Assembly: GCA_030625775.1 (NCBI GenBank)
Contig: DAOUQC010000004.1
Span: 1 to 64,000 of the forward strand
Direction of reading: 5' to 3'
DNA: 64,000 bases
Source of the DNA: Verrucomicrobiota bacterium
GTDB lineage: Bacteria; Verrucomicrobiota; Verrucomicrobiia; Verrucomicrobiales; DEV007
Shown here: piece after piece, positions 1 to 64,000 of the stretch
Layout of the letters: each line of letters begins with the position of its first letter
How positions within the stretch are numbered: the first letter of the stretch is position 1
Notes under the pieces: model-generated
The model's input: only the letters and a program-made list of their open reading frames with translations
Databases searched by the model: none
What the model was told of the DNA's origin: nothing
Program-made: the position numbers and the translations under genes

Positions 1-537
1 TGATCGAATCCTGCCAGACACAAACAGGCAAGGATTAATCGATGGAGGTAAGTGAGGGCGTGGAGTGGCATGGGATAGGAGGTGGTTTTGAAATACTGCT
101 TAAAGTCTACGCGGATAGAGAAGGATTGGCAACATCCGGCAATGAAAGGCCAAGCACTCCCCAAATGCAAACTCCTGATGTTGAAATCCTGCTGCCCCCC
201 CGGGACTACGGAGACCAACACTTCCCTTGCGAGCCACCTGCCCTTTCGATGAACCGGGTGTAAACAAATCCTTCATGTTTGACTTTAACCGCTCGGGCAA
301 GGGCTGGTGATATCCCTCCCGTATGGAATAATAACTGAGCACCTGTCCGAATGCGGGGAGAAGACACCTGCCCAACTAAAGATGGCCAGTTAAAAGGTTC
401 TGTAATTGATGGCCGTGGCTACTCAGGATTCATCTTTCAACCCCTCCGCTCGTTTGCACTCATCAGGGACAGGTTTTCAGGTAATAAATACATATTGATA
501 AGCTTCAACCCAATCCGAATTCCAGGGCACATGCTTT
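1..537. other. Left-edge stretch with no recognised gene
   Basis: Short open frames exist on both strands (42-263 plus, 100-375 minus), but neither shows a recognisable domain, signal peptide or ribosome site, and they overlap each other. It lies downstream of the minus-strand Gfo/Idh gene. It could hold a decayed gene that I cannot identify. Confidence 0.4.
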
Positions 538-2061
538 CTACACTTTCTCCGGCACAATATAGGGCGCACGGTATTCCCTGGTCGCCAGCTTATTGGCCTT
601 GGCATCCAGGCCCCCGTCGTTGCCTTCGAACTGCTCGCTGTCCGGATTGAATTTCAGCCAGGGGCCGAGGGAAATATTTTCCTTGCCCAAATCCACATCA
701 TTGAGTCGCAAATGTTCCTCCATCGCCGCATAACGTCCGGCCAGCAGACTGTCGCTCTTGATCGCTTCACGCACTTCGGAATCATGCATCTGTTGCCCAA
801 GTTGATGTGAGATCAGTCCGGTGTGGCAGAGGGCACTGGAAATGTGGGTTTCTTCGCAATCGGCAAACAAATCCGAAGTCTTCCGACTGCGCACCGCTTC
901 AATGAAATTGTTGAAATGCCCGCCGCTGCTGGTCGAGCCTTCGATCTTGGTGATCTCCTTGCCCTGGTTGTCGGTCACCTTGACCTTGCTCCTGCCACAG
1001 TAAACCCGACCGCCCTCACACTGGATCACCATTCCGACGCCGTTCTCCTCCGGAAATTCCTCAGGGCGATCCATGTTCTTTCCCCATCCGCTCTTACCGC
1101 CGGCCTGGGCTGCTTTGTCGTGCGGCAAACCCCGTGTTTCAAAGATCAATGGCGCAGCTTCATAATCATGATAGACAATTTGCGTGTTAGGGGTTTCGCC
1201 ATCGTCTTTGTAACCCAGACGACCACCGATCGACATCACTCGGGGTGATAGTTTTTTCTCTCCCAGAAACCACCGCGCAACATCCATCTGGTGAATGCCT
1301 TGATTGCCCATGTCCCCATTGCCATAAGCGTAAATCCAATGCCAGTCGTAGTGAAGGTTTTCACGCTTCAATGGTTTTTGCATCGGTGCCGGGCCGCTCC
1401 ACAAATCATAATCCAGGCCCGCTGGAATTTCACCTCCCCCGGACCCCACCAGACCAATCGACGGACGCGGGTTGTAACAAGTCCCTTTAGCCCATAAAAT
1501 TTTCCCGATTGCACCACTTTTCACATAAGCCACCCCATTGGCAATCTGCTCGATCGAGCGACTCTGGGTGCCGCCCTGACAAATGCGTTTGTATTTCCTC
1601 GCCGTTTTTACCAACTGACGACCTTCCCAGACATTGTGGGAAACCGGTTTTTCGACGTAGGCATCCTTGCCGGCCTGCATCGCCCAGATCCCCGCCAACG
1701 AATGCCAGTGATTCGGTGTCGCGGTGGAGAAAGCATCGATATCACCTTTCTCGAACATCTCACGCATGTCGGAGAAGCTCTCGACTTTCATCTTCTGCTG
1801 GGCAGCGAGCAGAGTGGATCGCGCATCAAGGTACATCGGATCCACGTCGCACAAAGCCACCACTCTCGCCCCTTTGGCATTGACGTAACCTTTGATGTGG
1901 GCCTGGCCACGACCCTTGACTCCGACAACTCCCACCCGAATATCGTCATTGGCTCCGATCACCTTGGAATTCGGCCAGGCCAGGGCAGCTCCAAAGCCGG
2001 CCCCATATTTGAGAAACTTGCGACGGGTAGAATCTGTCTTTGCGGGGTTTTGCTTTTTCAT
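538..2061 (-). CDS. Tat-exported Gfo/Idh/MocA family oxidoreductase (copy 1)
   Basis: Predicted NAD(P)-dependent sugar or polyol oxidoreductase of 507 residues. The N terminus has a twin-arginine signal (TRRKFLKYG) followed by a hydrophobic stretch, so export to the periplasm by Tat is expected. A Rossmann-type glycine region (GVVGVKGRG) follows, then ATPNHWH and the family EKP motif (EKPVSHN), then the C-terminal substrate domain with DMGNQGIHQMDV. The start is the ATG at 2061, just before the Tat motif; an upstream in-frame extension to 2118 has no signal-like sequence. It lies directly downstream of a close paralog (2298-3824) on the same strand, clearly a tandem duplication. Substrate unknown; such exported members are common in Verrucomicrobia and Planctomycetes and are often linked to carbohydrate breakdown. 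Confidence 0.93.
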   Translation of the reverse strand: MKKQNPAKTDSTRRKFLKYGAGFGAALAWPNSKVIGANDDIRVGVVGVKGRGQAHIKGYVNAKGARVVALCDVDPMYLDARSTLLAAQQKMKVESFSDMREMFEKGDIDAFSTATPNHWHSLAGIWAMQAGKDAYVEKPVSHNVWEGRQLVKTARKYKRICQGGTQSRSIEQIANGVAYVKSGAIGKILWAKGTCYNPRPSIGLVGSGGGEIPAGLDYDLWSGPAPMQKPLKRENLHYDWHWIYAYGNGDMGNQGIHQMDVARWFLGEKKLSPRVMSIGGRLGYKDDGETPNTQIVYHDYEAAPLIFETRGLPHDKAAQAGGKSGWGKNMDRPEEFPEENGVGMVIQCEGGRVYCGRSKVKVTDNQGKEITKIEGSTSSGGHFNNFIEAVRSRKTSDLFADCEETHISSALCHTGLISHQLGQQMHDSEVREAIKSDSLLAGRYAAMEEHLRLNDVDLGKENISLGPWLKFNPDSEQFEGNDGGLDAKANKLATREYRAPYIVPEKV

Positions 2062-2241
2062 GATTACAAAACCAACATCGGAATCGGTGTTGTTGCAAAC
2101 AGATGTCGGAAAAATCATTGTGCTCCCTGTAATAGGTATAACGAAGTTCCAACTTCATTTCGCTAGCGTAACAACTCCAAAAAGACAATGTAGGAACATC
2201 GTCATACGCAAACGTCATTTCTACTGTTTGCCTTTTTTCCA

Positions 2242-2275
2242 CAAAAAAAGCACTGCCGTTCCCAGCAGTGCCTTT
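2242..2275 (-). terminator. Rho-independent terminator after Gfo/Idh copy 2
   Basis: A perfect 7-bp stem GCACTGC/GCAGTGC (2250-2256 and 2265-2271) with an 8-nt loop. On the minus strand it is followed by a run of seven T, 23 bases beyond the stop codon of the 2298-3824 gene. This indicates that the two Gfo/Idh paralogs are at least partly separate transcription units. Confidence 0.8.
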
Positions 2276-2297
2276 TAAGATAAGCAGAGCGGTCGCT

Positions 2298-3824
2298 CTA
2301 TATTTTCTCCGGAACGACAAAAGGCGCACGATAGCTTTCTTTTGTCAGTTGATTGGCTTTTTGGTCAATGGCATCACCATTTTTCTCAAAACGCTCGGCA
2401 TCCGGATTGAAGGTCAACCACGGTCCGAGCGTGATGCTGTCTTTCTCCAGATTAACATCGTTCGCCATCAGGTGCTCAGCCATCGCCGCATAACGTCCGG
2501 CAAGGAAGTTGTCGCTCTTGATTTTTTCACGAACAGCTTCGTCGTGAGCGTTTTCGCCCATGAAGTGAGAGATCATGCCGGTGTGGCACAGCGCACTGGA
2601 AATGTGGGTTTCCTCACAATCCGCGTGCAGTTCGGACACCTTGCGACTGTGCACCGCATTAATGAAGTTCTTGAAATGATCCGGCTCCAGCGCCTGGTCA
2701 TTGTCATTCGGTGGTTTGATCTGGGTCATCTCTACACCCTTGTTGTCGGTCACTTTCACTTGCCCGCCGGATGAACAGTAGACGCGTCCGTTCTCACATT
2801 GCACCACCACTCCAACACCACCCAGTTCAGGAAATTCCTCCGGGTGGTTCATGTTTTTGCCCCAGGCCGTTTCCTGTGACTCCTTGTCCCGTGGCAGACC
2901 CCGGGTTTCAAAAATCAGCGGTGCGCTGTCATAATCATGATAGACCAACTGAGTGTTGGGAGTTTCCGCGTCATCCTCGTATCCCAAACGACCACCAATC
3001 GACATCACCCGCGGTGAAAGCTTTTTCTCACCCAGAAACCAGCGGCCCACATCCATCTGGTGAATACCCTGGTTGCCCATATCCCCGTTGCCATAGGCGT
3101 AAAACCAGTGCCAGTCGTAATGCAGTCTCTTGCGACGCAGCGGTTTCTCGATCTCGCGTGGTCCACACCACAAATCGTAATCGAGGCCCGGTGGGATTTC
3201 TCCACCCCCACCCAGTCCAATCGGCGGACGGCCTTTGTAGCACATTCCCTTAACAAACTGGATCTTGCCGAGTTTGCCACTGTGCACGTAATCCACGGCG
3301 GCACGAATCGTAGGCATCGAACGACTTTGTGTCCCTCCCTGGCAAATTTTATTGAGCTTGCGTGCTACTTTTACCAACTGACGACCTTCCCACACATTGT
3401 GCGAAATGGGTTTTTCAACATAGGCATCCTTGCCTGCCTGCATCGCCCAGATTCCCGCGAGAGAATGCCAGTGATTCGGTGTTGCCACACTGACCGCATC
3501 GATATCCCCTTTTTCGAACATATCGCGCATATCTTCAAAACCCTTGACCTCACTTTTTTGCTGTGCAGAAAGCAGCGTCGTGCGTGCGTCGAGCAAATCA
3601 GGAGCTACATCACAAATCGCCCCCACCCGGGCTTTGGGCATTTTGAGGTAGGCGTTGAGATGGTGTCTTCCACGACCATTGACACCGATAATACCCACGC
3701 GGACATCACTGTTGGCGCCGATTACGGTGGAATTCGGCCAAGCCAGGGCAGCGCCAAAGCCGGCACCGTATTTGAGAAATTTGCGACGTGAGGAAGTTGG
3801 ACTTCCAGAGGTTTCTTGTTTCAT
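2298..3824 (-). CDS. Tat-exported Gfo/Idh/MocA family oxidoreductase (copy 2)
   Basis: A 508-residue paralog of the downstream gene at 538-2061. The Tat motif SRRKFLKYG and the following FGAALAWPNS segment are nearly identical in both. The Rossmann motif GIIGVNGRG, the ATPNHWH segment, EKPISHN and DMGNQGIHQMDV are all present. The copies differ mainly in a loop before the GGHFNNF/DHFKNF segment (copy 2 has a Gln/Pro/Asn-rich insertion) and in the substrate loops, suggesting different but related substrates. The start ATG at 3824 places the Tat motif 11 residues in. A rho-independent terminator follows at 2242-2275. Exported NAD(P)-binding enzymes of this type probably keep their cofactor bound during Tat export (inference from family knowledge). 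Confidence 0.93.
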   Translation of the reverse strand: MKQETSGSPTSSRRKFLKYGAGFGAALAWPNSTVIGANSDVRVGIIGVNGRGRHHLNAYLKMPKARVGAICDVAPDLLDARTTLLSAQQKSEVKGFEDMRDMFEKGDIDAVSVATPNHWHSLAGIWAMQAGKDAYVEKPISHNVWEGRQLVKVARKLNKICQGGTQSRSMPTIRAAVDYVHSGKLGKIQFVKGMCYKGRPPIGLGGGGEIPPGLDYDLWCGPREIEKPLRRKRLHYDWHWFYAYGNGDMGNQGIHQMDVGRWFLGEKKLSPRVMSIGGRLGYEDDAETPNTQLVYHDYDSAPLIFETRGLPRDKESQETAWGKNMNHPEEFPELGGVGVVVQCENGRVYCSSGGQVKVTDNKGVEMTQIKPPNDNDQALEPDHFKNFINAVHSRKVSELHADCEETHISSALCHTGMISHFMGENAHDEAVREKIKSDNFLAGRYAAMAEHLMANDVNLEKDSITLGPWLTFNPDAERFEKNGDAIDQKANQLTKESYRAPFVVPEKI

Positions 3825-3879
3825 AGTTTGCTAGCTAAATCTGCTTTGAGGAGTATTTCAAATTACCATTTTAAAAAAG

Positions 3880-4419
3880 CTACTCCTGCTTGCTCTTTTC
3901 CAAGGATTTTTTGCGGTTTTTCCGAGCTTCGGCAAAAAATGCCTGCAAAAGCCCGCGCGACTCTTCCTCCAGCACTCCCGGCGTGACTTCGGCCGCATGA
4001 TTGAGTGTTTCCTGTTGCAGCAAATTGATAAAGCCCCCGGCTGCTCCGCCTTTTTCATCTCCACAACCAAAAATCACCCGCTCGATGCGGCAATGCACAA
4101 TCGCCCCGGCACACATTGGACAAGGCTCTTTCGACACGTAAAGCTGGCAATCGGTCAGCCGCCAGTCTCCCAGCACGCTCTGAGCCTGGGTCAGCGCCAG
4201 CATTTCGGCATGGGCAGTCGCGTCTTTCAGCGTTTCCACCTGATTCGACGCCCGGGCAATGATCTGTCCCTCGCGGACGATCACCGCACCAACCGGCACT
4301 TCCTCGGCCATGTAGGCTTTTTGAGCCTGGCGCAGGGCCTGAGTCATGAAAAAAGTATCGCTCTCGAGATCAATGATTTTTTCGAAGCCAAGCGAAGGAT
4401 TGTGGTTGGAATCGGTCAT
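3880..4419 (-). CDS. tadA: tRNA-specific adenosine deaminase
   Basis: Deaminates A34 to inosine in tRNA, needed to decode CGN arginine codons. The 179-residue protein has the cytidine/deoxycytidylate deaminase fold with zinc ligands visible as HAE (residues about 71-73) and PCPMC (about 99-103), and the TadA-typical AEEVPVGAVIV segment. The tail is Lys/Arg-rich. The ATG at 4419 directly follows the stop codon of the upstream membrane protein (4420-5238), so the two are probably cotranscribed. Confidence 0.95.
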   Translation of the reverse strand: MTDSNHNPSLGFEKIIDLESDTFFMTQALRQAQKAYMAEEVPVGAVIVREGQIIARASNQVETLKDATAHAEMLALTQAQSVLGDWRLTDCQLYVSKEPCPMCAGAIVHCRIERVIFGCGDEKGGAAGGFINLLQQETLNHAAEVTPGVLEEESRGLLQAFFAEARKNRKKSLEKSKQE

Positions 4420-5238
4420 TTATTTGCCCAGCTCAGCGTAAAATACGACCAGCATTTGACCCTGCCCGCCAGTAGTTGTGATTTTGATGATATCCTTGCC
4501 CTTGCTTCCCTGCACCCCTTTCCCCATAAAGCCCGATTTCTCCTCAATGGTATATCCCGCCGCCTTGAGTTTATCCTGATAAAACTTCACCACTGCTGTG
4601 TCGGTATCTTTGCTCACAAAACCGAAGGATATTTTGCTGCCCTTGCCGTCTTCGCTTATTGTCATGGGTGTTGCCGCCTCATCGACGTTCGGATAGGCAA
4701 ATTCTTTCAAGCTGGCAGGCAGATCAGCCCAATAGTTCCCCGCTTTTGCAGCTGTCACGGTCGTGGTTTTGCCATCAGCCCCCTCGATTTTCATGTTTTG
4801 GCCATCATTCTTGATGACGGTCGTTTTGCCCTCGGCATCGGTTTTGACAATTTCACCTCCCTTGCTATCAACTTTGATCGTTTCCCCACCTGATGTTGTG
4901 ACCGAAAATTTTCCCTCTTTAATATCCGCGTAGGAAAAAGTCATCTCCTCACCGGTTTTTTTCATCCTGATGGTCATTTTGCCTTCTTCGTCATTGGCTT
5001 CGACCATTTCCATATCCGGATTAAATTTCACCACCATCTCAGCGGCAAAACGCTCGGGATTGCCGTTTGCATCGGCGAGGCCTTGCTTGACCTTACCGCT
5101 GACAAACATCCCGCCGGCCACGATGGCGATCAGCCCCAGAACAATCAATCCACCACAGCCAATGCCCACCCAGGCGAGCGGACTGAGCCCTTTTTTAGAG
5201 TTTGCTTCGGGTGCGGAGGGAGAAAATGAATCGGACAT
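4420..5238 (-). CDS. Single-pass membrane-anchored protein of unknown function
   Basis: A 272-residue protein. It has a short Ser/Pro-rich cytoplasmic N terminus, one strong membrane segment (about residues 22-47, Gly/Ile/Val-rich), then an extracytoplasmic part rich in Gly, Lys, Thr and Asp with short repeated beta-like motifs (GETIKVDSKGG, GKTTVIKNDG, GKTTTVTAAK). The C-terminal region (KFYQDKLKAAGYTIEE) resembles small alpha/beta lipoprotein domains, but I do not recognise the family. The frame is open upstream to 5445, but that part overlaps rpe on the other strand; the ATG at 5238 is the natural start. It sits immediately before tadA and is divergent from rpe with 61 bp between them. Confidence 0.8.
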   Translation of the reverse strand: MSDSFSPSAPEANSKKGLSPLAWVGIGCGGLIVLGLIAIVAGGMFVSGKVKQGLADANGNPERFAAEMVVKFNPDMEMVEANDEEGKMTIRMKKTGEEMTFSYADIKEGKFSVTTSGGETIKVDSKGGEIVKTDAEGKTTVIKNDGQNMKIEGADGKTTTVTAAKAGNYWADLPASLKEFAYPNVDEAATPMTISEDGKGSKISFGFVSKDTDTAVVKFYQDKLKAAGYTIEEKSGFMGKGVQGSKGKDIIKITTTGGQGQMLVVFYAELGK

Positions 5239-5299
5239 GTTATACGTATGGTTCTGTTTTGAGTTGCCTTCGGTCAATGCCGCAACATAATGCTCAACG

Positions 5300-5962
5300 A
5301 TGAAAGACTGCAAGCAACGAATCATCGCCCCGTCCATTCTGGCTGCCGACTGGAGCCGGGTCGCGGAAGAAGCCAATAGAGCCAAGGAAAACGGAGGTGA
5401 CTGGCTACACCTGGATGTGATGGACGGCCACTTTGTCGACAACATTTCATTCGGCCCGACTTATGTCGAAGCAGTGCGGAAATCCACCGACCAGTATCTT
5501 GACGTGCACCTGATGATCACGCGGCCTGACCACTTTTTCCCACGCTTCGTCAAAGCCGGAGCAGATAATATCACTGTCCATGTAGAATCTGATCACAATG
5601 TGGCAAAAACTTTAGCCGCAATCCGCGAAGCGGGTTGCAACTGTGGACTCGCCCTCAGCCCGGATACCGACTTTGATGACGTACGGCCTTTTCTCGGTCA
5701 GATTGATCTACTGCTGGTGATGACAGTCCGTCCCGGATACGGCGGCCAGGCATTCATGGAAAGCGAAACCATGCCCAAGGTTCAAGAGGCTTTGACCGAG
5801 CGTGACCGACTCGGCTTGACTTACCACATCGAAGTCGATGGAGGTATCGATATCGACACGGTAAAAATTGCCGCTGCAAGTGGAGCCAACGTTATGGTCG
5901 CCGGCACCTCACTGTTCGCTGCACCCGATATGGCTGCCGCGATTACTGAGATGCGAAGCTAA
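5300..5962 (+). CDS. rpe: Ribulose-phosphate 3-epimerase
   Basis: Interconverts ribulose 5-phosphate and xylulose 5-phosphate in the pentose phosphate pathway. The 220-residue TIM-barrel protein shows the family motifs in order: APSILAADW near the N terminus, HLDVMDGHFV (metal-binding His and Asp), DVHLM, MTVRPGYGGQ and the C-terminal EVDGGI and VAGTSLF phosphate-binding strands. Length matches the family. The other non-oxidative pentose enzyme in the window, transketolase, is about 24 kb away. Confidence 0.97.
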   Translation: MKDCKQRIIAPSILAADWSRVAEEANRAKENGGDWLHLDVMDGHFVDNISFGPTYVEAVRKSTDQYLDVHLMITRPDHFFPRFVKAGADNITVHVESDHNVAKTLAAIREAGCNCGLALSPDTDFDDVRPFLGQIDLLLVMTVRPGYGGQAFMESETMPKVQEALTERDRLGLTYHIEVDGGIDIDTVKIAAASGANVMVAGTSLFAAPDMAAAITEMRS

Positions 5963-6017
5963 CTTAATTACTAGACTTGTCTGCGACTAGCTATTGAGTA
6001 AAACAGGCATTGCCACG

Positions 6018-6674
6018 ATGAAGCTGCACACCCACGCTCTCATCATCGCCGTATTGATGCCTTCAATGGCCTGTCTCGCAGAAACCGACACCGGTTCGGC
6101 TCACAACCTGATTTTTAAATATCCGCTCGGCGACAAATGGTATCTGTCCTCCCGGAACTTGCTCACCACCCGTGATGGCTTCGATGATTTTTTCTTCACT
6201 TATCTCGACCTGAATCTGGGTTGCAAGCTTGCTCAGGGATGGGCCGCCGAAGCTGGCTATCGTCATGCCTGGTTCGAAATCGGGGATGACTGGCGTGATG
6301 AATACCGCCCCTCGGCCATCCTCAGTTATCGGACAAAGCTTGGCCACTGGTCGTTTTCCAATCGTCATCGTCTGGAATACCGGATGTTTGAGAGCGGTGC
6401 TTCGGCAGACGATCGCTTCCGTTACCGCAATGAGACACGCCTGATTGCTCCATGGGAATTCGGCCTGTGCGATGCCAGGTTTTTTGTCGAAGAGGAATTA
6501 TTTCATGAGTTCACCGACGTCGGATTCAACTTCAACTGGTTTACCTACGGCCTGCGCTGGAAACTACGGGACGGTGTAATTGTCAAAATGGGGCACCGCT
6601 GGCAGGCTTTTAAATTCGGAGATAATTGGAATCACCGACATCAACTCGTAACCGGACTGTTGGTCTTTTTTTGA
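6018..6674 (+). CDS. DUF2490-type outer-membrane beta-barrel protein
   Basis: A 218-residue secreted protein. The signal peptide (MKLHTHALII..., cleavage near CLAE) is followed by alternating aromatic/polar strands typical of a small outer-membrane barrel (KWYLSSRNLL, GHWSFSNRHRLEYRMF, YGLRWKLRDGVIVKMGHRWQAF), ending in an aromatic LLVFF terminus suited to barrel insertion. The pattern matches the DUF2490 family, whose function is unknown. The ATG at 6018 was preferred over an in-frame TTG at 5994 because it starts directly at the signal peptide. It lies 31 bp after rpe and 89 bp before the quinoprotein gene, all on the plus strand. Confidence 0.82.
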   Translation: MKLHTHALIIAVLMPSMACLAETDTGSAHNLIFKYPLGDKWYLSSRNLLTTRDGFDDFFFTYLDLNLGCKLAQGWAAEAGYRHAWFEIGDDWRDEYRPSAILSYRTKLGHWSFSNRHRLEYRMFESGASADDRFRYRNETRLIAPWEFGLCDARFFVEEELFHEFTDVGFNFNWFTYGLRWKLRDGVIVKMGHRWQAFKFGDNWNHRHQLVTGLLVFF

Positions 6675-6763
6675 GAAGATTCCTATCTCACAAAAAAAAT
6701 TTTGCCATTCAATCAATGACTATGACAATGCTCAACACTTTATTTATCCCTTTCCCAATACTT

Positions 6764-8848
6764 ATGAACCTGCGATTTAAAATTGCTCTGTTTACATTCA
6801 TCCTGTGCTCGGTCAACGCCTCAGGCGCTGACTCCAAAAATGCCGATTGGCGAGACTATCTCGGCGGCAAAGACCGCAGCCTCTATTCACCGTTAAAGCA
6901 GATTAATCGCGACAATGTAAGCCAACTCGAAATCGCCTGGAGCTATGAAACAGGTGGTGTAGGTGGTTACCAGGCAAACAACCTTATCGTGGATGGCGTC
7001 CTTTACACCCCCACTGCCACCAGAAAAATCATCGCGCTTAACGCTGCAACAGGTAAGGAACTCTGGCAATGGGATCCGGAAAAGGAACACTCAATTAAAG
7101 GACGGGGGCGACAACGCGGCTTGGTTTACTGGCAGAGCGATATCGGCCAAGAACGCCGACTGTTCACCGGAGTGGGGGGAATGTTGTTTGCCGTGAACCC
7201 GGAAACCGGCAAAACCATTAAGGAATTCGGCGTAAAAGGGTCCATCAAACTGAATTCTGGACTCAACACCCCCGGAGTCATCTACAAGGATTTATTAATC
7301 CTTGGTGGAGTGGGTGGAGTGGGCTCGGTACGCGCTTTTGATGTCAGAACCGGCGAGCGGCGTTGGATTTTCAACCTCATTCCCCGACCCGGCGACTTTG
7401 GTTACGAGACCTGGCCTGAAGAAGCTTACAAAACCGCCACTGGCTTGATGCCCTGGAGCGGTCAGTCACTCGATGAAAAACGCGGCATTGTTTATATTGC
7501 GACAAAAACCGCCGAACCCGATTTTTACGGGGGAGAACGTCACGGCATGAATCTCTTTGCCAACTGCATTCTCGCTCTCGACGCTGCCACCGGGAAACGG
7601 CTGTGGCATTTTCAAATCGTACATCATGACCTGCTCGATAAAGACCTGCCCTGCCCACCGGTGCTCCTGACCGTGAATCATGACGGGAAAAAAATCGATG
7701 CTGTAGCCCAGGGCACCAAACACGGTCGGCTATTTGTTTTCAACCGCGTTACCGGCGAACCTCTCTGGCCAATCGAAGAAAAACCCGTGCCGTCATCAAA
7801 ATTACGAGGTGAAAAAGCCTGGCCGACCCAGCCTTTGCAACAAAGGCCCGCACCACTGATGCGCCAACGCTATACCGAAGCCGACGCTTCGAATATTTCT
7901 CCTGAAACTCATCAAATGACCCTCGATCGTATTCGAGCCTCTCCCAATTTCGGCCCTTTTCCAGCGCCAAGTTTGGCCGAGACCGTTATGTTTCCCGGCT
8001 TTGACGGAGGCATGGAATGGGGCGGTGGAGCAGCAGACCCGGAGGGCATCTACTACGTCAACATCAACGAGATGCCCTGGTTAATGTCGATGATCGAGAC
8101 CCGGCGTGCCGACGGCACTCCGCTGGTCCCGGGCGAAAAGGATTACATGGTCTTTTGCGCGCCCTGTCACGGCTTGGACAGAAAGGGTAATCTTGCCGCA
8201 GAATTCCCCTCCTTGATTGACGTGGCCAAACGCAAAACGCGAGCGGAAATTGAACTGATTACCCGTCAGGGTGGCGGACGCATGCCCGGCTACGTGACCA
8301 TGCCCGAAGCCAAACGGAACGCCATCCTGAACTACGTGCTGAATGAAAACAAACCGCTCTCAGCATCCCGCAAAGAGCCTGGCACCCCGAGCAAAAAAGT
8401 GTCAAAGGACGAAGCCCCGTCTTATGCCTTCGGCGGTTTTCGTCGCTGGCTCGACAAAGACGGCTACCCGGCAATCAAACCCCCGTGGGGAACACTGAAC
8501 GCCGTGGATCTGAACACCGGCGAAATCAAATGGAAGGTCACCCTTGGTGAATATCCGGAATTGACCGCAAGGGGGATTCCACCAACCGGCACGGAAAACT
8601 ACGGCGGGCCTGTCGTGACAGCGGGCGGACTGATCTTCATCGGAGCAACCGCCGATGAAACCTTCCGCGTCTTCGACAAAAAAACCGGCAAAATTCTCTG
8701 GAAAGCCAAACTTCCTTTTGGTGGTAACGCCACCCCCAGCACTTACATGATCAACGGTAGGCAATACGTTGTGATCTCCGCAGGTGGTGGCAAGTCCGGC
8801 CGACCCAAAGGCGGCAGTCTGGTCGCTTTTGCTTTGCCGATGCAGTAG
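6764..8848 (+). CDS. PQQ-dependent quinoprotein dehydrogenase with internal cytochrome c domain
   Basis: Predicted periplasmic alcohol/sugar dehydrogenase of 694 residues using pyrroloquinoline quinone, passing electrons to its own haem c. A signal peptide (MNLRFKIALFTFILC...) leads into PQQ propeller repeats (GKELWQW, TGERRWIF, TGKRLWHFQIVHHDLLDKD). A single cytochrome c domain (CAPCHG at about 8157, with a distal Met candidate in RMPGYVTMPE) is inserted before the last propeller blades, which resume at PPWGTLNAVDLNTGEIKW and include the GGNATPSTYM segment. This layout resembles the glucose/quinate-type quinoproteins with an inserted haem. The start at 6764 fits the signal peptide; earlier in-frame starts overlap the upstream gene. 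Substrate not predictable here. Confidence 0.92.
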   Translation: MNLRFKIALFTFILCSVNASGADSKNADWRDYLGGKDRSLYSPLKQINRDNVSQLEIAWSYETGGVGGYQANNLIVDGVLYTPTATRKIIALNAATGKELWQWDPEKEHSIKGRGRQRGLVYWQSDIGQERRLFTGVGGMLFAVNPETGKTIKEFGVKGSIKLNSGLNTPGVIYKDLLILGGVGGVGSVRAFDVRTGERRWIFNLIPRPGDFGYETWPEEAYKTATGLMPWSGQSLDEKRGIVYIATKTAEPDFYGGERHGMNLFANCILALDAATGKRLWHFQIVHHDLLDKDLPCPPVLLTVNHDGKKIDAVAQGTKHGRLFVFNRVTGEPLWPIEEKPVPSSKLRGEKAWPTQPLQQRPAPLMRQRYTEADASNISPETHQMTLDRIRASPNFGPFPAPSLAETVMFPGFDGGMEWGGGAADPEGIYYVNINEMPWLMSMIETRRADGTPLVPGEKDYMVFCAPCHGLDRKGNLAAEFPSLIDVAKRKTRAEIELITRQGGGRMPGYVTMPEAKRNAILNYVLNENKPLSASRKEPGTPSKKVSKDEAPSYAFGGFRRWLDKDGYPAIKPPWGTLNAVDLNTGEIKWKVTLGEYPELTARGIPPTGTENYGGPVVTAGGLIFIGATADETFRVFDKKTGKILWKAKLPFGGNATPSTYMINGRQYVVISAGGGKSGRPKGGSLVAFALPMQ

Positions 8849-8853
8849 CTTCT

Positions 8854-9258
8854 CTAACTGCTAAACTGACCGTATCCAATTACTTCCAAGTCATGCACCC
8901 GGCTGAAGTGATTCACATTTCTAGTTAAAAGCGAAACCTGCCTGCTCAAGGCAGTTGCCGCTATCCAAGTATCGTTACCTTCAATCGGCTTTCCTTTTTT
9001 CCTCAGTTCACGAGAAATACGCGCATAGGTCATCGCTACACTTTCATCCACTTCAATGATCCGGTGGGCCGAACGGTAGTGTTCGATGACGGGATCCGTA
9101 GTCGACTCAAAGCCCTCGGCAAATTCACCCAGAACGATTGCTGGTAGCGCCAGCTCTATATCAGAGTTGTCCTGCAGCCAGGTTGCAGCTGCCACATGCC
9201 TTTCGTTGCGTGACGATCGCTGAAGATCAATCAGAAAGGTAGTGTCGACCAAAATCAT
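8854..9258 (-). CDS. PIN-domain toxin, VapC-like
   Basis: A 134-residue PIN-domain ribonuclease. Acidic residues of the PIN active site are visible: LVDTTFLIDL (first Asp), E in LGEFAEGF, and the C-terminal GNDTWIAATAL with Asp. The ATG at 9258 overlaps the antitoxin stop as ATGA, a typical translational coupling; a GTG at 9267 is also in frame. It ends 5 bp from the convergent quinoprotein gene. The usual target of the family is tRNA or rRNA. Confidence 0.9.
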   Translation of the reverse strand: MILVDTTFLIDLQRSSRNERHVAAATWLQDNSDIELALPAIVLGEFAEGFESTTDPVIEHYRSAHRIIEVDESVAMTYARISRELRKKGKPIEGNDTWIAATALSRQVSLLTRNVNHFSRVHDLEVIGYGQFSS

Positions 9259-9500
9259 GATTGCCACTTATTCTCACTCGGTGTATCACACTCCTGCAAA
9301 GCACCCAGCCGGTCCAGAACTGCCTTGTCCACAGTACCCCCAGCTTCGTTTCGCCATGCCAGCAAATCAGCCGCCGTGCCTGTCTGTGCAGGCCAAACCG
9401 CTCGCTTGACGACTTTGGAAAATGACTCCCTTTCGTATTTCCTAGCCGCGCTGAGCCTATCGTAGGCCTCAAGATCCAATGATATAGTTTTCGTGGCCAT
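9255..9500 (-). CDS. VapB-like antitoxin
   Basis: An 81-residue protein with an N-terminal ribbon-helix-helix-like segment (ATKTISLDLEAYDRLSAARK) for DNA binding and a C-terminal half expected to cover the toxin active site (ADLLAWRNEAGGTVDKAVLDRLGALQ). The stop codon overlaps the PIN toxin start by 4 nt. The ATG at 9500 was chosen over a TTG at 9509. Autoregulation of the pair is expected from family behaviour, though no operator was identified by eye. Confidence 0.85.
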   Translation of the reverse strand: MATKTISLDLEAYDRLSAARKYERESFSKVVKRAVWPAQTGTAADLLAWRNEAGGTVDKAVLDRLGALQECDTPSENKWQS

Positions 9501-9608
9501 GCATACCAAGGGATTTAATTTCTACGGCAACACTTTTCTCCTCATCCGATGCTAGCGGAAGAGCCTGTGAATTACCTCTCGCCATCTGTGATGACCGGAG
9601 CAAGCCCG

Positions 9609-10178
9609 CTAACGTTCACCTCGGGCAATATTCAATCCAAGATCTGGAATCGACTCATTCGCCCTGAAAAAGCCCCTCTTTTTTATAGCCAGGGCATAAA
9701 CGTTTCCCTGTTTAGGAAGCAAACCCACATTCGGCTCAATTTTCAAAGTCGAAAGATTTTCCCTCTCATTCCAATCGAAAATTGCAGAAGAGCGGACGAG
9801 TATCCCACTTCTATTGACCACCACCACTTTGCCATTGCTTTCAACCAATGGAATTGAGCTGGAATCTTTGAGGTGTCCTGCCAGGATGCTTGGCTCTCCG
9901 GTCATAATACGAATCAAGGTGCTTGAGTCCGGAAGAGCGCACACCACCTTTACTTTTCCTGAGTAAATAGCTTCTGCAAAAGCGGACGATTTCACAAGGA
10001 TGACCGCTTTTTTTCCTTTTTGATGAATGATCAGCTTGTCGCTATCGCGATCTTTTCGAAAAGTGCTTTCCCCATAAAGGGTCTCCCAAGAATGGCTTGC
10101 GTTGGCCATTTGAAAAAGCAGTAAAATTCCAAAAAGTGTGTAGGCAAGCATACTCGCCAAAGGAAAAAACTTCTTCAT
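9609..10178 (-). CDS. Secreted protein of unknown function
   Basis: A 189-residue protein with a clear N-terminal signal peptide (MKKFFPLASMLAYTLFGILLLF, cleavage near ANASH). The mature part has alternating beta-like stretches (KVKVVCALPDSSTLIRI, GKVVVVNRSGILVRSS, NVYALAIKKRGFF). No family recognised. A strong 13-bp inverted repeat lies only 7 nt upstream of its start codon (10186-10221), so translation or transcription read-through from the upstream membrane gene may be controlled there. The ATG at 10178 is preferred over an earlier in-frame start at 10211, which falls inside the hairpin. Confidence 0.72.
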   Translation of the reverse strand: MKKFFPLASMLAYTLFGILLLFQMANASHSWETLYGESTFRKDRDSDKLIIHQKGKKAVILVKSSAFAEAIYSGKVKVVCALPDSSTLIRIMTGEPSILAGHLKDSSSIPLVESNGKVVVVNRSGILVRSSAIFDWNERENLSTLKIEPNVGLLPKQGNVYALAIKKRGFFRANESIPDLGLNIARGER

Positions 10179-10185
10179 GCAACAA

Positions 10186-10221
10186 GGTAGCAGTATTGAA
10201 TACCTTTGCAATACTGCTACC
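10186..10221 (-). repeat. Perfect 13-bp inverted repeat (hairpin) before a start codon
   Basis: GGTAGCAGTATTG (10186-10198) and its exact complement CAATACTGCTACC (10209-10221) are separated by 10 nt. It sits between two minus-strand genes, 20 bp after the stop of the membrane protein and 7 bp before the ATG of the secreted protein. There is no T-run on either side, so it is not a standard terminator. It may be an attenuating hairpin masking the ribosome site. Confidence 0.75.
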
Positions 10222-10241
10222 GGTCACGACATGTGCCCGGC

Positions 10242-10550
10242 TTAGCTTTTTGAGCCAGCCACTGTTTTCTTTAAACTTTGATTAAATACATCAAGCTCAC
10301 GGCACAGTTTCCATAACAGCAAACTGCCGCCTGCAGTGAAAATAACATCTCCGGTGAGAAGGCCAAATCCGCTAAATAATCCGGAGTCAAAAAGAAGGGC
10401 AAAAATTGTACTGAAGGCCATCAGTCCTACTCCGATAACAGCGAAACCGAGAATAAGGCTGTAACTGAAAATCGAAAGCAGAAGGCTGCCCCATTTGCCG
10501 ATGGTCTGACTAATCCTGCTGCTGTATTTTTCGTTGTTTTGTTCATTCAT
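10242..10550 (-). CDS. Small two-helix membrane protein, unknown
   Basis: A 102-residue protein with a polar Asn/Gln/Glu-rich N terminus, two hydrophobic segments (about residues 25-52 and 58-80), and a short charged tail (CRELDVFNQSLKKTVAGSKS). No family recognised. The start at 10550 (MNEQNN) is preferred; the frame extends upstream to 10631 but without sensible sequence. Probably cotranscribed with the secreted protein downstream. Confidence 0.6.
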   Translation of the reverse strand: MNEQNNEKYSSRISQTIGKWGSLLLSIFSYSLILGFAVIGVGLMAFSTIFALLFDSGLFSGFGLLTGDVIFTAGGSLLLWKLCRELDVFNQSLKKTVAGSKS

Positions 10551-10644
10551 AACACTGCAAAAAATTGCAGGTGGGTATGAATTTTTGATGAAAGGGAGGT
10601 GAAAAATTTGCGAATACCTCGTTATAACCAACGATTAACGACTC

Positions 10645-12294
10645 TTATTCCGGCATGCGCTCAAGACAAGTCAGCAAATATGGCAACAATTGTTTCTTGC
10701 GTGAAACCACTCCCCCCAAGCGCCATGCTTGTTGAGCAATCACGGGGTGGTCGATGGTTTTCAAAAACACCTCGCTACCGCTCGCCAGTAACACTGAGGC
10801 CCGGGTGTTGATATCCGTGACCAGCAGGGTGGAAAAAAGATAGCCGTTTTTCTTACAGTATTCATCAAGAGCTGCTAACAGCGCATCCTGCTTTTCCGGC
10901 AAATTTGAAAATGAAAGCTCTTCGATCTGGGCCACCGAAAAGCGACAACCGCCCTCTTCGTATTCTTTGCAGTCTGCCGTGATCGCCCCTTCCGCCGGCA
11001 TGGTGAGCAGCGGGGACCCCACCGAGAAAATCTCTGCTGCCAGTTCAGCAGGATCCTCCCCTGTGATCTGCGCAAGCTTTTGCATGATAGCCCGATCCGT
11101 CTCAGTGGTTGTCGGTGAGGTGAGATTAAGCGTATCTGTCAGCAGACCGGCCATCATCAGCCCTGCCATCGCACGAGGAATCTCCACACCTGCCTGACCG
11201 TATGCCAAAGCGATAATCGTAGAGGTGGATCCGACCGGGTTATTCCAAAAAAGAATCGGCGTGCTGCTGTGAAGCCCCCCGAGGCGGTGATGATCCAGAA
11301 CCTCGATGATGGGCACTTTAGTTGCCCCTTTGACCGCTTGTGAAATTTCATTGTGATCCACCAGGATCAATTGTCGCGGCACAGGTTTAATAAAATCACT
11401 CTTTGAAAGCACGCCGACCAAACCTCCCGTCCCATCAAGAATCGGAAAAACCGCCGCGTGCACATCACGAACATTCTCACGGGCCTCTGCCAATGACGTC
11501 TCTGGATCAAAAAAGGTAAACTTGGTATCCACCATCAATCCTGCATCAACAGCTCCACGAGCCAGCAATACGGTCGATGCGGTATCGAATGGGGAACTGA
11601 TCAAGCTAACGCCTGCGTTGGTGGCATCGTCGATCATGTCGTCGTCAGGTGCCAGCCCACCCGTAATCACTATCGCTCTAACTCCGTGTTTGACCGCCTT
11701 CCACTGGATATTGGTACGATCCCCGACAAATACCACCAGGCTCTTGGCTTCATAACTCTGCAGTCTTTCATTGAAAGCTTCCTGCCCCATAGCACCCACT
11801 ATGAGTTTAAGTGCCGCCCTTTCTGCACTAAGATCTCCCGTCAGCGACCGTCCCTGAAAAGTGCGCACTATCGAGTCCAGCGAAGCATGCACTTCACGAG
11901 CACGCCCGGATTCCTCTCGCGGCGGAAAAAGGTAGTGACTGATTTTATGATACGAAAGCAGACCCAGGAATCGCTGCTCATCATCCAGAACCGGCAGCGC
12001 ACGCAAGCGTTCCTTTTCCATCAAGGCAAGCGAGTCATACAAGGATGTTTCATGATGAACCGAGATCACATCCCGCTGCATGACATCATTTACCCGCGGT
12101 GAAAGATCACTGAAAAATACCGGGGCTTCGACTCCGAATTTATCGAGCACAAAATCAATCCGTGCGTTGGTGACTCCCGCACGCCCGGCCACCACATTGG
12201 CAACTCCCGACTCCCGTTTGAGGTGAGCATAAGCCAGCGCAGCACAGATAGAGTCCATGTCCGGATTCTTGTGTCCAATAACAATTGTCTGCAT
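10645..12294 (-). CDS. ppaC: Family II (DHH) inorganic pyrophosphatase with CBS-DRTGG regulatory insert
   Basis: Manganese/cobalt-dependent pyrophosphatase of 549 residues. The DHH catalytic half begins with GHKNPDMDSICAALAYA and resumes after an insert with LVDHNEIS and EVLDHHRLGG (the DHH motif). The DHHA2 half ends with SRKKQLLP, which carries basic substrate-binding residues. Between them is a long insert: one CBS half (VNDVMQRDVISVHHETSLYD), a DRTGG-like domain (FVGDRTNIQWKAV ... RAIVITGG) and a second CBS half (LVGVLSKSDFIKPV). In characterised relatives such inserts bind adenine nucleotides and adjust activity, so energy-state control is inferred. The gene is monocistronic by spacing (75 bp from the DUF2071 gene upstream). 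Confidence 0.95.
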   Translation of the reverse strand: MQTIVIGHKNPDMDSICAALAYAHLKRESGVANVVAGRAGVTNARIDFVLDKFGVEAPVFFSDLSPRVNDVMQRDVISVHHETSLYDSLALMEKERLRALPVLDDEQRFLGLLSYHKISHYLFPPREESGRAREVHASLDSIVRTFQGRSLTGDLSAERAALKLIVGAMGQEAFNERLQSYEAKSLVVFVGDRTNIQWKAVKHGVRAIVITGGLAPDDDMIDDATNAGVSLISSPFDTASTVLLARGAVDAGLMVDTKFTFFDPETSLAEARENVRDVHAAVFPILDGTGGLVGVLSKSDFIKPVPRQLILVDHNEISQAVKGATKVPIIEVLDHHRLGGLHSSTPILFWNNPVGSTSTIIALAYGQAGVEIPRAMAGLMMAGLLTDTLNLTSPTTTETDRAIMQKLAQITGEDPAELAAEIFSVGSPLLTMPAEGAITADCKEYEEGGCRFSVAQIEELSFSNLPEKQDALLAALDEYCKKNGYLFSTLLVTDINTRASVLLASGSEVFLKTIDHPVIAQQAWRLGGVVSRKKQLLPYLLTCLERMPE

Positions 12295-12369
12295 AAGTGG
12301 ATATATTTATGTCGCTGAAAAAACCAGCATGCAGGCGTCCTCCGGTCTGCGCAAGTCCCCAAGTGTGGG

Positions 12370-13146
12370 TCACTGCTTTTCGAGTGCATAGGCCTGCACA
12401 TCAACTCCTTCCGAGTAAAGGGCATGAACGGGGTTGCCGTCCACCCCGCAAATTCCCGCTTGTTTGATTGGGCTTATGGAAAACCGTGATACTTCGGCTT
12501 TCTGGAGTGGGTAGGATTGATGAAATACCCGCCCGGAGTACAATGCCCCATTTTTCGGATTCACCGCATAGAGTAGATAACGCTCCGCTAAAAAATACTC
12601 CAGCGTTCCCGGTACAGCCGGAGACGGATCGGTAACCCCGCGATAGATGTATTCGGACTTTTCTTCCTCTGGCGTACCTTTGCGCTGACATTGATAGTGA
12701 ACGATTCCTTCATCTCGCCGCTCCGCCTTCATTTGAGCTTGTGTGTAGGGCATGTAAAAAAAACGACTGCCAAAGTAGGCTGCCAGGGGCTGATTGGTAT
12801 CCAGGGAAAAGAACCAGACCCCGGGCACCCCCTTTGCATCGTGGACATAGGTTCTGACATTCAGTTCTAGAAAGTATGAAACCCACGGAAGGGCGGGCAG
12901 ATAACGTGGTCGAATATTCCACATATAAAACGGCACAATCCCCACATAGGCCCTGTTTTTAAAAGTGTCCACAAACAGTCCCTCCGGCAGCATTTTTTGA
13001 ATTTGCCCAGGGTCCACTTGCCAGTGAAGAAAGAGCAGTTTTTGCCAACTCTGGTACATGACCTGCCTTCGCCCTTTTGGCCGCTGACACAACATTTTCC
13101 GATTTTCCAGACTAGGTGTTCTGTAGTCCATTGAATAAAATTTCAC
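12370..13146 (-). CDS. DUF2071 (YqjF-like) protein
   Basis: A 258-residue protein of the DUF2071 family, recognised from QSWQKLLFLHWQVDP near the N terminus, FVDTFKNRAYVGIVPFYM, ELNVRTYV and GVWFFSLDTNQPLA. Function in this family is not established; the fold suggests binding of a small ligand. It starts with GTG at 13146, overlapping the lactonase stop codon by 4 nt (GTGA), which points to translational coupling. An ATG at 13131 and a homology-based start at 13059 are alternatives. Confidence 0.85.
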   Translation of the reverse strand: MKFYSMDYRTPSLENRKMLCQRPKGRRQVMYQSWQKLLFLHWQVDPGQIQKMLPEGLFVDTFKNRAYVGIVPFYMWNIRPRYLPALPWVSYFLELNVRTYVHDAKGVPGVWFFSLDTNQPLAAYFGSRFFYMPYTQAQMKAERRDEGIVHYQCQRKGTPEEEKSEYIYRGVTDPSPAVPGTLEYFLAERYLLYAVNPKNGALYSGRVFHQSYPLQKAEVSRFSISPIKQAGICGVDGNPVHALYSEGVDVQAYALEKQ

Positions 13147-14414
13147 CCGGCCTTCCCGAGATCGAGAAAGACGATGATCGAAGGATTACCGACGGGGGTA
13201 TACTGCCCGGTGAAGGTTAGCTTACCGGATTTCCGATCTATGCGAAAAGTGGTGATGTTATCCGCCCTCTGATTGCAGGAATAAAGAAAATTGCCAGTGG
13301 GATCAAAATTGAAACTGCGGGGATAATCTCCACGGGTCCATTCCTCACCAACAAAAGCCAGGGTTCCATTTTCAGCCACCGAGAAAGTCGCAATGCCATC
13401 ATGCAAACGGTTTGCTGCATAGACAAACTTACCATCGCCAGACACCATTATTTCCGAGGTGAAATTACTGCCGGCAAAACCCGGAGGAAGACTCGACAGA
13501 GTCTGCCGCGGCTTCAATTGTCCCTTTACGGAATCGTAGTCAAACAACACGATGTTCGAACCCTCCTCCTGCAATGAGTACAACCAAGCTTTGTTTGGAT
13601 GAAACGAAAAATGCCGTGGACCATCTCCCGGCGGCAGTGAAAACGAGGGGGGGTTGTTCGCAGACAAGGTTCCCGTACGATCATCAAAGTTCCAGATGAG
13701 GATTTGGTCCAGACCTAAATCAGCTGACAAAACAAAGCGCCCCGCAGGATCCGTTTCGATCATATGGGCATGTGGAATATCGTGGCCACTGAAAGCAAAG
13801 CTCCCCGGTGGAGCATTTGTTGCCTTGGTCGGCCCCACCTTCCCTGTCCCTTTTTTGACATCACTTGCAGGACCCAGACTGCCATCGGACAAAATGGGCA
13901 ACACGGCCACTGATCCCCCGAAATAATTCGCCACCAGCAAAAATTTCCCAGAGGGGTGCACACTCACATACGTAGGACCAGCACCACCAGAGCTGACGGT
14001 ATTAAGCAAGTTCAACTGACCATCGGCCCGATTGATGGAAAAAGAGCTGATCGTCCCCGCATCATTCCCTTTCACCTTGTCCGTCTCATTCGCGGAATAG
14101 ATATGTGTACCGGCAGAATTAAAAGCCAGACAACTCGGACTCGTCCCCAGCTCCAATACCCCACGGGGTGACAACTCTCCCGTTTTACGATTCACCTCAA
14201 ACAGATGAATCCCACGCCCATTGCCAGGGGGCAGATCCACCTGGCTCGGCAGGACATCGTGTAGAGGAGAACTGAAGGTGCCCACGTAAGCCATTAGCGG
14301 CGGCTTGGCTCCGCTCGTCTGCGCTTTTTGGATTGAGGCAAGCACCGCACCGCCACCAATTAAGGCGGGGGCAGCTTTTAATATCGATCGGCGGGAGTGT
14401 GTTGGCTGAATCAT
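13143..14414 (-). CDS. Tat-exported lactonase-family seven-bladed propeller protein
   Basis: Resembles 6-phosphogluconolactonase (Pgl/YkgB) family beta-propellers; 423 residues. The N terminus has RRSILK plus a hydrophobic stretch, so it is predicted to be exported by Tat, unlike cytoplasmic Pgl. Propeller motifs include AYVGTFSS, GRGIHLFEVNRKTGEL, GPTYVSVHPSGKFLLVANYFGGSV, PHAHMIETDPAGRFVLSADLG, GDGPRHFSFHPNKAWLYSLQEEGS and FDPTGNFLYSCNQRADNITTF. An exported location makes a pentose-phosphate role unlikely; hydrolysis of an extracytoplasmic sugar lactone, possibly one made by a quinoprotein, is inference. Coupled to the DUF2071 gene downstream. Confidence 0.92.
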   Translation of the reverse strand: MIQPTHSRRSILKAAPALIGGGAVLASIQKAQTSGAKPPLMAYVGTFSSPLHDVLPSQVDLPPGNGRGIHLFEVNRKTGELSPRGVLELGTSPSCLAFNSAGTHIYSANETDKVKGNDAGTISSFSINRADGQLNLLNTVSSGGAGPTYVSVHPSGKFLLVANYFGGSVAVLPILSDGSLGPASDVKKGTGKVGPTKATNAPPGSFAFSGHDIPHAHMIETDPAGRFVLSADLGLDQILIWNFDDRTGTLSANNPPSFSLPPGDGPRHFSFHPNKAWLYSLQEEGSNIVLFDYDSVKGQLKPRQTLSSLPPGFAGSNFTSEIMVSGDGKFVYAANRLHDGIATFSVAENGTLAFVGEEWTRGDYPRSFNFDPTGNFLYSCNQRADNITTFRIDRKSGKLTFTGQYTPVGNPSIIVFLDLGKAG

Positions 14415-14466
14415 GATAGGATGATATGGAATAGGTTGTGACTAGGAAAATATAAAAATAGTGAAC

Positions 14467-14489
14467 TATGAAAAGGTAATATTTTCATA
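14467..14489. promoter_or_regulatory. Dyad between divergent genes, possible operator
   Basis: TATGAAAA and TTTTCATA form perfect 8-bp arms around a 7-nt spacer, in the AT-rich gap between the minus-strand lactonase start (14414) and the plus-strand membrane protein. The position suits a regulator site, but no regulator is identified. Confidence 0.35.
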
Positions 14490-14624
14490 ATCCAACATTT
14501 TCAACTCTGGCTTCAGGCCTTGAGCCTTGACTTTTTGAAAGGACAATTGAAGCTTGTACGTATACCTCAAGTGAGAAATAGATCCATCATTGCATGCCTG
14601 CAAGCGCTTCGTCATTGGAGCGCA

Positions 14625-14999
14625 ATGGTTATACTAACACTTTTGTTATTTCTTATCAGTGGAATGGGAGGAATTTTTTTGCAAGGGATAGCATGGATCG
14701 ATATGAGTCAAAAAGCCGGGGGTATCCTGTATCTGAAAGAGGTCATTATTGATGCCCCCCCCTGCGAACTCTGTAAGAGTGCGCAGAAAATGCTGAATCA
14801 AAGCGATGACCGTGATAGAGCCCCCTTGGTTGACTGGACAAAAATCAGCAAAATATCCCTTCATTACACATCAGCCTTTAATTTGCCCAATCCGGCGCTT
14901 GTATTGATGTCTGCCGCTAGGCATAACTCTTATTCGGATAAAATTCCAGATGGATTTATTGCTGACTTGCTCACTCCGCCTCCTCGACTTGCCGCGTAA
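14625..14999 (+). CDS. Small membrane-anchored protein with CxxC motif, near cytochrome/SCO genes
   Basis: A 124-residue protein from the ATG at 14625, with an N-terminal membrane segment (MVILTLLLFLISG...). The frame is open upstream to a TTG at 14520, which would add a basic, Arg-rich stretch. The outer part has a PPCELCK motif that could bind a metal or form a disulfide. The tail is Pro/Leu-rich. No family recognised. It is the first plus-strand gene of a cluster with a cytochrome c and a CusF-SCO lipoprotein, so a role in copper or haem handling outside the membrane is a reasonable guess. Confidence 0.6.
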   Translation: MVILTLLLFLISGMGGIFLQGIAWIDMSQKAGGILYLKEVIIDAPPCELCKSAQKMLNQSDDRDRAPLVDWTKISKISLHYTSAFNLPNPALVLMSAARHNSYSDKIPDGFIADLLTPPPRLAA

Positions 15000-15198
15000 C
15001 CTGAGCACATAATAGCTTGGCCGGGTCTTTCTCAAGACCATGGAACTTCCTAGCCCACTTGTGTCCGGGTTCTGCCTTCGACGGGTGATTTCCAACACTA
15101 TAGGCTTCCTGTCAGGAGGACGATAATGTGTGCATCTCCCCACAAAGGAATCAAAATTTTACCTAAAAATATTATAAAATCTAACATTTAATCTAACT

Positions 15199-15663
15199 AT
15201 GAAAAAACTATCAATACTATTAACAGTGCTTGCACTAACAACTCCTGCTCTACGCGCTGATGAAAAAGAAGACACCATGGCATTGGGACAACTCAAGTTC
15301 CAACTCTGTGTCGCTTGTCACGGTCCCGATGGCAAAGGAATGAAACCGGCCCCCGGCCTGGTGATGGCTCCCTCCCTGGCTGAATCTAAAATTGTGAACG
15401 GTAATCCCCAAGCGATGGCGGCAGCAGTCTTGAAAGGAATCAAAAAAGAAGATGCCAAATTCATCGGTCTTATGATGCCACTGGAAAGTGCTTTGAATGA
15501 TTCCGAACTGGCCGCTGTCATGACCTACGTGCGCAATACCTATGGTGGCCAAAGCGACGTCATCAAGGAAGAGGATTCCATCAAGTGGCGCAGCAAGTAC
15601 GCAGATATCAAAGAACCTATGTCTCGAGCTGACATAGAAAAACAAGCTGCTGAAAAAGAATAA
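15199..15663 (+). CDS. Periplasmic mono-haem cytochrome c
   Basis: A 154-residue protein with a signal peptide (MKKLSILLTVLALTTPALRA) and one class I haem site CVACHG near residue 37. A distal ligand Met is likely in the FIGLMMPLES segment, and the C-terminal helix DSELAAVMTYVRNTYG is typical of cytochrome c. An acidic/basic tail follows (KYADIKEPMSRADIEKQ). Expected role: electron carrier in the periplasm, possibly for the respiratory chain or a quinoprotein. It is convergent with the SCO lipoprotein gene. Confidence 0.92.
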   Translation: MKKLSILLTVLALTTPALRADEKEDTMALGQLKFQLCVACHGPDGKGMKPAPGLVMAPSLAESKIVNGNPQAMAAAVLKGIKKEDAKFIGLMMPLESALNDSELAAVMTYVRNTYGGQSDVIKEEDSIKWRSKYADIKEPMSRADIEKQAAEKE

Positions 15664-15684
15664 TTGATAGCTACTCCAAACTGT

Positions 15685-15717
15685 CCGGATTCAGCGACGG
15701 CCAATCGCTGGATCCGG
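15685..15717. repeat. Long hairpin between convergent genes
   Basis: A 13-bp stem (CCGGATTCAGCGA at 15685-15697 with its near-complement at 15705-15717, one G-T wobble) and a 7-nt loop. It lies between cytochrome c (plus) and SCO (minus). No T-run follows on either strand, so it may be a weak bidirectional terminator or a dispersed palindrome. Confidence 0.55.
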
Positions 15718-15764
15718 GCGAGGTGGCGCTGTTTATTCTGAATATTACTAAGGGTAAAAGAAAC

Positions 15765-16403
15765 TCAGGGATCAGACTCTGAGAGCAACTGTTGCACTGC
15801 ATTGATAACAAGCTTTTCTGCCTCGGGAAGCATGCCGTCTACATAAAAACGAACAGTTCCCTGCTTGTCCACTACTGCAAAATGATTCCTATGAACCAAC
15901 TCGTTGGATTCCAAAAGGTTTTTCCTCAGTGCTTCGTCAGTGATGGGAAGGTAAAAGGTGTTTTTGATAACGCGGTTCAATTTGGCTCCATCACCAGTCA
16001 GAAAATGCCATTCCTCATTATCTTCACCGTGCCTCCGGGCAAAGTCCATCAAGCGCTCGGGGGTATCAGTTTTGGGATCCAGACTGAAGGAGACCAATAC
16101 GATGTCGTCACGATTTGCCAACTTGCCCTGCATGATTTTCAATCGACGGACAAGGTAAGCACATTCGAGGCTACAGGATGTAAAAATAAAACTGGCCACC
16201 CAGACTTTACCTTTCAAGTCGCCGAGGGATACAGGTTGATTCCTCTGATTGGTAAAGTTCAGCGGCTCTACGACTTTATAACGGTCAAGCTTGGCGTGGG
16301 GTTTTCTTTCACAGGCAGGCAATATTAAACACAGACTTGCAGCTAAAATAACTACTGCCAGCTGACGGCAAAACAAAGTGATCTGGGCTGCCTGTTTATT
16401 CAT
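15765..16403 (-). CDS. SCO1/SenC-family lipoprotein
   Basis: Thioredoxin-like copper chaperone or thiol-disulfide protein for cytochrome oxidase assembly; 212 residues. A lipoprotein signal ends in LILPAC, so the mature protein is anchored at Cys31. The copper-binding CxxxC motif is seen in FTSCSLECAYL and the conserved His in ELVHRNHFAVVDKQG. FSLDPKTDTPERL is the family-typical loop. Only 26 bp separate its ATG from the divergent CusF-SCO gene, so at least one promoter must lie inside a neighbouring coding region. Confidence 0.93.
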   Translation of the reverse strand: MNKQAAQITLFCRQLAVVILAASLCLILPACERKPHAKLDRYKVVEPLNFTNQRNQPVSLGDLKGKVWVASFIFTSCSLECAYLVRRLKIMQGKLANRDDIVLVSFSLDPKTDTPERLMDFARRHGEDNEEWHFLTGDGAKLNRVIKNTFYLPITDEALRKNLLESNELVHRNHFAVVDKQGTVRFYVDGMLPEAEKLVINAVQQLLSESDP

Positions 16404-16429
16404 AGAACAAAAAAATACAAACCATTAAA

Positions 16430-17341
16430 ATGAAATTCTACTACTCATTCATCAAATTCATAACCCTGTGCTTGTTGCCAATCATCTGCTTGGCTTGCAG
16501 CCAGGATAAAAATCCAGAAGGGGAGGCAGCACAGCCGCCCAAACTATTCAAGGTTCATGGCATTATTCAGGAAATCAAGCCTGAGGATATGCGTATCATT
16601 ATTGATCATGAAGAAATCCCCGGCTACATGGGAGCAATGATCATGCCCTTCAATGTGAAGAAAAGCACGTCACTGTCAGGATTGGCCCCGGGAGATGGAA
16701 TTCACTTTGATTACCGGGTGGAGGAACTGCAGAGCTGGATTGAGAATATCAGCCTTACTGGCAACAAAGGAGCAATCAAAGCGCCAGGAGATGGGGGGCC
16801 GGTGGAAGCATCCAACAATGGATTGGCGATCAACTCACAACTTCCAGATTACCACTTCATTGATGAGAATGGAACGCCAGTCAAGCTGTCTGACTACCGG
16901 GGAGGCCCCGTTGCCCTGACTTTCGTTTTTACCCGTTGTCCGGTGCCTGAATATTGTCCCGCAATGATGCGGAAATTTTCCAAGGTAACAAAAACACTGG
17001 AGGCTGCACCAGATGCTCCTGCCTCCTGGACTTTATTGACGATTTCATTCGATGTAGATTATGATACGCCTGAAATTATGCGGACCTGGGGCAAGATTTT
17101 TGGATTTAAAAGTGGTCATTCATGGCACTTGCTGTCTTCGGAAAAGGACAGTGATACGATCAAAAAAATATCAGCGGATGTGGACTTGAAGTTTGGTGAG
17201 AACAAAGGCTCATACCAGCATAACCTCCGCACTGTGATTTTGGACGCAACAGGAAAAATAAGGCATGTATTCACTGATGAAACCTGGTCATCCGATGATC
17301 TGATAGCAAAGATGAAAGACGCCGCGGCACCACCGAAGTGA
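16430..17341 (+). CDS. Lipoprotein with CusF-like copper-binding domain fused to SCO1 domain
   Basis: A 303-residue protein. A lipoprotein signal ends in ICLAC. Residues about 40-112 form a CusF-like copper-binding domain (HGIIQEIKPEDMRI, HEEIPGYMGAMIMPF; Met-rich motif). Residues about 130-300 are an SCO1/SenC domain with FVFTRCPVPEYCP, where the two cysteines are separated by five residues, not three as in the neighbour at 15765-16403. The conserved His is in YQHNLRTVILD. The fusion suggests copper capture and delivery in one protein, probably to a cytochrome oxidase or similar copper enzyme (inference). Divergent from the other SCO gene. Confidence 0.92.
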   Translation: MKFYYSFIKFITLCLLPIICLACSQDKNPEGEAAQPPKLFKVHGIIQEIKPEDMRIIIDHEEIPGYMGAMIMPFNVKKSTSLSGLAPGDGIHFDYRVEELQSWIENISLTGNKGAIKAPGDGGPVEASNNGLAINSQLPDYHFIDENGTPVKLSDYRGGPVALTFVFTRCPVPEYCPAMMRKFSKVTKTLEAAPDAPASWTLLTISFDVDYDTPEIMRTWGKIFGFKSGHSWHLLSSEKDSDTIKKISADVDLKFGENKGSYQHNLRTVILDATGKIRHVFTDETWSSDDLIAKMKDAAAPPK

Positions 17342-17342
17342 G

Positions 17343-17987
17343 CTATAGGCATTCTTCAGGGGGGCAACCATGCCCCCTCCCCGTCTTTTCCATTCCCACG
17401 CTTTTGCCTTCCTTGCCGACATGTTGCATCAACTGTGGAAAAAACTCGGCAAAATCTGCTTCAAGGTTCTTATGCTGCTCTTTCAAAGAAGGCATGAAAT
17501 CCACCAGACGCCCAGCCTGCAGGGCCCGGTCGGAAAGTCTTGAATCAATCCGCCCGTAAGCCCACTCCACTTCGCCCAAATCACCGTAGCGTGCAAGCCG
17601 GTCACTCTTCACCATGCTCTGCACAAACTCGCTGGCCATCTCCGGAAACTGCTCACTCGCCCGTAACGCCTGCTTATAAAAGTTATCCAGAAACTCACGC
17701 ATGGGAACTTCTTCATAGGTCTGCCAATTCAGGGTCAGCAAATGATCATAAAATACGTCTACAACTATTCCTCGCAGGCGGGGATTGCCTTCCAATCTGG
17801 ATTTGCTTCGATCAACAATCGCATTTCTGTCAGTATAAAAATCAATTTCATGGTGACAGTTGATCCCGGATATGAAATCACCACTCATGCCCGGCCATCG
17901 CTGGCCTTTCAAAGCATCCGTCATCACGTTTCCCAGGCGAAACTCTGTGTTCGGTTCCGAAAGATACAAATGTGCCAGCCAGTTCAT
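17343..17987 (-). CDS. acpH: Acyl carrier protein phosphodiesterase family (DUF479)
   Basis: A 214-residue member of the AcpH/DUF479 family, which removes the phosphopantetheine group from acyl carrier protein in E. coli. The N terminus MNWLAHLYLS and the following RLGNVMTDALKG, GINCHHEIDFYTD and FYDHLLTLNW segments are typical and carry the HD-type His/Asp residues. It is longer than usual at the C terminus, with a Gly/Lys-rich tail. Its stop codon is 1 bp from the convergent CusF-SCO gene. The precise in vivo role in this lineage is not certain. Confidence 0.9.
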   Translation of the reverse strand: MNWLAHLYLSEPNTEFRLGNVMTDALKGQRWPGMSGDFISGINCHHEIDFYTDRNAIVDRSKSRLEGNPRLRGIVVDVFYDHLLTLNWQTYEEVPMREFLDNFYKQALRASEQFPEMASEFVQSMVKSDRLARYGDLGEVEWAYGRIDSRLSDRALQAGRLVDFMPSLKEQHKNLEADFAEFFPQLMQHVGKEGKSVGMEKTGRGHGCPPEECL

Positions 17988-18005
17988 CGTGTGCCTATGC
18001 TTTCT

Positions 18006-19259
18006 CTATTTTTTGCCGTACAATATCGGCGTAATTTTTTTGACAATCGCATTGGCTGGTTCCTCACCATTGATCCCCCCTTGCACATTTGCCAGAACGA
18101 TCACGGTCACATCGTTTTCCGGATCATAACCCATGAACGACTGAAATCCCGGCAACGACCCATCGTGTCCAATCAATGGCCCGAATTTTGCCAGGGCCAA
18201 GCCATAACTGGCGCCGGCAGGAGTGCTCGGATCCGTCGCCTTAAGACTGGCGAGCCGCTTAGCCTGCATTTCGTCAGACAAAAGTCCGCCACCCACCAAC
18301 ACCTTTACGTAGTTTGCCAAATCTTTAGCAGTTGAAATTCCGGCTCCAGCTGTCCAACCCCACGACGGATTCGCGTCAGTGACATCATTGGGCATCAATT
18401 TTTTCGCCCTCGCCGCAGCCTGGTCGCTCGGCGAAAGCGCAAAACCCTCCAGGGTCGAAACATTGCTTCCATACAAATAGCCTCGTGCATGAGGTTCCGG
18501 CATGCTTACATCTTTCGGATCAGGTATCAGGGAATGCTTCAAGCCCAGCTTCGCAAAAATCTGCTCTTTAAAAACATCATTTACTTTTTTTCCTGTGATT
18601 TTCTCAATGATCAATCCCGCCAGTACCGTATTGGTATTCGAATAATGAAAACCTTTCCCCGGCCCAAAATACGGCTCATTGTCGAAGGCCATTTTCAGCA
18701 ATTCCTGTGGACTCCACACCTTGTCGGGCTGTTCATCAAGGATTCGGTTGAACTCTTCCAGTTCGCTGTAATTGAACAGACCACTGCGCATGGTCAACAA
18801 TTGAGCGATGGAAATGTTCTCGCCGTTCGGAACGTGATTGATGTATTTTGCCACGGAATCATCCAAAGAAATCCGCCCTTCATCTACAAGCTGCAATAGG
18901 GCGGTGCCCGTCCAAGTCTTGGTATTGGAGCCGATCCTGAAATGATCTTCTGTAGTCAGAGCTTCGCTATTTTTGCTATCACGATAGCCGAAAGCTTTCG
19001 CCCATTCCTGGTCGCCCTTTCGAATCAAAATTACAACCCCAGGGGTCAGGGTCTCATCCATAACCTCACTAACCGTGGCCGCAAATAACACGCTCTTGCT
19101 CGGGCCACTATCACCTATTGAGAAATCCGCTGAAACGCCCTTGTCCTTCTGGCTATCGCAGCCTGTCATCAAAGAACTATAAAAAAGTATCCCCGCACCA
19201 CTAATCAACCCAGCTCTGTATTTATTGATTTTGAAATTTAAAATCATAATCATAGTCAT
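18006..19259 (-). CDS. Serine beta-lactamase-like hydrolase lipoprotein
   Basis: A 417-residue class C beta-lactamase/D-Ala-D-Ala carboxypeptidase family protein. The N terminus is a lipoprotein-type signal with SLMTGC. The nucleophile motif SxxK is seen as SNTK in FRIGSNTKTWTG, the YxN-type motif as YSN in GKGFHYSNTNTV, and the third motif as HDG in LIGHDGSLPGF. Actual substrate may be a peptide or ester rather than a beta-lactam. Several starts are possible: a TTG at 19277 and ATGs at 19259, 19253 and 19247; 19259 was chosen. Ends 18 bp from the AcpH gene on the same strand. Confidence 0.92.
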   Translation of the reverse strand: MTMIMILNFKINKYRAGLISGAGILFYSSLMTGCDSQKDKGVSADFSIGDSGPSKSVLFAATVSEVMDETLTPGVVILIRKGDQEWAKAFGYRDSKNSEALTTEDHFRIGSNTKTWTGTALLQLVDEGRISLDDSVAKYINHVPNGENISIAQLLTMRSGLFNYSELEEFNRILDEQPDKVWSPQELLKMAFDNEPYFGPGKGFHYSNTNTVLAGLIIEKITGKKVNDVFKEQIFAKLGLKHSLIPDPKDVSMPEPHARGYLYGSNVSTLEGFALSPSDQAAARAKKLMPNDVTDANPSWGWTAGAGISTAKDLANYVKVLVGGGLLSDEMQAKRLASLKATDPSTPAGASYGLALAKFGPLIGHDGSLPGFQSFMGYDPENDVTVIVLANVQGGINGEEPANAIVKKITPILYGKK

Positions 19260-19291
19260 TATATAAATATTCCGCAACCAGCCGAAGCAAT

Positions 19292-21385
19292 TTAAGTCAG
19301 CTGTGTAGGCGGCTCTTCACTTGAGCGGTTCATCATTTCAATCAATTGACGATTTTGTGGGTTTTTCAACTTAGGGTCGTTCTCCAAAATTTTCCCCGCC
19401 AACTCCCGTGCTTCACGCACCAGATCCACATCTGTCACCAGATCCCCCATCTTCAAATCCGGCAAACCGCTCTGGGCCGTGCCCAATACTTCACCGGGTC
19501 CACGTAATTTCAGATCTTCCTCGGCAATGCGGAAACCGTCACGGGTTTCTTCAAGTACCTTCAACTTGTCCGCTGACTCCTTTGCTTTTTTTAGGTCTAC
19601 CATCAGAATACAATAACTCTTATGCTTACCACGACCGATACGGCCACGCAACTGATGCAGTTGTGCCAAACCAAATCGTTCGGCATTGAATACCAACATC
19701 ATATTGGCATTCGGCACATCGACCCCGACTTCAATAACCGTGGTGGATATCAAAACCTGAATCTCCCCTGAACGGAAGTCCCCCATGATTTGTTTTTTTT
19801 CCTCACCACTCAAGCGACCGTGCAACAAACCACAACGAAAGCCCTTGAAGCATTTTTCCCATTTTTCGAACTCGACCGTAGCGGCCAGGGATTTCAGCTT
19901 GTCCGATTCTTCTATCAGCGGATAAACAATGTAAACCTGTCGCCCCTTCTCCAGATGCTCACGAACAAAATCCGCCGCTTCCCTTGTCTTTTTCAGGTCA
20001 CGCACCCCCGTAACGATTGAACCCCGGCCAGCTGGCATTTCATCCACTACGGAAACATCGAGGTCACCATAAACCGTCAACGTCAGGGTCCTCGGAATCG
20101 GAGTGGCGGTCATCACCAACACATCCGGCATCTCACCCTGCTGAATCAGTTTTCCCCGCTGAGCCACACCAAATTTGTGCTGCTCATCAATCACCGCCAG
20201 ACCCAGATTGGTTAGTTCCGATTGGTTCGAAATCAATGCATGAGTACCAATCAAAATCTGTGCTTCCCCGCCACCACTCATCAAAGGCAAAAAACCATCT
20301 TCCTTACGTGCCGCTGTGCGCAAGCCCACCCGTATTCCCAAAGGTTCCAACCACTGCTGCAAAACCAGATAGTGTTGCTCCGCCAAAATTTGCGTAGGTG
20401 CCATCAAGGCCGCCTGGTAACCGTCTTCGACCACCAGCAACATCGCTGCAACCGCCACCAGGGTCTTTCCAGATCCCACGTCTCCCTGCAACAAACGGTT
20501 CATCGGACTCCCGGAGGCCAAATCGGCACGAATTTCAGCAATCGACCGTTGCTGGGCTCCCGTTGCTTCAAAGGGCAGCGCCTGGAGAAATTTCTCCAGC
20601 AAATCACCCGAACCACAATGAACCTTGCCACCACGGCCCTCATAATCCCGTCTCTGCTTCAATACTTTTAATTGCAAGGCAGTGAACTCCTCCAAAGCCA
20701 GATAACGCCGGGCCGCCTTTAGCTCCTCCATGTTGTCCGGGAAATGTGCCGTGCGAATGGCACGTGCCCGGCACCAGCCCTGCACTGTGCTTTGTGGCAA
20801 TCGATCTGTTAACGTTTCATCAAACAGTAACTCGAGAATTTGAAAAACACTGGCCCGCAGTACCAACTGACTGATGCCCGAACTCAGGGGGTAGATCGGG
20901 GTGATCCTTTCAACATGCGGTGAAGACAGTTCATCACCAAAATCATCGTCGATAATCTCATACTCCGGGTGATCCATCACCAGACGGCGACCGCTGAGCT
21001 TTGGTTTTCCGTATAATACAACCACCTGATCCGCTGCAAAAACCCTGCTCATGAAAGGCATATTGAACCAACGGCAGGTGATTACAGCCGTTAGGGCAGC
21101 ATCCAGATCTTCCACTCGCATTTCAAAAAACCGGCGGCGCCCGGCAAAACGGGTAGAGGTATCCGTCACAGTCCCCCTGAGACAAACATTCTCACTGCCC
21201 GGCTGGTTCGGGAAACCATCGAAGCGTGTGCGATCTTCGTAGCGGCGAGGGAAATGACTGATCAAATCACCTACAGTTTTGATCGCCAGATTCTCAAGCG
21301 CATTCAAAGATTTACGTTCCAGGCCCGGCAAATGCAAATCCTGCAAAGGTGTGGTTAATTGCAGAGCATCACTTGCTTCCTCCAT
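19292..21385 (-). CDS. recG: ATP-dependent DNA helicase RecG
   Basis: Branch-migration helicase acting on stalled replication forks; 697 residues, normal family length. The N-terminal wedge/OB domain is seen in LCLRGTVTD-like strands, the Walker A in GDVGSGKTLVA, DEQH in AVIDEQHKFG, the SAT-type motif in VMTATPIPRTL and motif VI in QLRGRIGRG. The C-terminal LRGPGEVLGTAQSG matches RecG. It starts 5 bp after mutS on the same strand, so the two repair genes form an operon. Confidence 0.97.
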   Translation of the reverse strand: MEEASDALQLTTPLQDLHLPGLERKSLNALENLAIKTVGDLISHFPRRYEDRTRFDGFPNQPGSENVCLRGTVTDTSTRFAGRRRFFEMRVEDLDAALTAVITCRWFNMPFMSRVFAADQVVVLYGKPKLSGRRLVMDHPEYEIIDDDFGDELSSPHVERITPIYPLSSGISQLVLRASVFQILELLFDETLTDRLPQSTVQGWCRARAIRTAHFPDNMEELKAARRYLALEEFTALQLKVLKQRRDYEGRGGKVHCGSGDLLEKFLQALPFEATGAQQRSIAEIRADLASGSPMNRLLQGDVGSGKTLVAVAAMLLVVEDGYQAALMAPTQILAEQHYLVLQQWLEPLGIRVGLRTAARKEDGFLPLMSGGGEAQILIGTHALISNQSELTNLGLAVIDEQHKFGVAQRGKLIQQGEMPDVLVMTATPIPRTLTLTVYGDLDVSVVDEMPAGRGSIVTGVRDLKKTREAADFVREHLEKGRQVYIVYPLIEESDKLKSLAATVEFEKWEKCFKGFRCGLLHGRLSGEEKKQIMGDFRSGEIQVLISTTVIEVGVDVPNANMMLVFNAERFGLAQLHQLRGRIGRGKHKSYCILMVDLKKAKESADKLKVLEETRDGFRIAEEDLKLRGPGEVLGTAQSGLPDLKMGDLVTDVDLVREARELAGKILENDPKLKNPQNRQLIEMMNRSSEEPPTQLT

Positions 21386-21390
21386 ACCTT

Positions 21391-23946
21391 TTACGAAAAT
21401 AAAGACAACTGGGGCTCATCTTCAGCCCCGTTGGCATCGCCCTCTTTCACCCGGGCATTTTTATTCGCACCCTTTTTCCGCTTGGCTCTTTTTTTCTTCG
21501 CAGGTGCGATTTTCCCCGCCTGGACATGGGTGGGCACATGGTTTTCAGCCTCAAGTTGCTCGAGTATTTCCCGTGCCCGGCCAATGATCTCCGGAGGCAA
21601 ACCCGCCAGACGGGCGACTTGGATGCCGTAACTTTTGTCCGCACTGCCCGGCACGATTTTGCGCAGGAAAATAATCTGGTCATTCCACTCCCTCACCGCC
21701 ACATTGTAGTTCTGAACCCCTTCCCTACTTTGTGAAAGCTCTGTCATCTCATGATAATGGGTAGCAAATAAAGTTCGTGCGCCAATGGCATCATGCAGAT
21801 GTTCGGCCACGCTCCAGGCAATCGACAGGCCGTCAAAGGTCGCCGTACCACGCCCGATCTCATCCAGGATGACCAAGCTTTTTTCTGTTGCCGTATTCAC
21901 GATGACTGCGGTTTCGGTCATTTCAACCATGAAGGTCGATTGCCCCTTCGCCAGATCATCGCTGGCACCCACCCTGGTGTAAATACGATCCACCAAGCCT
22001 ATTTCCGCGCTTTCCGCAGGAACATAACTCCCAATCTGGGCCATAAGTGTGATCAGCGCAACCTGACGGATATAGGTGGACTTGCCCGCCATGTTCGGGC
22101 CGGTGAGCAGTATCAGTCGGTTTTGCTCCGGTTCCATCGCTGTGTCATTGGGGACGAATTTTTCCTCGGCGATATTTTGATCCAGCACCGGATGTCGACC
22201 CTCTTTGATATAGAGGTTACGGGATTTGTTTAACAGTGGACGACAATAGTTGTAGAGCTGGGCAGTTTCTGCCAGACCCGCCAGGGTATCGACTTCTGCC
22301 AGGGCCGATGCGGTATCCTGGATTTCCTCCAAATGCTCGAGCACCGTTTCTCTCAGGTTGAGAAATTCTTCATACTCCAAGGTTCGTAACCTCTCGTCCG
22401 CACCGAGAATTTTATTCTCCACTTCTTTCAGTTCCGGTGTGATAAAACGCTCGGCATTTGCCATCGTCTGTTTGCGAATGTAATCCTCCGGAACCGAGTC
22501 GAGATTCGATTTTGTGATTTCGATGAAATACCCGAACACCGCATTGAACTTCACCTTCAATGATTTGACCCCTGTGCGCACAATTTCGTCTTGCTGCAGT
22601 TTTGCCACCCACTGCTTGCCCTCGGTGGCTGCTGCGCGGATTTCATCTATCGCCTCACTGTAACCATCCCGAAAAATTCCTCCCTCTTTCAATGCGGGGG
22701 GAGGCTCCTCAACAATCGCTTTGTCCAGCAAGTCCACCAGATCACCGAAATCACGCAAGCGGGCACGAAGCCGGCCACCAAGACCGGGATCCTCCTCGTT
22801 TTCAAGCGCAGTCAGGTGGCTCTTCACATCGGGAATTTTCGCCAGAGACACCGCCAAAGCCTTGAGGTCCCGCGCGTTGCCCGAGCCCTGGCTCAAACGA
22901 CTGATCGTGCGCTCGATATCCCTGACCTCCTTCAAGGCATCCTGGATCTGACTAAGCAGGAAGGGTTGCTCCAGAAAACAGGCAATCAAATCCTGTCTCG
23001 CCAAAAGTTTTTCGTGATCACGCAAAGGGTGCAATACCCAGTCCCGTAATTTGCGTGCGCCCATCGGAGTCGAAGTGCGGTCAAGTGCCCCCAGCAAAGA
23101 ATGTTTCTGTCCACCTGACGCGCTGTTGATGAGATCCAGATTACGCTGGCTCGATGCATCGATGAGAACAAAACTTTCACAATCACAAACCTGTAGGCGC
23201 CTGATGTGATCCACCTTGCGCCGCATCTGTGTCTGCAAGTAGTGCAAAACCGCACCCGCCGCCCCAACCGCAGCACTCAATGCCGCACAACCAAAACCAT
23301 CGAGCGATTGTACTTTGAAATGATCCTTTAATAAAAACTCAGCCTGATCTGGTAAAAAAGCATAGGCGTCATAATCAATCGCTTGAGTCAGGTTATCAAA
23401 ATCCTCCGCCTGCTCATCACTGAAGAGCAACTCAGCTGGCCGAATGCGTGCCAATTCGTCCACCAACCCCTCGCGTTGGGAAAATTCCATCAATCTGAAA
23501 TCCCCGGTGCTGAGATCCACAAAAGCCAGACCCCAACGCCCCGATACCCGGCAAGCAGCGGCCAAATAGTTCGACTGGGTTGATTCCAGAAGATTGAAGT
23601 CATCGATCGTACCCGCACTGATAATCTGTGCGATTTCCCGCTGAACGATTTTACCCGGCTGCGGCTCGCTGGTTTGCTCGGCAATCGCTACCCGGCGACC
23701 CGCTTTAACGAGTTTGGCGATATAACCCTGTGCTGCGTGATGCGGTACGCCACACATGGGAATGGTATTCCGCCGGGTCAGGGCCACTCCCAGTATCGGT
23801 GCCGCCTGCACGGCATCATCGAAAAACATTTCGTAAAAATCCCCCAGACGATAGAGAAGCAATACGTCCTTGGGCAGACCACTGCGCATCGAGTGATACT
23901 GCTGCATCATCGGTGTCATTCCCTTCTCTTTCGACTTCCCTGCCAT
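21391..23946 (-). CDS. mutS: DNA mismatch repair protein MutS
   Basis: Mismatch recognition ATPase of 851 residues. The mismatch-binding motif is present as GDFYEMFFDDA near residue 32, the Walker A as LLTGPNMAGKST, the Walker B as SLVILDEIGRGT, and the ATPase dimer motif as STFMVEM. The tail is strongly basic (KKKRAKRKKGANK), then acidic, and ends in QLSLFS, which matches the sliding-clamp binding pentapeptide QL(S/D)LF, so an interaction with the replication clamp is predicted. recG follows 5 bp downstream. trpS is divergent, 99 bp away. Confidence 0.98.
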   Translation of the reverse strand: MAGKSKEKGMTPMMQQYHSMRSGLPKDVLLLYRLGDFYEMFFDDAVQAAPILGVALTRRNTIPMCGVPHHAAQGYIAKLVKAGRRVAIAEQTSEPQPGKIVQREIAQIISAGTIDDFNLLESTQSNYLAAACRVSGRWGLAFVDLSTGDFRLMEFSQREGLVDELARIRPAELLFSDEQAEDFDNLTQAIDYDAYAFLPDQAEFLLKDHFKVQSLDGFGCAALSAAVGAAGAVLHYLQTQMRRKVDHIRRLQVCDCESFVLIDASSQRNLDLINSASGGQKHSLLGALDRTSTPMGARKLRDWVLHPLRDHEKLLARQDLIACFLEQPFLLSQIQDALKEVRDIERTISRLSQGSGNARDLKALAVSLAKIPDVKSHLTALENEEDPGLGGRLRARLRDFGDLVDLLDKAIVEEPPPALKEGGIFRDGYSEAIDEIRAAATEGKQWVAKLQQDEIVRTGVKSLKVKFNAVFGYFIEITKSNLDSVPEDYIRKQTMANAERFITPELKEVENKILGADERLRTLEYEEFLNLRETVLEHLEEIQDTASALAEVDTLAGLAETAQLYNYCRPLLNKSRNLYIKEGRHPVLDQNIAEEKFVPNDTAMEPEQNRLILLTGPNMAGKSTYIRQVALITLMAQIGSYVPAESAEIGLVDRIYTRVGASDDLAKGQSTFMVEMTETAVIVNTATEKSLVILDEIGRGTATFDGLSIAWSVAEHLHDAIGARTLFATHYHEMTELSQSREGVQNYNVAVREWNDQIIFLRKIVPGSADKSYGIQVARLAGLPPEIIGRAREILEQLEAENHVPTHVQAGKIAPAKKKRAKRKKGANKNARVKEGDANGAEDEPQLSLFS

Positions 23947-24045
23947 GCTGTGAGATTAGACCGCCCGACAAAATCCTGCAAGGAATCACTTTGCTGCAGG
24001 AAGTGCCCCTTGACATCCGGCCTGCTGCAAAAGACATTCGCCCTC

Positions 24046-25014
24046 ATGCGCATTTTATCAGGCATACAACCATCAGGTCGCCTACATCTCGGTAATTATT
24101 TCGGAATGATGGAACCGGCCATCCGTCTTCAAGATGAAGGCGAAGCCTATTATTTCATCGCCGACTACCACTCGCTCACTTCGATCCACGATCCCAGCGA
24201 GCTACGTTATAATGTCCGCGATGTGGCTATCGATTTCCTCGCCTGTGGCCTCGATCCTCAAAAGGCGGTTTTTTTCCGTCAATCGGATGTTCCGGAGGTC
24301 ACCGAATTGACCTGGATTCTCAGCTGCCTAACCCCGATGGGCTTGTTGGAGCGTTGTCACTCCTATAAAGACAAAATCGCCCAGGGAATTTCGCCCTCCC
24401 ACGGTTTGTTTGCTTACCCTGTATTGATGGCTGCGGATATTTTGATTTATAATAGCGATCTGGTGCCTGTCGGTAAAGACCAGAAACAACATATCGAAGT
24501 CACCCGTGACATCGCCCAGAAATTCAATGATCGTTATGGCGAAGGTGAAGCCCTTCTGACAATTCCCGAGCCACGTATCCGCGAGGATTCAGCTGCCGTA
24601 CCCGGCCTTGATGGGCGCAAAATGAGCAAAAGCTACGACAATACCATCGCGCTTTTTGAGGATGAGAAAGCCTTGAAGAAAAAAGTCATGCGTATCACCA
24701 CCGATTCAACCCCGGTGGAAGATCCAAAAAATCCAGACGACTCCTATATCGTCATGCTCTACAAATTAGTCGCGACACCCAATGAGGTGGAAGAAATGGA
24801 AATTGCCTTCCGTCGCGGCGGACAGGGTTACGGACACTTCAAAAAGCTGCTACTTGAAAAATTGCTTGAGTATTTTGCCCCCATGCGTGCCAAACGTGCC
24901 GAACTGGAACAAAATAATGCTTACGTCGAAGATGTGCTCCAGAATGGCGCCGAGCAAGCCCGGGCGGTAGCACAGAAAACATTGCTGCGGGTAAGGAAAG
25001 CCGTTGGACTTTAG
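24046..25014 (+). CDS. trpS: Tryptophanyl-tRNA synthetase
   Basis: Charges tRNA-Trp; class I synthetase of 322 residues. The signature motifs are SGIQPSGRLHLGNYFG at the N terminus (HIGH-type region as HLGN) and DGRKMSKSYDNT (KMSKS). The frame is open further upstream, but the ATG at 24046 sits directly before the conserved start. The 99-bp gap to mutS contains a 7-bp inverted repeat (23974-23980 and 23995-24001). No T-box or trp leader was recognised. Confidence 0.97.
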   Translation: MRILSGIQPSGRLHLGNYFGMMEPAIRLQDEGEAYYFIADYHSLTSIHDPSELRYNVRDVAIDFLACGLDPQKAVFFRQSDVPEVTELTWILSCLTPMGLLERCHSYKDKIAQGISPSHGLFAYPVLMAADILIYNSDLVPVGKDQKQHIEVTRDIAQKFNDRYGEGEALLTIPEPRIREDSAAVPGLDGRKMSKSYDNTIALFEDEKALKKKVMRITTDSTPVEDPKNPDDSYIVMLYKLVATPNEVEEMEIAFRRGGQGYGHFKKLLLEKLLEYFAPMRAKRAELEQNNAYVEDVLQNGAEQARAVAQKTLLRVRKAVGL

Positions 25015-25230
25015 AAAAATACGTGCTTTTTTTACCGCGCCCATAAGGAACGACCAGAAATAATCTTACGATTTTTCTTTAGCGTCAGGCCTGACAGGGT
25101 GGCGGCACTGTTTCAAAATATAAACAACTCCGTCGATCTCCGGAGAAGGAGGAAGGAAAAACACACGCCGGCGAACTTAATATTTCGGGCGGCGTTTTAA
25201 CTAAAACAGAGAAGAGAGGTACGTAGATCC

Positions 25231-25479
25231 ATGATTGAATACGAAGAAGATCAAAGACAAGATAATCGCAGACGTGATGATGAGCCCACCCATTCCGAAA
25301 AAATATTTTCGGATCGGAAAATTTTCTTTCTCGACCTGAAAGAAAATGACCGCGGTAGTTTTGTGAAGATCACAGAAGATGTACGCGGTCGCAGAGACAC
25401 CATCATGGTGCCTTGTGAAGTGCTGGAAGACTTCATCAACGCACTGCAGAACATTGCCGATGCAGATCAGCAAGACTGA
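25231..25479 (+). CDS. PUR-alpha-like nucleic-acid-binding protein (DUF3276-type)
   Basis: A short 82-residue protein with a highly charged N terminus (EYEEDQRQDNRRRDDE) and one PUR-type repeat: KIFFLDLKENDRGSFVKI, then ITEDVRGRRDTIMVPC and a helix EDFINALQNIAD. PUR repeats bind single-stranded DNA or RNA, and single-repeat bacterial proteins act as dimers in spirochaetes. Start ATG at 25231. It stands alone between trpS (216 bp upstream) and the minus-strand PIN-TRAM gene. Function here unknown; RNA or ssDNA binding is inferred from the family. Confidence 0.82.
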   Translation: MIEYEEDQRQDNRRRDDEPTHSEKIFSDRKIFFLDLKENDRGSFVKITEDVRGRRDTIMVPCEVLEDFINALQNIADADQQD

Positions 25480-25581
25480 TCCCCGGGCATCCGGTTCCTG
25501 CTGAGGAATCGGAGGACAAGTCAACCCTGCCCCTGATTCCAGGTGGCAGGTTCCCCCAACTGCCGGAAATCTCTCAGATTC

Positions 25582-26601
25582 TCAGGCATTTTCTCTCAAC
25601 TCGGCAAAAATCAGTCGCCCGGCGCTGGTTTGCACGGCACCCGCCACCACCACCCATTGCAAGGAGCCAATCAACTCCACTGCACGGTTGACCACGATCA
25701 TCGTGCCATCGGGCAGATAACCCACGGCCTGATGTTCATCCCTGCCTTCTTTCACCAGATTGAGTTCAACTTCATCACCAGGGGATACCACCGGCCGCAT
25801 CGCCAGGGCAAGCTCACTCAACAGCAGCACCTCGACCTTCTGCAAACGCGCCACTTTGGCCAGGCCCCCATCGTTGGTCAAAAGACGTGCCCCCAGTTTT
25901 TGAGCCAGATCAATCAACTTGGCATCCACTTCATCCTTTCCAGCAACCAGATCATCATTGATGAGCACTTCTAACTCCGGAGCCTCTTGCATCTGACGCA
26001 GACAATCGAGACCCCGCTTGCCGCGACTCCGCTTGGTTTCATCTGCCGAATCGCTCAGGGCCTGCAGTTCATCGAGCACAAACTGGGACACAATCAGCGA
26101 ACCACTTAAAAACCCTGTTGCACATAGTTTCATCAACCGCCCGTCAATGATCACGTTCGTATCAATTAACATCGACTGGTCGTGTACCGAGTCCTGACGA
26201 AAGCGAACGTAAGGGATGATCAAAGAAAACTCATCCCGTTTGGTGCGTAGAGCCAGCATCATGCCCAGGTAACCAAATCCAATAAACAGCGCCAGGCCGA
26301 ATATGTGGCTGCCTATGACATACTTGTCCATCCACGGCCCTTCAAAAACCCCTGTCCAAACTATCAGTTGGGCGCAAACCATGCCAATCAACAACCCGAA
26401 GGTTCCGGCGGAAAATCCCCGGATGGTAAAATTTCGCAGGACAAAATCAATCAACAAAATCGAGAGGCTGAAAATGCCGCCATATATGGCACCCATCCAT
26501 GGCTGGGCCAATTGCTCGTCACTGGTAATTACGATTCCAAGCAGGATGGAAATTACCACAAAAGTACTCCTGATTGCGTTGGTGGTAGAAGAAATTTTCA
26601 T
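25582..26601 (-). CDS. Membrane-anchored PIN-TRAM domain protein (YacL-like)
   Basis: A 339-residue protein with four hydrophobic segments in the first 130 residues, then a PIN nuclease domain (MLIDTNVIIDGRLM with active-site Asp; FVLDELQAL; GKRGLDCLR; DAKLIDLA; LLTNDGGLAKVA) and a C-terminal TRAM RNA-binding domain (GDEVELNLVKEG ... VGYLPDGTMIVVN). This matches the YacL family seen in Firmicutes and other phyla. A membrane-bound RNase role is inferred. The region 26602-26836 upstream holds no gene that I recognise. Confidence 0.92.
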   Translation of the reverse strand: MKISSTTNAIRSTFVVISILLGIVITSDEQLAQPWMGAIYGGIFSLSILLIDFVLRNFTIRGFSAGTFGLLIGMVCAQLIVWTGVFEGPWMDKYVIGSHIFGLALFIGFGYLGMMLALRTKRDEFSLIIPYVRFRQDSVHDQSMLIDTNVIIDGRLMKLCATGFLSGSLIVSQFVLDELQALSDSADETKRSRGKRGLDCLRQMQEAPELEVLINDDLVAGKDEVDAKLIDLAQKLGARLLTNDGGLAKVARLQKVEVLLLSELALAMRPVVSPGDEVELNLVKEGRDEHQAVGYLPDGTMIVVNRAVELIGSLQWVVVAGAVQTSAGRLIFAELRENA

Positions 26602-26836
26602 GCTGGACTGTAAGTTATTTATTTATGCTTCCACAGGTGTTCCCCGCTGGAAAAATGACAGGCCCATTCCCACAGGTACGGTCGAGTTTATTTATTGGTT
26701 TATTATTCTGCGCAAAGCATCTGGACATTCAATTTCCTCACTTGGCAGACCCCATTATATATACTGAGATTACAAAATCCAGCAAATCTGTTCATCAAAA
26801 CCCGCTAAACAGGCTCCTGTCAGGGACTTGCAAAAG

Positions 26837-28780
26837 TCATCCTACCGCTTTTTTACTGGCAGGTTTTTGGATCTTCGGCAGCGATTTGCCCTTGTTTTCC
26901 GGATCTGCTGGTTTTGCTGCCGGGCGGGAAACCGGAGCTTCCTCCTTCTCGAATTTCTGCAGCCGCTCAACAAATTCCCGGTTGGCAGAATCCAAATCGA
27001 GCGCTTTGCGCATGTGCTCTAAAGCTTCGCTCTTCATTCCCAATTGAAAAAAAGTCTGCGCCAGATGGTCAAATACCACAGGATCAGGTTCCTCCATCAT
27101 CTCCATCGATTTGGTCAATTCAATACGCGCTTCCTCAAAGCGCTTTTTCTTGAAATAAAACCACCCGAGACTGTCCCGGACCGCCCCGGATTCAGGAGTC
27201 AGATTGAATGCTGTTTTGATCAGTTCCCCGGCTTCATCAATATGCATATCATTCTCCAGCCACATGTATCCCAGGTAATTGTACAATTGTGCAGTGAAGG
27301 CTTTGCTCTCTTTATCCTCGGCACCGCTTTTCGCCAGAATTTTCATTGATTCCCGGAATAATCCCGCCGCCTGATCAAGATTTCCTGCCCGTTCCGCCGC
27401 TGCTCCGTACTGAAAGTAAAATTGCTCGTCCAACAGAGCTGGCCGCGCTTCTTTTGCTAACAGGATCGTGCGCTCAAAGGAGGGCAGGGAAGCTTCATAC
27501 TGCTTTGCTCTCGAGCGGGATACTGCCAACAAAAATACCACAAACGGCTCTTCGGGGTAATAATAAGCCGCTCGTTCCAACACCGGCACCGCCTCTTCCG
27601 GGCGCCGTGCAGAAAGCAACAGTTGGGCAAGATCCATGTATTCCGATTCGCTGCCTTTACTGATTTTCAATGCTTGCTGCAAATAATGTGCTGCCTTAAC
27701 CGGATCCTTACGCTCTCGATAGATTTCGGCCAGCAGTCTGTTCGTCTGGGCATCACGGGGGTCGATTTGTAACACTCTGCGCAAAATTTCAATCACTTTT
27801 TCCTTCTGGCCCAGAACCCGGTACACCGAGGCCAGTTTTTTTCTAAGATTGAGCTGATCGGGATGTTCGAGAATGATTTTCTCGTAGAGCTCACGCGCTT
27901 TCTGCGGCTGATGCGAGGAATGATAAAATCCGGCAACTGCCTCCCGGGGCGCTACCTGACCTTTGGAGTGATCCAATACCTTTTGATAAATACCATTCAA
28001 CAAGATCGGTTTTTGACCCACACTGGTATTCAAAGGCCAGACTCCCTGCGCAATCGTCGCAATTTTCAGCCAGAAGTGGGGATCCAGAGATTTTTGTTTC
28101 AAAGCCTGGTCGATTGCTTTTTTCGCCTTGTCTGTCTGACGGCTGACTAAATACAAACGAACGAGGTGATCGTATACATCCGCATTATCGGCAAACTTTT
28201 GTGCTGCTTCTTCAGCCAGTAGCATTGCCCTCTCCCTGTCTGCTGCTGTATCCGCGTGGTAGGTGAGTAAATATTCCGAAAAAGACAGGTAGGCCCGGGG
28301 GTCTTCCGGATTGAGTTGCAAGGATTTTTCCAAAACAGCACGTGCCTCTTTCAATCTTCCTCCGGATGCCTGCAGATAAGCCACCCGTCTTGCCAGGTCC
28401 ACATTGGCAGGACTCAGACGCAACACCTCCCGATATTCCCTCAAAGCACCATCCAGATCTTTTTTCTTATCAAAGGCAAGTGCCCGGGAATAGTGGGCCA
28501 GAGCTTCAGCGCGCAAATGACCTGCCTTGAGCAAGCTCAAGCGCTGATTCGGTTGGAAAAACCGATCCACATAAATTTCGGCACGATCATCCAACCCGCC
28601 ATCCTTCGGATTTGCGGAATTTGTTTGATTGGCTGCAACCAATGAAGTGGCCACAGCACAAAAAACAGTGAGCCCTGTCAGAGCAGCACTGATTCTCTTA
28701 TTGATCAAAAACCCTGTGCTTTGAAAAGCTCTCCAGCAATTGACCCGCGAAGGTTGATTGCTGGATTGTTCAGGGTTCAT
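26837..28780 (-). CDS. Secreted or membrane-anchored TPR repeat protein
   Basis: A 647-residue protein with a hydrophobic N-terminal signal or anchor (ISAALTGLTVFCAVATSLVAA), followed by about a dozen tetratricopeptide repeats (for example ALAHYSRALAFDKKKDLDGALREYREVLRLSP and RDSLGWFYFKKKRFEEARIELTKSM). The C-terminal tail is Lys/Pro-rich. Likely a scaffold for protein interaction in the envelope; partner unknown. It lies 16 bp downstream of the small ribosomal-protein-like gene on the same strand. Confidence 0.88.
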   Translation of the reverse strand: MNPEQSSNQPSRVNCWRAFQSTGFLINKRISAALTGLTVFCAVATSLVAANQTNSANPKDGGLDDRAEIYVDRFFQPNQRLSLLKAGHLRAEALAHYSRALAFDKKKDLDGALREYREVLRLSPANVDLARRVAYLQASGGRLKEARAVLEKSLQLNPEDPRAYLSFSEYLLTYHADTAADRERAMLLAEEAAQKFADNADVYDHLVRLYLVSRQTDKAKKAIDQALKQKSLDPHFWLKIATIAQGVWPLNTSVGQKPILLNGIYQKVLDHSKGQVAPREAVAGFYHSSHQPQKARELYEKIILEHPDQLNLRKKLASVYRVLGQKEKVIEILRRVLQIDPRDAQTNRLLAEIYRERKDPVKAAHYLQQALKISKGSESEYMDLAQLLLSARRPEEAVPVLERAAYYYPEEPFVVFLLAVSRSRAKQYEASLPSFERTILLAKEARPALLDEQFYFQYGAAAERAGNLDQAAGLFRESMKILAKSGAEDKESKAFTAQLYNYLGYMWLENDMHIDEAGELIKTAFNLTPESGAVRDSLGWFYFKKKRFEEARIELTKSMEMMEEPDPVVFDHLAQTFFQLGMKSEALEHMRKALDLDSANREFVERLQKFEKEEAPVSRPAAKPADPENKGKSLPKIQKPASKKAVG

Positions 28781-28796
28781 AGCAGAAAGCTAGCCC

Positions 28797-28901
28797 CTAG
28801 GACTTGTAACGCAAACGCTTCTTATGGCGATTGCGTTTGCTCAACTTGCGCCGCTTGTGCTTGTTGATCTTAGTTTTACGTCTTTTCTTGAGCGAACCCA
28901 T
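28797..28901 (-). CDS. bS22 / AURKAIP1-COX24-type small basic ribosomal protein
   Basis: A 34-residue protein, too short for common ORF cut-offs. The translation begins MGSLKKRRKTKINKHKRRK and continues LSKRNRHKKRLRYKS. More than half of the residues are Lys or Arg. This matches the pattern of the AURKAIP1/COX24 domain (mitochondrial mS38) and the actinobacterial small-subunit protein bS22, which begins MGSVIKKRRKR. ATG at 28901, stop TAG at 28797. It lies between hisG (89 bp upstream) and the TPR gene (16 bp downstream) on the same strand. Predicted role: binding near the decoding-site rRNA of the 30S subunit. Confidence 0.85.
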   Translation of the reverse strand: MGSLKKRRKTKINKHKRRKLSKRNRHKKRLRYKS

Positions 28902-28990
28902 ACTTTGTTCTTCGTGTTTTCATGCCTTGCCTTCCCGGTTTTTTCTTCCCGCTCCCGAGAAGAAAGACACTGGTGGCATTCAGGCGTCGT

Positions 28991-29881
28991 TTAATTGACT
29001 ACCTTATTGAGAGTATATTCTATAATGCCCTCCGCACCCAATGCTTTTAATTCAGGAATGATATCGCGCACCGTTTTTTCAGAAATCACCGTTTCCACGG
29101 CAACCCATCCATCCTGTGCCAGGTGCGAAACCGTTGGCTGACGCAGCGACGGTAGGGTTTCTATCAGCTTTTGCAACTGCTTTTCCGGCAGGTTGAGCTT
29201 CAGACCCACCATATCCCGGGCAAGAAGGGCTGCTTCCAACAAAAGCGTGAGCCGCTTCATCTTTCCCTGCTTCCATTCGTCTTTAAAACTGTGTGGATTG
29301 GAAATGAATTGAGGATAGGACTCCATCAAGGTGTCCATGATGCGTAAGTTGTTAGCTCTCAAGGAAGAACCTGTTTCGGTAATATCAACGATCGCATCCA
29401 CCAATTCGGGAACTTTCACCTCAGTCGCTCCCCAGGAAAACTCGACTTCGGCATTCACACCATGCTTTTCAAGGTAGCGCTCTACCAAACCGGTTGCCTC
29501 GGTCGCAATGCGTTTGCCCTCGAGATCTTTTACCGTTTTGTATGGCGAATCCTCCGGAACTGCCAATACCCAACGTGTAGGATTGGAAGTCGCACGGGAA
29601 TACTGCAAATCACAAAGCACCTCCACCTCGGCCTTGTTTTCTGCAACCCAATCCCTCCCTGTTATCCCACAGTCCAAAAAACCATGGTCGACATAACGGC
29701 CGATTTCCTGGGCCCGTAGCAGGCGGATCTCGATTTCCGGATCGTCGATCATTGGCCGGTAAGACCGCGATGCTCCACTAATCTGATAACCTGCTTTATC
29801 GAATAGTTCGAGCGTAGGTTCTTGCAGGCTGCCTTTCGGAAGGCCTATTTTTAATTTTCTAGGTGCAGTGTTGTCTGACAT
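28991..29881 (-). CDS. hisG: ATP phosphoribosyltransferase, long form
   Basis: First enzyme of histidine biosynthesis. At 296 residues it is the long, self-regulated form with a C-terminal ACT-like histidine-binding domain, so no HisZ partner is needed. Motifs: [17 protein letters not shown] at the N terminus, [10 protein letters not shown], the phosphate-binding region [17 protein letters not shown] and the C-terminal region [30 protein letters not shown]. No other his biosynthetic gene is adjacent; a PHP histidinol phosphatase lies about 17 kb away. Confidence 0.96.
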
Positions 29882-30189
29882 AGGTGGCCAAGTTAAATAT
29901 TCTCCCTTTCTGCTCTCTCACATCCACTGCCCACGATTTTCAAATCCATCGCCAAAAAAAGCAGCAGGGCTGGTATGATGCTGACTTTTTCGCTGCTGTC
30001 ACCTGGGAATTTCAAACAAATGCACGGATTTACTGCCAGACAGGCAAATTTAGCCGGGATTTCACCGTTTAGAACACATGCCCGGGCACTTTTCCTTGAA
30101 ACATGGGACGCTTTCTTTTATCGGTTCAGCGCTCGAACTGCAGCAAAACAAGATGCGATGCTGAGTTCAGAACTTCAACGCACCATACG
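29882..30189. other. Intergenic region between divergent hisG and tkt
   Basis: A 308-bp gap that should hold both promoters. No convincing promoter, riboswitch or repeat was identified by eye. Open frames across it (29884-30072, 29975-30193) do not resemble proteins. Confidence 0.5.
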
Positions 30190-32178
30190 ATGATCGACAA
30201 TCAGGAAATTTTAGCAGAATCAGCAGCCACCGCACGAGGACTCGCCATCGATGCCATTCACGCATGCAGCTCCGGCCATCTCGGACTGCCTCTGGGCACG
30301 GCGGATGTCGGTGCCGTTTTGTTTGGTCAGGCGCTGCAGTTTAATCCTTCAGCCCCCAAATGGATCAACCGGGACCGTTTCATCCTCTCCGCAGGTCACG
30401 GCAGCATGTTCCTCTATTCCTGGCTGCATCTTGCTGGATATGATCTGTCCATCGACGAGCTGAAAAATTTTCGTCAACTGGACAGCAAAACACCCGGTCA
30501 CCCCGAATTTGGAGAAACACCCGGGGTCGAAGCCACTACCGGCCCTCTGGGACAGGGAGTCGGCAATGCCGTCGGTTATGCGGTTTCAGCAAAAATGGCA
30601 GCTGATAAGTTCAATACCGCCGAGCATTGCATTTTGGATTACCACATCGTGGTATTAGCCGGTGACGGCTGTCTGCAGGAAGGCATCTCGGCAGAAGCTG
30701 CTGCCTACGCAGGCCACATCGGTCTGGACAACCTGGTTTTGATTTACGACTCCAATGACGTCACTCTCGACGCGATGGCTGACCGCTCACAAAGCGAAGA
30801 CACCGCCAAGCGCTTTGATGCCTACGGATGGGATGTCGTCACTGTAGATGGCCACGACATGGATGCCTTTGCTCAGGCATTTGCAGAAGCCAAAAACAAT
30901 AATAACGGCAAGCCCAAACTCATCGAGATCAAAACAGAAATCGGCCGTGGTATCCCGGAAGTTGCCGGCACCGCTGCTGGACACGGCGAGAGTGGCGCCA
31001 ACTACGCGGAGAGCGCCCGGGCCGCACTCGGTTTGCCCGCTGACCAACTGTTTTATGTGTCTGATGCAGTGAAATCGTTTTTTGCCCAACGCCAGGAGCA
31101 ACAAAACAGCGAATATAGCCAGTGGGAAAGCCGCTTTGCCGCCTGGAGTGTAGCCAAGCCCGAACTCGCTGAAAGTTTGACCCTCGCTCTGGCCAACTCG
31201 ATCCCCACCGACCTTGATCAACAAATCCCCGCATTTGACGAGGATTACACAGACGCCACCCGTGGTGCAGGCGGTGTCGTCATGCAATCACTCGCCCAAA
31301 TGGTGCCCAATCTGGTCACCGGCAGTGCGGATCTCTACGGCTCTACCAAAAACTACATCAAAGGAGCCGGTGATTTTGGCCGCGATGATTATTCCGGTCG
31401 CAACCTGTGGTTCGGAATCCGCGAACACGCGATGGGTGCCATCTGCAACGGCATAGCTTATGACGGCTTGTTCCGGCCTTCAGGAGCGACCTTTGCCGTC
31501 TTTGCAGACTACCTACGCCCCTCGATTCGCATCGCCGCTCTAGCCAAACTGCCTGTTATTTACATTCTCACCCATGACTCGGTCGGAGTTGGCGAAGACG
31601 GCCCCACCCATCAACCGGTAGAGACCATCAGCGGCCTGAGAGTGATCCCCGGCCTGGATGTGATACGTCCGGCTGATCCCGAAGAAACCGCCGGTGCATT
31701 TGCCATGGCTTTGCAGCGCACCGATGGACCCACTGCCCTGTTTCTTACCCGCCAAAAAGTGCGCACTTTGAATGAAATATCGGTGGAACAACGCCGTGGC
31801 GGAGTTCGGCGAGGCGCTTACATTGCCCGCAAAGAGAGCGCTGAACTGAAAGCGATCATCATCGCAACAGGCAGTGAAGTGGCATTGGCTATCGAAGCTG
31901 CAGAACAATTGGGCAGCGGCATTCGGGTGGTATCCATGCCCTGCATGGAACGCTTCGATCGCCAGCCCGACGACTACCAGGAGTCCGTCCTGCCTGCCTC
32001 CTGCAGCAAGCGTATCGCCATTGAAGCGGGTGTGAGTGGACTGTGGTATAAATATGTGGGCTCTACTGGCAAAGTGCTTGGCATCGACCAGTTTGGCATC
32101 AGTGCTCCCGCCCCTGTAGTCATGGAAAAACTGGGCATCACCACTGCCTCCATTGTCTCAGCGGTGAAAGCGGGGTGA
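30190..32178 (+). CDS. tkt: Transketolase
   Basis: Thiamine diphosphate enzyme of the pentose phosphate pathway; 662 residues. Motifs: [11 protein letters not shown] near the N terminus, [19 protein letters not shown], the ThDP-binding [25 protein letters not shown], the pyrimidine-domain region [15 protein letters not shown], and [18 protein letters not shown]. The C-terminal domain ends with [10 protein letters not shown]-type sequence ([17 protein letters not shown]). The ATG at 30190 is supported by homology; the frame is open upstream to 30103. It is divergent from hisG. Confidence 0.97.
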
Positions 32179-32311
32179 GCCGTTTTTCCCATTTGTGTGC
32201 AAAGGACTATACCTTAACCTGCAAAAAGGGGGTCCACCCGACACTATTGGTTTTTAAAACGTGCACAGCTCCAGGGCTTGAGTTGTGACAATTGCCCGCT
32301 AGGTTGAACCT

Positions 32312-32767
32312 ATGAGTGAATTGAACCAACAAATTGGTGAAGACCTGAAAAACGCCATGCGGGCAAAAGACGCAAACGCCTTAATGGTTTTGCGGGCCTT
32401 GAAATCATCAATCAAATACGCAGCTATCGAAAAAGGAGGCGCTGACGCTGAACTGGATGAAGTTGAGATTTTGGCAGTGATTCGCAAACAGATCAAACAG
32501 CGGCAGGATTCTGTCGAAGAATACAAAAAGGGCGGAAGGGACGAGTTGGTGGAAAAAGAAAGTGCAGAAATCGTTGTGCTCGAAAAATATCTGCCGGCGG
32601 CTCTCGGCGAAGAAGAAGTCAATGCCATGATTGAGGCATCCATAGCCGAAGTCGGTGCTACTTCCCGCAAAGAGATGGGCGCAGTGATGAAAGTGCTACA
32701 GGAAAAAATTGCGGGCCGGGCCGACAACAAAACCCTTTCCCAGGGCGTGATGCAACGCCTCTCCTGA
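32312..32767 (+). CDS. yqeY: GatB/YqeY domain protein
   Basis: A 151-residue protein related to the tRNA-binding C-terminal domain of GatB. Typical features: ALMVLRALKSSIKYAAIEKG, VIRKQIKQRQDSVEEYKKGGR, E..EIVVLEKYLPA and the tail GAVMKVLQEKIAGRADNKTLSQGV. Role not firmly known; tRNA-dependent amidation or tRNA binding is suspected. It heads a tight plus-strand run with ispD (28 bp later) and the M16 peptidase. Confidence 0.93.
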   Translation: MSELNQQIGEDLKNAMRAKDANALMVLRALKSSIKYAAIEKGGADAELDEVEILAVIRKQIKQRQDSVEEYKKGGRDELVEKESAEIVVLEKYLPAALGEEEVNAMIEASIAEVGATSRKEMGAVMKVLQEKIAGRADNKTLSQGVMQRLS

Positions 32768-32795
32768 GAGAACACATCTAGTCTAGAATAATCAC

Positions 32796-33482
32796 ATGAG
32801 CACGGTGGCGATCATCGTGGCTGCCGGCAGCAGTCGCCGTATGGGTTTCGATAAGTTGACAGCCGATCTGGCCGGCCGACCGGTACTGGCACATTCCTTA
32901 CTGACTTTCGAACACTGTGAAGATGTGGATCACATTGTGATCGTGGCTGCTGCTGGGCGGAAAGAGGAATTTCGCTTGCTCGCCGAGGGCAGTGGAATAG
33001 AAAAGCTGGCTGCTGTGATTGAAGGGGGAGCCGAACGCTGCCTGTCTGTCTGGAAGGGTGTTCAGATGGCGATGAAGGTAGCTACGAATACAGCAATCAT
33101 TCTGGTGCATGATGGCGCCCGCCCACTAGTCGCGGGCGATGCCATCAGCCAGTGCATTCACGCAGCCGAAGAACATGGTGCTGCCAGTTTGGCACGACGA
33201 GTGACGGACACCTTGAAAAGGGCTGACGATTCCGCAGTAGTCACAGAAAGCGTAATACGGGAGAATCTCTGGCGAATGGAAACTCCCCAGGCCTTTGAAG
33301 CCAAGCTGCTACTGCAGGCCAGTGGTGCGGCTGTTGATGATTCGGTGGTGGTGACCGATGAAGTCTCTGCAGTCCAGCGTTTCAATGCCTCGCAAGCAAT
33401 TCATTTAGTGGAGAACACTTCTGCTAATTTAAAAATCACCATGCCAGGGGACCTCCCGATAGCGGAGGCTTTGATGAAATAA
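32796..33482 (+). CDS. ispD: 2-C-methyl-D-erythritol 4-phosphate cytidylyltransferase
   Basis: Makes CDP-methylerythritol in the non-mevalonate isoprenoid pathway. The 228-residue protein has the N-terminal nucleotide-binding motif VAAGSSRRMGFDK, GAERCLSVWKGV, the VHDGARPLV motif, ETPQAFEAKLL and VTDEVSAVQ near the C terminus. It lies in the yqeY-ispD-M16 run, 11 bp before the next gene. Confidence 0.95.
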   Translation: MSTVAIIVAAGSSRRMGFDKLTADLAGRPVLAHSLLTFEHCEDVDHIVIVAAAGRKEEFRLLAEGSGIEKLAAVIEGGAERCLSVWKGVQMAMKVATNTAIILVHDGARPLVAGDAISQCIHAAEEHGAASLARRVTDTLKRADDSAVVTESVIRENLWRMETPQAFEAKLLLQASGAAVDDSVVVTDEVSAVQRFNASQAIHLVENTSANLKITMPGDLPIAEALMK

Positions 33483-33493
33483 CACTCGCTGCC

Positions 33494-34858
33494 ATGAATA
33501 AATCTTCGCTAACACCACAGATAAGTGCGCAACAAAGCTACAAAACACAGCGCCTGATCATTTCTTCTGATGTCTCTTATGAGGTCAGTGAATTGCCTAA
33601 CGGAGTGAGAATTGCCACTGCGGAAATGCCCCACATGACCAGTGCCTCTTTGGGTTTCTGGGCAGCGGTCGGTAGCCGCCATGAAAGCACAGCTGAACAT
33701 GGTGTGGCACACTTTGTTGAGCACCTGCTTTTCAAGGGAACCGCGTCGCGCTCTGCAAATGTGATCGCCCGGGAAATCGAAGGAGTAGGAGGCAGCCTCG
33801 ATGCTTATACCAGCGAAGATCACACCTGCTATTACACCCGGGGCCCTGCAGAATTATTTGAATCAATGACGGATGTGCTGGCTGATATGTACCAGCATCC
33901 TTCATTAAAACCCGCTGATATTGAGAACGAAAGGAGTGTGATCAAAGAAGAAATCGCCATGGTTTATGATCAGCCATCGCAATATCTCGACGATCTTCTC
34001 AGTGCTGCGGCCTGGGGTGCCGGCAAGCCACTTGGCAGATCCATCACTGGAACCACTGAGAGCATTAGTGGGATCGGGCAGGCTGAACTGAGGCATTTTT
34101 TTCAGCGGGCTTATGTCGGCAGCCAGACCATTGTTACCGCTGCGGGCAATATCACCCATGCCCAGACTCTGAAGTTTGTCGCTGCCCGGATGGAGAATTT
34201 GCCTGCAGGAACAGTGTCCCTTTCGAAAAAACCACAACTTCAAAATTCGGCTGCTGCACTTTGCGTAGCTACCAGGGAGTGCGAGCAAATTCATTTCTCG
34301 ATCGCATTTCATGCTTTTGATCGACATGACGACAGACGTTACGCACAAAAATTGCTGAGTATTTTGCTGGGCGAAAACATGAGTTCCCTGCTGTTTCAGA
34401 AACTACGCGAGCAGGAAGCTGTGTGTTACAGCATCCAAAGTGACGTTATGACTTTCGAGGATGCTGGCCTGTTCCATATTTATTGCGCCCTGGATCCTGA
34501 GAATCTGGGCCGGGCTTTGGAAGTGATCACCCACACCTTGCACAGACTGAGGCAGGAACTTCCCGAGCCACATAGCCTGGAAGAGGGAAAAGCTTATGCC
34601 GTCGGCCAGAGCAGGATCGCACTGGAGAGCACTTCAGCCCAAATGACTTGGGTCGGTGAAGCCATCATGGACTATGGCAAATTGCTCGACCCTGCCAAAT
34701 CCCAACAGCAGCTGGAAGCCGTCAGCCGTGAGGATATCCGCCAAGTGGCAACCGAGCTTTTTGCCCCTGAGAGACTGGTAATCGCTGCCGTCGGACCCAA
34801 GGGAGTTGAGTCTACCCTGACCAAGTGGCAGGCTGAATACGGGGAAGTAAATAAATAG
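33494..34858 (+). CDS. M16-family zinc metallopeptidase
   Basis: A 454-residue processing-peptidase-like enzyme. The inverted zinc motif HxxEH is present as HFVEH in EHGVAHFVEHLLFKGT, and the third ligand Glu downstream in ENERSVIKEEIAM. The C-terminal half has YSIQSDVMTFEDAGLF and the typical inactive second M16 domain. No signal peptide, so it is probably cytoplasmic. Bacterial members (PqqL/YmxG type) degrade peptides or process substrates; the specific substrate is unknown. Confidence 0.93.
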   Translation: MNKSSLTPQISAQQSYKTQRLIISSDVSYEVSELPNGVRIATAEMPHMTSASLGFWAAVGSRHESTAEHGVAHFVEHLLFKGTASRSANVIAREIEGVGGSLDAYTSEDHTCYYTRGPAELFESMTDVLADMYQHPSLKPADIENERSVIKEEIAMVYDQPSQYLDDLLSAAAWGAGKPLGRSITGTTESISGIGQAELRHFFQRAYVGSQTIVTAAGNITHAQTLKFVAARMENLPAGTVSLSKKPQLQNSAAALCVATRECEQIHFSIAFHAFDRHDDRRYAQKLLSILLGENMSSLLFQKLREQEAVCYSIQSDVMTFEDAGLFHIYCALDPENLGRALEVITHTLHRLRQELPEPHSLEEGKAYAVGQSRIALESTSAQMTWVGEAIMDYGKLLDPAKSQQQLEAVSREDIRQVATELFAPERLVIAAVGPKGVESTLTKWQAEYGEVNK

Positions 34859-34924
34859 ATGCAAAAGCCCTGAGCCTGCACTAGTATCCGGCCCGTTTTT
34901 AGAACGTTTTCAGCCATTGAATCG

Positions 34925-36259
34925 ATGAATATTACCTTGGAAAAACAAGCCAATTGCCGAGTCGGCGCACATATTGAAGTCCCTGCAGAAGCAGTGAACA
35001 GTGAACGCGCTTCGATTGTCTCCTCATTTCTCAGTCAGGCAAAAGTGCCCGGCTACCGTCCGGGAAAAATCCCTCGCAGCGTTATCGAGAAACGCTTTGC
35101 AAAGGGGATCGAAGATGAATTGCGCGATCGACTGATTCGCAGCGGCTGTTCGCAAGCCGCCGAAAAAGAGGAACAGGATGTGATCGGCGTCGACAAGGTT
35201 GAAGATGCCACCTTCCACCCCGACCAGACTTTTACCTTTAAAACCGCACTGATTACTGCACCGGAATTCAAATTGCCCGAATACAAGGAAATCCCGGTAG
35301 AATTGGAGATTGTGGGTGTGAGTGAAGACGAAATCGATCACACCCTTGAGAACCTGCGTGAGCGTTTTGCTGAATTCAACGAAGTCGACGGCCCCCTGGC
35401 CGAAGGAGACTTTGCCATTATTGATTACAAAGCCACACTCGAAGGCAAAGCACTGTCGGAGGCAGACTTTGAAGTAGGAGCCCTCGCTGAAAACGAAGGT
35501 TTCTGGGTCAAGATTGATGAAGAAAGTTTTCTGCCCGGTTTTGCCTCTCAACTGATTGGCATGAAACCCGACGAAAGCAAAGAAGTGACCATCACCCTGA
35601 AAGATGATTTTGCCTTTGAAGATCTACGCGGCAAGGACCTGCTCTACGACGTGGTAGTCAAAAAAATTCAACAGCAGGAACTGCCTGAATTGAATGATGA
35701 GTTGGCTGAAAAAATTCAGCCCGGCCAAACGCTCGAAGAGATTCGCACGCTGATCGAAGAAAACATGAAAAGCGAAAAGGAGAATCAGCGCACCCAGTCA
35801 ATGACCGAGCAAATCCTGGATCATCTCACTAAGGATCTGGACTTTGATTTGCCCGAGCATCTTGTACAGGGCGAAACCCAGCGCATGGTGAATAACATGG
35901 TTGAACAGGGGCAAAAGAATGGTGTCGCCGATGAAGTGATCATGGAGCAGCAGGATCAGATCATGGATACAGCGGCCACTCAGGGACGCTCGAATGTGAA
36001 AACGACCTTCGTTCTCGAGCAAATTGCCAAAGAAGAGAATATCGAAGCCAGTGATGAAGATATCCGCCAGCAAGTTGCGATGATGGCTGCTCAATCCGGA
36101 CGCCCGGTGAAAAAACTTGTCCGTGAACTGCGTGATTCAAACGGCTTTGACGAAATCCGCAACCGCATCACCATCGGCAGAACCCTTGATTTCCTCAGGT
36201 CAAATGCTAGCGTCACCGATGTGGATGCCAAGCCAGAAGCCGCAAAGGAGGATTCCTAG
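34925..36259 (+). CDS. tig: Trigger factor
   Basis: Ribosome-associated chaperone of 444 residues. The N-terminal ribosome-docking signature appears as GYRPGKIPRSVIEKRF (variant of GFRxGKxP). A middle PPIase FKBP-type domain is seen at about residues 160-240 (GDFAIIDYKATLEGK, FLPGFASQLIGMKPDESKEVTI), though several aromatic active-site positions look altered. The C-terminal helical arms are rich in Gln/Glu/Met. It sits 5' of clpP, the common tig-clpP order; clpX is not in the window. Confidence 0.95.
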   Translation: MNITLEKQANCRVGAHIEVPAEAVNSERASIVSSFLSQAKVPGYRPGKIPRSVIEKRFAKGIEDELRDRLIRSGCSQAAEKEEQDVIGVDKVEDATFHPDQTFTFKTALITAPEFKLPEYKEIPVELEIVGVSEDEIDHTLENLRERFAEFNEVDGPLAEGDFAIIDYKATLEGKALSEADFEVGALAENEGFWVKIDEESFLPGFASQLIGMKPDESKEVTITLKDDFAFEDLRGKDLLYDVVVKKIQQQELPELNDELAEKIQPGQTLEEIRTLIEENMKSEKENQRTQSMTEQILDHLTKDLDFDLPEHLVQGETQRMVNNMVEQGQKNGVADEVIMEQQDQIMDTAATQGRSNVKTTFVLEQIAKEENIEASDEDIRQQVAMMAAQSGRPVKKLVRELRDSNGFDEIRNRITIGRTLDFLRSNASVTDVDAKPEAAKEDS

Positions 36260-36376
36260 GAAGATTTCGGGACGGCTTGGGGCTCTTGGGTGGAAATATA
36301 TTTTTACCTGTATCTTCGCCCAAACCACCACCTGATACTTCTGTCACCGCTATTTTGTTTCTACAACCGAACCACC

Positions 36377-37054
36377 ATGAACATCACCTCTGAAACCTCG
36401 CCTCTGATCCCCGCTGAATTACAACAACGCGCTGCCACCGTACAGGGAGTCAGTGTGATTGAAAAAGAAGGTGGTACTCTGATCCAATTCGATCTTTTGT
36501 CACGCTTGATGAAGGATCGCATCATCTTCATCGGTGAACAGATCAGTGATCCCCTGGCTAACTACGTGATCGCCCAGATGCTCTACCTGCAGATGCAGGA
36601 TCCTAACAAAGACATCAATATTTACATCAACTCCCCTGGTGGCTCTGTGACTGCGGGACTGGCCATTTACGACACCATGCAATTTGTCACCTGCAACGTG
36701 AACACCTACTGCATGGGAATGGCTGCCAGCATGGGCTCGGTATTACTTTGTGCGGGAACCAAGGGCAACCGCTTTGCACTGCCAAACTCGCACGTCATGA
36801 TCCATCAGGTGTCCGGGGGGGCTCAAGGCACAGCCAGCGATGTTGAGCGTACCGTTGAGTTCATGTACAGCCTCAAAAAGCGCCTCAATGAAATCATTGC
36901 CAAACACACCGGCAAAACCGTTAAACAGGTAGAGAAAGATGCCGACCGGGATTACTACATGAGTGCCGAAGAAGCCTGTGCTTACGGTCTTGTCGACAAA
37001 GTGATGGACAATAAATCCGACTCGACCTCTACCGGCAAAAAGAAAAAACCCTAA
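36377..37054 (+). CDS. clpP: ATP-dependent Clp protease proteolytic subunit
   Basis: A 225-residue serine protease that works with Clp ATPases. The catalytic Ser is in MGMAASMGSVLL, the His in NSHVMIHQVSGG, and the Asp in KDADRDYYMSAEEA. INSPGGSVTAGLAIYDTM is the typical oxyanion/handle region. The ATG at 36377 was chosen; the open frame extends to 36290 through sequence unlike ClpP. A strong bidirectional terminator follows. Confidence 0.97.
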   Translation: MNITSETSPLIPAELQQRAATVQGVSVIEKEGGTLIQFDLLSRLMKDRIIFIGEQISDPLANYVIAQMLYLQMQDPNKDINIYINSPGGSVTAGLAIYDTMQFVTCNVNTYCMGMAASMGSVLLCAGTKGNRFALPNSHVMIHQVSGGAQGTASDVERTVEFMYSLKKRLNEIIAKHTGKTVKQVEKDADRDYYMSAEEACAYGLVDKVMDNKSDSTSTGKKKKP

Positions 37055-37187
37055 TAGCTTCCGTACTGCGGCTTGCTTGAAGTGATCGCAGCCATAGTAG
37101 AATGGGGTGAAAAATCCCCGCACACACAAACCGGATTGACAATCCGTTCTACCGAAGAAGCTGTAAGTTTTCCAAGGGGGAATTAAC

Positions 37188-37219
37188 AAAAAAGCCGGAC
37201 TTTTCAGCCCGGCTTTTTT
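37188..37219. terminator. Bidirectional rho-independent terminator
   Basis: An 11-bp stem including AAAAAAGCCGG and CCGGCTTTTTT (37188-37198 and 37209-37219) with a 10-nt loop. Both strands end in a T-run, serving clpP (plus) and the aminotransferase gene (minus). Confidence 0.88.
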
Positions 37220-37258
37220 GTGTCTGCCGCCAACAGGCAACGGGGTTTCACGATAAGA

Positions 37259-38425
37259 TTAATGTGCAAGACAGAACTCTTCGAAGCGGTCAAGGCCAGT
37301 CTTAATGACATCCAGCCCGGTTGCGTAACTCAAGCGCAGGGACGCCTCGAAACCGAAAGCTTCTCCCGGAACTGCTGCCACCTGGTAGCGGCTGAGTAGT
37401 TTCTCTGTCAGATTCATCGAAGTCAGCCCAATCGCCTCCGTGCCAACGAGAAAGTAAAAGGCACCTTCGGGCTCAACCACAGTCACATTGTTGATTTTCT
37501 GCAAGCGACTCATCATGTACTGACGGCGCATGTCGTATTCTTCAACCATATCCTTCACAAAGGACTGGTCGCCTGTCAAAGCAGCCAGAGCACCATACTG
37601 GGCAAAAGAAGTTGGATTGGAAGTCGTATGACTTTGAATCGTGGCAATCGCATTGGCGATGTCGTAGGGAGCGGCAATGTAACCAATTCTCCATCCTGTC
37701 ATCGAATACACTTTGCTGAATCCGTTAACCGTAATTGTCAGTTTTTTGATCTCATCGCTGATCGAAGCCATGCTCACATGTTTCTTCTCGTTGTAGACAA
37801 GTTTTTCATAGATCTCATCCGACAAGATCAGGATATCCTCAGTCAAGGCCACTTCAGCCAGAGCCTCCAGCTCTTCCCGACTGTAGACGGCCCCAGTCGG
37901 ATTATTCGGTGAATTGAGAATCAGCATTTTAGTGCGCCCACTGATCGCACCTTCAAACTCTTCCGGTGTCAATTTCCAACCATTCTCTGCTTTGGTTTGA
38001 ACCACATAAGGCTCAGCACCGGCAATTTTCACCATTTCCGGATAACTGGTCCAATAGGGTGCGGGAATGATCACTTCATCACCGGGCTCACAACAGGCTT
38101 GTATCGCAAGAAAACAGGAATGTTTGGCACCACAATTCACTACGACTTGTTTCGGTTTGTACTCAAGATCATTTTCGAGTAACAGCTTTTCTGCAATGCC
38201 CTCGCGCAATTCCATGATGCCGGAACTTGGCGTGTATTTGGTTTTACCGTCGCGCAAAGCCTGGATAGCAGCCTCCTTGATGAAGTCCGGCGTATCAAAA
38301 TCCGGCTCACCTGCTCCAAAGCTGCACACATCCACCCCTTCAGCTTTCAGCTTATTTGCTTCGCTGGTTATTGCTAGAGTGACTGAAGGACTGAGTTCCG
38401 CGATATTTGAGGCTATAAAATCCAT
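37259..38425 (-). CDS. Class I/II pyridoxal-phosphate aminotransferase, aspartate type
   Basis: A 388-residue PLP-dependent aminotransferase, most like bacterial aspartate (I-gamma) aminotransferases. Motifs: GEPDFDTPDFIKEAA, GAKHS, NSPNNPTGAVY, LSDEIYEKLVY and the PLP-Lys motif NGFSKVYSMTGWRIGY. R in the C-terminal LRLSYATG is expected to bind the substrate carboxylate. The ATG at 38425 was chosen; the frame is open to 38464. Likely interconverts aspartate and oxaloacetate, possibly also prephenate. Shares its terminator with clpP. Confidence 0.92.
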   Translation of the reverse strand: MDFIASNIAELSPSVTLAITSEANKLKAEGVDVCSFGAGEPDFDTPDFIKEAAIQALRDGKTKYTPSSGIMELREGIAEKLLLENDLEYKPKQVVVNCGAKHSCFLAIQACCEPGDEVIIPAPYWTSYPEMVKIAGAEPYVVQTKAENGWKLTPEEFEGAISGRTKMLILNSPNNPTGAVYSREELEALAEVALTEDILILSDEIYEKLVYNEKKHVSMASISDEIKKLTITVNGFSKVYSMTGWRIGYIAAPYDIANAIATIQSHTTSNPTSFAQYGALAALTGDQSFVKDMVEEYDMRRQYMMSRLQKINNVTVVEPEGAFYFLVGTEAIGLTSMNLTEKLLSRYQVAAVPGEAFGFEASLRLSYATGLDVIKTGLDRFEEFCLAH

Positions 38426-38597
38426 GGTTATGATCGGTAAAATGCTGGCACCCCGCCCTTCCAAGGATCAAGCAGCACTTATGGCATTCCCTGAATATGC
38501 GGTCTGCTTGTGATAACCGAAAACACTCCGGATTCAAGCTAAATCGGTCGCCGTTTGAAGATCTGCTTGTTTTTTTGCTTGAAGACAATTACGCAAA

Positions 38598-39644
38598 TCA
38601 CCGCTTTCTAGGAAAGATTTTCCTTAAAACACCGCTTGAGGATTTATCCGTCACAACCGGTTCGGTTTTACTGTCATTTTTGTAACGAAGAATGCCGTGT
38701 TTATTGAGGTTTGAAATCAAGCTTTCAAGGTTTTTTTTGAGCTCACTGTCAGATATCAGAGCAGCCGTGGTACCATCTCCTTCCGTGATTTCATCGATCG
38801 CCACTCCTGCTTTATCAATTGCTGCACTGGCTTTTACCAATGTCTCTTTCAGCTCTGTTACCGTCGGTTCCAGTTTTTCCATTGCTGGCTCGGCCTTTTT
38901 AATCACTTCTTTTGCGGTATCCAATGTCTCACCGGCTTTCGTAAACGCCGTTTTCGCTTCTTCTGCCGCTTCTTTGCCCTTATCAAAGAGCGGCTCGAGT
39001 TTTGTGCTGGCTGTCTTGAAATTATCTGCACTTTCTTTCAAACCCGCCAACATCTCCTTGATATTCGCCAGATTTTCATCACTGAGCGCCCCCTCCTCAA
39101 TTTTTTTCAGTGTTTTATCCAAACTCTGTACTGCCTGACGAATATCCACCATCATCAATTTTGCCTGGTCAGACAGCTCTCCGGCTTCTGCCTGAATTTC
39201 ATCCAGACCTGCTGCAGGGTCCCCCTTGATTTCTGCATCCGGCTCAAAATACTTCCCACTGGGCTTTTGGGGGCTCTTAATGCGAACGTAAAGATCTCCC
39301 ATCAAACCACTTGAAGCAATGATGAATCGAGACCCCGCTGGAATTTTTTTATTATCGTGAATCTCCAACTGAACCTTGACCCCTGTGTAGTCTTCGTTGA
39401 GTTGGGGAGCGTCCCCAACCACACCTACTTTAGCTCCGCCGAGTCTCACCGGGGCACCACGAAGAAGATTGCCCGCATCCGGATAAGTGACATACAAATA
39501 ATAGGTCTCCTTCAAACTATCACTGAATTTTCCAAACTGGATGACCAAAGCTCCCATGATCGCCAATCCCATAAAAACAAACAAGCCAACCCACAAATCG
39601 GTGCGTTGTTTGCGAATGGCTGACTGGTCGTAGGAATTGCTCAT
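38598..39644 (-). CDS. mlaD: MlaD-like MCE-domain lipid transport protein
   Basis: A 348-residue protein with an N-terminal membrane helix (WVGLFVFMGLAIMGALVIQFG), one MCE domain (YVTYPDAGNLLRGAPVRLGGAKVGVVG; VKVQLEIHDNKKIPAGSRFIIASSGLMGD) and a long helical C-terminal part with Lys/Glu heptad-like repeats. It binds lipid and forms a ring on the inner membrane face in characterised Mla systems. It is the third gene of an mlaE-mlaF-mlaD set on the minus strand. mlaC and mlaB were not seen in the window. Confidence 0.9.
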   Translation of the reverse strand: MSNSYDQSAIRKQRTDLWVGLFVFMGLAIMGALVIQFGKFSDSLKETYYLYVTYPDAGNLLRGAPVRLGGAKVGVVGDAPQLNEDYTGVKVQLEIHDNKKIPAGSRFIIASSGLMGDLYVRIKSPQKPSGKYFEPDAEIKGDPAAGLDEIQAEAGELSDQAKLMMVDIRQAVQSLDKTLKKIEEGALSDENLANIKEMLAGLKESADNFKTASTKLEPLFDKGKEAAEEAKTAFTKAGETLDTAKEVIKKAEPAMEKLEPTVTELKETLVKASAAIDKAGVAIDEITEGDGTTAALISDSELKKNLESLISNLNKHGILRYKNDSKTEPVVTDKSSSGVLRKIFPRKR

Positions 39645-39717
39645 CTGATTTAGTTTATCAATTTACATCTCAGGGCCATCTCGGCAAGCTCTCCGATAGA
39701 ACACTAAACAAGTGCCC

Positions 39718-40542
39718 TCAATCTTCATCTTCAATCTGTCTGCCCTCCACAAAACTCCTCACAAAGCGGTCTTTGCTATTACGCAGTTCCTGCGGTGTCC
39801 CAAGAAAATAGATCTTGCCCTCACGAAGATAAGCCACGCGGTCTGCAATCCGAAACACACTGTCCATATCGTGGGTCACCACCAATGACGTCACGCACAA
39901 TTCTTTCTGCATCCTGCGAATCAGACGGTCAATACTTTCCGACACCACAGGATCGAGCCCGGAAGTCGGTTCATCGTAGAGAATGCACTGTGGTTCAGCA
40001 ATAATCGCCCGTGCCAGAGCCACCCGCTTACGCATGCCCCCGGAAATATTGATCGGCATCTTGGCCATATGAGCTGCTAATTCCACCTTGTCCAAAGCCT
40101 GTCCCACCCGTTCCAAAAGAACAGTCCGATCCTTAACTCCGGCTTCCATCAGCGGAAAGGCCACATTCTCTGCTACCGTCATCGAATCGAACAAAGCTCC
40201 ATCCTGAAACAAAATCCCCACCTTGTGGCGCACAGCGCGCAATTGCCTTTCCTTTAAGCCCACCACCTCCTTGCCTTCGACAACAATACTGCCCGAATCG
40301 GGTTTCATCAAACCTATCAAATGTTTCAAAAAAACACTCTTTCCCTCACCACTGCGGCCGATGACCACCATCGTTTCCCCCCGACGTATATTCAGATCCA
40401 CCCCACGAAGAATTTTCTGCTCTCCAATGCTTTTCCTAAGATTTAAGACCTTGAAAAAATTCTTGGTTCCAGCTGCATCGCCACATGGCCCAGCTTCACG
40501 ACGGGATTGACCATCAGAGTGGTTTGAATTTTTATCACTCAT
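39718..40542 (-). CDS. mlaF: ABC transporter ATPase, MlaF-like
   Basis: ATPase of the phospholipid transport system; 274 residues. Walker A GRSGEGKSVF, Q-loop ILFQDGALF, ABC signature ISGGMRKRVALARAI (the MlaF/Ttg2A form SGGM), Walker B CILYDEPTSGLDP and the H-loop VTHDM are visible. The N-terminal tail is polar and longer than usual. The ATG at 40542 lies just after the mlaE stop codon. Confidence 0.94.
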   Translation of the reverse strand: MSDKNSNHSDGQSRREAGPCGDAAGTKNFFKVLNLRKSIGEQKILRGVDLNIRRGETMVVIGRSGEGKSVFLKHLIGLMKPDSGSIVVEGKEVVGLKERQLRAVRHKVGILFQDGALFDSMTVAENVAFPLMEAGVKDRTVLLERVGQALDKVELAAHMAKMPINISGGMRKRVALARAIIAEPQCILYDEPTSGLDPVVSESIDRLIRRMQKELCVTSLVVTHDMDSVFRIADRVAYLREGKIYFLGTPQELRNSKDRFVRSFVEGRQIEDED

Positions 40543-40547
40543 TTTTA

Positions 40548-41342
40548 TCAACTGCTTCCCAGTGGCGACATGTAATTCAAAATCAAACTGAGGAAAAAAT
40601 TGAAAATCAAAAGCACCAGCGATGATACTACCACTGCGGCGGTGGTTCCTTTGCCAACACCCACTGCACCATTGTTGGCAGTCAAACCCTCATGACAAGC
40701 AATCATCACAATCACAATACTGAACACAAAACCCTTGATCATCCCAATCGAAATATCGATCAAGGCGGTGTGCTCTATCACATGATTCAAGTACCACGCT
40801 CCCGGCACCTTGAATCCATACACCACGATAATATGCGAAGCCACCATACCAAAACCGATGGCCTCTGCCACTAACAGTGGCATGGACACCATGATGGCAA
40901 TCGTACGTGGAATCACCAGGTAGTCGATGGGATGAACTCCCATGGCACGTAAAGCATCGATTTGCTCGGTTACTTTCATCGTGCCAATCTCCGCTGCCAT
41001 GGAGGCACCTACTCGCCCCGCAACCATCAGCCCCGTCAAAACCGGCCCCAATTCCCGGCACATTGAAATTGATACCACCGCACCCACTGCCGACTCCATG
41101 CCGAACTCACTGAATTTAAAATAACTCTGTGCCGCAAAAACCGCTCCGGTAAATGCTCCTGTCACAATGACCACCAGCTGGGAACCAAAGCCAATCGCCA
41201 CTATCTGCTGCCCCACCAACTGCCAGCGGACCTTGCCCAAAAAAAAGGCCTTTAGCGTTTCCAGCATCAGCTGGGCAATTTCGCCCTGATACCGTAAAAA
41301 ACGGGTCACCAGGGATCCTGTCATTTCAATTAGCCTGACCAT
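40548..41342 (-). CDS. mlaE: ABC transporter permease, MlaE-like
   Basis: Integral membrane permease of 264 residues of the MlaE family. Typical segments: IVAIGFGSQLVVIVTGAFTGAVFAAQ, MCRELGPVLTGLMVAGRVGASMAAEIGTMKVTEQIDAL, RAMGVHPIDYLVIPR, and GVGKGTTAAVVVSSLVLLIFNFFL. The ATG at 41342 was preferred to a GTG at 41351. The permease acts with mlaF and mlaD to move phospholipids between inner and outer membrane, maintaining outer-membrane asymmetry (family knowledge). Confidence 0.94.
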   Translation of the reverse strand: MVRLIEMTGSLVTRFLRYQGEIAQLMLETLKAFFLGKVRWQLVGQQIVAIGFGSQLVVIVTGAFTGAVFAAQSYFKFSEFGMESAVGAVVSISMCRELGPVLTGLMVAGRVGASMAAEIGTMKVTEQIDALRAMGVHPIDYLVIPRTIAIMVSMPLLVAEAIGFGMVASHIIVVYGFKVPGAWYLNHVIEHTALIDISIGMIKGFVFSIVIVMIACHEGLTANNGAVGVGKGTTAAVVVSSLVLLIFNFFLSLILNYMSPLGSS

Positions 41343-41568
41343 TTCCAACACCTACTGTCCTCAGACTACTTTTGTCGCCAGGATCACGCAGAGCTGACAG
41401 AATAGCGTTTGGCATTCATTTCGCAAAGTTAAAGATATCTTTTCCCATAGCAAAAACATCCGACACTCTGCTTTATCATTATTAAAACGACAATCGAGCT
41501 TTCTCTGTTTGTTCGCGCTTTACAAAGCCACTTGGCAATGCGAATAACTTGTTCAATTTTTAGGCATT

Positions 41569-44500
41569 ATGCCTCGCGACGAATCGATTAAAAAAATACT
41601 TCTTATCGGGTCCGGACCTATTGTCATCGGACAAGGTTGCGAATTTGACTACTCCGGTGTCCAGGCTTGCAAGGCGCTACAGGAAGAAGGCTACACGGTA
41701 GTGCTGGTCAATTCGAACCCGGCAACCATCATGACCGACCCGGAATTCGCCGCCCGGACCTACATTGAACCCATCACCCCGGAGATGATCAAAAAGATCA
41801 TCGATGTTGAAAAGCCGGATGCTCTATTGCCAACCCTGGGAGGACAGACCGCACTCAATGCCGCCATGGATCTGGTGCGCGAAGGTTTTCTCGAAAAAAA
41901 TGGTGTCCGCCTGATCGGAGCCAATGCCGAAGCCATTGAAAAAGGCGAAGACCGGCTGTTGTTCAAGGAAGCCATGCTCAAAATAGGCCTGGATCTGCCA
42001 CAATCCGGTGTTGCCCACAAGATGTCTGAAGCCAATGTCATCGCCCTCGAAATCGGCAAATTCCCGATGATCATCCGCCCGGCCTATACGCTTGGGGGAG
42101 CCGGTGGTGGCATTGCCTACAATCGTGAGGAATTCGAAGAAATCGTTACCCGGGGCATTGACCTCTCACCCGTCAGCGAGGTTTTGATCGAAGAATCACT
42201 GCTCGGTTGGAAAGAATTTGAGATTGAGGTCATGCGTGACTGTAACGACAATTGTGTGGTTATTTGTTCGATAGAGAACCTCGATCCCATGGGGGTTCAT
42301 ACTGGTGATTCCATCACGGTAGCTCCCATCCAGACGCTCACGGATCGTGAATACCAGATCATGCGCGATGCCTCCTTTGCCTGTATCAGGGAAATCGGCG
42401 TGGAAACCGGAGGTTCCAATATTCAATTTGCCGTCGAGCCCAATACCGGGCGCATGATTATCATCGAGATGAACCCGCGGGTATCCCGCTCGTCCGCTCT
42501 CGCATCTAAAGCCACTGGATTCCCAATCGCCAAGATTGCAGCCAAACTGGCGGTCGGTTACACTCTCGATGAACTTCGCAATGATATCACTCGCGAGACA
42601 CCTGCCAGTTTTGAGCCCACTATCGATTATTGTGTGGTGAAACTTCCGCGTTTCACTTTTGAAAAGTTTCCTGACGCCGATTGCACCCTGACAACCCAGA
42701 TGAAAAGTGTCGGAGAAGCCATGGCCATCGGCCGGACATTCAAAGAAGCGATGCAAAAAGCCCTACGCTCACTGGAAATCGGGCGCTTCGGTTTCGGGGC
42801 CGATGGCAAGGATGCCAAAAATCTAGACAAGGACGCCATAACCGCCAAGCTCACTGTGCCAAACGAGCATCGTATCTTTTACCTACGACTCGCCTTTGAT
42901 GCGGGTTTTAGTATCGATGAAATTTTCGAACTGACCAAAATCGACTGCTGGTTTCTGGGACATCTGCAACAGATTTGTCTGGCAGACGCAGAATTCGAAG
43001 GCCGGGAGCTTGAAACTGTGGACTTCAAAAAGGCCAAAAAACTTGGTTACTCTGATCCACAACTCGCCTTTTTGACTCAACGCACAGCAGATGAAGTTCG
43101 AACTGCCCGTAAAGCGGCTGGTGTGATTCCCACCTATCGCCTGGTCGACACCTGTGCCGCAGAATTTGAAGCTTATACCCCCTATTATTATTCGACCTAT
43201 GGTGACGAAAATGAATCCCGGGGCGGTGACAAACGACGGGTGATGATTCTCGGAGGGGGGCCTAATCGAATCGGACAGGGCATAGAATTCGACTACTGCT
43301 GTGTACACGCTTCCTTTGCTCTCAAAAAACAGGGTTTTGAGACTATCATGGTCAACTCTAACCCGGAAACGGTTTCTACTGACTACGATACCAGTGACAA
43401 ACTTTATTTCGAGCCGCTCACCCTGGAAGATGTGCTCAATATTTACGAACAAGAAGATTGCTGGGGAGTTATCGTCCAGTTTGGTGGCCAGACACCACTC
43501 AACTTAGCCGCCGACCTCAAACGGCACGGAGCCAATATCATCGGCACTTCCCCGGAGAGCATCGAGTTGGCAGAGGACCGTAAACATTTCAGTGCCCTGC
43601 TTGATAAGCTGAAACTGCAACAGGCACCTGCCGGTACAGCGACCTCCGAAAGCGAAGCTATTGTTGTGGCTCAAAAAATCGGCTACCCGGTTTTGGTCCG
43701 GCCGTCTTTTGTCCTGGGTGGTCGAGCCATGATGATCGTACACAACGACGATGAATTAGAGCATTACATGCGCACTGCTGTTGAAGCCAGCCCTGAGCGG
43801 CCGGTACTCGTTGATCGTTTTCTTGAGGATGCTACTGAAATTGATGTCGACTGTATCTCTGACGGCGAAACCTCGGTCATTGGGGCCATCATGGAGCACA
43901 TCGAACAAGCCGGCATCCATAGCGGTGACAGTGCCTGTGTCATCCCACCATTCTCAATTGACGAAGAGATGAAGGGTAAGATTTTCAAGGCCACCAAAGC
44001 CCTGGCTAAAGAATTGAAAGTTCTAGGATTGATGAACATCCAATTCGCTGTCAAAGACAAGGAACTCTATGTCATCGAAGTCAACCCACGCGCCTCGCGC
44101 ACGGTTCCTTTTGTCAGTAAGGCGCTTGGCATTCCCCTGGCAAAATATGCCGCGAGAGTCATGGCCGGAGAGACTCTAGCGGAAATTGGCTTCACCGAAG
44201 AAATTTACCCCCCTCACTATTCTGTGAAAGAGGCTGTGTTTCCATTCAGCAAATTTCCAGGCATTGATATTGTTCTCGGCCCTGAGATGAAATCCACCGG
44301 TGAAGTGATGGGAATCGATACTGATTTTGGAATCGCTTACGCCAAATCACAAATGGCGGCCTCTTCCTCTTTGCCCCTCGAAGGCAACATTTTTGTTAGT
44401 GTGAAAAATGCTGATAAACCCGGCATAATCGACATTGTAAGAGACTTTGTTGCAGCTGGATTTTCCATCTACTCAACTTCGGGAACTGCGGCGGCTCTCA

Positions 44501-44778
44501 CTGAATCAGGAATTCCCGTAAAAAAATTATTCAAACTCTCCGAAGGCCGACCCAATGTCTTGGATATGATCAAAAACGACGAGATTGTATTCATTATCAA
44601 TACCCCGAGCGGTCGGGTTCCCAGACAGGATGAGGTGCGTATCCGCAGTGGGGCAATTACCCATCGAATTCCTATCATGACCACCTTGAGAGGGGCCAGG
44701 GCCAGTATCACCGCCATACGTTCTGTCCAGAAAAATGGTGTGGGTGTAACTGCACTTCAAGATCATCACCAGATGTAA
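41569..44778 (+). CDS. carB: Carbamoyl-phosphate synthase large subunit
   Basis: 1069-residue ammonia-using subunit of carbamoyl-phosphate synthase, feeding pyrimidine and arginine synthesis. Two ATP-grasp halves are visible: the first with [47 protein letters not shown]; the second with [49 protein letters not shown]-terminal MGS-like allosteric domain follows (residues about 930-1069). The start at 41569 is directly upstream of the conserved N terminus. carA is not in the window. Confidence 0.98.
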
Positions 44779-44820
44779 CTTTGCTATTTGCCCCTCAGCA
44801 TTAAGCACCCGCGCGAAAGG

Positions 44821-45363
44821 CTAACGGTAAATATCAATCGAATTGTGAATCGATCCGTCCGGCATCATGACATGGGCCCCTTTGAGGTGAAAATTGCCTC
44901 GCTCCAGTAACCAGGGTTGGTTCCCCCATCTGTACGGCGTGTGGTGATGGGCATCAAATTGAGTGGGCAAATACGAGCCGTTGTATTCATCCTTGGATTC
45001 TTTTTGTACTTTATCGGAAGGACATAGCCAGAACGATTCCCCTCCACCGTACGGCTCCATGGTTAAAATCCACCACTTCCAGAAGTCCGTTTCTTCCGGT
45101 GATTCAAAAATCCCACCTGGCATTTGTGGCCAACGTTTTTGATCTGCCATGTAATTATCAAAGGCCGTGTGAAGCACCCGCATCTGCGAGATGCAAACTA
45201 CTTTCTCTGCGCGGCGCCTTTGTGCTTTGTAGCTTGGCACAGCCAAAGTCACCAGAATGGCAATGACGACCATCACTACCAAAATCTCGATCAAGGTGAA
45301 GCCCTTGGAAGCACACGAAAAATGCTGCCTTTGCTGTTGGGGCTGATCTTGGATAATTCTCAT
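44821..45363 (-). CDS. Type II secretion / type IV pilus pseudopilin-like protein
   Basis: A 180-residue pseudopilin with a prepilin peptidase site KGFTLIEILVVM (cleavage before Phe) after a 19-residue basic/Gln-rich leader. The C-terminal domain is rich in Trp and Tyr (FWKWWILTMEPYGGGESFWLCPSD, PYRWGNQPWLLERGN) and differs from GspG; verrucomicrobial genomes commonly encode many such orphan pseudopilins. The ATG at 45363 was preferred to an upstream GTG-region start. It lies downstream of an unknown secreted protein. Confidence 0.88.
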   Translation of the reverse strand: MRIIQDQPQQQRQHFSCASKGFTLIEILVVMVVIAILVTLAVPSYKAQRRRAEKVVCISQMRVLHTAFDNYMADQKRWPQMPGGIFESPEETDFWKWWILTMEPYGGGESFWLCPSDKVQKESKDEYNGSYLPTQFDAHHHTPYRWGNQPWLLERGNFHLKGAHVMMPDGSIHNSIDIYR

Positions 45364-45464
45364 CCAAACTTGAAACGCTAGGGCATTATACAAAGCGACC
45401 CAGTAGTTTGTCACAACCACTGGGCCCTTAAATTCTTAGCAAAGAATGCTCTGTTTTTTCAGAA

Positions 45465-46304
45465 CTAAGGCAATACAACCGTCGAAACTTGAGATCCCAT
45501 GACCTTGAAATGTCGTTTATGACCCACTTGTTCAAAGTTTGAATCTTCCCCGCCGGTTGAGGTAATGCTTTCAGAAATTGCACTTCCCGATGGAATTGTA
45601 ACCCCGGTAAAGGTAAAACTTCTAGTAAGGATGTCGGGAACACCGCTGAAGGAAATCGTCCCACTTCCACTGAAACGCCTTCCGGCACCGTCTTTTATTT
45701 TTGCAGTGAAGGCGGAGTTGGCAAAACCAATGTTCTGCACTGCCAGTCCTCCCGCCGGAGTAACAATAACCCCCGGCGCAGTTGGAGGAATACCGTTCCC
45801 GGGATCTCCCGGACTTCCTGGAATAACAGTAACGTTCGGCGTAGCATCAGCTCCTGCCGGAGGCCCGGCAAGTGATACTCCGTTGATGTTGCTAGATGCG
45901 CCTGTAAACGCCTGTGAATCGGTATTGGTTGCGGCATTGCCCACTACAGAAACTATCCCGATGGCGGAGTTCACTGTTCCAAAGGCAGGCCCGTAATAAA
46001 CAATACCCCGGTAGTACCAGACATTAGAAGAAGAGGCCCCCAGAATACCGCCACCAAACATGACATTTGACGAGGTGCTATCGGTTGCACTGGTTGAGGT
46101 TACTCCCCCGGTTGACACCCCGTTATTCCTCACTGCCCAGCGATACATTCCTGTTCCATTGGTCATGGTTCCAACAGCTTCGTAAATTCCGTCATCCCCA
46201 CTTTCCAACGGGCTGTTATTGGACCACGGCCCGCCGACCCATGCGTGTGCACTCATACCCGGCATTAATATGATTGCACAAAAGACAGCAAATATTTGTT
46301 TCAT
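45465..46304 (-). CDS. Secreted Gly/Ser/Thr-rich protein of unknown function
   Basis: A 279-residue protein with a signal peptide (MKQIFAVFCAIILMPGMSAHA). The mature region is rich in Gly, Ser, Thr, Val and Asn with short beta-strand-like repeats and few charges (AWVGGPWSNNSPLESGDDGIYEAVGTMTNG; a Pro/Gly-rich segment PGSPGDPGNGIPPTAPG at about 165-182). The end is a beta-rich part with no sorting motif recognised. The mature N-terminal WVGGPWSNNSP pattern looks like a family of exported verrucomicrobial proteins, but I cannot name it. Confidence 0.72.
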   Translation of the reverse strand: MKQIFAVFCAIILMPGMSAHAWVGGPWSNNSPLESGDDGIYEAVGTMTNGTGMYRWAVRNNGVSTGGVTSTSATDSTSSNVMFGGGILGASSSNVWYYRGIVYYGPAFGTVNSAIGIVSVVGNAATNTDSQAFTGASSNINGVSLAGPPAGADATPNVTVIPGSPGDPGNGIPPTAPGVIVTPAGGLAVQNIGFANSAFTAKIKDGAGRRFSGSGTISFSGVPDILTRSFTFTGVTIPSGSAISESITSTGGEDSNFEQVGHKRHFKVMGSQVSTVVLP

Positions 46305-46524
46305 TACAAAAAGTTTTTAATTTTTTTCTCGTGAGTATCCTTTTATACCCACAACGGGGTATTTCACTCCTTTTTTGCGCAACTTGCAAGCATAAAATGC
46401 TCTCAAATAATAAATTTTTTATACACTTTTTAGTTATTTCCGCTTATAACACCATTTCTATCCGCTTTTTATAGCGCGGATCTTGTCTCTGCTGACTCAC
46501 CAACATATCACGATTGCCCATCAA

Positions 46525-47349
46525 ATGAGCTCACCTGATCCAATCATTTCTGTTGCTGATTACCACATGCATACCCCCTTATGCAAACATGCTGAGGGGT
46601 GGCCCGATGAGTATGCCCTTGTAGCAATTGAAAAGAACCTTGCAGAAATCGGTTTTTCCGACCACAACCCAATGGCTGGATATTTTGATGATTGGCGCAT
46701 GGCAGACGATGAATTCCCACAATACCTCGATTTAATCTCTCAGAGCCAGAACAAATTTTCGGACGACATTGATATTTGTCTTGGATTGGAATGTGATTTT
46801 TTGCCCGGGCAGGAGGCTTGGATAGAAAAACTCACCCAGAGGGCCGATTTTGATTATCTGATCGGCAGTGTCCACTATCTCGAGCCAGGCTGGGCTGTCG
46901 ATGACCCTGATCCTAAATGGGCTTCCCGCTGGCAAGGTTCGATCGAGTCTATTTGGCACCAGTATTGGACTTTATATCGACAATGCGCTGCCTCAGGCCT
47001 CTTCGACTTCCTGGCCCATCCCGATTTAGTAAAAAAATTCGGCCATCGTCCAGGAGGTGACTTGCAGCGCTTTTATGAACCCACGATTGAGGTCATTGCT
47101 GCCAACAATATTGCGATTGAAGTCAGCACAGCTGGACTACGTAAGCCTTGTGCAGAGATGTACCCCTCGCAGGATTTCCTTAAACTTGCCAATCAAGCGG
47201 GTATACCCATCGTCATCAGCTCCGATGCTCACCGACCTGAAGAAGTTGGAGCTGATTTCGGTAACGCAATAAAAATGGCTCAAACTGCAGGTTATTGTGA
47301 AACCGCACGGTTCAAAAGACGTGAGCGCAGAATGGAGCCTTTGTTGTGA
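46525..47349 (+). CDS. hisK: PHP-family histidinol-phosphatase
   Basis: A 274-residue PHP metal-dependent phosphatase, likely acting in the second-last step region of histidine synthesis (HisK/HisJ type). Metal ligands are visible in DYHMHTPLCKHA, GFSDHNPM, GLECDFLPG, the IGSVHYLE segment, FDFLAHPDLVKKFG and SSDAHRPEEVG. The ATG at 46525 was preferred to a TTG at 46483. Not near other his genes. Other PHP phosphoesterase roles are possible. Confidence 0.88.
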   Translation: MSSPDPIISVADYHMHTPLCKHAEGWPDEYALVAIEKNLAEIGFSDHNPMAGYFDDWRMADDEFPQYLDLISQSQNKFSDDIDICLGLECDFLPGQEAWIEKLTQRADFDYLIGSVHYLEPGWAVDDPDPKWASRWQGSIESIWHQYWTLYRQCAASGLFDFLAHPDLVKKFGHRPGGDLQRFYEPTIEVIAANNIAIEVSTAGLRKPCAEMYPSQDFLKLANQAGIPIVISSDAHRPEEVGADFGNAIKMAQTAGYCETARFKRRERRMEPLL

Positions 47350-47750
47350 AGCAAAGAAGGGACATTTATCTTCCCTCAGACTTGGAGAACACCAACTGAA
47401 GTTGGTGAAACTTTTATAATTGCCTTTTTGCAGTATGCGCTGCTGCTCACAAATATGGGACCAACGCTCAATGTAAACATGCGAACCCAAACCTGCCCAT
47501 AATCTCTCGGCCAGTGCTCCAAGTACCTGTGAAAATGATGGCTAACAATTGATTGCTTATGCCACATTCAACATTGCACGTATTTTCATATCACCCACTG
47601 TGACCTTACTTTTTTATAATTAAAGCGGAGAATGACAGAAACGGAGTTCTGTCCCACGTTCTGTCCCACCTCCAATCCCACGTTGTATCCCTCCTAACCC
47701 CTGCTTACTGCCTCAAATCTGCGAGCCCATATTTCAAGTAGGACCGCAGA
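47350..47750. other. 401-bp intergenic region without an intact gene
   Basis: Lies between the convergent histidinol phosphatase and HAD genes. Contains a tandem 12-bp repeat (47646-47693, listed separately). A minus-strand frame at 47376-47567 has a stretch (HWPRDYGQVWV ... VGPIF) faintly like a nuclease motif, but it lacks context to support a pseudogene call. Confidence 0.4.
47646..47693. repeat. Tandem 12-bp repeat, four units
   Basis: GTTCTGTCCCAC occurs twice exactly (47646-47657, 47658-47669) followed by two degenerate units (CTCCAATCCCAC and GTTGTATCCCTC). It may be a short interspersed repeat or the edge of a mobile element. Confidence 0.6.
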
Positions 47751-48404
47751 TTATAGAGCTGCTATGATCTCGCTTAAATTCATTTCTTCCATAGAGCCCA
47801 GCTGAATGGCTGCGCAGCTGAACTCAAGGTGCCGGGTAACTGGACCGGGAATAACCACACAGGACATACCTGCTTGCACAGCTGCATTCAAACCATTCAA
47901 TGAGTCTTCAAAAACCACCGCTTCAGACGGCTCGACATCCAGGGCTTTTGCGGCCAACAAAAACAGTTCTGGTGAGGGTTTTGGTTTTTGCACATCTTCA
48001 AGACAATGGGTGCTATGAAAGTGCTTCCTCAGGCTGAGCTTTTCCAGATGCTGATCCACCCAGTGACGAGGTGAACTGGAGGCCACCGCGCAAGGCATAC
48101 CCAGGTCATCCGCTTCGCTGAGACATTTTTTTATACCGGGCAACGGTTGCCGGCCTTGCAGGCAATCCCGGATAGATTCCACTCTTTTTGCATTCCAGAA
48201 CTGCCAATCAATTTCCCCTGTATATCTGCGTTCTAGTTCTGCCACAGGATCAAAGGCATTTTCATCACTGCCTACACAGTTGGCGTACTCTTTGATATCG
48301 AGCTCATGGCCGTGGTGTTCATAACATTGTTGCCAAGCCTGGTAGACAGGAAGTTCTGTTTCTAGAATCAATCCATCAAAATCAAAAATACATGCTTTAA
48401 TCAC
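47751..48404 (-). CDS. HAD-superfamily hydrolase, beta-phosphoglucomutase-like
   Basis: A 217-residue HAD hydrolase, subfamily IA. Motif I is DFDGLILETE near the N terminus, motif II SSS in AVASSSPRHW, motif III KPKPSPELF and motif IV FEDSLNGLNAA. Likely a sugar or nucleotide phosphatase/mutase. It starts with GTG at 48404, overlapping the LysR gene's end by 8 nt, so the two are cotranscribed. The link suggests that the regulator responds to a compound connected with this enzyme's substrate (inference). Confidence 0.9.
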   Translation of the reverse strand: MIKACIFDFDGLILETELPVYQAWQQCYEHHGHELDIKEYANCVGSDENAFDPVAELERRYTGEIDWQFWNAKRVESIRDCLQGRQPLPGIKKCLSEADDLGMPCAVASSSPRHWVDQHLEKLSLRKHFHSTHCLEDVQKPKPSPELFLLAAKALDVEPSEAVVFEDSLNGLNAAVQAGMSCVVIPGPVTRHLEFSCAAIQLGSMEEMNLSEIIAAL

Positions 48405-49353
48405 TTTTTTTTGCTGGTTTTCTACGGGAAACTTCTTTTTTACGCCCGACCGCTACTGCCTGATCCTGCATAATTTGGCCAGCGTAAACACGAACAATTT
48501 CCATGAAACGCTCTCCCACCTTTTGCAAATTACCCGTATGCATAAGCCCAATGGCAAGGGGAGGAAATCCTTTCAGAGGTATGCTGGTTACGTTCTCTGG
48601 CAAAACAAGCTGCGGCATAGCAACCGACAAACCGTAACCAAAACCCTGTGCAACATAGGATATCACCAGTTCTAGCGTAGTCACCTCTACACAGGGTTGC
48701 CAGGTCAAATTCTGTTCTGATAAACCCCTTTGAAACAGTCTGGCGACCGTTTCATTCGGTAACAGCGACACTAGGGGCTCATTGATCCGGTAATCTCCCT
48801 TCTGGGCTTCTTTTACCAAATCAGCAAATGTCTTTATATTTTTGTCTTCCTGTACCAGTAAAATCAAAGGCAACTCGATCAGTTTTTCTGTGTAGACCGT
48901 TGCTGATACTTTTTCGTCACAAAGAGTCACTGCAATATCCGCCTCTTGTTTTAATAGCGCCGTTTCCGCCCCCGGTGCGGGAAGTTCACGCAGAGTGAGT
49001 CTCAGATCCGGATATTCCGAACGCAACTTTCCCAAAACCTCGGGCAGGTGATTGGCAAGCACTGATGTTGGTGCTGCCAACCGCAGATGATCTCTCCCCT
49101 CTCCGCAAACCCGGCTGCGCATTTCTTCCATTCTAGAAAAAAACGGGTAAACGTAATTATACAGCTGTTCACCTGCCGGAGTCAGAACAAAAGGACGACG
49201 CTGAAATAAGGGAGTGCCAAGAGATCCTTCAAGGTTCAGCATCTGCCCACTCACCGCGGGTTGCTGGATACCATACGGCATTCGTCGCACGGCAGGCGTA
49301 ATGCCTTCGTACTTGGCTACGTAATAAAAGAGTTCCAAATGATGAACGTTCAT
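48397..49353 (-). CDS. LysR-family transcriptional regulator
   Basis: A 318-residue LysR-type regulator. The N-terminal winged helix-turn-helix begins MNVHHLELFYYVAKYEGITPAVRRM and continues QQPAVSGQMLNLEGSLGTPLFQRRPFVLTPAGEQL. The effector-binding domain follows from about residue 85 (LRLAAPTSVLANHLPEVLGKL). The C terminus is basic (RKKEVSRRKPAKKSD). ATG at 49353. Overlaps the HAD gene downstream by 8 nt. The helix-turn-helix has an unusual RMPYGIQQPAVSG segment, one or two residues different from the common HxTxAA pattern. Confidence 0.92.
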   Translation of the reverse strand: MNVHHLELFYYVAKYEGITPAVRRMPYGIQQPAVSGQMLNLEGSLGTPLFQRRPFVLTPAGEQLYNYVYPFFSRMEEMRSRVCGEGRDHLRLAAPTSVLANHLPEVLGKLRSEYPDLRLTLRELPAPGAETALLKQEADIAVTLCDEKVSATVYTEKLIELPLILLVQEDKNIKTFADLVKEAQKGDYRINEPLVSLLPNETVARLFQRGLSEQNLTWQPCVEVTTLELVISYVAQGFGYGLSVAMPQLVLPENVTSIPLKGFPPLAIGLMHTGNLQKVGERFMEIVRVYAGQIMQDQAVAVGRKKEVSRRKPAKKSD

Positions 49354-49477
49354 AGTGGCAGCGATCTGTACCAACTAACACGTTTAACCTGCTTCTGACA
49401 AGTGCGGCACGAAAGTCCAATGAATCTCCACTCTACTCTCGCTAAAATCCTGCCCGCATCCCCCCTCGAACACACAA

Positions 49478-49846
49478 TCAGTACCTAAACACGGTGCTAA
49501 GCGCCGCCAGCATAGAACCTACAAATGAAAACAATACACCCATTGGTAATTGCCAGGTCCAATCCCCCGTCAAACTAAGGGCCACTACCAACCAGCCCGC
49601 CATAACCGCCAGTGGTGCTACGCCAAAGAAGAAATATAAACTTCTTTTGTCAAGCTTGGGCAAATCTGCACAGCGGGCATCCACCCTGCTGTCCCTTGCA
49701 AACGCCCCGGATGTCCTGGATCCTTCAGCCACCCCAGCCACCCCAGCCATGCCGGTCGTCCCAGATATCCTGGCCAGTTCTGTTGTTCTGTTGCTCTTTA
49801 ACCCCTGGGAGTATTCCTGGGAGTAGAGTGTTGTGCTATTTATCAT
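49478..49846 (-). CDS. Small two-helix membrane protein, unknown
   Basis: A 122-residue predicted protein. The N-terminal half is polar with a GMAGVAGVAEG segment encoded by a short repeated motif; the C-terminal half has two membrane helices (LYFFFGVAPLAVMAGWLVVALSL and LPMGVLFSFVGSMLAALSTVF). No family recognised. It lies downstream of recA on the same strand, 80 bp apart. Confidence 0.5.
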   Translation of the reverse strand: MINSTTLYSQEYSQGLKSNRTTELARISGTTGMAGVAGVAEGSRTSGAFARDSRVDARCADLPKLDKRSLYFFFGVAPLAVMAGWLVVALSLTGDWTWQLPMGVLFSFVGSMLAALSTVFRY

Positions 49847-49926
49847 CTTGTGTATTTATATAACCCTATTACTAGGATGTTAATATTCTAAAATTTGGGT
49901 CTGGTGCTTAAATTTAAGCCACAATT

Positions 49927-51141
49927 TCAGTCGTTCGATTCTTTCTCGCTGTCATCCATCTTTGCCTTTACAGCTACTTCGAGCTCACTGTAGAGGTTCT
50001 CATCTGCCTTGAGCGCTTCTTTTGCAGCGTCTCGGCCTTGCGCCAATTGGGTGCCTTTATAGCTGAACCAGGAACCGCGCTTCTGCAAAATTTCATGCTC
50101 TATCGCCAGATCCAACAGCGAGCCAACCGCTGAAATACCTTCGTTGAACATGATGTCAAACTCGGCTTCTCCATAGGGAGGAGCCACTTTGTTTTTTACC
50201 ACCTTCACACGAGTGCGATTGCCCATCATCGTTCCGTCGGAAGCCTTAATGGCCCCAATCCGTCGTATGTCACAGCGAACACTACTATAAAATTTGAGTG
50301 CGCGCCCACCCGGGGTGGTTTCCGGATTGCCGAACATGACGCCAATTTTCTCACGAATCTGATTAGTAAAGATAACAGTTGTTCTGGCTTTGGCTATCAA
50401 CGAGGTTAACTTTCGCATCGCTGCGCTCATCAGACGCGCTTGAGCACCCACAGTCGTATCACCAATTTCTCCATCCAACTCCTGCTTGGTCACCAAAGCC
50501 GCGACGGAATCCAATACAATCACATCCAAAGCATTGGATCGAACCAATGTTTCGACAATGCGCAGAGCTTCTTCTCCCGAGCTCGGTTGAGATACCAGCA
50601 GTTCATCTAGGTTCACCCCCAGGCGTTTTGAGTATTGTGGATCCAGTGCATGTTCCACATCCACAAAGCCTGCCAGTCCTCCCTGTTTCTGGGCCTGCGC
50701 GATAGCTGTCAGGCACAAGGTGGTTTTACCGGACGATTCCGGCCCGTAAACTTCAATAATCCTGCCCCGCGGAAAACCCCCTACTCCGAGTGCTCTATCA
50801 ATCAGTAAGTTGCCGGTTGGAATGACATCGACATCCACCCGGGTATGCTCTCCCAGGCGCATAATAGCACCTTCACCGTAGTCCTTTTGGATTTGTGATA
50901 TTGCCAAATCGAGGTTTTTCCCCCTTGCTGCCGCCAAGCGACTTTTTTCAGCAGAAACTGCCGCTTTTGCCTTGTTGTCTTTTTTTTCGCTGCTTGACAT
51001 TTTTTTGAGATCTTTATTGCCGGTAACTTCTTTGCTCTGGGGGGGCGTCGAATTTGTCTGCTTACTTTGCTTAACAGAGTTGCTACTAGGCTTTGATGAA
51101 CTTGGGTCTTTTGTTGTGTTGGGTGATAACAGTTGTGGCAT
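49927..51141 (-). CDS. recA: Recombinase RecA
   Basis: DNA strand-exchange and SOS coprotease protein. Core motifs: [13 protein letters not shown] (Walker A), [11 protein letters not shown] (Walker B), the loop region [15 protein letters not shown] and [13 protein letters not shown]. The typical core begins near MSSSEKKDN at 51000. From the ATG at 51141 there are 47 extra Ser/Lys/Thr/Pro/Gln-rich residues, open and free of stops, so the protein would be 404 residues instead of the usual 357. Which start is used is uncertain. The gene is followed by a small membrane protein. A 16-bp dyad lies just upstream. Confidence 0.96.
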
Positions 51142-51150
51142 GATTTTCAA

Positions 51151-51166
51151 TGGTTTTTACAAACCA
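51151..51166. promoter_or_regulatory. Dyad upstream of recA, possible SOS operator
   Basis: TGGTTT-TTAC-AAACCA is a perfect 6-bp dyad with a 4-nt spacer, 9 bp upstream of the 51141 ATG. A second weaker half-site, TGTTC-ATTT-GTCCA, is at 51177-51190. Verrucomicrobial LexA sites have been described as TGTTC-N4-GAACA, so the spacing fits but the sequence differs. Confidence 0.35.
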
Positions 51167-51307
51167 TATCAATAACTGTTCATTTGTCCAGTGTAAAAAT
51201 GAATACTGTTAAAATTTACGCTTCTTTTTTTGCCCAAGACCTGTGCATAAGGGTTTCCATTCTTTAAAAAAATTTCCGTTATCGTCACAGAATACTCTTT
51301 AAAATGC

Positions 51308-52339
51308 TTAATATTGATCACTCCAGTTCAAATAGTTCTCAAGCAGGCCCCGGTACGCGATCGCCATACGGATGATGATGAATGCCACGACTAACAAAAC
51401 CAGCCAATGGAAAATCCGCGGTGCCCACTCCGTAAGGCGGTCAACTGACTCATGTGCTGCTTTCCGGTAATAATCCCTCCAGCGACCAAAATCCTCATCC
51501 AGGACCCCTGCCAGTTCGGCATTTGCGATTGAACGTCGGAAATCTTCGGGATACACCCCTGTTTGCCCGGCAAGTGTTTCGGCAAGGCTTAGCCCCTGCT
51601 TGAGCTTTTTGGAACCTGTACAGCTAGCCAACATAAGCTGCCCGCTTCCCGACGAAGCTCCGGCATAATATAGAGCACGGTCCATTTTTTGACCGGATTT
51701 CAAGGCCATATGAAATACTTCGCAAAATCGAGACATGGCCAGACTGCGACGCATATTCCCCAACAAAGGTATTTTGTTCAAATAACAATCACAGGCTGAT
51801 GACACCCTCGAGCGTTTCAGCAAGTAGGCAAACAGAGTGATCACCATGGCAATAGCTATATAGAAGGCCACCACCATTAAAAATCCAAATTTTAGGCTGT
51901 CCCAGGCTGCCGTCTCTTTTGCCATGGGGTTCCACGAAGCCATTAAAGGGACTGCTACCAGCCCCATGATGATACCGCCATGCAGCAACACTATGGGATA
52001 TGCCAAGCCCTTTCTAATTTTTTGGCGGCTTTCCAGTGCCATTTTGAAATGTTGCTCTAAATGCTGAAAACTTTGTTCCAGCAATCCGGCATCTTCTCCC
52101 GCTTTGATCAAATTAATTTCGATTTGAGTGATATCGAGTGGTAGGTCGGCTACCGCCTGACCAAGCGTTTTTTTATTTCGCAAGCCTTTCTGAACACCAA
52201 GGCAATATACCCGGTGGCACACTGGAACCCCTGCTTGCTCGGTAATAGCTTTACAGGCATTTTCAAAACCAAAACCTGAACGGACAAATTTTGCCAGCTC
52301 AGCATAGAGCAAATATTTTTGCTTATTGGAAAACCTCAT
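51308..52339 (-). CDS. Type II secretion / pilus inner-membrane protein, GspF-like
   Basis: A 343-residue T2SSF-domain membrane protein with two T2SSF repeats: LLYAELAKFVRSGFGFENACKAI (N-terminal) and MSRFCEVFHMALKSGQKMDRALYYAGA (C-terminal). Membrane segments are at about 125-145 and 165-190 and near the end (WLVLLVVAFIIIRMAI). An internal TQIEINLIKAGEDAGLLEQSF segment matches GspF. Somewhat shorter than typical GspF. It is isolated from other secretion genes, like the pseudopilin at 44821-45363. ATG at 52339 preferred over a TTG at 52375. Confidence 0.9.
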   Translation of the reverse strand: MRFSNKQKYLLYAELAKFVRSGFGFENACKAITEQAGVPVCHRVYCLGVQKGLRNKKTLGQAVADLPLDITQIEINLIKAGEDAGLLEQSFQHLEQHFKMALESRQKIRKGLAYPIVLLHGGIIMGLVAVPLMASWNPMAKETAAWDSLKFGFLMVVAFYIAIAMVITLFAYLLKRSRVSSACDCYLNKIPLLGNMRRSLAMSRFCEVFHMALKSGQKMDRALYYAGASSGSGQLMLASCTGSKKLKQGLSLAETLAGQTGVYPEDFRRSIANAELAGVLDEDFGRWRDYYRKAAHESVDRLTEWAPRIFHWLVLLVVAFIIIRMAIAYRGLLENYLNWSDQY

Positions 52340-52695
52340 CACCGAAAACTCAAAGCATGTTTCTTTGTCGCGCAAAACACCAGATTTAATTCCTTTCGTT
52401 CATTTTTTTGTTTTAACACACCCTTTTTACTAACATGAAAAATAAGCTTGTATTTTCATCATTTAGTCCTTCCCTATATTATCATGGCTTAAACTGCCCT
52501 AAAAAATTTACTTTTTAATTTTGGTACAAACCCCTAAATATAAACTGGTTATATATATATTTGAGTTCAAAAAACAGCCTTATTCCTACTCAGGCTTAAT
52601 AGTGGTATTGATTATCGTCTGTTTTCTTATTTTCGATCCCGCTGGTTTTCGAATCAATTGCGATTATTCTATCCACAACTTTTTTTGGAACTATT
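52340..52695. other. 356-bp AT-rich region between divergent T2SSF and ribD genes
   Basis: Clearly AT-rich. Contains an inverted repeat ATGAAAA...TTTTCAT (52435-52459) and a DnaA-box-like CTATCCACA at about 52669-52677. It must hold both promoters. A frame at 52521-52706 encodes a hydrophobic peptide but overlaps ribD and looks fortuitous. Confidence 0.45.
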
Positions 52696-53724
52696 TTGCT
52701 TTCTGACGACGAACATTTTATGAAGCTCGCCCTTAAACAGGCGAAAAAGGGCTTGGGTCAAACCAGTCCGAATCCTCCCGTGGGCGCTATTATTGTTTCT
52801 TCCAGAGGAAGCGTTCTTGGTAGCGGCTATCATCATCAGGCAGGACTGGCTCATGCGGAAATCGACGCCATTGACAAAACATTGGCCAATCACTCAGCCA
52901 GGCAGCTAAAAAACTCTACGCTTTATATCACTCTCGAGCCCTGCTCCACCTGCGGCAAAACCCCGGCGTGTACTGACAGCATTATCAAACACCAATTTGC
53001 CCGTGTGGTATACGGGTGTTCTGATCCCAATCCCGCCCACCGGGGCCGTGCAAAACAATTATTGAGCCGTGGAGGTATTGTAGTTACAAGCTGTATTTTG
53101 CATCAAGAATGCCAGGCGCTTATTCGTTATTTTACCAAAGCTGTCACTACTGGTCTGCCCTGGCTGATTGCCAAATCAGCCATGACCCTTGATGGTTGCA
53201 CCACTCTGCCTGCAGGGCAAGGACCATGGATTACTGGCAAGGAAGCTCTAAACGATGTGCAAAAGCTGCGCTCCCAGGTGGATGCTATTTTGATTGGTGG
53301 GGCAACTTTGCGGCAGGATGATCCCCTACTTACTCTAAGGGGCAATTATTCCAAAAAAACTCAGCGCCAGCCTTGGCGTGTCATTACTTCGCTATCCGGA
53401 GAGTTACCTGAAAAATCCCGGGTTTTCACTGATATCCATCGGGATCGTACTCAGGTTTACCTCAACAAATCATTGCGTCAGGTCCTCAAAAGCCTGGCAA
53501 AACAAGGCATACACTCTGTTTTATTGGAATCGGGCGGCAAACTTCTTGCTAATGCATTGAAAAACGATCTCGTGGACGAACTGGTCTTTTATTATGCGCC
53601 CCTGGTTGGCGGGGGTGATAAACATGCGGTTCAGTTGAACAATCTGAGCAAAGCCCTTTATGACATTAAAGGCAAAAAATTCGGTGCTGACCTGCGAATA
53701 AGAGGGCTTATCAAACGTTGTTGA
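52696..53724 (+). CDS. ribD: Bifunctional riboflavin deaminase/reductase
   Basis: A 342-residue RibD. The N-terminal deaminase zinc site is seen as HAEIDAI and LEPCSTCGKTPACTDSI, with TSPNPPVGAIIV before it. The C-terminal reductase domain begins at about 145 (LIAKSAMTLDGCTTLPAGQ) and includes LIGGATLRQDDPLLT and the NADPH site VLLESGGKLLANAL. It appears to start with TTG at 52696 (GGAA is upstream); the first ATG at 52720 would cut into the conserved N terminus. Catalyses the second and third steps of riboflavin synthesis. No FMN riboswitch was recognised. Confidence 0.93.
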   Translation: MLSDDEHFMKLALKQAKKGLGQTSPNPPVGAIIVSSRGSVLGSGYHHQAGLAHAEIDAIDKTLANHSARQLKNSTLYITLEPCSTCGKTPACTDSIIKHQFARVVYGCSDPNPAHRGRAKQLLSRGGIVVTSCILHQECQALIRYFTKAVTTGLPWLIAKSAMTLDGCTTLPAGQGPWITGKEALNDVQKLRSQVDAILIGGATLRQDDPLLTLRGNYSKKTQRQPWRVITSLSGELPEKSRVFTDIHRDRTQVYLNKSLRQVLKSLAKQGIHSVLLESGGKLLANALKNDLVDELVFYYAPLVGGGDKHAVQLNNLSKALYDIKGKKFGADLRIRGLIKRC

Positions 53725-53745
53725 AACTATCCAAACTACATTTAG

Positions 53746-54285
53746 ATGCCACAAAATATAACTGAGCGCTGTGTGTTTTTTGACCGGGATGGAGTCGTCA
53801 ACCGCTCGCCCGGTAAGGGATATGTCTTGGAGTGGGACCAATTCACGTTCACTGCTGGAATCGCTGAGGTGATTAAGTTGGTCAAACAACAAGGATGGCT
53901 AGCCATCCTGATTACCAGCCAGCGTGGTGTTGGAAAGGGTTTGATGTCTGCTTCAGACTTGCAACGAATTCATTTTCAAATGCAAAAGAAGCTGACCCAA
54001 AGTCAGGCTGATTTCGATGCCATTTATGCATATACAGAAACTCCGAATTGCCCACATGTTGCCAAACCCGATCCGGAAATGTTGCTCACAGCTGCCGGAA
54101 GCTTCAATATTGATCTGGCACAATCATGGATGATTGGAGATTCTGACCGTGATATCATTATGGGCCACAATGCTGGTTTAAAGGGATGCATTCGTTTTCT
54201 ATCGGACAAATCCCCTGCTGTAACAGCCGAGTATACCGTAAGCGATACGACAGCTCTTAAAGTTTTGCTCGCTGATTTGCTGTGA
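53746..54285 (+). CDS. HAD-IIIA phosphatase, GmhB-like without zinc loop
   Basis: A 179-residue HAD-IIIA hydrolase resembling D-glycero-D-manno-heptose 1,7-bisphosphate phosphatase. Motif I is FFDRDGVVNRSPGKGY, motif II TSQRGVGKG, motif III KPDPEML, motif IV GDSDRDIIMGHNAG. The four-cysteine/histidine zinc loop of GmhB is missing; only CPH remains in NCPHVAKPDP. It follows ribD by 21 bp, so it may dephosphorylate the riboflavin intermediate after RibD (inference; the phosphatase of that step is often a HAD protein). Confidence 0.87.
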   Translation: MPQNITERCVFFDRDGVVNRSPGKGYVLEWDQFTFTAGIAEVIKLVKQQGWLAILITSQRGVGKGLMSASDLQRIHFQMQKKLTQSQADFDAIYAYTETPNCPHVAKPDPEMLLTAAGSFNIDLAQSWMIGDSDRDIIMGHNAGLKGCIRFLSDKSPAVTAEYTVSDTTALKVLLADLL

Positions 54286-54295
54286 CTAAAAAGTT

Positions 54296-56167
54296 CTATT
54301 TCTGCGACCTTTTCTGCCCCTTCTCCATCCAAACGGCCAGCAAAGCAATATCTGCTGGCGTGATACCGCTGACACGTCCGGCCTGTCCCAAGGTTGCCGG
54401 TCTGATCTCTTCCAGACGCTGCCGAGCCTCTACTTTTAATCCCCGCACTTCACTGTAATCCAATGACTTTGGAATCTCACGATTCTCAAGCTTTTTTGTG
54501 CGGCTGATCATTTGCTCCTGGCGCTTGATATAGCCGGCATATTTCACATCAATTTCTACCATTTCCCAGCTGCTTGATGGCAACTGTTTACGCAGATCTT
54601 CATCAATATCTAACCAGGAGACGTCCTGACGACGAAGCCATTTTTCTATCGCTGTTCCTTGAAAGTTATTTTTTGCAACAAAGGTCCTGGCCTCATCTAA
54701 GTTTTTTTGCAAACTGGCAGTTCGTTCTGCCCGCTCGCTGGTCACCAGTCCCCTTTCGGCTGCCTTCGGTGTAAGGCGCAGATCAGCATTGTCCTGACGC
54801 AGCAACAAGCGGTACTCTGCCCTGCTGGTAAACATCCTATAGGGTTCTATCGTACCTTTAGTTACCAAATCATCGATCATCACCCCGATGTAGGCTTCTT
54901 CCCGGCCTAAAACAAAGGCATTCTCTCCTTTCACCTTCAAGGCAGCATTCGCCCCGGCCATCAAACCCTGACCAGCTGCTTCTTCATAACCGCTGGTACC
55001 ATTGATCTGGCCTGCAAAATATAGTCCTTCTATTTTCTTGGTTTCCAGTGTCCGATTGAGTTGTGTCGGGTCACAAGCATCATATTCCACTGCGTAACCG
55101 GCTCTCAATATCTGTGCGTTTTCCAAACCGGCAATGGTTCTTATAAAGTCATACTGAATTTCATAAGGCAAGCTAGTTGAGATACCATTGATATAGAATT
55201 CCTGTGTGTGACGACCTTCCGGTTCAAGGAAAAGCTGATGCCTTTCTTTATCAGCAAACCTCACCACCTTGTCTTCAATGGACGGGCAATATCGAGGCCC
55301 AACGCCTTCTATTATACCAGAATACATGGGCGATTGATCCAGTCCACCACGGATCACATCGTGTGTTTTTGCATTGGTGTGAGTGATCCAACACGGTAAT
55401 TGTTCCATGTGGAACAATTTATCAGCCCAGGGGTTCAGTGTGAAAATATCATCTTTTTCCTTTGTGATCGTATCAGACATAAAGGAAAACTTCGGTATAT
55501 CAGCATCCCCTTCCTGCTTCTCACACTTGCTAAAATCAATCGTACGACCATTAACCCGGCAAGGCGTTCCAGTTTTCATCCTTTCAATCACAAATCCTAG
55601 TTTTGCCAGAATGTCACTGAGCGTCGACATCGCATCCCCCATCCTGCCCCCCTTTTGATTCTGCATGCCCACGTGCAGTAAACCCCGCATAAACGTCCCT
55701 GTGGTAATCACGACAGATCTAGCCGAGTATCTCATTCCCAGACTGGTTTCTATACCTGCTATCTGATCATTTTTTACGATTAAATCGACCACGTTACCCT
55801 GATGCAAATCCAAATTAGGCTCGTTTTCCAAAGTGACTTTTAACCTCGATTGGTAGGCTTTTTTATCACACTGCGCTCTTGGAGCTCTAACACTAGGCCC
55901 CTTCTTTCGATTCAATAGTCTAAACTGGATACCGGTCGCATCGGTATTCAGTCCCATCTCCCCCCCTAAAGCGTCTATTTCACGAACTATGTGACCTTTT
56001 GCCAAACCCCCAATAGCTGGGTTGCACGACATCTGACCAATCGTATCCAGATTCTGAGTGAGCATCGCTACTTGGCAACCCAGCCGGGTAGCTGCTAATG
56101 CAGCTTCAATACCAGCATGGCCAGCACCAATGATGAGAACATCATAAATTTTTGGATAGCTATACAT
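54296..56167 (-). CDS. mnmG: tRNA uridine-5-carboxymethylaminomethyl modification enzyme MnmG (GidA)
   Basis: FAD-dependent partner of MnmE that modifies U34 of several tRNAs; 623 residues. FAD-binding motif VLIIGAGHAGIEAALAA, then TQNLDTIGQMSCNPAIGGLAKGHIVREIDALGGEMG, the NADH region, and NGTSGYEEAAGQGLMAGANAAL. The C-terminal domain ends with ARVSGITPADIALLAVWME-type sequence. A parS-like site lies inside it (55401-55416) and another upstream (56296-56311). mnmG is often close to the chromosome origin. Confidence 0.98.
   Translation of the reverse strand: MYSYPKIYDVLIIGAGHAGIEAALAATRLGCQVAMLTQNLDTIGQMSCNPAIGGLAKGHIVREIDALGGEMGLNTDATGIQFRLLNRKKGPSVRAPRAQCDKKAYQSRLKVTLENEPNLDLHQGNVVDLIVKNDQIAGIETSLGMRYSARSVVITTGTFMRGLLHVGMQNQKGGRMGDAMSTLSDILAKLGFVIERMKTGTPCRVNGRTIDFSKCEKQEGDADIPKFSFMSDTITKEKDDIFTLNPWADKLFHMEQLPCWITHTNAKTHDVIRGGLDQSPMYSGIIEGVGPRYCPSIEDKVVRFADKERHQLFLEPEGRHTQEFYINGISTSLPYEIQYDFIRTIAGLENAQILRAGYAVEYDACDPTQLNRTLETKKIEGLYFAGQINGTSGYEEAAGQGLMAGANAALKVKGENAFVLGREEAYIGVMIDDLVTKGTIEPYRMFTSRAEYRLLLRQDNADLRLTPKAAERGLVTSERAERTASLQKNLDEARTFVAKNNFQGTAIEKWLRRQDVSWLDIDEDLRKQLPSSSWEMVEIDVKYAGYIKRQEQMISRTKKLENREIPKSLDYSEVRGLKVEARQRLEEIRPATLGQAGRVSGITPADIALLAVWMEKGQKRSQK
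55401..55416. promoter_or_regulatory. parS-like site within mnmG
   Basis: TGTTCCATGTGGAACA, 13 of 16 matches to the bacterial parS consensus TGTTTCACGTGAAACA. The centre differs from a perfect palindrome by one base. It lies within coding sequence, as many ParB sites do. Confidence 0.5.
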
Positions 56168-56295
56168 CTTTAGACCTAGTCAAACCTAATCCTGTTGGAG
56201 AATTATTCCTTGAATCAAGTCGCGCACCCTAGACGCGGAAGCTAACTATCTCAAGCACCCCCTGTGATGGATAATGAACACCTTATGGGAAAAAC

Positions 56296-56311
56296 TGTTC
56301 CACGTGGAACG
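56296..56311. promoter_or_regulatory. parS-like site upstream of mnmG
   Basis: TGTTCCACGTGGAACG, containing a perfect 14-bp palindrome GTTCCACGTGGAAC (56297-56310) and matching parS at 13 of 16 positions. It is close to parS variants of Pseudomonas. Located between mnmG (start 56167) and the sulfatase (end 56319). Confidence 0.65.
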
Positions 56312-56318
56312 CCATGCT

Positions 56319-57710
56319 TCATCCTTGTTCGAGCATCAATGTTTGTTTACTCAAAAAAATGGCTACCAGCTCTTTCACCACAGTTTTTTCCTGCTCAGCA
56401 AGATTATTACTTTCACTGATATCAACAGACAAATCATATAACTGCCACGCTTGGTTTTTTGAGGTTCGAACAATCTTCCACTTTCCTTTTCTCAATGCCG
56501 CATGTTTTCCATACTCAAAGTAAAACTCTCTGTGGGGTGATTTATTAGTTTTCCCCGTCAATACCGGAAGCATATTCCGCCCATCCAAAATCCGATCCTT
56601 GGGTAAAGCAGCACCACTGATTTCTGCAGTAGTTACCAATAAATCAGGTGACCACAAGGGAACATCTATCACCGAATTCTTTTTAATTTTTCCCGGCCAA
56701 CGTGCAAAGGCCACCACCCTCAAGCCCCCTTCCCAACAGGTCACTCCCCCACTGCGCAAGGGCGCATTCGTAGAAATATCCAAACCCTTTCGATTCAACA
56801 TAAAAGTTCCATTATCGGAATACAGAAAAACGAAGGTATTCTCGGTCACAGCAAGTCGATCCAAAGACTTAAACACACGTCCTATCGCCTGGTCCAGGGC
56901 GGTGACCACAGCCCTATAGCGTTTTTCCGGATCCTCTTCATCGGATGACATACCATACTCTTTAAAAGCCCAGTCTGGTGCCTGCCAATTTGTGATCTGA
57001 CCTGGAGCTTTATTGCCCTTGTTAGGAAAATGAGGTGAATTGAAGGGCAAATAGACAAACCACGGTGTTTGGTTTTTTGTTTTTGTCTCGATAAAATGAA
57101 TCGCTGAATCGGCAAATAAATCCGTGCTATATTGTCCATCACGATCAATTTCTTCTGTATTGTGAAACAAATCGTGTTTGCCATTATAAACGTGGTGGTA
57201 ATAATCAATATTACCCGAAGCAAAACCCAGAAATTCATCAAATCCTCGTTCAGTAGGTCTTGATCCGGGAGCAAAGCCAATATTCCATTTTCCAAAAGCT
57301 CCTGTTGCATAAGCAGATGGGCTGGACTTCACCACTGCAGGGATCAAAATCTCCGAATGTCTCAAGCCTATTCCAAAGTTACCTTTGATTCCACCCAACT
57401 GGTTTGTCAGTTGATGTCTTTGTGAAATTCGTCCACTCATCAAACAAGCACGTGATACCGTGCAGGTAGGTGATGCCGTATAGAAACTGGTTAATCGAGC
57501 ACTTTGGGTCGCGAAGAGGTCAAGATTGGGAGTTTTAATGAGACTTTTAGAATTGTAGCTTTTTAAATCAGCATAACCAAGATTGTCGACTGTAATGATC
57601 AAAATGTTTGCAGCTTGATCTGCAGCCCATCCTCTTATAGAAAACAAGGCTATAAAAAGTAACAATGATGTTGTGAAGTTTTTTATGTGGGAGTTTATAT
57701 TTGTGTGCAT
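56319..57710 (-). CDS. Exported sulfatase-family protein with altered active site
   Basis: A 463-residue arylsulfatase-like protein with a signal peptide (after MHTNINSHIKNF). It retains LIITVDNLGYADL, SPTCTVSRACLMSGR, GKWNIG, LPFNSPHFP, YSDNG and LRSGGVTCWEGGLRV. Compared with standard sulfatases, the second Asp of the metal pair is Asn (DN rather than DD), the formylglycine motif is CTVSR in place of CxPSR, GKWHLG is GKWNIG, and the Lys expected after RGG is absent. The Cys, the motif Arg, the Lys of GKW, the PH His and the DN pair remain. The enzyme may be inactive or have a changed reaction. ATG at 57710. Confidence 0.88.
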   Translation of the reverse strand: MHTNINSHIKNFTTSLLLFIALFSIRGWAADQAANILIITVDNLGYADLKSYNSKSLIKTPNLDLFATQSARLTSFYTASPTCTVSRACLMSGRISQRHQLTNQLGGIKGNFGIGLRHSEILIPAVVKSSPSAYATGAFGKWNIGFAPGSRPTERGFDEFLGFASGNIDYYHHVYNGKHDLFHNTEEIDRDGQYSTDLFADSAIHFIETKTKNQTPWFVYLPFNSPHFPNKGNKAPGQITNWQAPDWAFKEYGMSSDEEDPEKRYRAVVTALDQAIGRVFKSLDRLAVTENTFVFLYSDNGTFMLNRKGLDISTNAPLRSGGVTCWEGGLRVVAFARWPGKIKKNSVIDVPLWSPDLLVTTAEISGAALPKDRILDGRNMLPVLTGKTNKSPHREFYFEYGKHAALRKGKWKIVRTSKNQAWQLYDLSVDISESNNLAEQEKTVVKELVAIFLSKQTLMLEQG

Positions 57711-57979
57711 CTTGCCAAGTCTATATTTTAGGAAATTTCTCAAATTTGAATTACATAAATACATATTTAAGAAGAATTATTTATTTCAAAATTAATTATC
57801 CGTATTATAGCGGTGAATGACTTAACAATAGCCTCATACCTCGTTAATAGTCAATCAGTTGCTATTGTAAATGAACTGTGAATAAGGTGCGAATCAATGC
57901 TGATAAAACCTTAAATTTGAGAATAAGTGAGAATTGTGCCCTCTTATTCAAAGAATGACACAAGTTGTTCACAGTTTAA
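57711..57979. other. AT-rich intergenic region, candidate replication origin
   Basis: The 269-bp gap between sulfatase and rnc is AT-rich from 57721 to about 57870. It contains TTATTCACA (rc of 57877-57885), one mismatch from the DnaA box TTATCCACA, and at least four two-mismatch words: TTATCCGTA (about 57796), TTATTCTCA (rc, about 57919), TTATTCAAA (57944) and TTGTTCACA (57965). No gene. G/C strand bias appears to change near here. This is inference, not proof. Confidence 0.4.
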
Positions 57980-58681
57980 TCAAGGGTCTTTCTCATTTTC
58001 GTTCCAGAGCTCATCGTCCAGAGCTTGGGTGGCTGCTTCAAATTCAGCTTCTTTTTTGCTGTACCCCCTACCGCAGCCGAGCAACTTGCCACTCCATTCA
58101 ACACAAACTTCGAAAATTTTAGCGTGATCGGGGCCCTCCTGCTGTAGAATTCGGTATTGCGGGCTGCTTGAAGAGATGGCCTGCAACAATTCCTGCAAAC
58201 GTCCTTTGGGGTTGGCTTCATCAGGTTCATGAGCCGCTTCGTCAATAGCCGACACACATTGTGAAAGCACAAATGTTCTGGTGGCCTCAATACCTCCATC
58301 AAGGTAAATAGCTCCAATCAGAGCTTCATAAGCATCGGCGAGATTGGATACGCGTTCTTTGCCACCGGACGATTCTTCGCCCTTACCGAGCAGAAGAAAG
58401 TTAAAAAGTTTGATTTGCCGGGCAAATTTCCACAGAGCATCGCGTGATACCAAGCGGGAGCGCACTTTAGTGAGACGTCCTTCTCCAAAGGCGGGATATG
58501 CTTGATAGAGTTCATCAGTGAGTATGAGTTGAAGCACCGCATCACCGAGGTATTCGAGCCGCTGATTATCAAAATGTGGCCGCTGGGTTTCGTAAGCCAG
58601 ACTCGGATGGGTCATCGCTTCTGCCAATAATAAGGAATTGGCAAACTTGTATCCGATGATTTTTTCTAAAGATTCAGGCAT
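57980..58681 (-). CDS. rnc: Ribonuclease III
   Basis: Double-stranded RNA endonuclease of 233 residues. The RNase III signature is NQRLEYLGDAVLQL near residue 39, with DAYEALIGAIYLDGG as the second catalytic helix. A C-terminal dsRNA-binding domain follows (NPKGRLQELLQA, GPDHAKIFEVCVEWSGK, GYSKKEAEFEAATQAL). Normal length. Its stop codon is next to the AT-rich region and tRNA-His lies 80 bp upstream on the same strand. Confidence 0.97.
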   Translation of the reverse strand: MPESLEKIIGYKFANSLLLAEAMTHPSLAYETQRPHFDNQRLEYLGDAVLQLILTDELYQAYPAFGEGRLTKVRSRLVSRDALWKFARQIKLFNFLLLGKGEESSGGKERVSNLADAYEALIGAIYLDGGIEATRTFVLSQCVSAIDEAAHEPDEANPKGRLQELLQAISSSSPQYRILQQEGPDHAKIFEVCVEWSGKLLGCGRGYSKKEAEFEAATQALDDELWNENEKDP

Positions 58682-58761
58682 TCAATCGATAGAGACACTT
58701 GAAAAGGCAAAAAGTTTAAAATCTTTAAAAAAGCATTTTAAACATCCATTTTATCTAAAAG

Positions 58762-58838
58762 TGGGGTGGATGACGGGACTCGAACCCGCGACAACCGGAA
58801 TCACAATCCGGGGCTCTACCAACTGAGCTACAACCACC
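58762..58838 (-). tRNA. tRNA-His (GTG anticodon)
   Basis: The cloverleaf can be folded on the minus strand. The anticodon loop is TTGTGAT flanked by a CCGGA/TCCGG stem, giving anticodon GTG. The T-loop TTCGAGT is in CGCGGGTTCGAGTCCCG, the D-loop in AGCTCAGTTGGTAGAGC, and CCA is encoded at the 3' end. The extra G at position -1 (opposite the C discriminator) is present, as expected for tRNA-His. One T-T mismatch lies in the acceptor stem. Confidence 0.97.
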
Positions 58839-58943
58839 ATTTTTTAAAATGATCCCTGATAGCAGAAAATGCTGCCGTCAAGGCTCGGGAAAGTAGGGGA
58901 CAAAAACCGGTTTAGCCAGTAATTTTTTTGCAGCTAAAGGCAC

Positions 58944-59546
58944 TTAATCAGAAAGCGTGATGTCCACACGAATTAAACCTCTGAAATCTCCGGTTTTATA
59001 GCCGGTGGCGCGGTCTTCAGGGTATAATTTTTTGATCAATTCAAGTATCTCAGGTTTAATGTCGTCGGTTTGTCCATGGCAGTTAAGGCATAAGGGTTGT
59101 ATCATGAGAGGCTCATAATATCGTACGATTGTATTACCAGGATCTGAACTATCCGACATATTGTGAATATATTCAGTGGGAATTTGACTCTCGCTGTCTT
59201 TGGATGACTGGAAGATATCCAGTATTTTAATATCAGTGGCATCAGCCGCATTGTCAGGGTTGCGTAAACGAGAGGAAATGCGTCGAATGACCATGTTTTC
59301 GTGAATGGAACCAGCAGCCTCGGTTAGGGCTGGGGCCGAGTTTTTGCACATTGGAATTGCCATAGCTGCCCCCCCGGATTTCATAGCGCTTTGCAAAGGT
59401 CCAATAAAAGCGGTCTTCAGGGATATAACCGCCTGATGCCCCATTTTTTTGATTGCAGCCTCATCAAATTCCGCTGACTTTTCCTGCTTGCAGGCGGAGA
59501 GCCAAAAAACTGCCAACAGCGTGGCTAAAATAGTGTGTAAATTCAT
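58944..59546 (-). CDS. DUF3365 (Tll0287-like) lipoprotein with haem c motif
   Basis: A 200-residue lipoprotein (lipobox WLSAC) with a DUF3365 domain: IPMCKNSAPAL, IRRISSRLRNPDNAADATD, and the haem c motif CLNCHG near residue 157 followed by GYKTGDFRGLIRVDI. Such domains are haem sensors or electron carriers in redox signalling. Overlaps the DUF2892 gene by 4 nt (ATGA). Function not known. Confidence 0.9.
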   Translation of the reverse strand: MNLHTILATLLAVFWLSACKQEKSAEFDEAAIKKMGHQAVISLKTAFIGPLQSAMKSGGAAMAIPMCKNSAPALTEAAGSIHENMVIRRISSRLRNPDNAADATDIKILDIFQSSKDSESQIPTEYIHNMSDSSDPGNTIVRYYEPLMIQPLCLNCHGQTDDIKPEILELIKKLYPEDRATGYKTGDFRGLIRVDITLSD

Positions 59547-59770
59547 TGTTTGTCTTGTTTGTCATTGCTGCAGCTGTCTCCGACTTTACCAATTCCCAAT
59601 TTAGCCAGAAGATCCTCCATCAGACACCAATGGGTGAAAGAAGACTGTAGCAAGTTGGCTCCGACAAAAGCAGTGAACCACAGCCAATTCTGATTGTGGT
59701 AATGGGCCAGGGCCAGAGAGATAAGAATAAAGCTGCCTGCGATGGCCCGGATGACGAGTTCACGTTTCAT
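59543..59770 (-). CDS. DUF2892 small membrane protein
   Basis: A 75-residue protein with two membrane helices (AIAGSFILISLALAHY and WLWFTAFVGANLLQSSFTHWC) and the DUF2892 pattern WCLMEDLLAKLG. Members are often found beside rhodanese and sulfur/redox genes. Translationally coupled to the haem lipoprotein downstream, suggesting a joint role in redox at the membrane. Confidence 0.88.
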   Translation of the reverse strand: MKRELVIRAIAGSFILISLALAHYHNQNWLWFTAFVGANLLQSSFTHWCLMEDLLAKLGIGKVGDSCSNDKQDKQ

Positions 59771-59867
59771 GATATAACTGTAATTATTACTATATAGTTA
59801 TATAGCATCAAAAAAATAAGAGTCACGGACTATTTAAGAAATATTTAAGCCGAAGGATGTTTTTCAG

Positions 59868-60431
59868 CTATGAGGCAAAAATCACCCGGGCACTTTCACA
59901 GATTCCAAAAGTGGTCTCATCAATCGAAAGCTCGTCGGTATCTATTGTAAAATCAGCGCTTGCAGAGTACATTTTGTCCCGCTCAAGCAAAAGGTCCTTG
60001 ATCGTTTGTAGGGGATCAGGCGTATGCAGCAGGGGACGCTCGTGATTTCTGGACACACGCTCGAGAATAGCGTCGGCTGAAGCTTTCAACCAGATCACGT
60101 AGCCTGTTTCAGCGAGCATCTGACGGTTTCCCTCACGCAAAACAATTCCTCCTCCGGTAGATATAACCTGGTTGTTGCGTTTGGAACAGTTGCGCAGTGT
60201 ATCACTTTCAAGGTCACGGAAATAATCCTCCCCTTCATCAGTAAAAATATCACTGATGGTTTTGCCGCGGGATTCCACGATGAGTTCATCAGTGTCTATG
60301 AAAGCAAAACCCAGACTGTGAGCGACTCGTTTGCCGATCGAAGTTTTGCCCGTGCCCATGAAACCGATCAGGATCACATTACGCAATAAGTCTCTTGCGG
60401 AAGGATTTTGTTTGAATGATGATTCGGACAT
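59868..60431 (-). CDS. aroK: Shikimate kinase
   Basis: A 187-residue P-loop kinase phosphorylating shikimate in aromatic amino acid synthesis. Walker A is GFMGTGKTSIGKRVA, the shikimate-binding DTDELI follows, and STGGGIVLR and the lid region NHERPLLHTPDPLQTIKDLLLERDKMYSASAD are typical. ATG at 60431. Divergent from tsaC. Confidence 0.95.
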   Translation of the reverse strand: MSESSFKQNPSARDLLRNVILIGFMGTGKTSIGKRVAHSLGFAFIDTDELIVESRGKTISDIFTDEGEDYFRDLESDTLRNCSKRNNQVISTGGGIVLREGNRQMLAETGYVIWLKASADAILERVSRNHERPLLHTPDPLQTIKDLLLERDKMYSASADFTIDTDELSIDETTFGICESARVIFAS

Positions 60432-60549
60432 GGGACTAAAAACAAAGCGAGTCGGTTTGGCGTTGACCTTACCTGCTACAATGCGAATTTGAACCAGAAT
60501 TCCAGCTCGATTTCAAGAGCAGGCTTTGATTTCCTAAAATTAGGCTGAA

Positions 60550-61602
60550 ATGAACACACAAATAATACGGACAGACTCCGATGAATCCACAGCACAAGCG
60601 GTTCAACGCACCGTGGAAGAACTGCGGTCTGGGAATGTGGTGGCCCTGCCTACGGAAACTGTCTATGGTCTGGCGGCAGATGCTTTCAATGCAGAGGCAG
60701 TGGCAAAGATCTTCGAAGCTAAAGAGCGTCCAGGCTTTGATCCGCTGATTGTCCATGTAGCTAGTCAGAAAGCCATTCGTGAGGTCGCGGATGTGCCGGA
60801 GAACATCCGCAAAGCCGTGCGAAGTTTAACGGAACTGTTCTGGCCCGGACCCTTGACCCTGATTCTACCGAAAAATGACAAGGTGCCGGATATTGTAACG
60901 GCAGGCTTAACAACCGTAGCGGTTCGCTGTAGTCAAAATGAGATTTTTAAACAAGTGCTCGAAGACCTGGGGCGTCCCTTGGCGGCGCCGAGCGCCAATC
61001 GTTTTGGGCGCATCAGTCCGACCTCTGCCGATGCGGTGATGAGCGAACTGGAAGGGCGTATTCCCGTAATTGTGGATGGCGGAGCATGTGCCAGAGGTCT
61101 TGAGTCAACCATTGTCCAGGTCGTGGCAGCGGAGGGCAAAGGCAAAGCCACCTTTAGGATACTACGTAAGGGACCAATCAGTGCGGATCAGCTGAAACGT
61201 TATGGTAAAATAGAAATGGCCAGCAATGATGCGGTATCAGAAAATGCGCCGGAAGCTCCCGGTCTATTGGCCACTCATTATGCACCGAACACCCCCTTGC
61301 GCTTGTTACGCAAACCGCAGGACTTCAAACGGGAGCCAGGTAAGCGCTATGGTTTACTGAGTTACCGTGGCAAAAAAAAGGACGGTTACACGACCTTATA
61401 CGATTGGGATGAAATAGAAATCCTCAGCCCAGGTTCGGGAAAAACGGTGGAGGCGGCTTTAAGGTTCTTTTTTTTGCTGCGTAAACTGGATGAGTCAGGT
61501 GTGGATGAAATCATCGCCGAACCGGTGTCAGAATTCGGGGTGGGTGCGGCGATTATGGAACGTCTGCAACGGGCGGCGGTTAAGGAAGGAGGAAGGAGAT
61601 AG
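60550..61602 (+). CDS. L-threonylcarbamoyladenylate synthase (Sua5/TsaC type)
   Basis: Makes the intermediate for t6A37 in ANN-decoding tRNAs; 350 residues. The YrdC domain is seen in GNVVALPTETVYGLAADAF, KERPGFDPLIVHVA, FWPGPLTLIL, AVRCSQ and APSANRFGRISPT. The C-terminal Sua5 domain starts near residue 235 (APGLLATHYAPNTPL). It is the two-domain Sua5 form, not the short TsaC. A short downstream gap leads to murJ. Confidence 0.94.
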   Translation: MNTQIIRTDSDESTAQAVQRTVEELRSGNVVALPTETVYGLAADAFNAEAVAKIFEAKERPGFDPLIVHVASQKAIREVADVPENIRKAVRSLTELFWPGPLTLILPKNDKVPDIVTAGLTTVAVRCSQNEIFKQVLEDLGRPLAAPSANRFGRISPTSADAVMSELEGRIPVIVDGGACARGLESTIVQVVAAEGKGKATFRILRKGPISADQLKRYGKIEMASNDAVSENAPEAPGLLATHYAPNTPLRLLRKPQDFKREPGKRYGLLSYRGKKKDGYTTLYDWDEIEILSPGSGKTVEAALRFFFLLRKLDESGVDEIIAEPVSEFGVGAAIMERLQRAAVKEGGRR

Positions 61603-61710
61603 GAGTCAGGAGTCAGAATCTTTGATTTAGTGAACTGCCGATAGTTGTATGCCTACTGATAGAATGAGTATATCGGATCCGTATAAAGTCAGGAACGATT
61701 TGTAACGACT

Positions 61711-63252
61711 ATGGGCATGATGCGATCACTGGCTACTGTGGGGGGCTTCACTTTGATGAGTCGCGTTCTCGGGTTTGTCCGTGACATGGTGATCTCGCGA
61801 TATCTGGGGGTTGGAATCCAAATGGATGCCTGGGTGGTAGCCTTTCGTTTCCCAAATTTGTTCCGGCGGGTTTTTGGAGAGGGGGCATTCAATGCGGCTT
61901 TTGTGCCACTGTACAGTCGAAAGCTGGAAGAAGATGGTGACCAGGCGGCAGATCTATTCGCTGCGCGGACAGTGACCTTGATGGCGCTGATCCTGATCGT
62001 GATAGCAGTGCTGGCCTACCTGTTTATGGGACCGATCACCCGGGTGGTAGCACGAGGTTATACGGGAGAGCGCTTTGATCTAGCAGTCACGCTTTCCCGC
62101 ATCACGACGGTATATTTGATTTTTGTCTGCCTGATGGCGGCCTTCAGCGGCATGCTGAATAGCCGGAGAATATTTGGTCCGCCTGCCTTTGCCTACGTGA
62201 TATTAAATATCGTTTTTTTGACCGGTTTGTTTGTCGTAGTGCCAAAAACCGGTCAACCCGAGGTAGTTTTATCCTGGTCAGTGGTCATTGCCGGTGTGCT
62301 GCAACTGGGCTGGGTGATGCTGGCTTGCTCGCGACGTGGCATACGTATTCGCCCGGCCATGCCGAAAATTGATGGTGATATCAAGAAGCTGGGAATACTC
62401 ATGTTGCCGGGGCTGGCAAGCGCAGGTGTTCAACAGGTTAATTTGCTGGTGGGACAATCGGTGGCTTCTTTTCAAGAGAGTGGTCCATCCTATCTGTATT
62501 TTTCCGACCGGGTGAATCAATTACCCCTGGGTTTGATTGGAGTGGCTTTTGGTATTGTTTTATTGCCGGAAATCACTCGTAATTTGCGCGCAGGCAAAGA
62601 AAAACTGGCAGAGTCTTCTCTGGCGCATGGGATTGAGATGTCTTTATTACTAAGCCTACCTGCGATGGTGGCAATGATAGTGATCCCTGAAGAGATTATG
62701 CATGGCCTATTCCAAGGCGGGGAATTCACCACTGAAGCCGCTTATCAGGCGGGATTGGCCCTCAGGGCATTTGCGATTGGAGCACCTGCCTACATTCTGG
62801 CGCGTGTTTTGCAGACAGCCTACTTTGCTCGCGAGAATACCAAGACCCCCATGCGCTATACGATGGTATCAGCGGTGGTGAACATAATCTTAAGCATCAT
62901 ATTGTTCATGCTGTTGAAACACGTGGGGTGTGCTTTGGCGACCTCGATTGCTGGTTGGGTCAATGTGATTCTATTGGCGATCACCTTGAAAAGATCCCGT
63001 TTTTTGAAAATGGAAACAGGTTTCAGCAAACGACTGGTTGGCATGTTAATCGCAAGTGTCATCATGGGATTAGGCGTGTGGTTTTTAGCCCGGTGGGGAT
63101 CCGGTTGGTTGAAAGGGGACTACGGTCTGATCATCCGTCTGAGTGTTCTGGCAAGCATTGTCACAGCGGGTATGCTGATGTACGGGTTATTAGTGTTGTT
63201 GTTGAAAGTGACAAGCCTGGCTGAGTTGAAAGCAGGTTTTCGACGGGCTTGA
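61711..63252 (+). CDS. murJ: Lipid II flippase MurJ
   Basis: MOP-superfamily membrane protein that flips lipid II for peptidoglycan synthesis; 513 residues with 14 or so hydrophobic segments. Typical start: SLATVGGFTLMSRVLGFVRDMVISRYLG, then AFRFPNLFRRVFGEGAFNAAFVPLYSR and the segment YFSDRVNQLPLGLIGVAFGIVLLPEI. Start ATG at 61711. Gene follows tsaC by about 108 bp. Confidence 0.96.
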   Translation: MGMMRSLATVGGFTLMSRVLGFVRDMVISRYLGVGIQMDAWVVAFRFPNLFRRVFGEGAFNAAFVPLYSRKLEEDGDQAADLFAARTVTLMALILIVIAVLAYLFMGPITRVVARGYTGERFDLAVTLSRITTVYLIFVCLMAAFSGMLNSRRIFGPPAFAYVILNIVFLTGLFVVVPKTGQPEVVLSWSVVIAGVLQLGWVMLACSRRGIRIRPAMPKIDGDIKKLGILMLPGLASAGVQQVNLLVGQSVASFQESGPSYLYFSDRVNQLPLGLIGVAFGIVLLPEITRNLRAGKEKLAESSLAHGIEMSLLLSLPAMVAMIVIPEEIMHGLFQGGEFTTEAAYQAGLALRAFAIGAPAYILARVLQTAYFARENTKTPMRYTMVSAVVNIILSIILFMLLKHVGCALATSIAGWVNVILLAITLKRSRFLKMETGFSKRLVGMLIASVIMGLGVWFLARWGSGWLKGDYGLIIRLSVLASIVTAGMLMYGLLVLLLKVTSLAELKAGFRRA

Positions 63253-63442
63253 GTCCAGGTAGTTTTTTGCTCATCTAAATCGATATGAAATCATGGCTGA
63301 TTTCTAAGTTCACCAGAATCAAAAGCAGAATGAATTACAAACACTTGATTTGATCAAAATCTTCACCCGGGCGGTGAGTCTGCCGTTGTCGTTCGCTCTA
63401 TAAAGAAATCGACCTTCATAAATTTGAGGTTGTATTTCAAAT

Positions 63443-63667
63443 ATGAAACCCGATCAAGAGAGAGTTACGGCCAATCCTAGGTAGTGCGGGGGACGACCAT
63501 GCATTCGTGGAATGAGGATTCGAGTGACGGACGTTCTCGATCTCCTTGCGGCTGGACTCAGTTACGAGCAGATTCTTGATGAGATGCCCGACTTGGTGCG
63601 TGAGGATATTACTGCGGCGATCACTTATGCCAAGCAGAGCATTGATCACCCGGTGAGTGCGGCATGA
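63443..63667 (+). pseudogene. DUF433 antitoxin gene interrupted by a TAG codon
   Basis: In one frame from ATG 63443: MKPDQERVTANPR, then TAG at 63482-63484, then CGGRPCIRGMRIRVTDVLDL and LAAGLSYEQILDEMPDLVREDI to the TGA at 63665-63667. The conserved DUF433 core GGRPCIRG continues directly after the stop, where members usually have a Lys or another sense codon before Cys. Translation could restart at ATG 63512, giving 51 residues that lack the core. The stop overlaps the toxin ATG (ATGA). Could be a pseudogene, a sequencing error or recoding. Confidence 0.8.
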
Positions 63668-63993
63668 TCTGGTTAGATGCACACCTTTCCATGGGTGTGG
63701 CACATTGGATTCAAGACAACCTTGGGCACGACGCACAAGCACTTAGAGACATCGGTCTTCGTGATGCCGAAGATGAGGAAATATTTGATCATGCCCGACA
63801 GGACAAGGTAACCATTCTCACGAAGAACAAGGATTTTGTGAATCTCGTCAGTCGTCTTGGTTCGCCGCCTACTGTGATTTGGCTGTGATGCGGGAATACA
63901 TCAGAGGGTAGGTTGAAGCAGATTCTTACCGACCACTTGGACGAGGCTCTTAACTTCACCGCATCGGGTGAAGATTTCGTCGAGATACAATGA
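63664..63993 (+). pseudogene. DUF5615 PIN-like toxin gene interrupted by a TGA codon
   Basis: ATG at 63664: MIWLDAHLSMGVAHWIQDNL and LRDIGLRDAEDEEIFDHARQD, KNKDFVNLVSRLG and PPTVIWL, then TGA at 63886-63888. The frame continues in phase with CGNTSEGRLKQILTDHLDEA and LNFTASGEDFVEIQ to TGA at 63991. Family members usually read VIWLRCGNTSN, so a CGA to TGA change would explain the stop. The normal length of about 110 residues is kept only if it is read through. The 74-residue product may still be made. Confidence 0.85.
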
Positions 63994-64000
63994 AACAGCG

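Follow-up and report, generated by a model that had tools for sequence, protein, structure and literature searches.

A probable bS22-type ribosomal protein gene in Verrucomicrobiota, with related copies in phage contigs

A 34-codon frame in a 64,000-nucleotide stretch of DNA from a Verrucomicrobiota bacterium (the window) is, with a probability that we put at about 0.88, the verrucomicrobial gene for the small-subunit ribosomal protein bS22. It encodes a conserved, selected, single-copy basic peptide of 34 residues, and solved relatives suggest where in the ribosome this peptide would sit. bS22 itself is already known, and the window gene is a further member of its family. Cryo-EM originally revealed bS22 in Actinobacteria, Bacteroidota and Borrelia; on this assignment it is near-universal in Verrucomicrobiota too, where it scores below the cut-offs of curated models. 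This matters for ribosome models, for the comparison of drug sites and for the question of a common origin of bS22, mS38 and eL41.

A conserved small gene behind hisG

The minus-strand frame running from 28901 to 28797 encodes the basic peptide MGSLKKRRKTKINKHKRRKLSKRNRHKKRLRYKS. An overlooked 34-codon gene had been proposed here in a preliminary description that gave no strand; the plus-strand reading of 28797-28901 does not give the peptide and was rejected, since only the minus strand yields a 34-codon ATG-to-stop frame. The three genes of the region all lie on the minus strand:

26837..28780, minus strand: TPR-repeat protein gene, 647 aa, directly downstream, starting 16 nt past the bS22 stop
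28797..28901, minus strand: bS22-type ribosomal protein gene, 34 codons plus stop, ATG to stop
28902..28990, minus strand: hisG-bS22 spacer, 89 nt
28991..29881, minus strand: hisG-like gene (ATP phosphoribosyltransferase), directly upstream of the bS22 frame

We take the upstream gene to be hisG from the preliminary description and by recognition, not from a family search, and the TPR name is likewise assumed from that description. The layout described there holds: hisG ends at 28991, 89 nt ahead of the bS22 start, and the TPR frame begins at 28780, 16 bp beyond the stop. The 20 nt preceding the ATG contain no Shine-Dalgarno (SD) core. Promoter-like and terminator-like sites were looked for in the spacer and none was found; the promoter scan gave two sites against 1.4 in shuffles, none of them in the spacer.

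Lysine and arginine make up 19 of the 34 residues (56%), and no other ORF among the 446 in the window that are 25-45 aa long reaches 45% K+R. Free-standing bS22 proteins have about 28-34 residues and roughly 55-65% K/R, a range into which it falls. The organism's own genome has a single copy of the gene.

Conservation in Verrucomicrobia had been named beforehand as one way to check the frame. A1, a profile built from 15 verrucomicrobial variants, has a match (E ≤ 0.01) in 374 of the 383 Verrucomicrobiota genomes and none in the other nine; when completeness of 90% or more and contamination of 5% or less are required, the count is 360 of 369. The reversed profile, which controls for composition and not for convergence, matched 0 of 57 relatives. 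Pfam COX24_C matches the frame in 55 of these 57 (E ≤ 1), and in four it scores above the gathering cut-off. The window differs from the relative loci L002 and L007 by six and three silent changes, respectively, with no amino-acid change, and from the more distant L003 by 11 silent and three replacement changes. In all 14 loci fetched via the TPR protein, tblastn detects the frame upstream of the TPR gene, including three (L004, L005, L008) that a first pattern search had missed. L006 and L010, which are Akkermansiaceae MAGs, carry the gene as well. The loci compared for their neighbours were the best-scoring ones and hence lean to the window's own taxonomic order. Of the 82 distinct loci that extend 900 bp or more upstream, 70 have a hisG match on the same strand no further than 400 bp upstream (74 of 86 overall). 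A TPR gene follows within 700 bp in 37 of the 84 distinct loci whose downstream sequence reaches 1200 bp or more. Loci without hisG are L042, L068-L074, L191, L207 and the class-level L094 and L095. An open frame this short could arise by chance, but the phylum-wide conservation, the silent-only changes in near copies and the reversed-profile control contradict such an origin, which we consider hardly credible and reject; the proposed gene is real.

Family assignment and structure

The peptide matches two families only: Pfam COX24_C (PF08213), at 19.7 bits against a gathering cut-off of 23, and NCBIfam bS22 (NF047430), at 16.4 bits over 29 residues against a cut-off of 34. These sub-cut-off scores are not decisive, because both models miss the structurally placed bS22 of F. 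johnsoniae (E ≤ 10); the Borrelia bS22 piece likewise gives no NF047430 match (E ≤ 10). The NF047430 cut-off does not define the wider bS22 family, and the model appears to represent its actinobacterial form. bS22 outside Actinobacteria is likely under-annotated, and since both curated models pass over a solved member, annotation may skip the window gene.

Searched against all PDB sequences, A1 finds six chains at E ≤ 10, every one a bS22 or mS38 chain. The best is 7jil_5, F. johnsoniae bS22 (E 1.9e-4), followed by 8a22 mS38 (0.023), 9i5v (AURKAIP1/COX24 domain; 0.059), 8fmw bS22 (0.1), 6xyw mS38 (0.26) and 9evs mS38 (1), and the reversed profile matches none. A single-sequence phmmer search of the PDB is weak (best E 0.21), a K/R-rich string of 34 residues carrying little information for homology. 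Because COX24_C and bS22 are the sole families matched and the PDB matches are confined to bS22/mS38 chains, a bS22/mS38 gene is the best reading. The type assignment of the preliminary description thus stands. Actinobacterial bS22, which it had also named, is rejected as the nearest relative, given the NF047430 score and the best PDB match; among solved structures the Bacteroidota protein of 7jil is closest.

The window protein shares its length, K/R content and an HKRxK plus NRHKK core with the bS22 proteins of F. johnsoniae (7jil) and Borrelia (8fmw), whereas its MGSLKK start and C-terminal RLRYKS tail are missing in those chains. An RLRYKS-type tail is found in most of the 36 distinct proteins from 125 cellular loci, many of them overlapping, and is absent from L094 and L095 (which end RTWQK) and L204 (stop after RHKK). 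The likeness to actinobacterial bS22 (NF047430) is weak, over 29 residues. With the C-terminal domain of mS38/Cox24/AURKAIP1 (COX24_C) it has a K-rich KxNKHKxRK core in common. However, mS38 is mitochondrial and has a long N-terminal region that includes a targeting sequence, while the window protein is bacterial and, at 34 aa without an extension, corresponds to the domain alone.

The strongly biased composition raises the possibility that this is a conserved basic peptide acting elsewhere, in RNA or DNA binding or as a cationic antimicrobial, and that it resembles bS22 in composition and helix only; free C. acnes bS22 is indeed reported to inhibit bacterial growth and cell-free translation (PMC10085706). 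Yet the conserved residues other than K/R, namely H15, N24 and H26 (with S3 in the case of 7jil), align with solved bS22, the reversed profile matches nothing among the 57 relatives or in the PDB, and the gene is retained in nearly all genomes searched, so that we regard a role outside the ribosome as improbable. An AlphaFold2 model of the lone chain, made from the single sequence, predicts one helix over residues 4-33 (mean pLDDT 94.7). No break in this helix is indicated, and the bend described for solved bS22 is thus not seen in the model.

Predicted place in the small subunit

Solved bS22 is described as sitting among h2, h27, h44 and h45 and touching 23S H67 or H68 (PMC10618245, PMC10085706). 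Mass spectrometry of Borrelia ribosomes is reported to have missed bS22 (PMC10618245), and trypsin would cut the window peptide into very short fragments. By analogy with these relatives, the window protein would be translated from the hisG transcript, and its helix would fit underneath the decoding centre, in the pocket that h27, h44 and h45 of the 16S rRNA form, and neutralise rRNA charge there. By touching 23S H67/H68 it would add a further bridge between the subunits, and in this way it would steady h44 and the path of the mRNA. In yeast mitochondria, mS38 is reported to stabilise h44 and to favour initiation on some messages (PMC6582356). The same report describes mS38 as required for efficient mitoribosome biogenesis, which would also suit a factor that occupies the same pocket transiently, in 30S assembly or hibernation, rather than a permanent ribosomal protein. 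Purified 70S ribosomes of other phyla are described with resolved bS22 (PMC10618245, PMC10085706), and we hold such a transient factor to be slightly less probable even than a peptide acting outside the ribosome.

The eukaryotic and archaeal proteins eL41 and aL41 have a basic helix said to fill the same pocket as bS22 (PMC10085706, PMC10618245). Convergence has been suggested (PMC6582356), as has one common name (PMC10085706). As a separate observation, the control genomes of Methanocaldococcus jannaschii and Sulfolobus acidocaldarius give COX24_C matches (E ≤ 1), which could be aL41 or chance.

The 16S end of the window's genome (16S in L209) carries an intact anti-SD, GGATCACCTCCTTT, although the organism hardly uses SD leaders. 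By a crude start choice applied identically to both sets, SD 5-mers precede 0 of 52 window ORFs (2 at the background position) as compared with 11 of 42 in E. coli (background 2), and SD 4-mers four window ORFs (background 6) as compared with 15 in E. coli (background 2). Akkermansia is listed as one of the organisms in which SD sequences are scarce and CCUCC is conserved (PMC10783764). bS21 is present in 18 of the 19 genomes searched, that of the window organism included. The association of SD scarcity with bS22 is at most suggestive, and a link of mS38/bS22 to leaderless or SD-less initiation has been proposed (PMC6582356). Since SD leaders are rare here though the anti-SD is intact, a role of bS22 in SD-independent initiation is a plausible further step.

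bS22 genes in phage contigs

Scans of 2.9 million viral contigs revealed bS22 in four, belonging to two unrelated phage groups; genome searches for the cellular gene covered Verrucomicrobiota. The first group came from the A1 scan, which found IMGVR_UViG_3300009790_004215 (10,389 bp) and IMGVR_UViG_3300012920_005951 (7,726 bp). A scan with a Bacteroidota-type alignment gave the 297,623-bp contig IMGVR_UViG_3300027771_001853, and pattern and profile scans added a second contig of its group, IMGVR_UViG_3300031519_007017. The phage genes are as follows:

L096 1713-1817, plus strand: group 1 phage bS22, 9 nt past an endolysin gene, verrucomicrobial-like, with C-terminal tail
L097 731-835, plus strand: group 1 phage bS22, 9 nt past an endolysin gene, verrucomicrobial-like, with C-terminal tail
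L218 5001-5093, plus strand: group 2 phage bS22, in the 297,623-bp phage record
L219 1489-1677, plus strand: bS21 of the 297,623-bp phage
L222 8820-8912, minus strand: group 2 phage bS22, in the related 18,050-bp contig

The group 1 proteins, MGSLKKRRKTKINKHKLRKRRRSTRHKKRLRFKG and MGSLKKRRKSKINKHKLRKRRRSTRHKKRLRNKR, score above the Pfam COX24_C cut-off (25.6 and 23.6 bits), and their genes differ by 10 silent and three replacement codons (dN 0.08, dS 1.3). In the PDB, the core of the L096 protein has its best match in an mS38 chain, 8a22 (E 0.03); bacterial bS22, 7jil, comes after it (0.41). By PHROGs matches, bS22 is followed in this group by HTH-like, ParB-like, SSB and replication genes, 'HTH-like' being a label that we assigned ourselves. 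In a related phage (primase 74%; L213/L102) the backbone is the same but bS22 is missing, as it is from the other 78 related-endolysin loci (L101-L178) among the best 80 of 258. The group 1 endolysin matched 0 of 288 Verrucomicrobiota genomes in a host search, and the best cellular matches of the phage protein, at 82% identity, are spread over several families and single out no donor.

In group 2 the protein is of a Bacteroidota/Spirochaete-like type. The 297,623-bp contig encodes bS22 MSGAKKKKPSKISTHKRKKQSRKNRHKTKK alongside tail sheath, DNA polymerase and bS21 genes. At E ≤ 10 the peptide matches in the PDB 8fmw bS22 (2.1e-4), 7jil (4.3e-4) and 9i5v (0.004) and no others, while Pfam COX24_C matches neither this phage nor its bS22 peptide. 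The two group 2 genes differ by nine silent codons and one replacement codon, and two neighbouring proteins common to both contigs are about 64% identical. Three further pattern matches (L223, L225, L226) lie in other frames and were judged chance. The viral contigs contained no actinobacterial-type bS22 motif, and five named phage records (four huge uncultured phages and one Flavobacterium phage) no bS22. No PHROGs family matches either phage form (E ≤ 0.01); a tblastn search of INPHARED with host and phage bS22 also gave no match, which is uninformative given low-complexity filtering.

A possible route to ribosome takeover

Because the sequence types differ and the gene sets are unrelated, the two groups probably acquired bS22 separately. 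The copies suggest that phages may swap their own bS22 into host ribosomes. In its full form, our proposal is that bS22 serves phages as a ribosome-takeover gene and was acquired by at least two unrelated groups of them, the small phages of group 1 and the huge-phage group 2, probably out of host lineages from different phyla. Beside h44/h45, close to the anti-SD end of 16S, the phage copy would displace the host's bS22 and, late in infection, bias initiation towards phage messages where the host makes little use of SD leaders; the window gene would then be an example of the displaced host version. We infer both the entry of phage bS22 into ribosomes and the hosts that these phages meet, and we consider the odds of the whole proposal to be even.

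Virus-encoded ribosomal proteins are known, 14 having been reported (PMC6375957). The term bS22 does not occur in the main text of that paper or of PMC9723584, and the titles and abstracts searched held no report of a virus-encoded bS22, although other papers may exist. The phage copies offer a testable case that bS21 is not the only protein with which viruses alter the small subunit close to the decoding region. Phage-encoded bS21 is described as expressed late in infection (PMC6375957, PMC9723584). Phage bS22 would act in a similar way, as a small, basic, phage-borne 30S protein near the mRNA path, although the two proteins are unrelated.

Follow-up and report, generated by a model that had tools for sequence, protein, structure and literature searches.

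A probable chromosome replication origin between sulfatase and rnc genes in a Verrucomicrobiales bacterium, and a tentative origin plan for its order

Where replication of the chromosome begins in this uncultured bacterium of the order Verrucomicrobiales is the question raised by a short gap between a sulfatase gene and rnc, for which the first-pass annotation had proposed the role of oriC. The gap was analysed within a stretch of 64 kb (the window), which belongs to a 112-kb contig of a draft genome of 158 contigs (4.88 Mb, 96% complete). The proposal is supported by GC skew, by DnaA boxes conserved at fixed spacing and by the lack of a rival oriC at dnaA, and the gap is very probably the single bidirectional origin of the chromosome.

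DnaA boxes and AT-rich DNA in the gap

The gap, its flanking genes and its elements are listed below in window coordinates.

57980-58681, minus strand: rnc (ribonuclease III; TIGR02191, E 1.6e-68), the 3' end of which borders the putative oriC in the window's family
57712-57979, no strand: intergenic gap between the sulfatase gene and rnc, putative oriC (conserved downstream of rnc, with a box cluster, the least stable DNA and a reversal of skew)
57965-57973, plus strand: DnaA box TTGTTCACA, an exact variant of the conserved box; same word near the rnc end in the same-genus sister genome G002
57944-57952, plus strand: weak DnaA box TTATTCAAA, one mismatch
57918-57926, minus strand: DnaA box TTATTCTCA, one mismatch, 41 bp from box A with identical spacing in G002
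57888-57896, minus strand: weak box TGATTCGCA in tandem with box A, at a distance of 2 bp; its G002 counterpart by sequence comparison is TGATTCTCA
57877-57885, minus strand: DnaA box A TTATTCACA, the order-wide box word, one mismatch to TTATCCACA, exactly 65 bp from box B
57812-57820, minus strand: DnaA box B TCATTCACC, which opens the conserved putative unwinding module; it differs from TTATCCACA/TTATTCACA at two positions and is matched by a model built without its own genus
57768-57811, minus strand: conserved AT-rich element CTATAATA...AATTCTTCTTA, the putative DNA unwinding element (alignment; top match of the leave-out model R2 in its own genome)
57747-57755, minus strand: position of box C, intact in many relatives, decayed here (TGTAATTCA, at least three mismatches)
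57709-57808, no strand: 100-bp stretch with the lowest stability in the window, the predicted site of first strand opening (nearest-neighbour stability scan)
56319-57711, minus strand: sulfatase, the other flank of the putative oriC (TIGR03417 and arylsulfatase models)

An ATG at 57764 is also readable as the start of the sulfatase, but the signal-peptide start at 57711, as assumed in the first-pass annotation, is more likely. A tRNA-His gene (gtg; 58762-58837, minus strand) lies just upstream of rnc.

All of the box-like words reported earlier are present, including box A with its single mismatch. Exact matches to TTRTYCACA number 2, where 0.02 are expected (a count reached by none of 3000 shuffles of the gap), and words with at most one mismatch number 4 against 0.52 (P 0.0013). 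Words with at most two mismatches number 10, where shuffles give 5.3 (P 0.03). In the whole 64-kb window, one-mismatch words occur at chance level (46 found, 45 expected), so that only their clustering and conservation are informative. The gap is the sole place in the window with four such words in 150 bp, and this intergenic box cluster is conserved in relatives. The window-wide abundance of one-mismatch words is what would favour a chance origin of the boxes in an AT-rich gap, with the skew switch described below arising from a local inversion or an assembly join. This explanation is extremely improbable, since shuffles of the gap rarely match the observed counts, the conservation of the boxes across the order and their fixed spacing contradict it, and the same skew switch is found in G002 and in closed genomes.

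The cluster had also been described as flanked on one side by an AT-rich segment, and the stability scan agrees: the 100-bp stretch of lowest stability in the window starts at 57709 and adjoins the boxes. A putative oriC in this gap would therefore have an AT-rich element beside its boxes that is predicted to melt easily. In both species of the genus (window 57712-57979; G002, contig C41, 51036-51260), box C is decayed while the element is otherwise symmetric, and the extra box TTATTCTCA stands before box A.

Skew, dnaA and parS in relation to the gap

The first-pass annotation expected the minimum of the cumulative GC skew at 57.7-58 kb; on the whole 112-kb contig it falls at 57,451, with a bootstrapped change point at 58-60 kb. 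Gene orientation reverses at the same place, 29 of the 43 genes to the left being on the minus strand (14 plus) and 24 of the 34 to the right on the plus strand (10 minus). In G002 the minimum (51,556) and the homologous element (51,197-51,251) are no more than 400 bp apart. Local minima are found 2-11 kb from the element in G020, G005 and G019, and the skew of G013 is weak or unclear. A replication terminus would also show a change of skew sign; here, however, the sign turns from negative to positive on the plus strand, as at origins, and parS sites together with the outward gene bias fit an origin, leaving a terminus exceedingly unlikely.

Adjacency to dnaA is common in origins of the DnaA type, but it is not required and hence does not define them. 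The statement that no dnaA lies nearby holds, as the gene is on another contig (C74), encoding the one DnaA above the cut-off in the genome; in this genome the gap is not adjacent to it. A clear oriC next to dnaA had been named as an observation that would speak against the gap. Contig C74 carries a single weak box and no box cluster near dnaA. Closed records are usually rotated to dnaA, which stands at position ~1 in the four complete genomes examined from the order (G040, G043, G047 and G055). Their skew, computed on sampled stretches, shows no switch at dnaA. The homologous element instead lies 50-400 bp from the skew minimum, with dnaA far away, as listed here.

G040: skew minimum 497,358, element 497,132
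G043: skew minimum 1,238,408, element 1,238,014
G047: skew minimum 972,995, element 973,043
G055: skew minimum 1,111,535, element 1,111,179

A location of the origin beside dnaA was rejected on the basis of the lone weak box of C74 and the remote skew minima of these four genomes. In G040 the origin unit, comprising AT-rich element and boxes, looks tandemly duplicated at the skew minimum (C1:497,130-497,870; L060 ~17,130-17,870), the copies being ~510 bp apart.

Two parS-like sites and mnmG had been placed near the gap, and all three were recovered.

56297-56310, no strand: putative parS palindrome GTTCCACGTGGAAC, the sole exact copy in the 4.88-Mb draft genome, 1.4 kb from the gap
55402-55415, no strand: second parS-like palindrome, inside mnmG, one mismatch
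54296-56167, minus strand: mnmG (gidA), an origin-linked gene (TIGR00136, E 4e-245)

The palindromes are 1.4-2.3 kb from the gap and a ParB gene is found on contig C126, so the site at 56297-56310 has the position and the partner predicted for a parS of the ParABS system. In most relatives parS adjoins mnmG or sits inside it, and in the four complete genomes mnmG and parS are ~1-14 kb from the skew minima. In most genomes of the order the palindromes are located either within the coding sequence of mnmG or where it begins, often paired ~780-930 bp apart; G020 has seven exact copies in 3 kb at mnmG (C138:69,665-72,609), compared with one or two in most relatives. A reading frame after the origin of the Akkermansia-like G043 (C1, ~1,238,085) resembles ribD, and the ribD of the window (52696-53724) is likewise near mnmG, which suggests an old ribD-mnmG-oriC neighbourhood.

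Arrangement of the boxes in relatives

Comparison of the gap among related genomes had been recommended as a check, and it revealed boxes kept at fixed spacing downstream of rnc. RNase III homologues with their flanks were taken from 80 Verrucomicrobial records. At 79 loci, exact TTATTCACA/TTGTTCACA boxes number 29 in the first 250-bp bin downstream of rnc and 0-5 in every other bin, the signal coming mainly from the closest relatives. No exact boxes were found at the rnc end in Haloferula, Rubritalea, Luteolibacter and Persicirhabdus, so the origin in these four genera is probably not beside rnc. In Akkermansia-like genomes, boxes and element are near mnmG and away from rnc.

The common plan consists of box A, a co-oriented box B 65 bp on, and an AT-rich element that bears (TAA/GAA) triplets; an inward-facing box C often follows. 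After box B come C(C)TATAA(TAA)GAAGAA, ~30 bp of AT-rich DNA and TTCTTCTA, and box C, where present, is 60-63 bp from B. Boxes of the same orientation at exactly 65 bp occur at 10 of 48 rnc loci besides the window; at 64-66 bp there are 12 such pairs at these loci versus a single pair in 754 kb of control sequence. Inward-facing pairs at 60-63 bp number 14 at the 48 loci, versus 2 at 58-65 bp in the 754 kb. In the window the distance from A (57885) to B (57820) is exactly 65 bp, and the AT-rich element is kept while box C has decayed.

Model R1, which describes the B-to-C element by sequence only and whose training set included the window and the sister genome, was run on 57 whole genomes. Matches at E<=1e-3 were obtained in 19 of them, 10 of which were not in the training set, and all matches are near rnc or mnmG: at most ~350 bp downstream of rnc in 16 genomes and ~2.2 kb from mnmG in the other three (G019, G026 and G032). 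Strong matches often appear on both strands at one place because the element has two-fold symmetry. Since R1 contains the window, a second model (R2) was built without the window's genus. It ranks the site in the window first in its own 4.88-Mb genome, with a modest score (E 0.03, versus 0.2 for the next match), and gives E 5e-4 within the 64-kb window. Together with the single exact parS of the 96%-complete draft, this top rank indicates one such site per chromosome. R2 likewise recovers the element in G040, where it lies at the skew minimum, and gives weak matches in G042, G037 and G043.

These comparisons bear on another reading of the boxes, as a DnaA-controlled promoter or regulatory region, for example of the sulfatase, with the true origin in a different gap within a few kb, such as the parS/mnmG start. 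DnaA is also a transcription factor, and a skew minimum alone cannot tell apart gaps a few hundred bp from each other. However, many genomes keep the boxes downstream of rnc, and in the Akkermansia-like ones the boxes accompany mnmG, away from rnc. In G005 and G020, whose rnc and mnmG are separated by 14-28 kb, the skew minimum is nearer to rnc, and a comparable box cluster is absent from all other gaps of the window. A purely regulatory role is accordingly very unlikely, and the gap reads as an ordinary DnaA-type oriC set apart from dnaA.

Relation to known origins and biological meaning

In an oriC of this type, extrapolating from established DnaA and ParABS biology, ATP-DnaA produced from dnaA elsewhere on the chromosome would bind the box array (TTGTTCACA, TTATTCTCA, box A TTATTCACA and box B TCATTCACC) and oligomerise from box B onto the adjoining AT-rich DNA (57709-57811). 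DnaA would melt this element, DnaB would then be loaded, and two forks would depart from the gap in opposite directions; ParB bound to the nearby parS palindromes would then separate the sister origins.

The oriC of Escherichia coli has DnaA boxes beside an AT-rich unwinding element and is near mnmG and away from dnaA. The gap resembles it in the combination of boxes and AT-rich element, in having mnmG nearby and in its distance from dnaA, but it differs in its flanks (rnc and sulfatase) and in its main box word TTATTCACA. A further difference is the fixed A-65-B-60-C array of the window's family, in which the box beyond the AT-rich element faces inwards. In Yersinia pestis and E. coli, oriC is located between gidA and mioC (PMC10225481).

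Another known arrangement is the basal unwinding system (BUS), which is composed of a DnaA box, a spacer and DnaA-trios (PMC6669920, PMC8287927). The likeness is that in both a DnaA box immediately adjoins AT-rich DNA with repeated triplets, but relative to the nearest box the (TAA/GAA) runs of the window read the opposite way to the 3'-GAT-5' trios, as derived from the published orientation. Under a rule demanding at least three 3'-NAN-5' trios no more than 16 bp from a box with at most two mismatches, only box B of the window fits, with a spacer of 16, the longest that the rule permits, and no more than the three trios required. AT-rich DNA readily gives marginal matches of this kind. Given the opposite triplets, the element is not assigned to the canonical BUS, the support for which goes no further than this match.

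The origins of Akkermansia muciniphila YL44 and 11 other gut strains (OMM12) have been located from GC skew and parS, and read coverage supports the positions in all 12; origin and dnaA do not systematically coincide (PMC10197239). A. muciniphila belongs to the same phylum as the genome studied here and its origin is likewise tied to skew and parS (PMC10197239), so the existence in this phylum of an origin that is close to parS but separate from dnaA is not new. That work gave a kb-scale position, without boxes, an unwinding element or a conserved module (PMC10197239). In the Akkermansia-like genomes of the present analysis the element is near mnmG, whereas in the window it is beside rnc. No description of a Verrucomicrobial oriC sequence or of the A-B-(C) architecture was found in the literature searched, in which the architecture appears to be undescribed; DoriC may list predicted origins for some species.

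We tentatively propose, at a little short of even confidence, that the Verrucomicrobiales share a distinct oriC plan, in which two co-oriented DnaA boxes exactly 65 bp apart are followed by an AT-rich (TAA/GAA) putative unwinding element and by an inward-facing box 60-63 bp on. The plan would stay constant while its neighbours change (rnc in the window's family, mnmG elsewhere), and the window's genus would be a natural one-sided variant, with one side decayed. If this is true, DnaA could act from both sides of the two-sided plan, either opening the duplex or guiding the loading of the helicase. The symmetric arrangement of boxes offers a natural test of duplex opening by DnaA. The analysis also provides base-pair coordinates of the probable origin and a usable search model for a bacterial order that includes Akkermansia-like gut species and in which closed genomes are by convention made to start at dnaA, far from where replication truly begins. 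Knowledge of the true origin matters for growth-rate estimates from metagenome coverage, for mini-chromosome vectors and for studies of the cell cycle.
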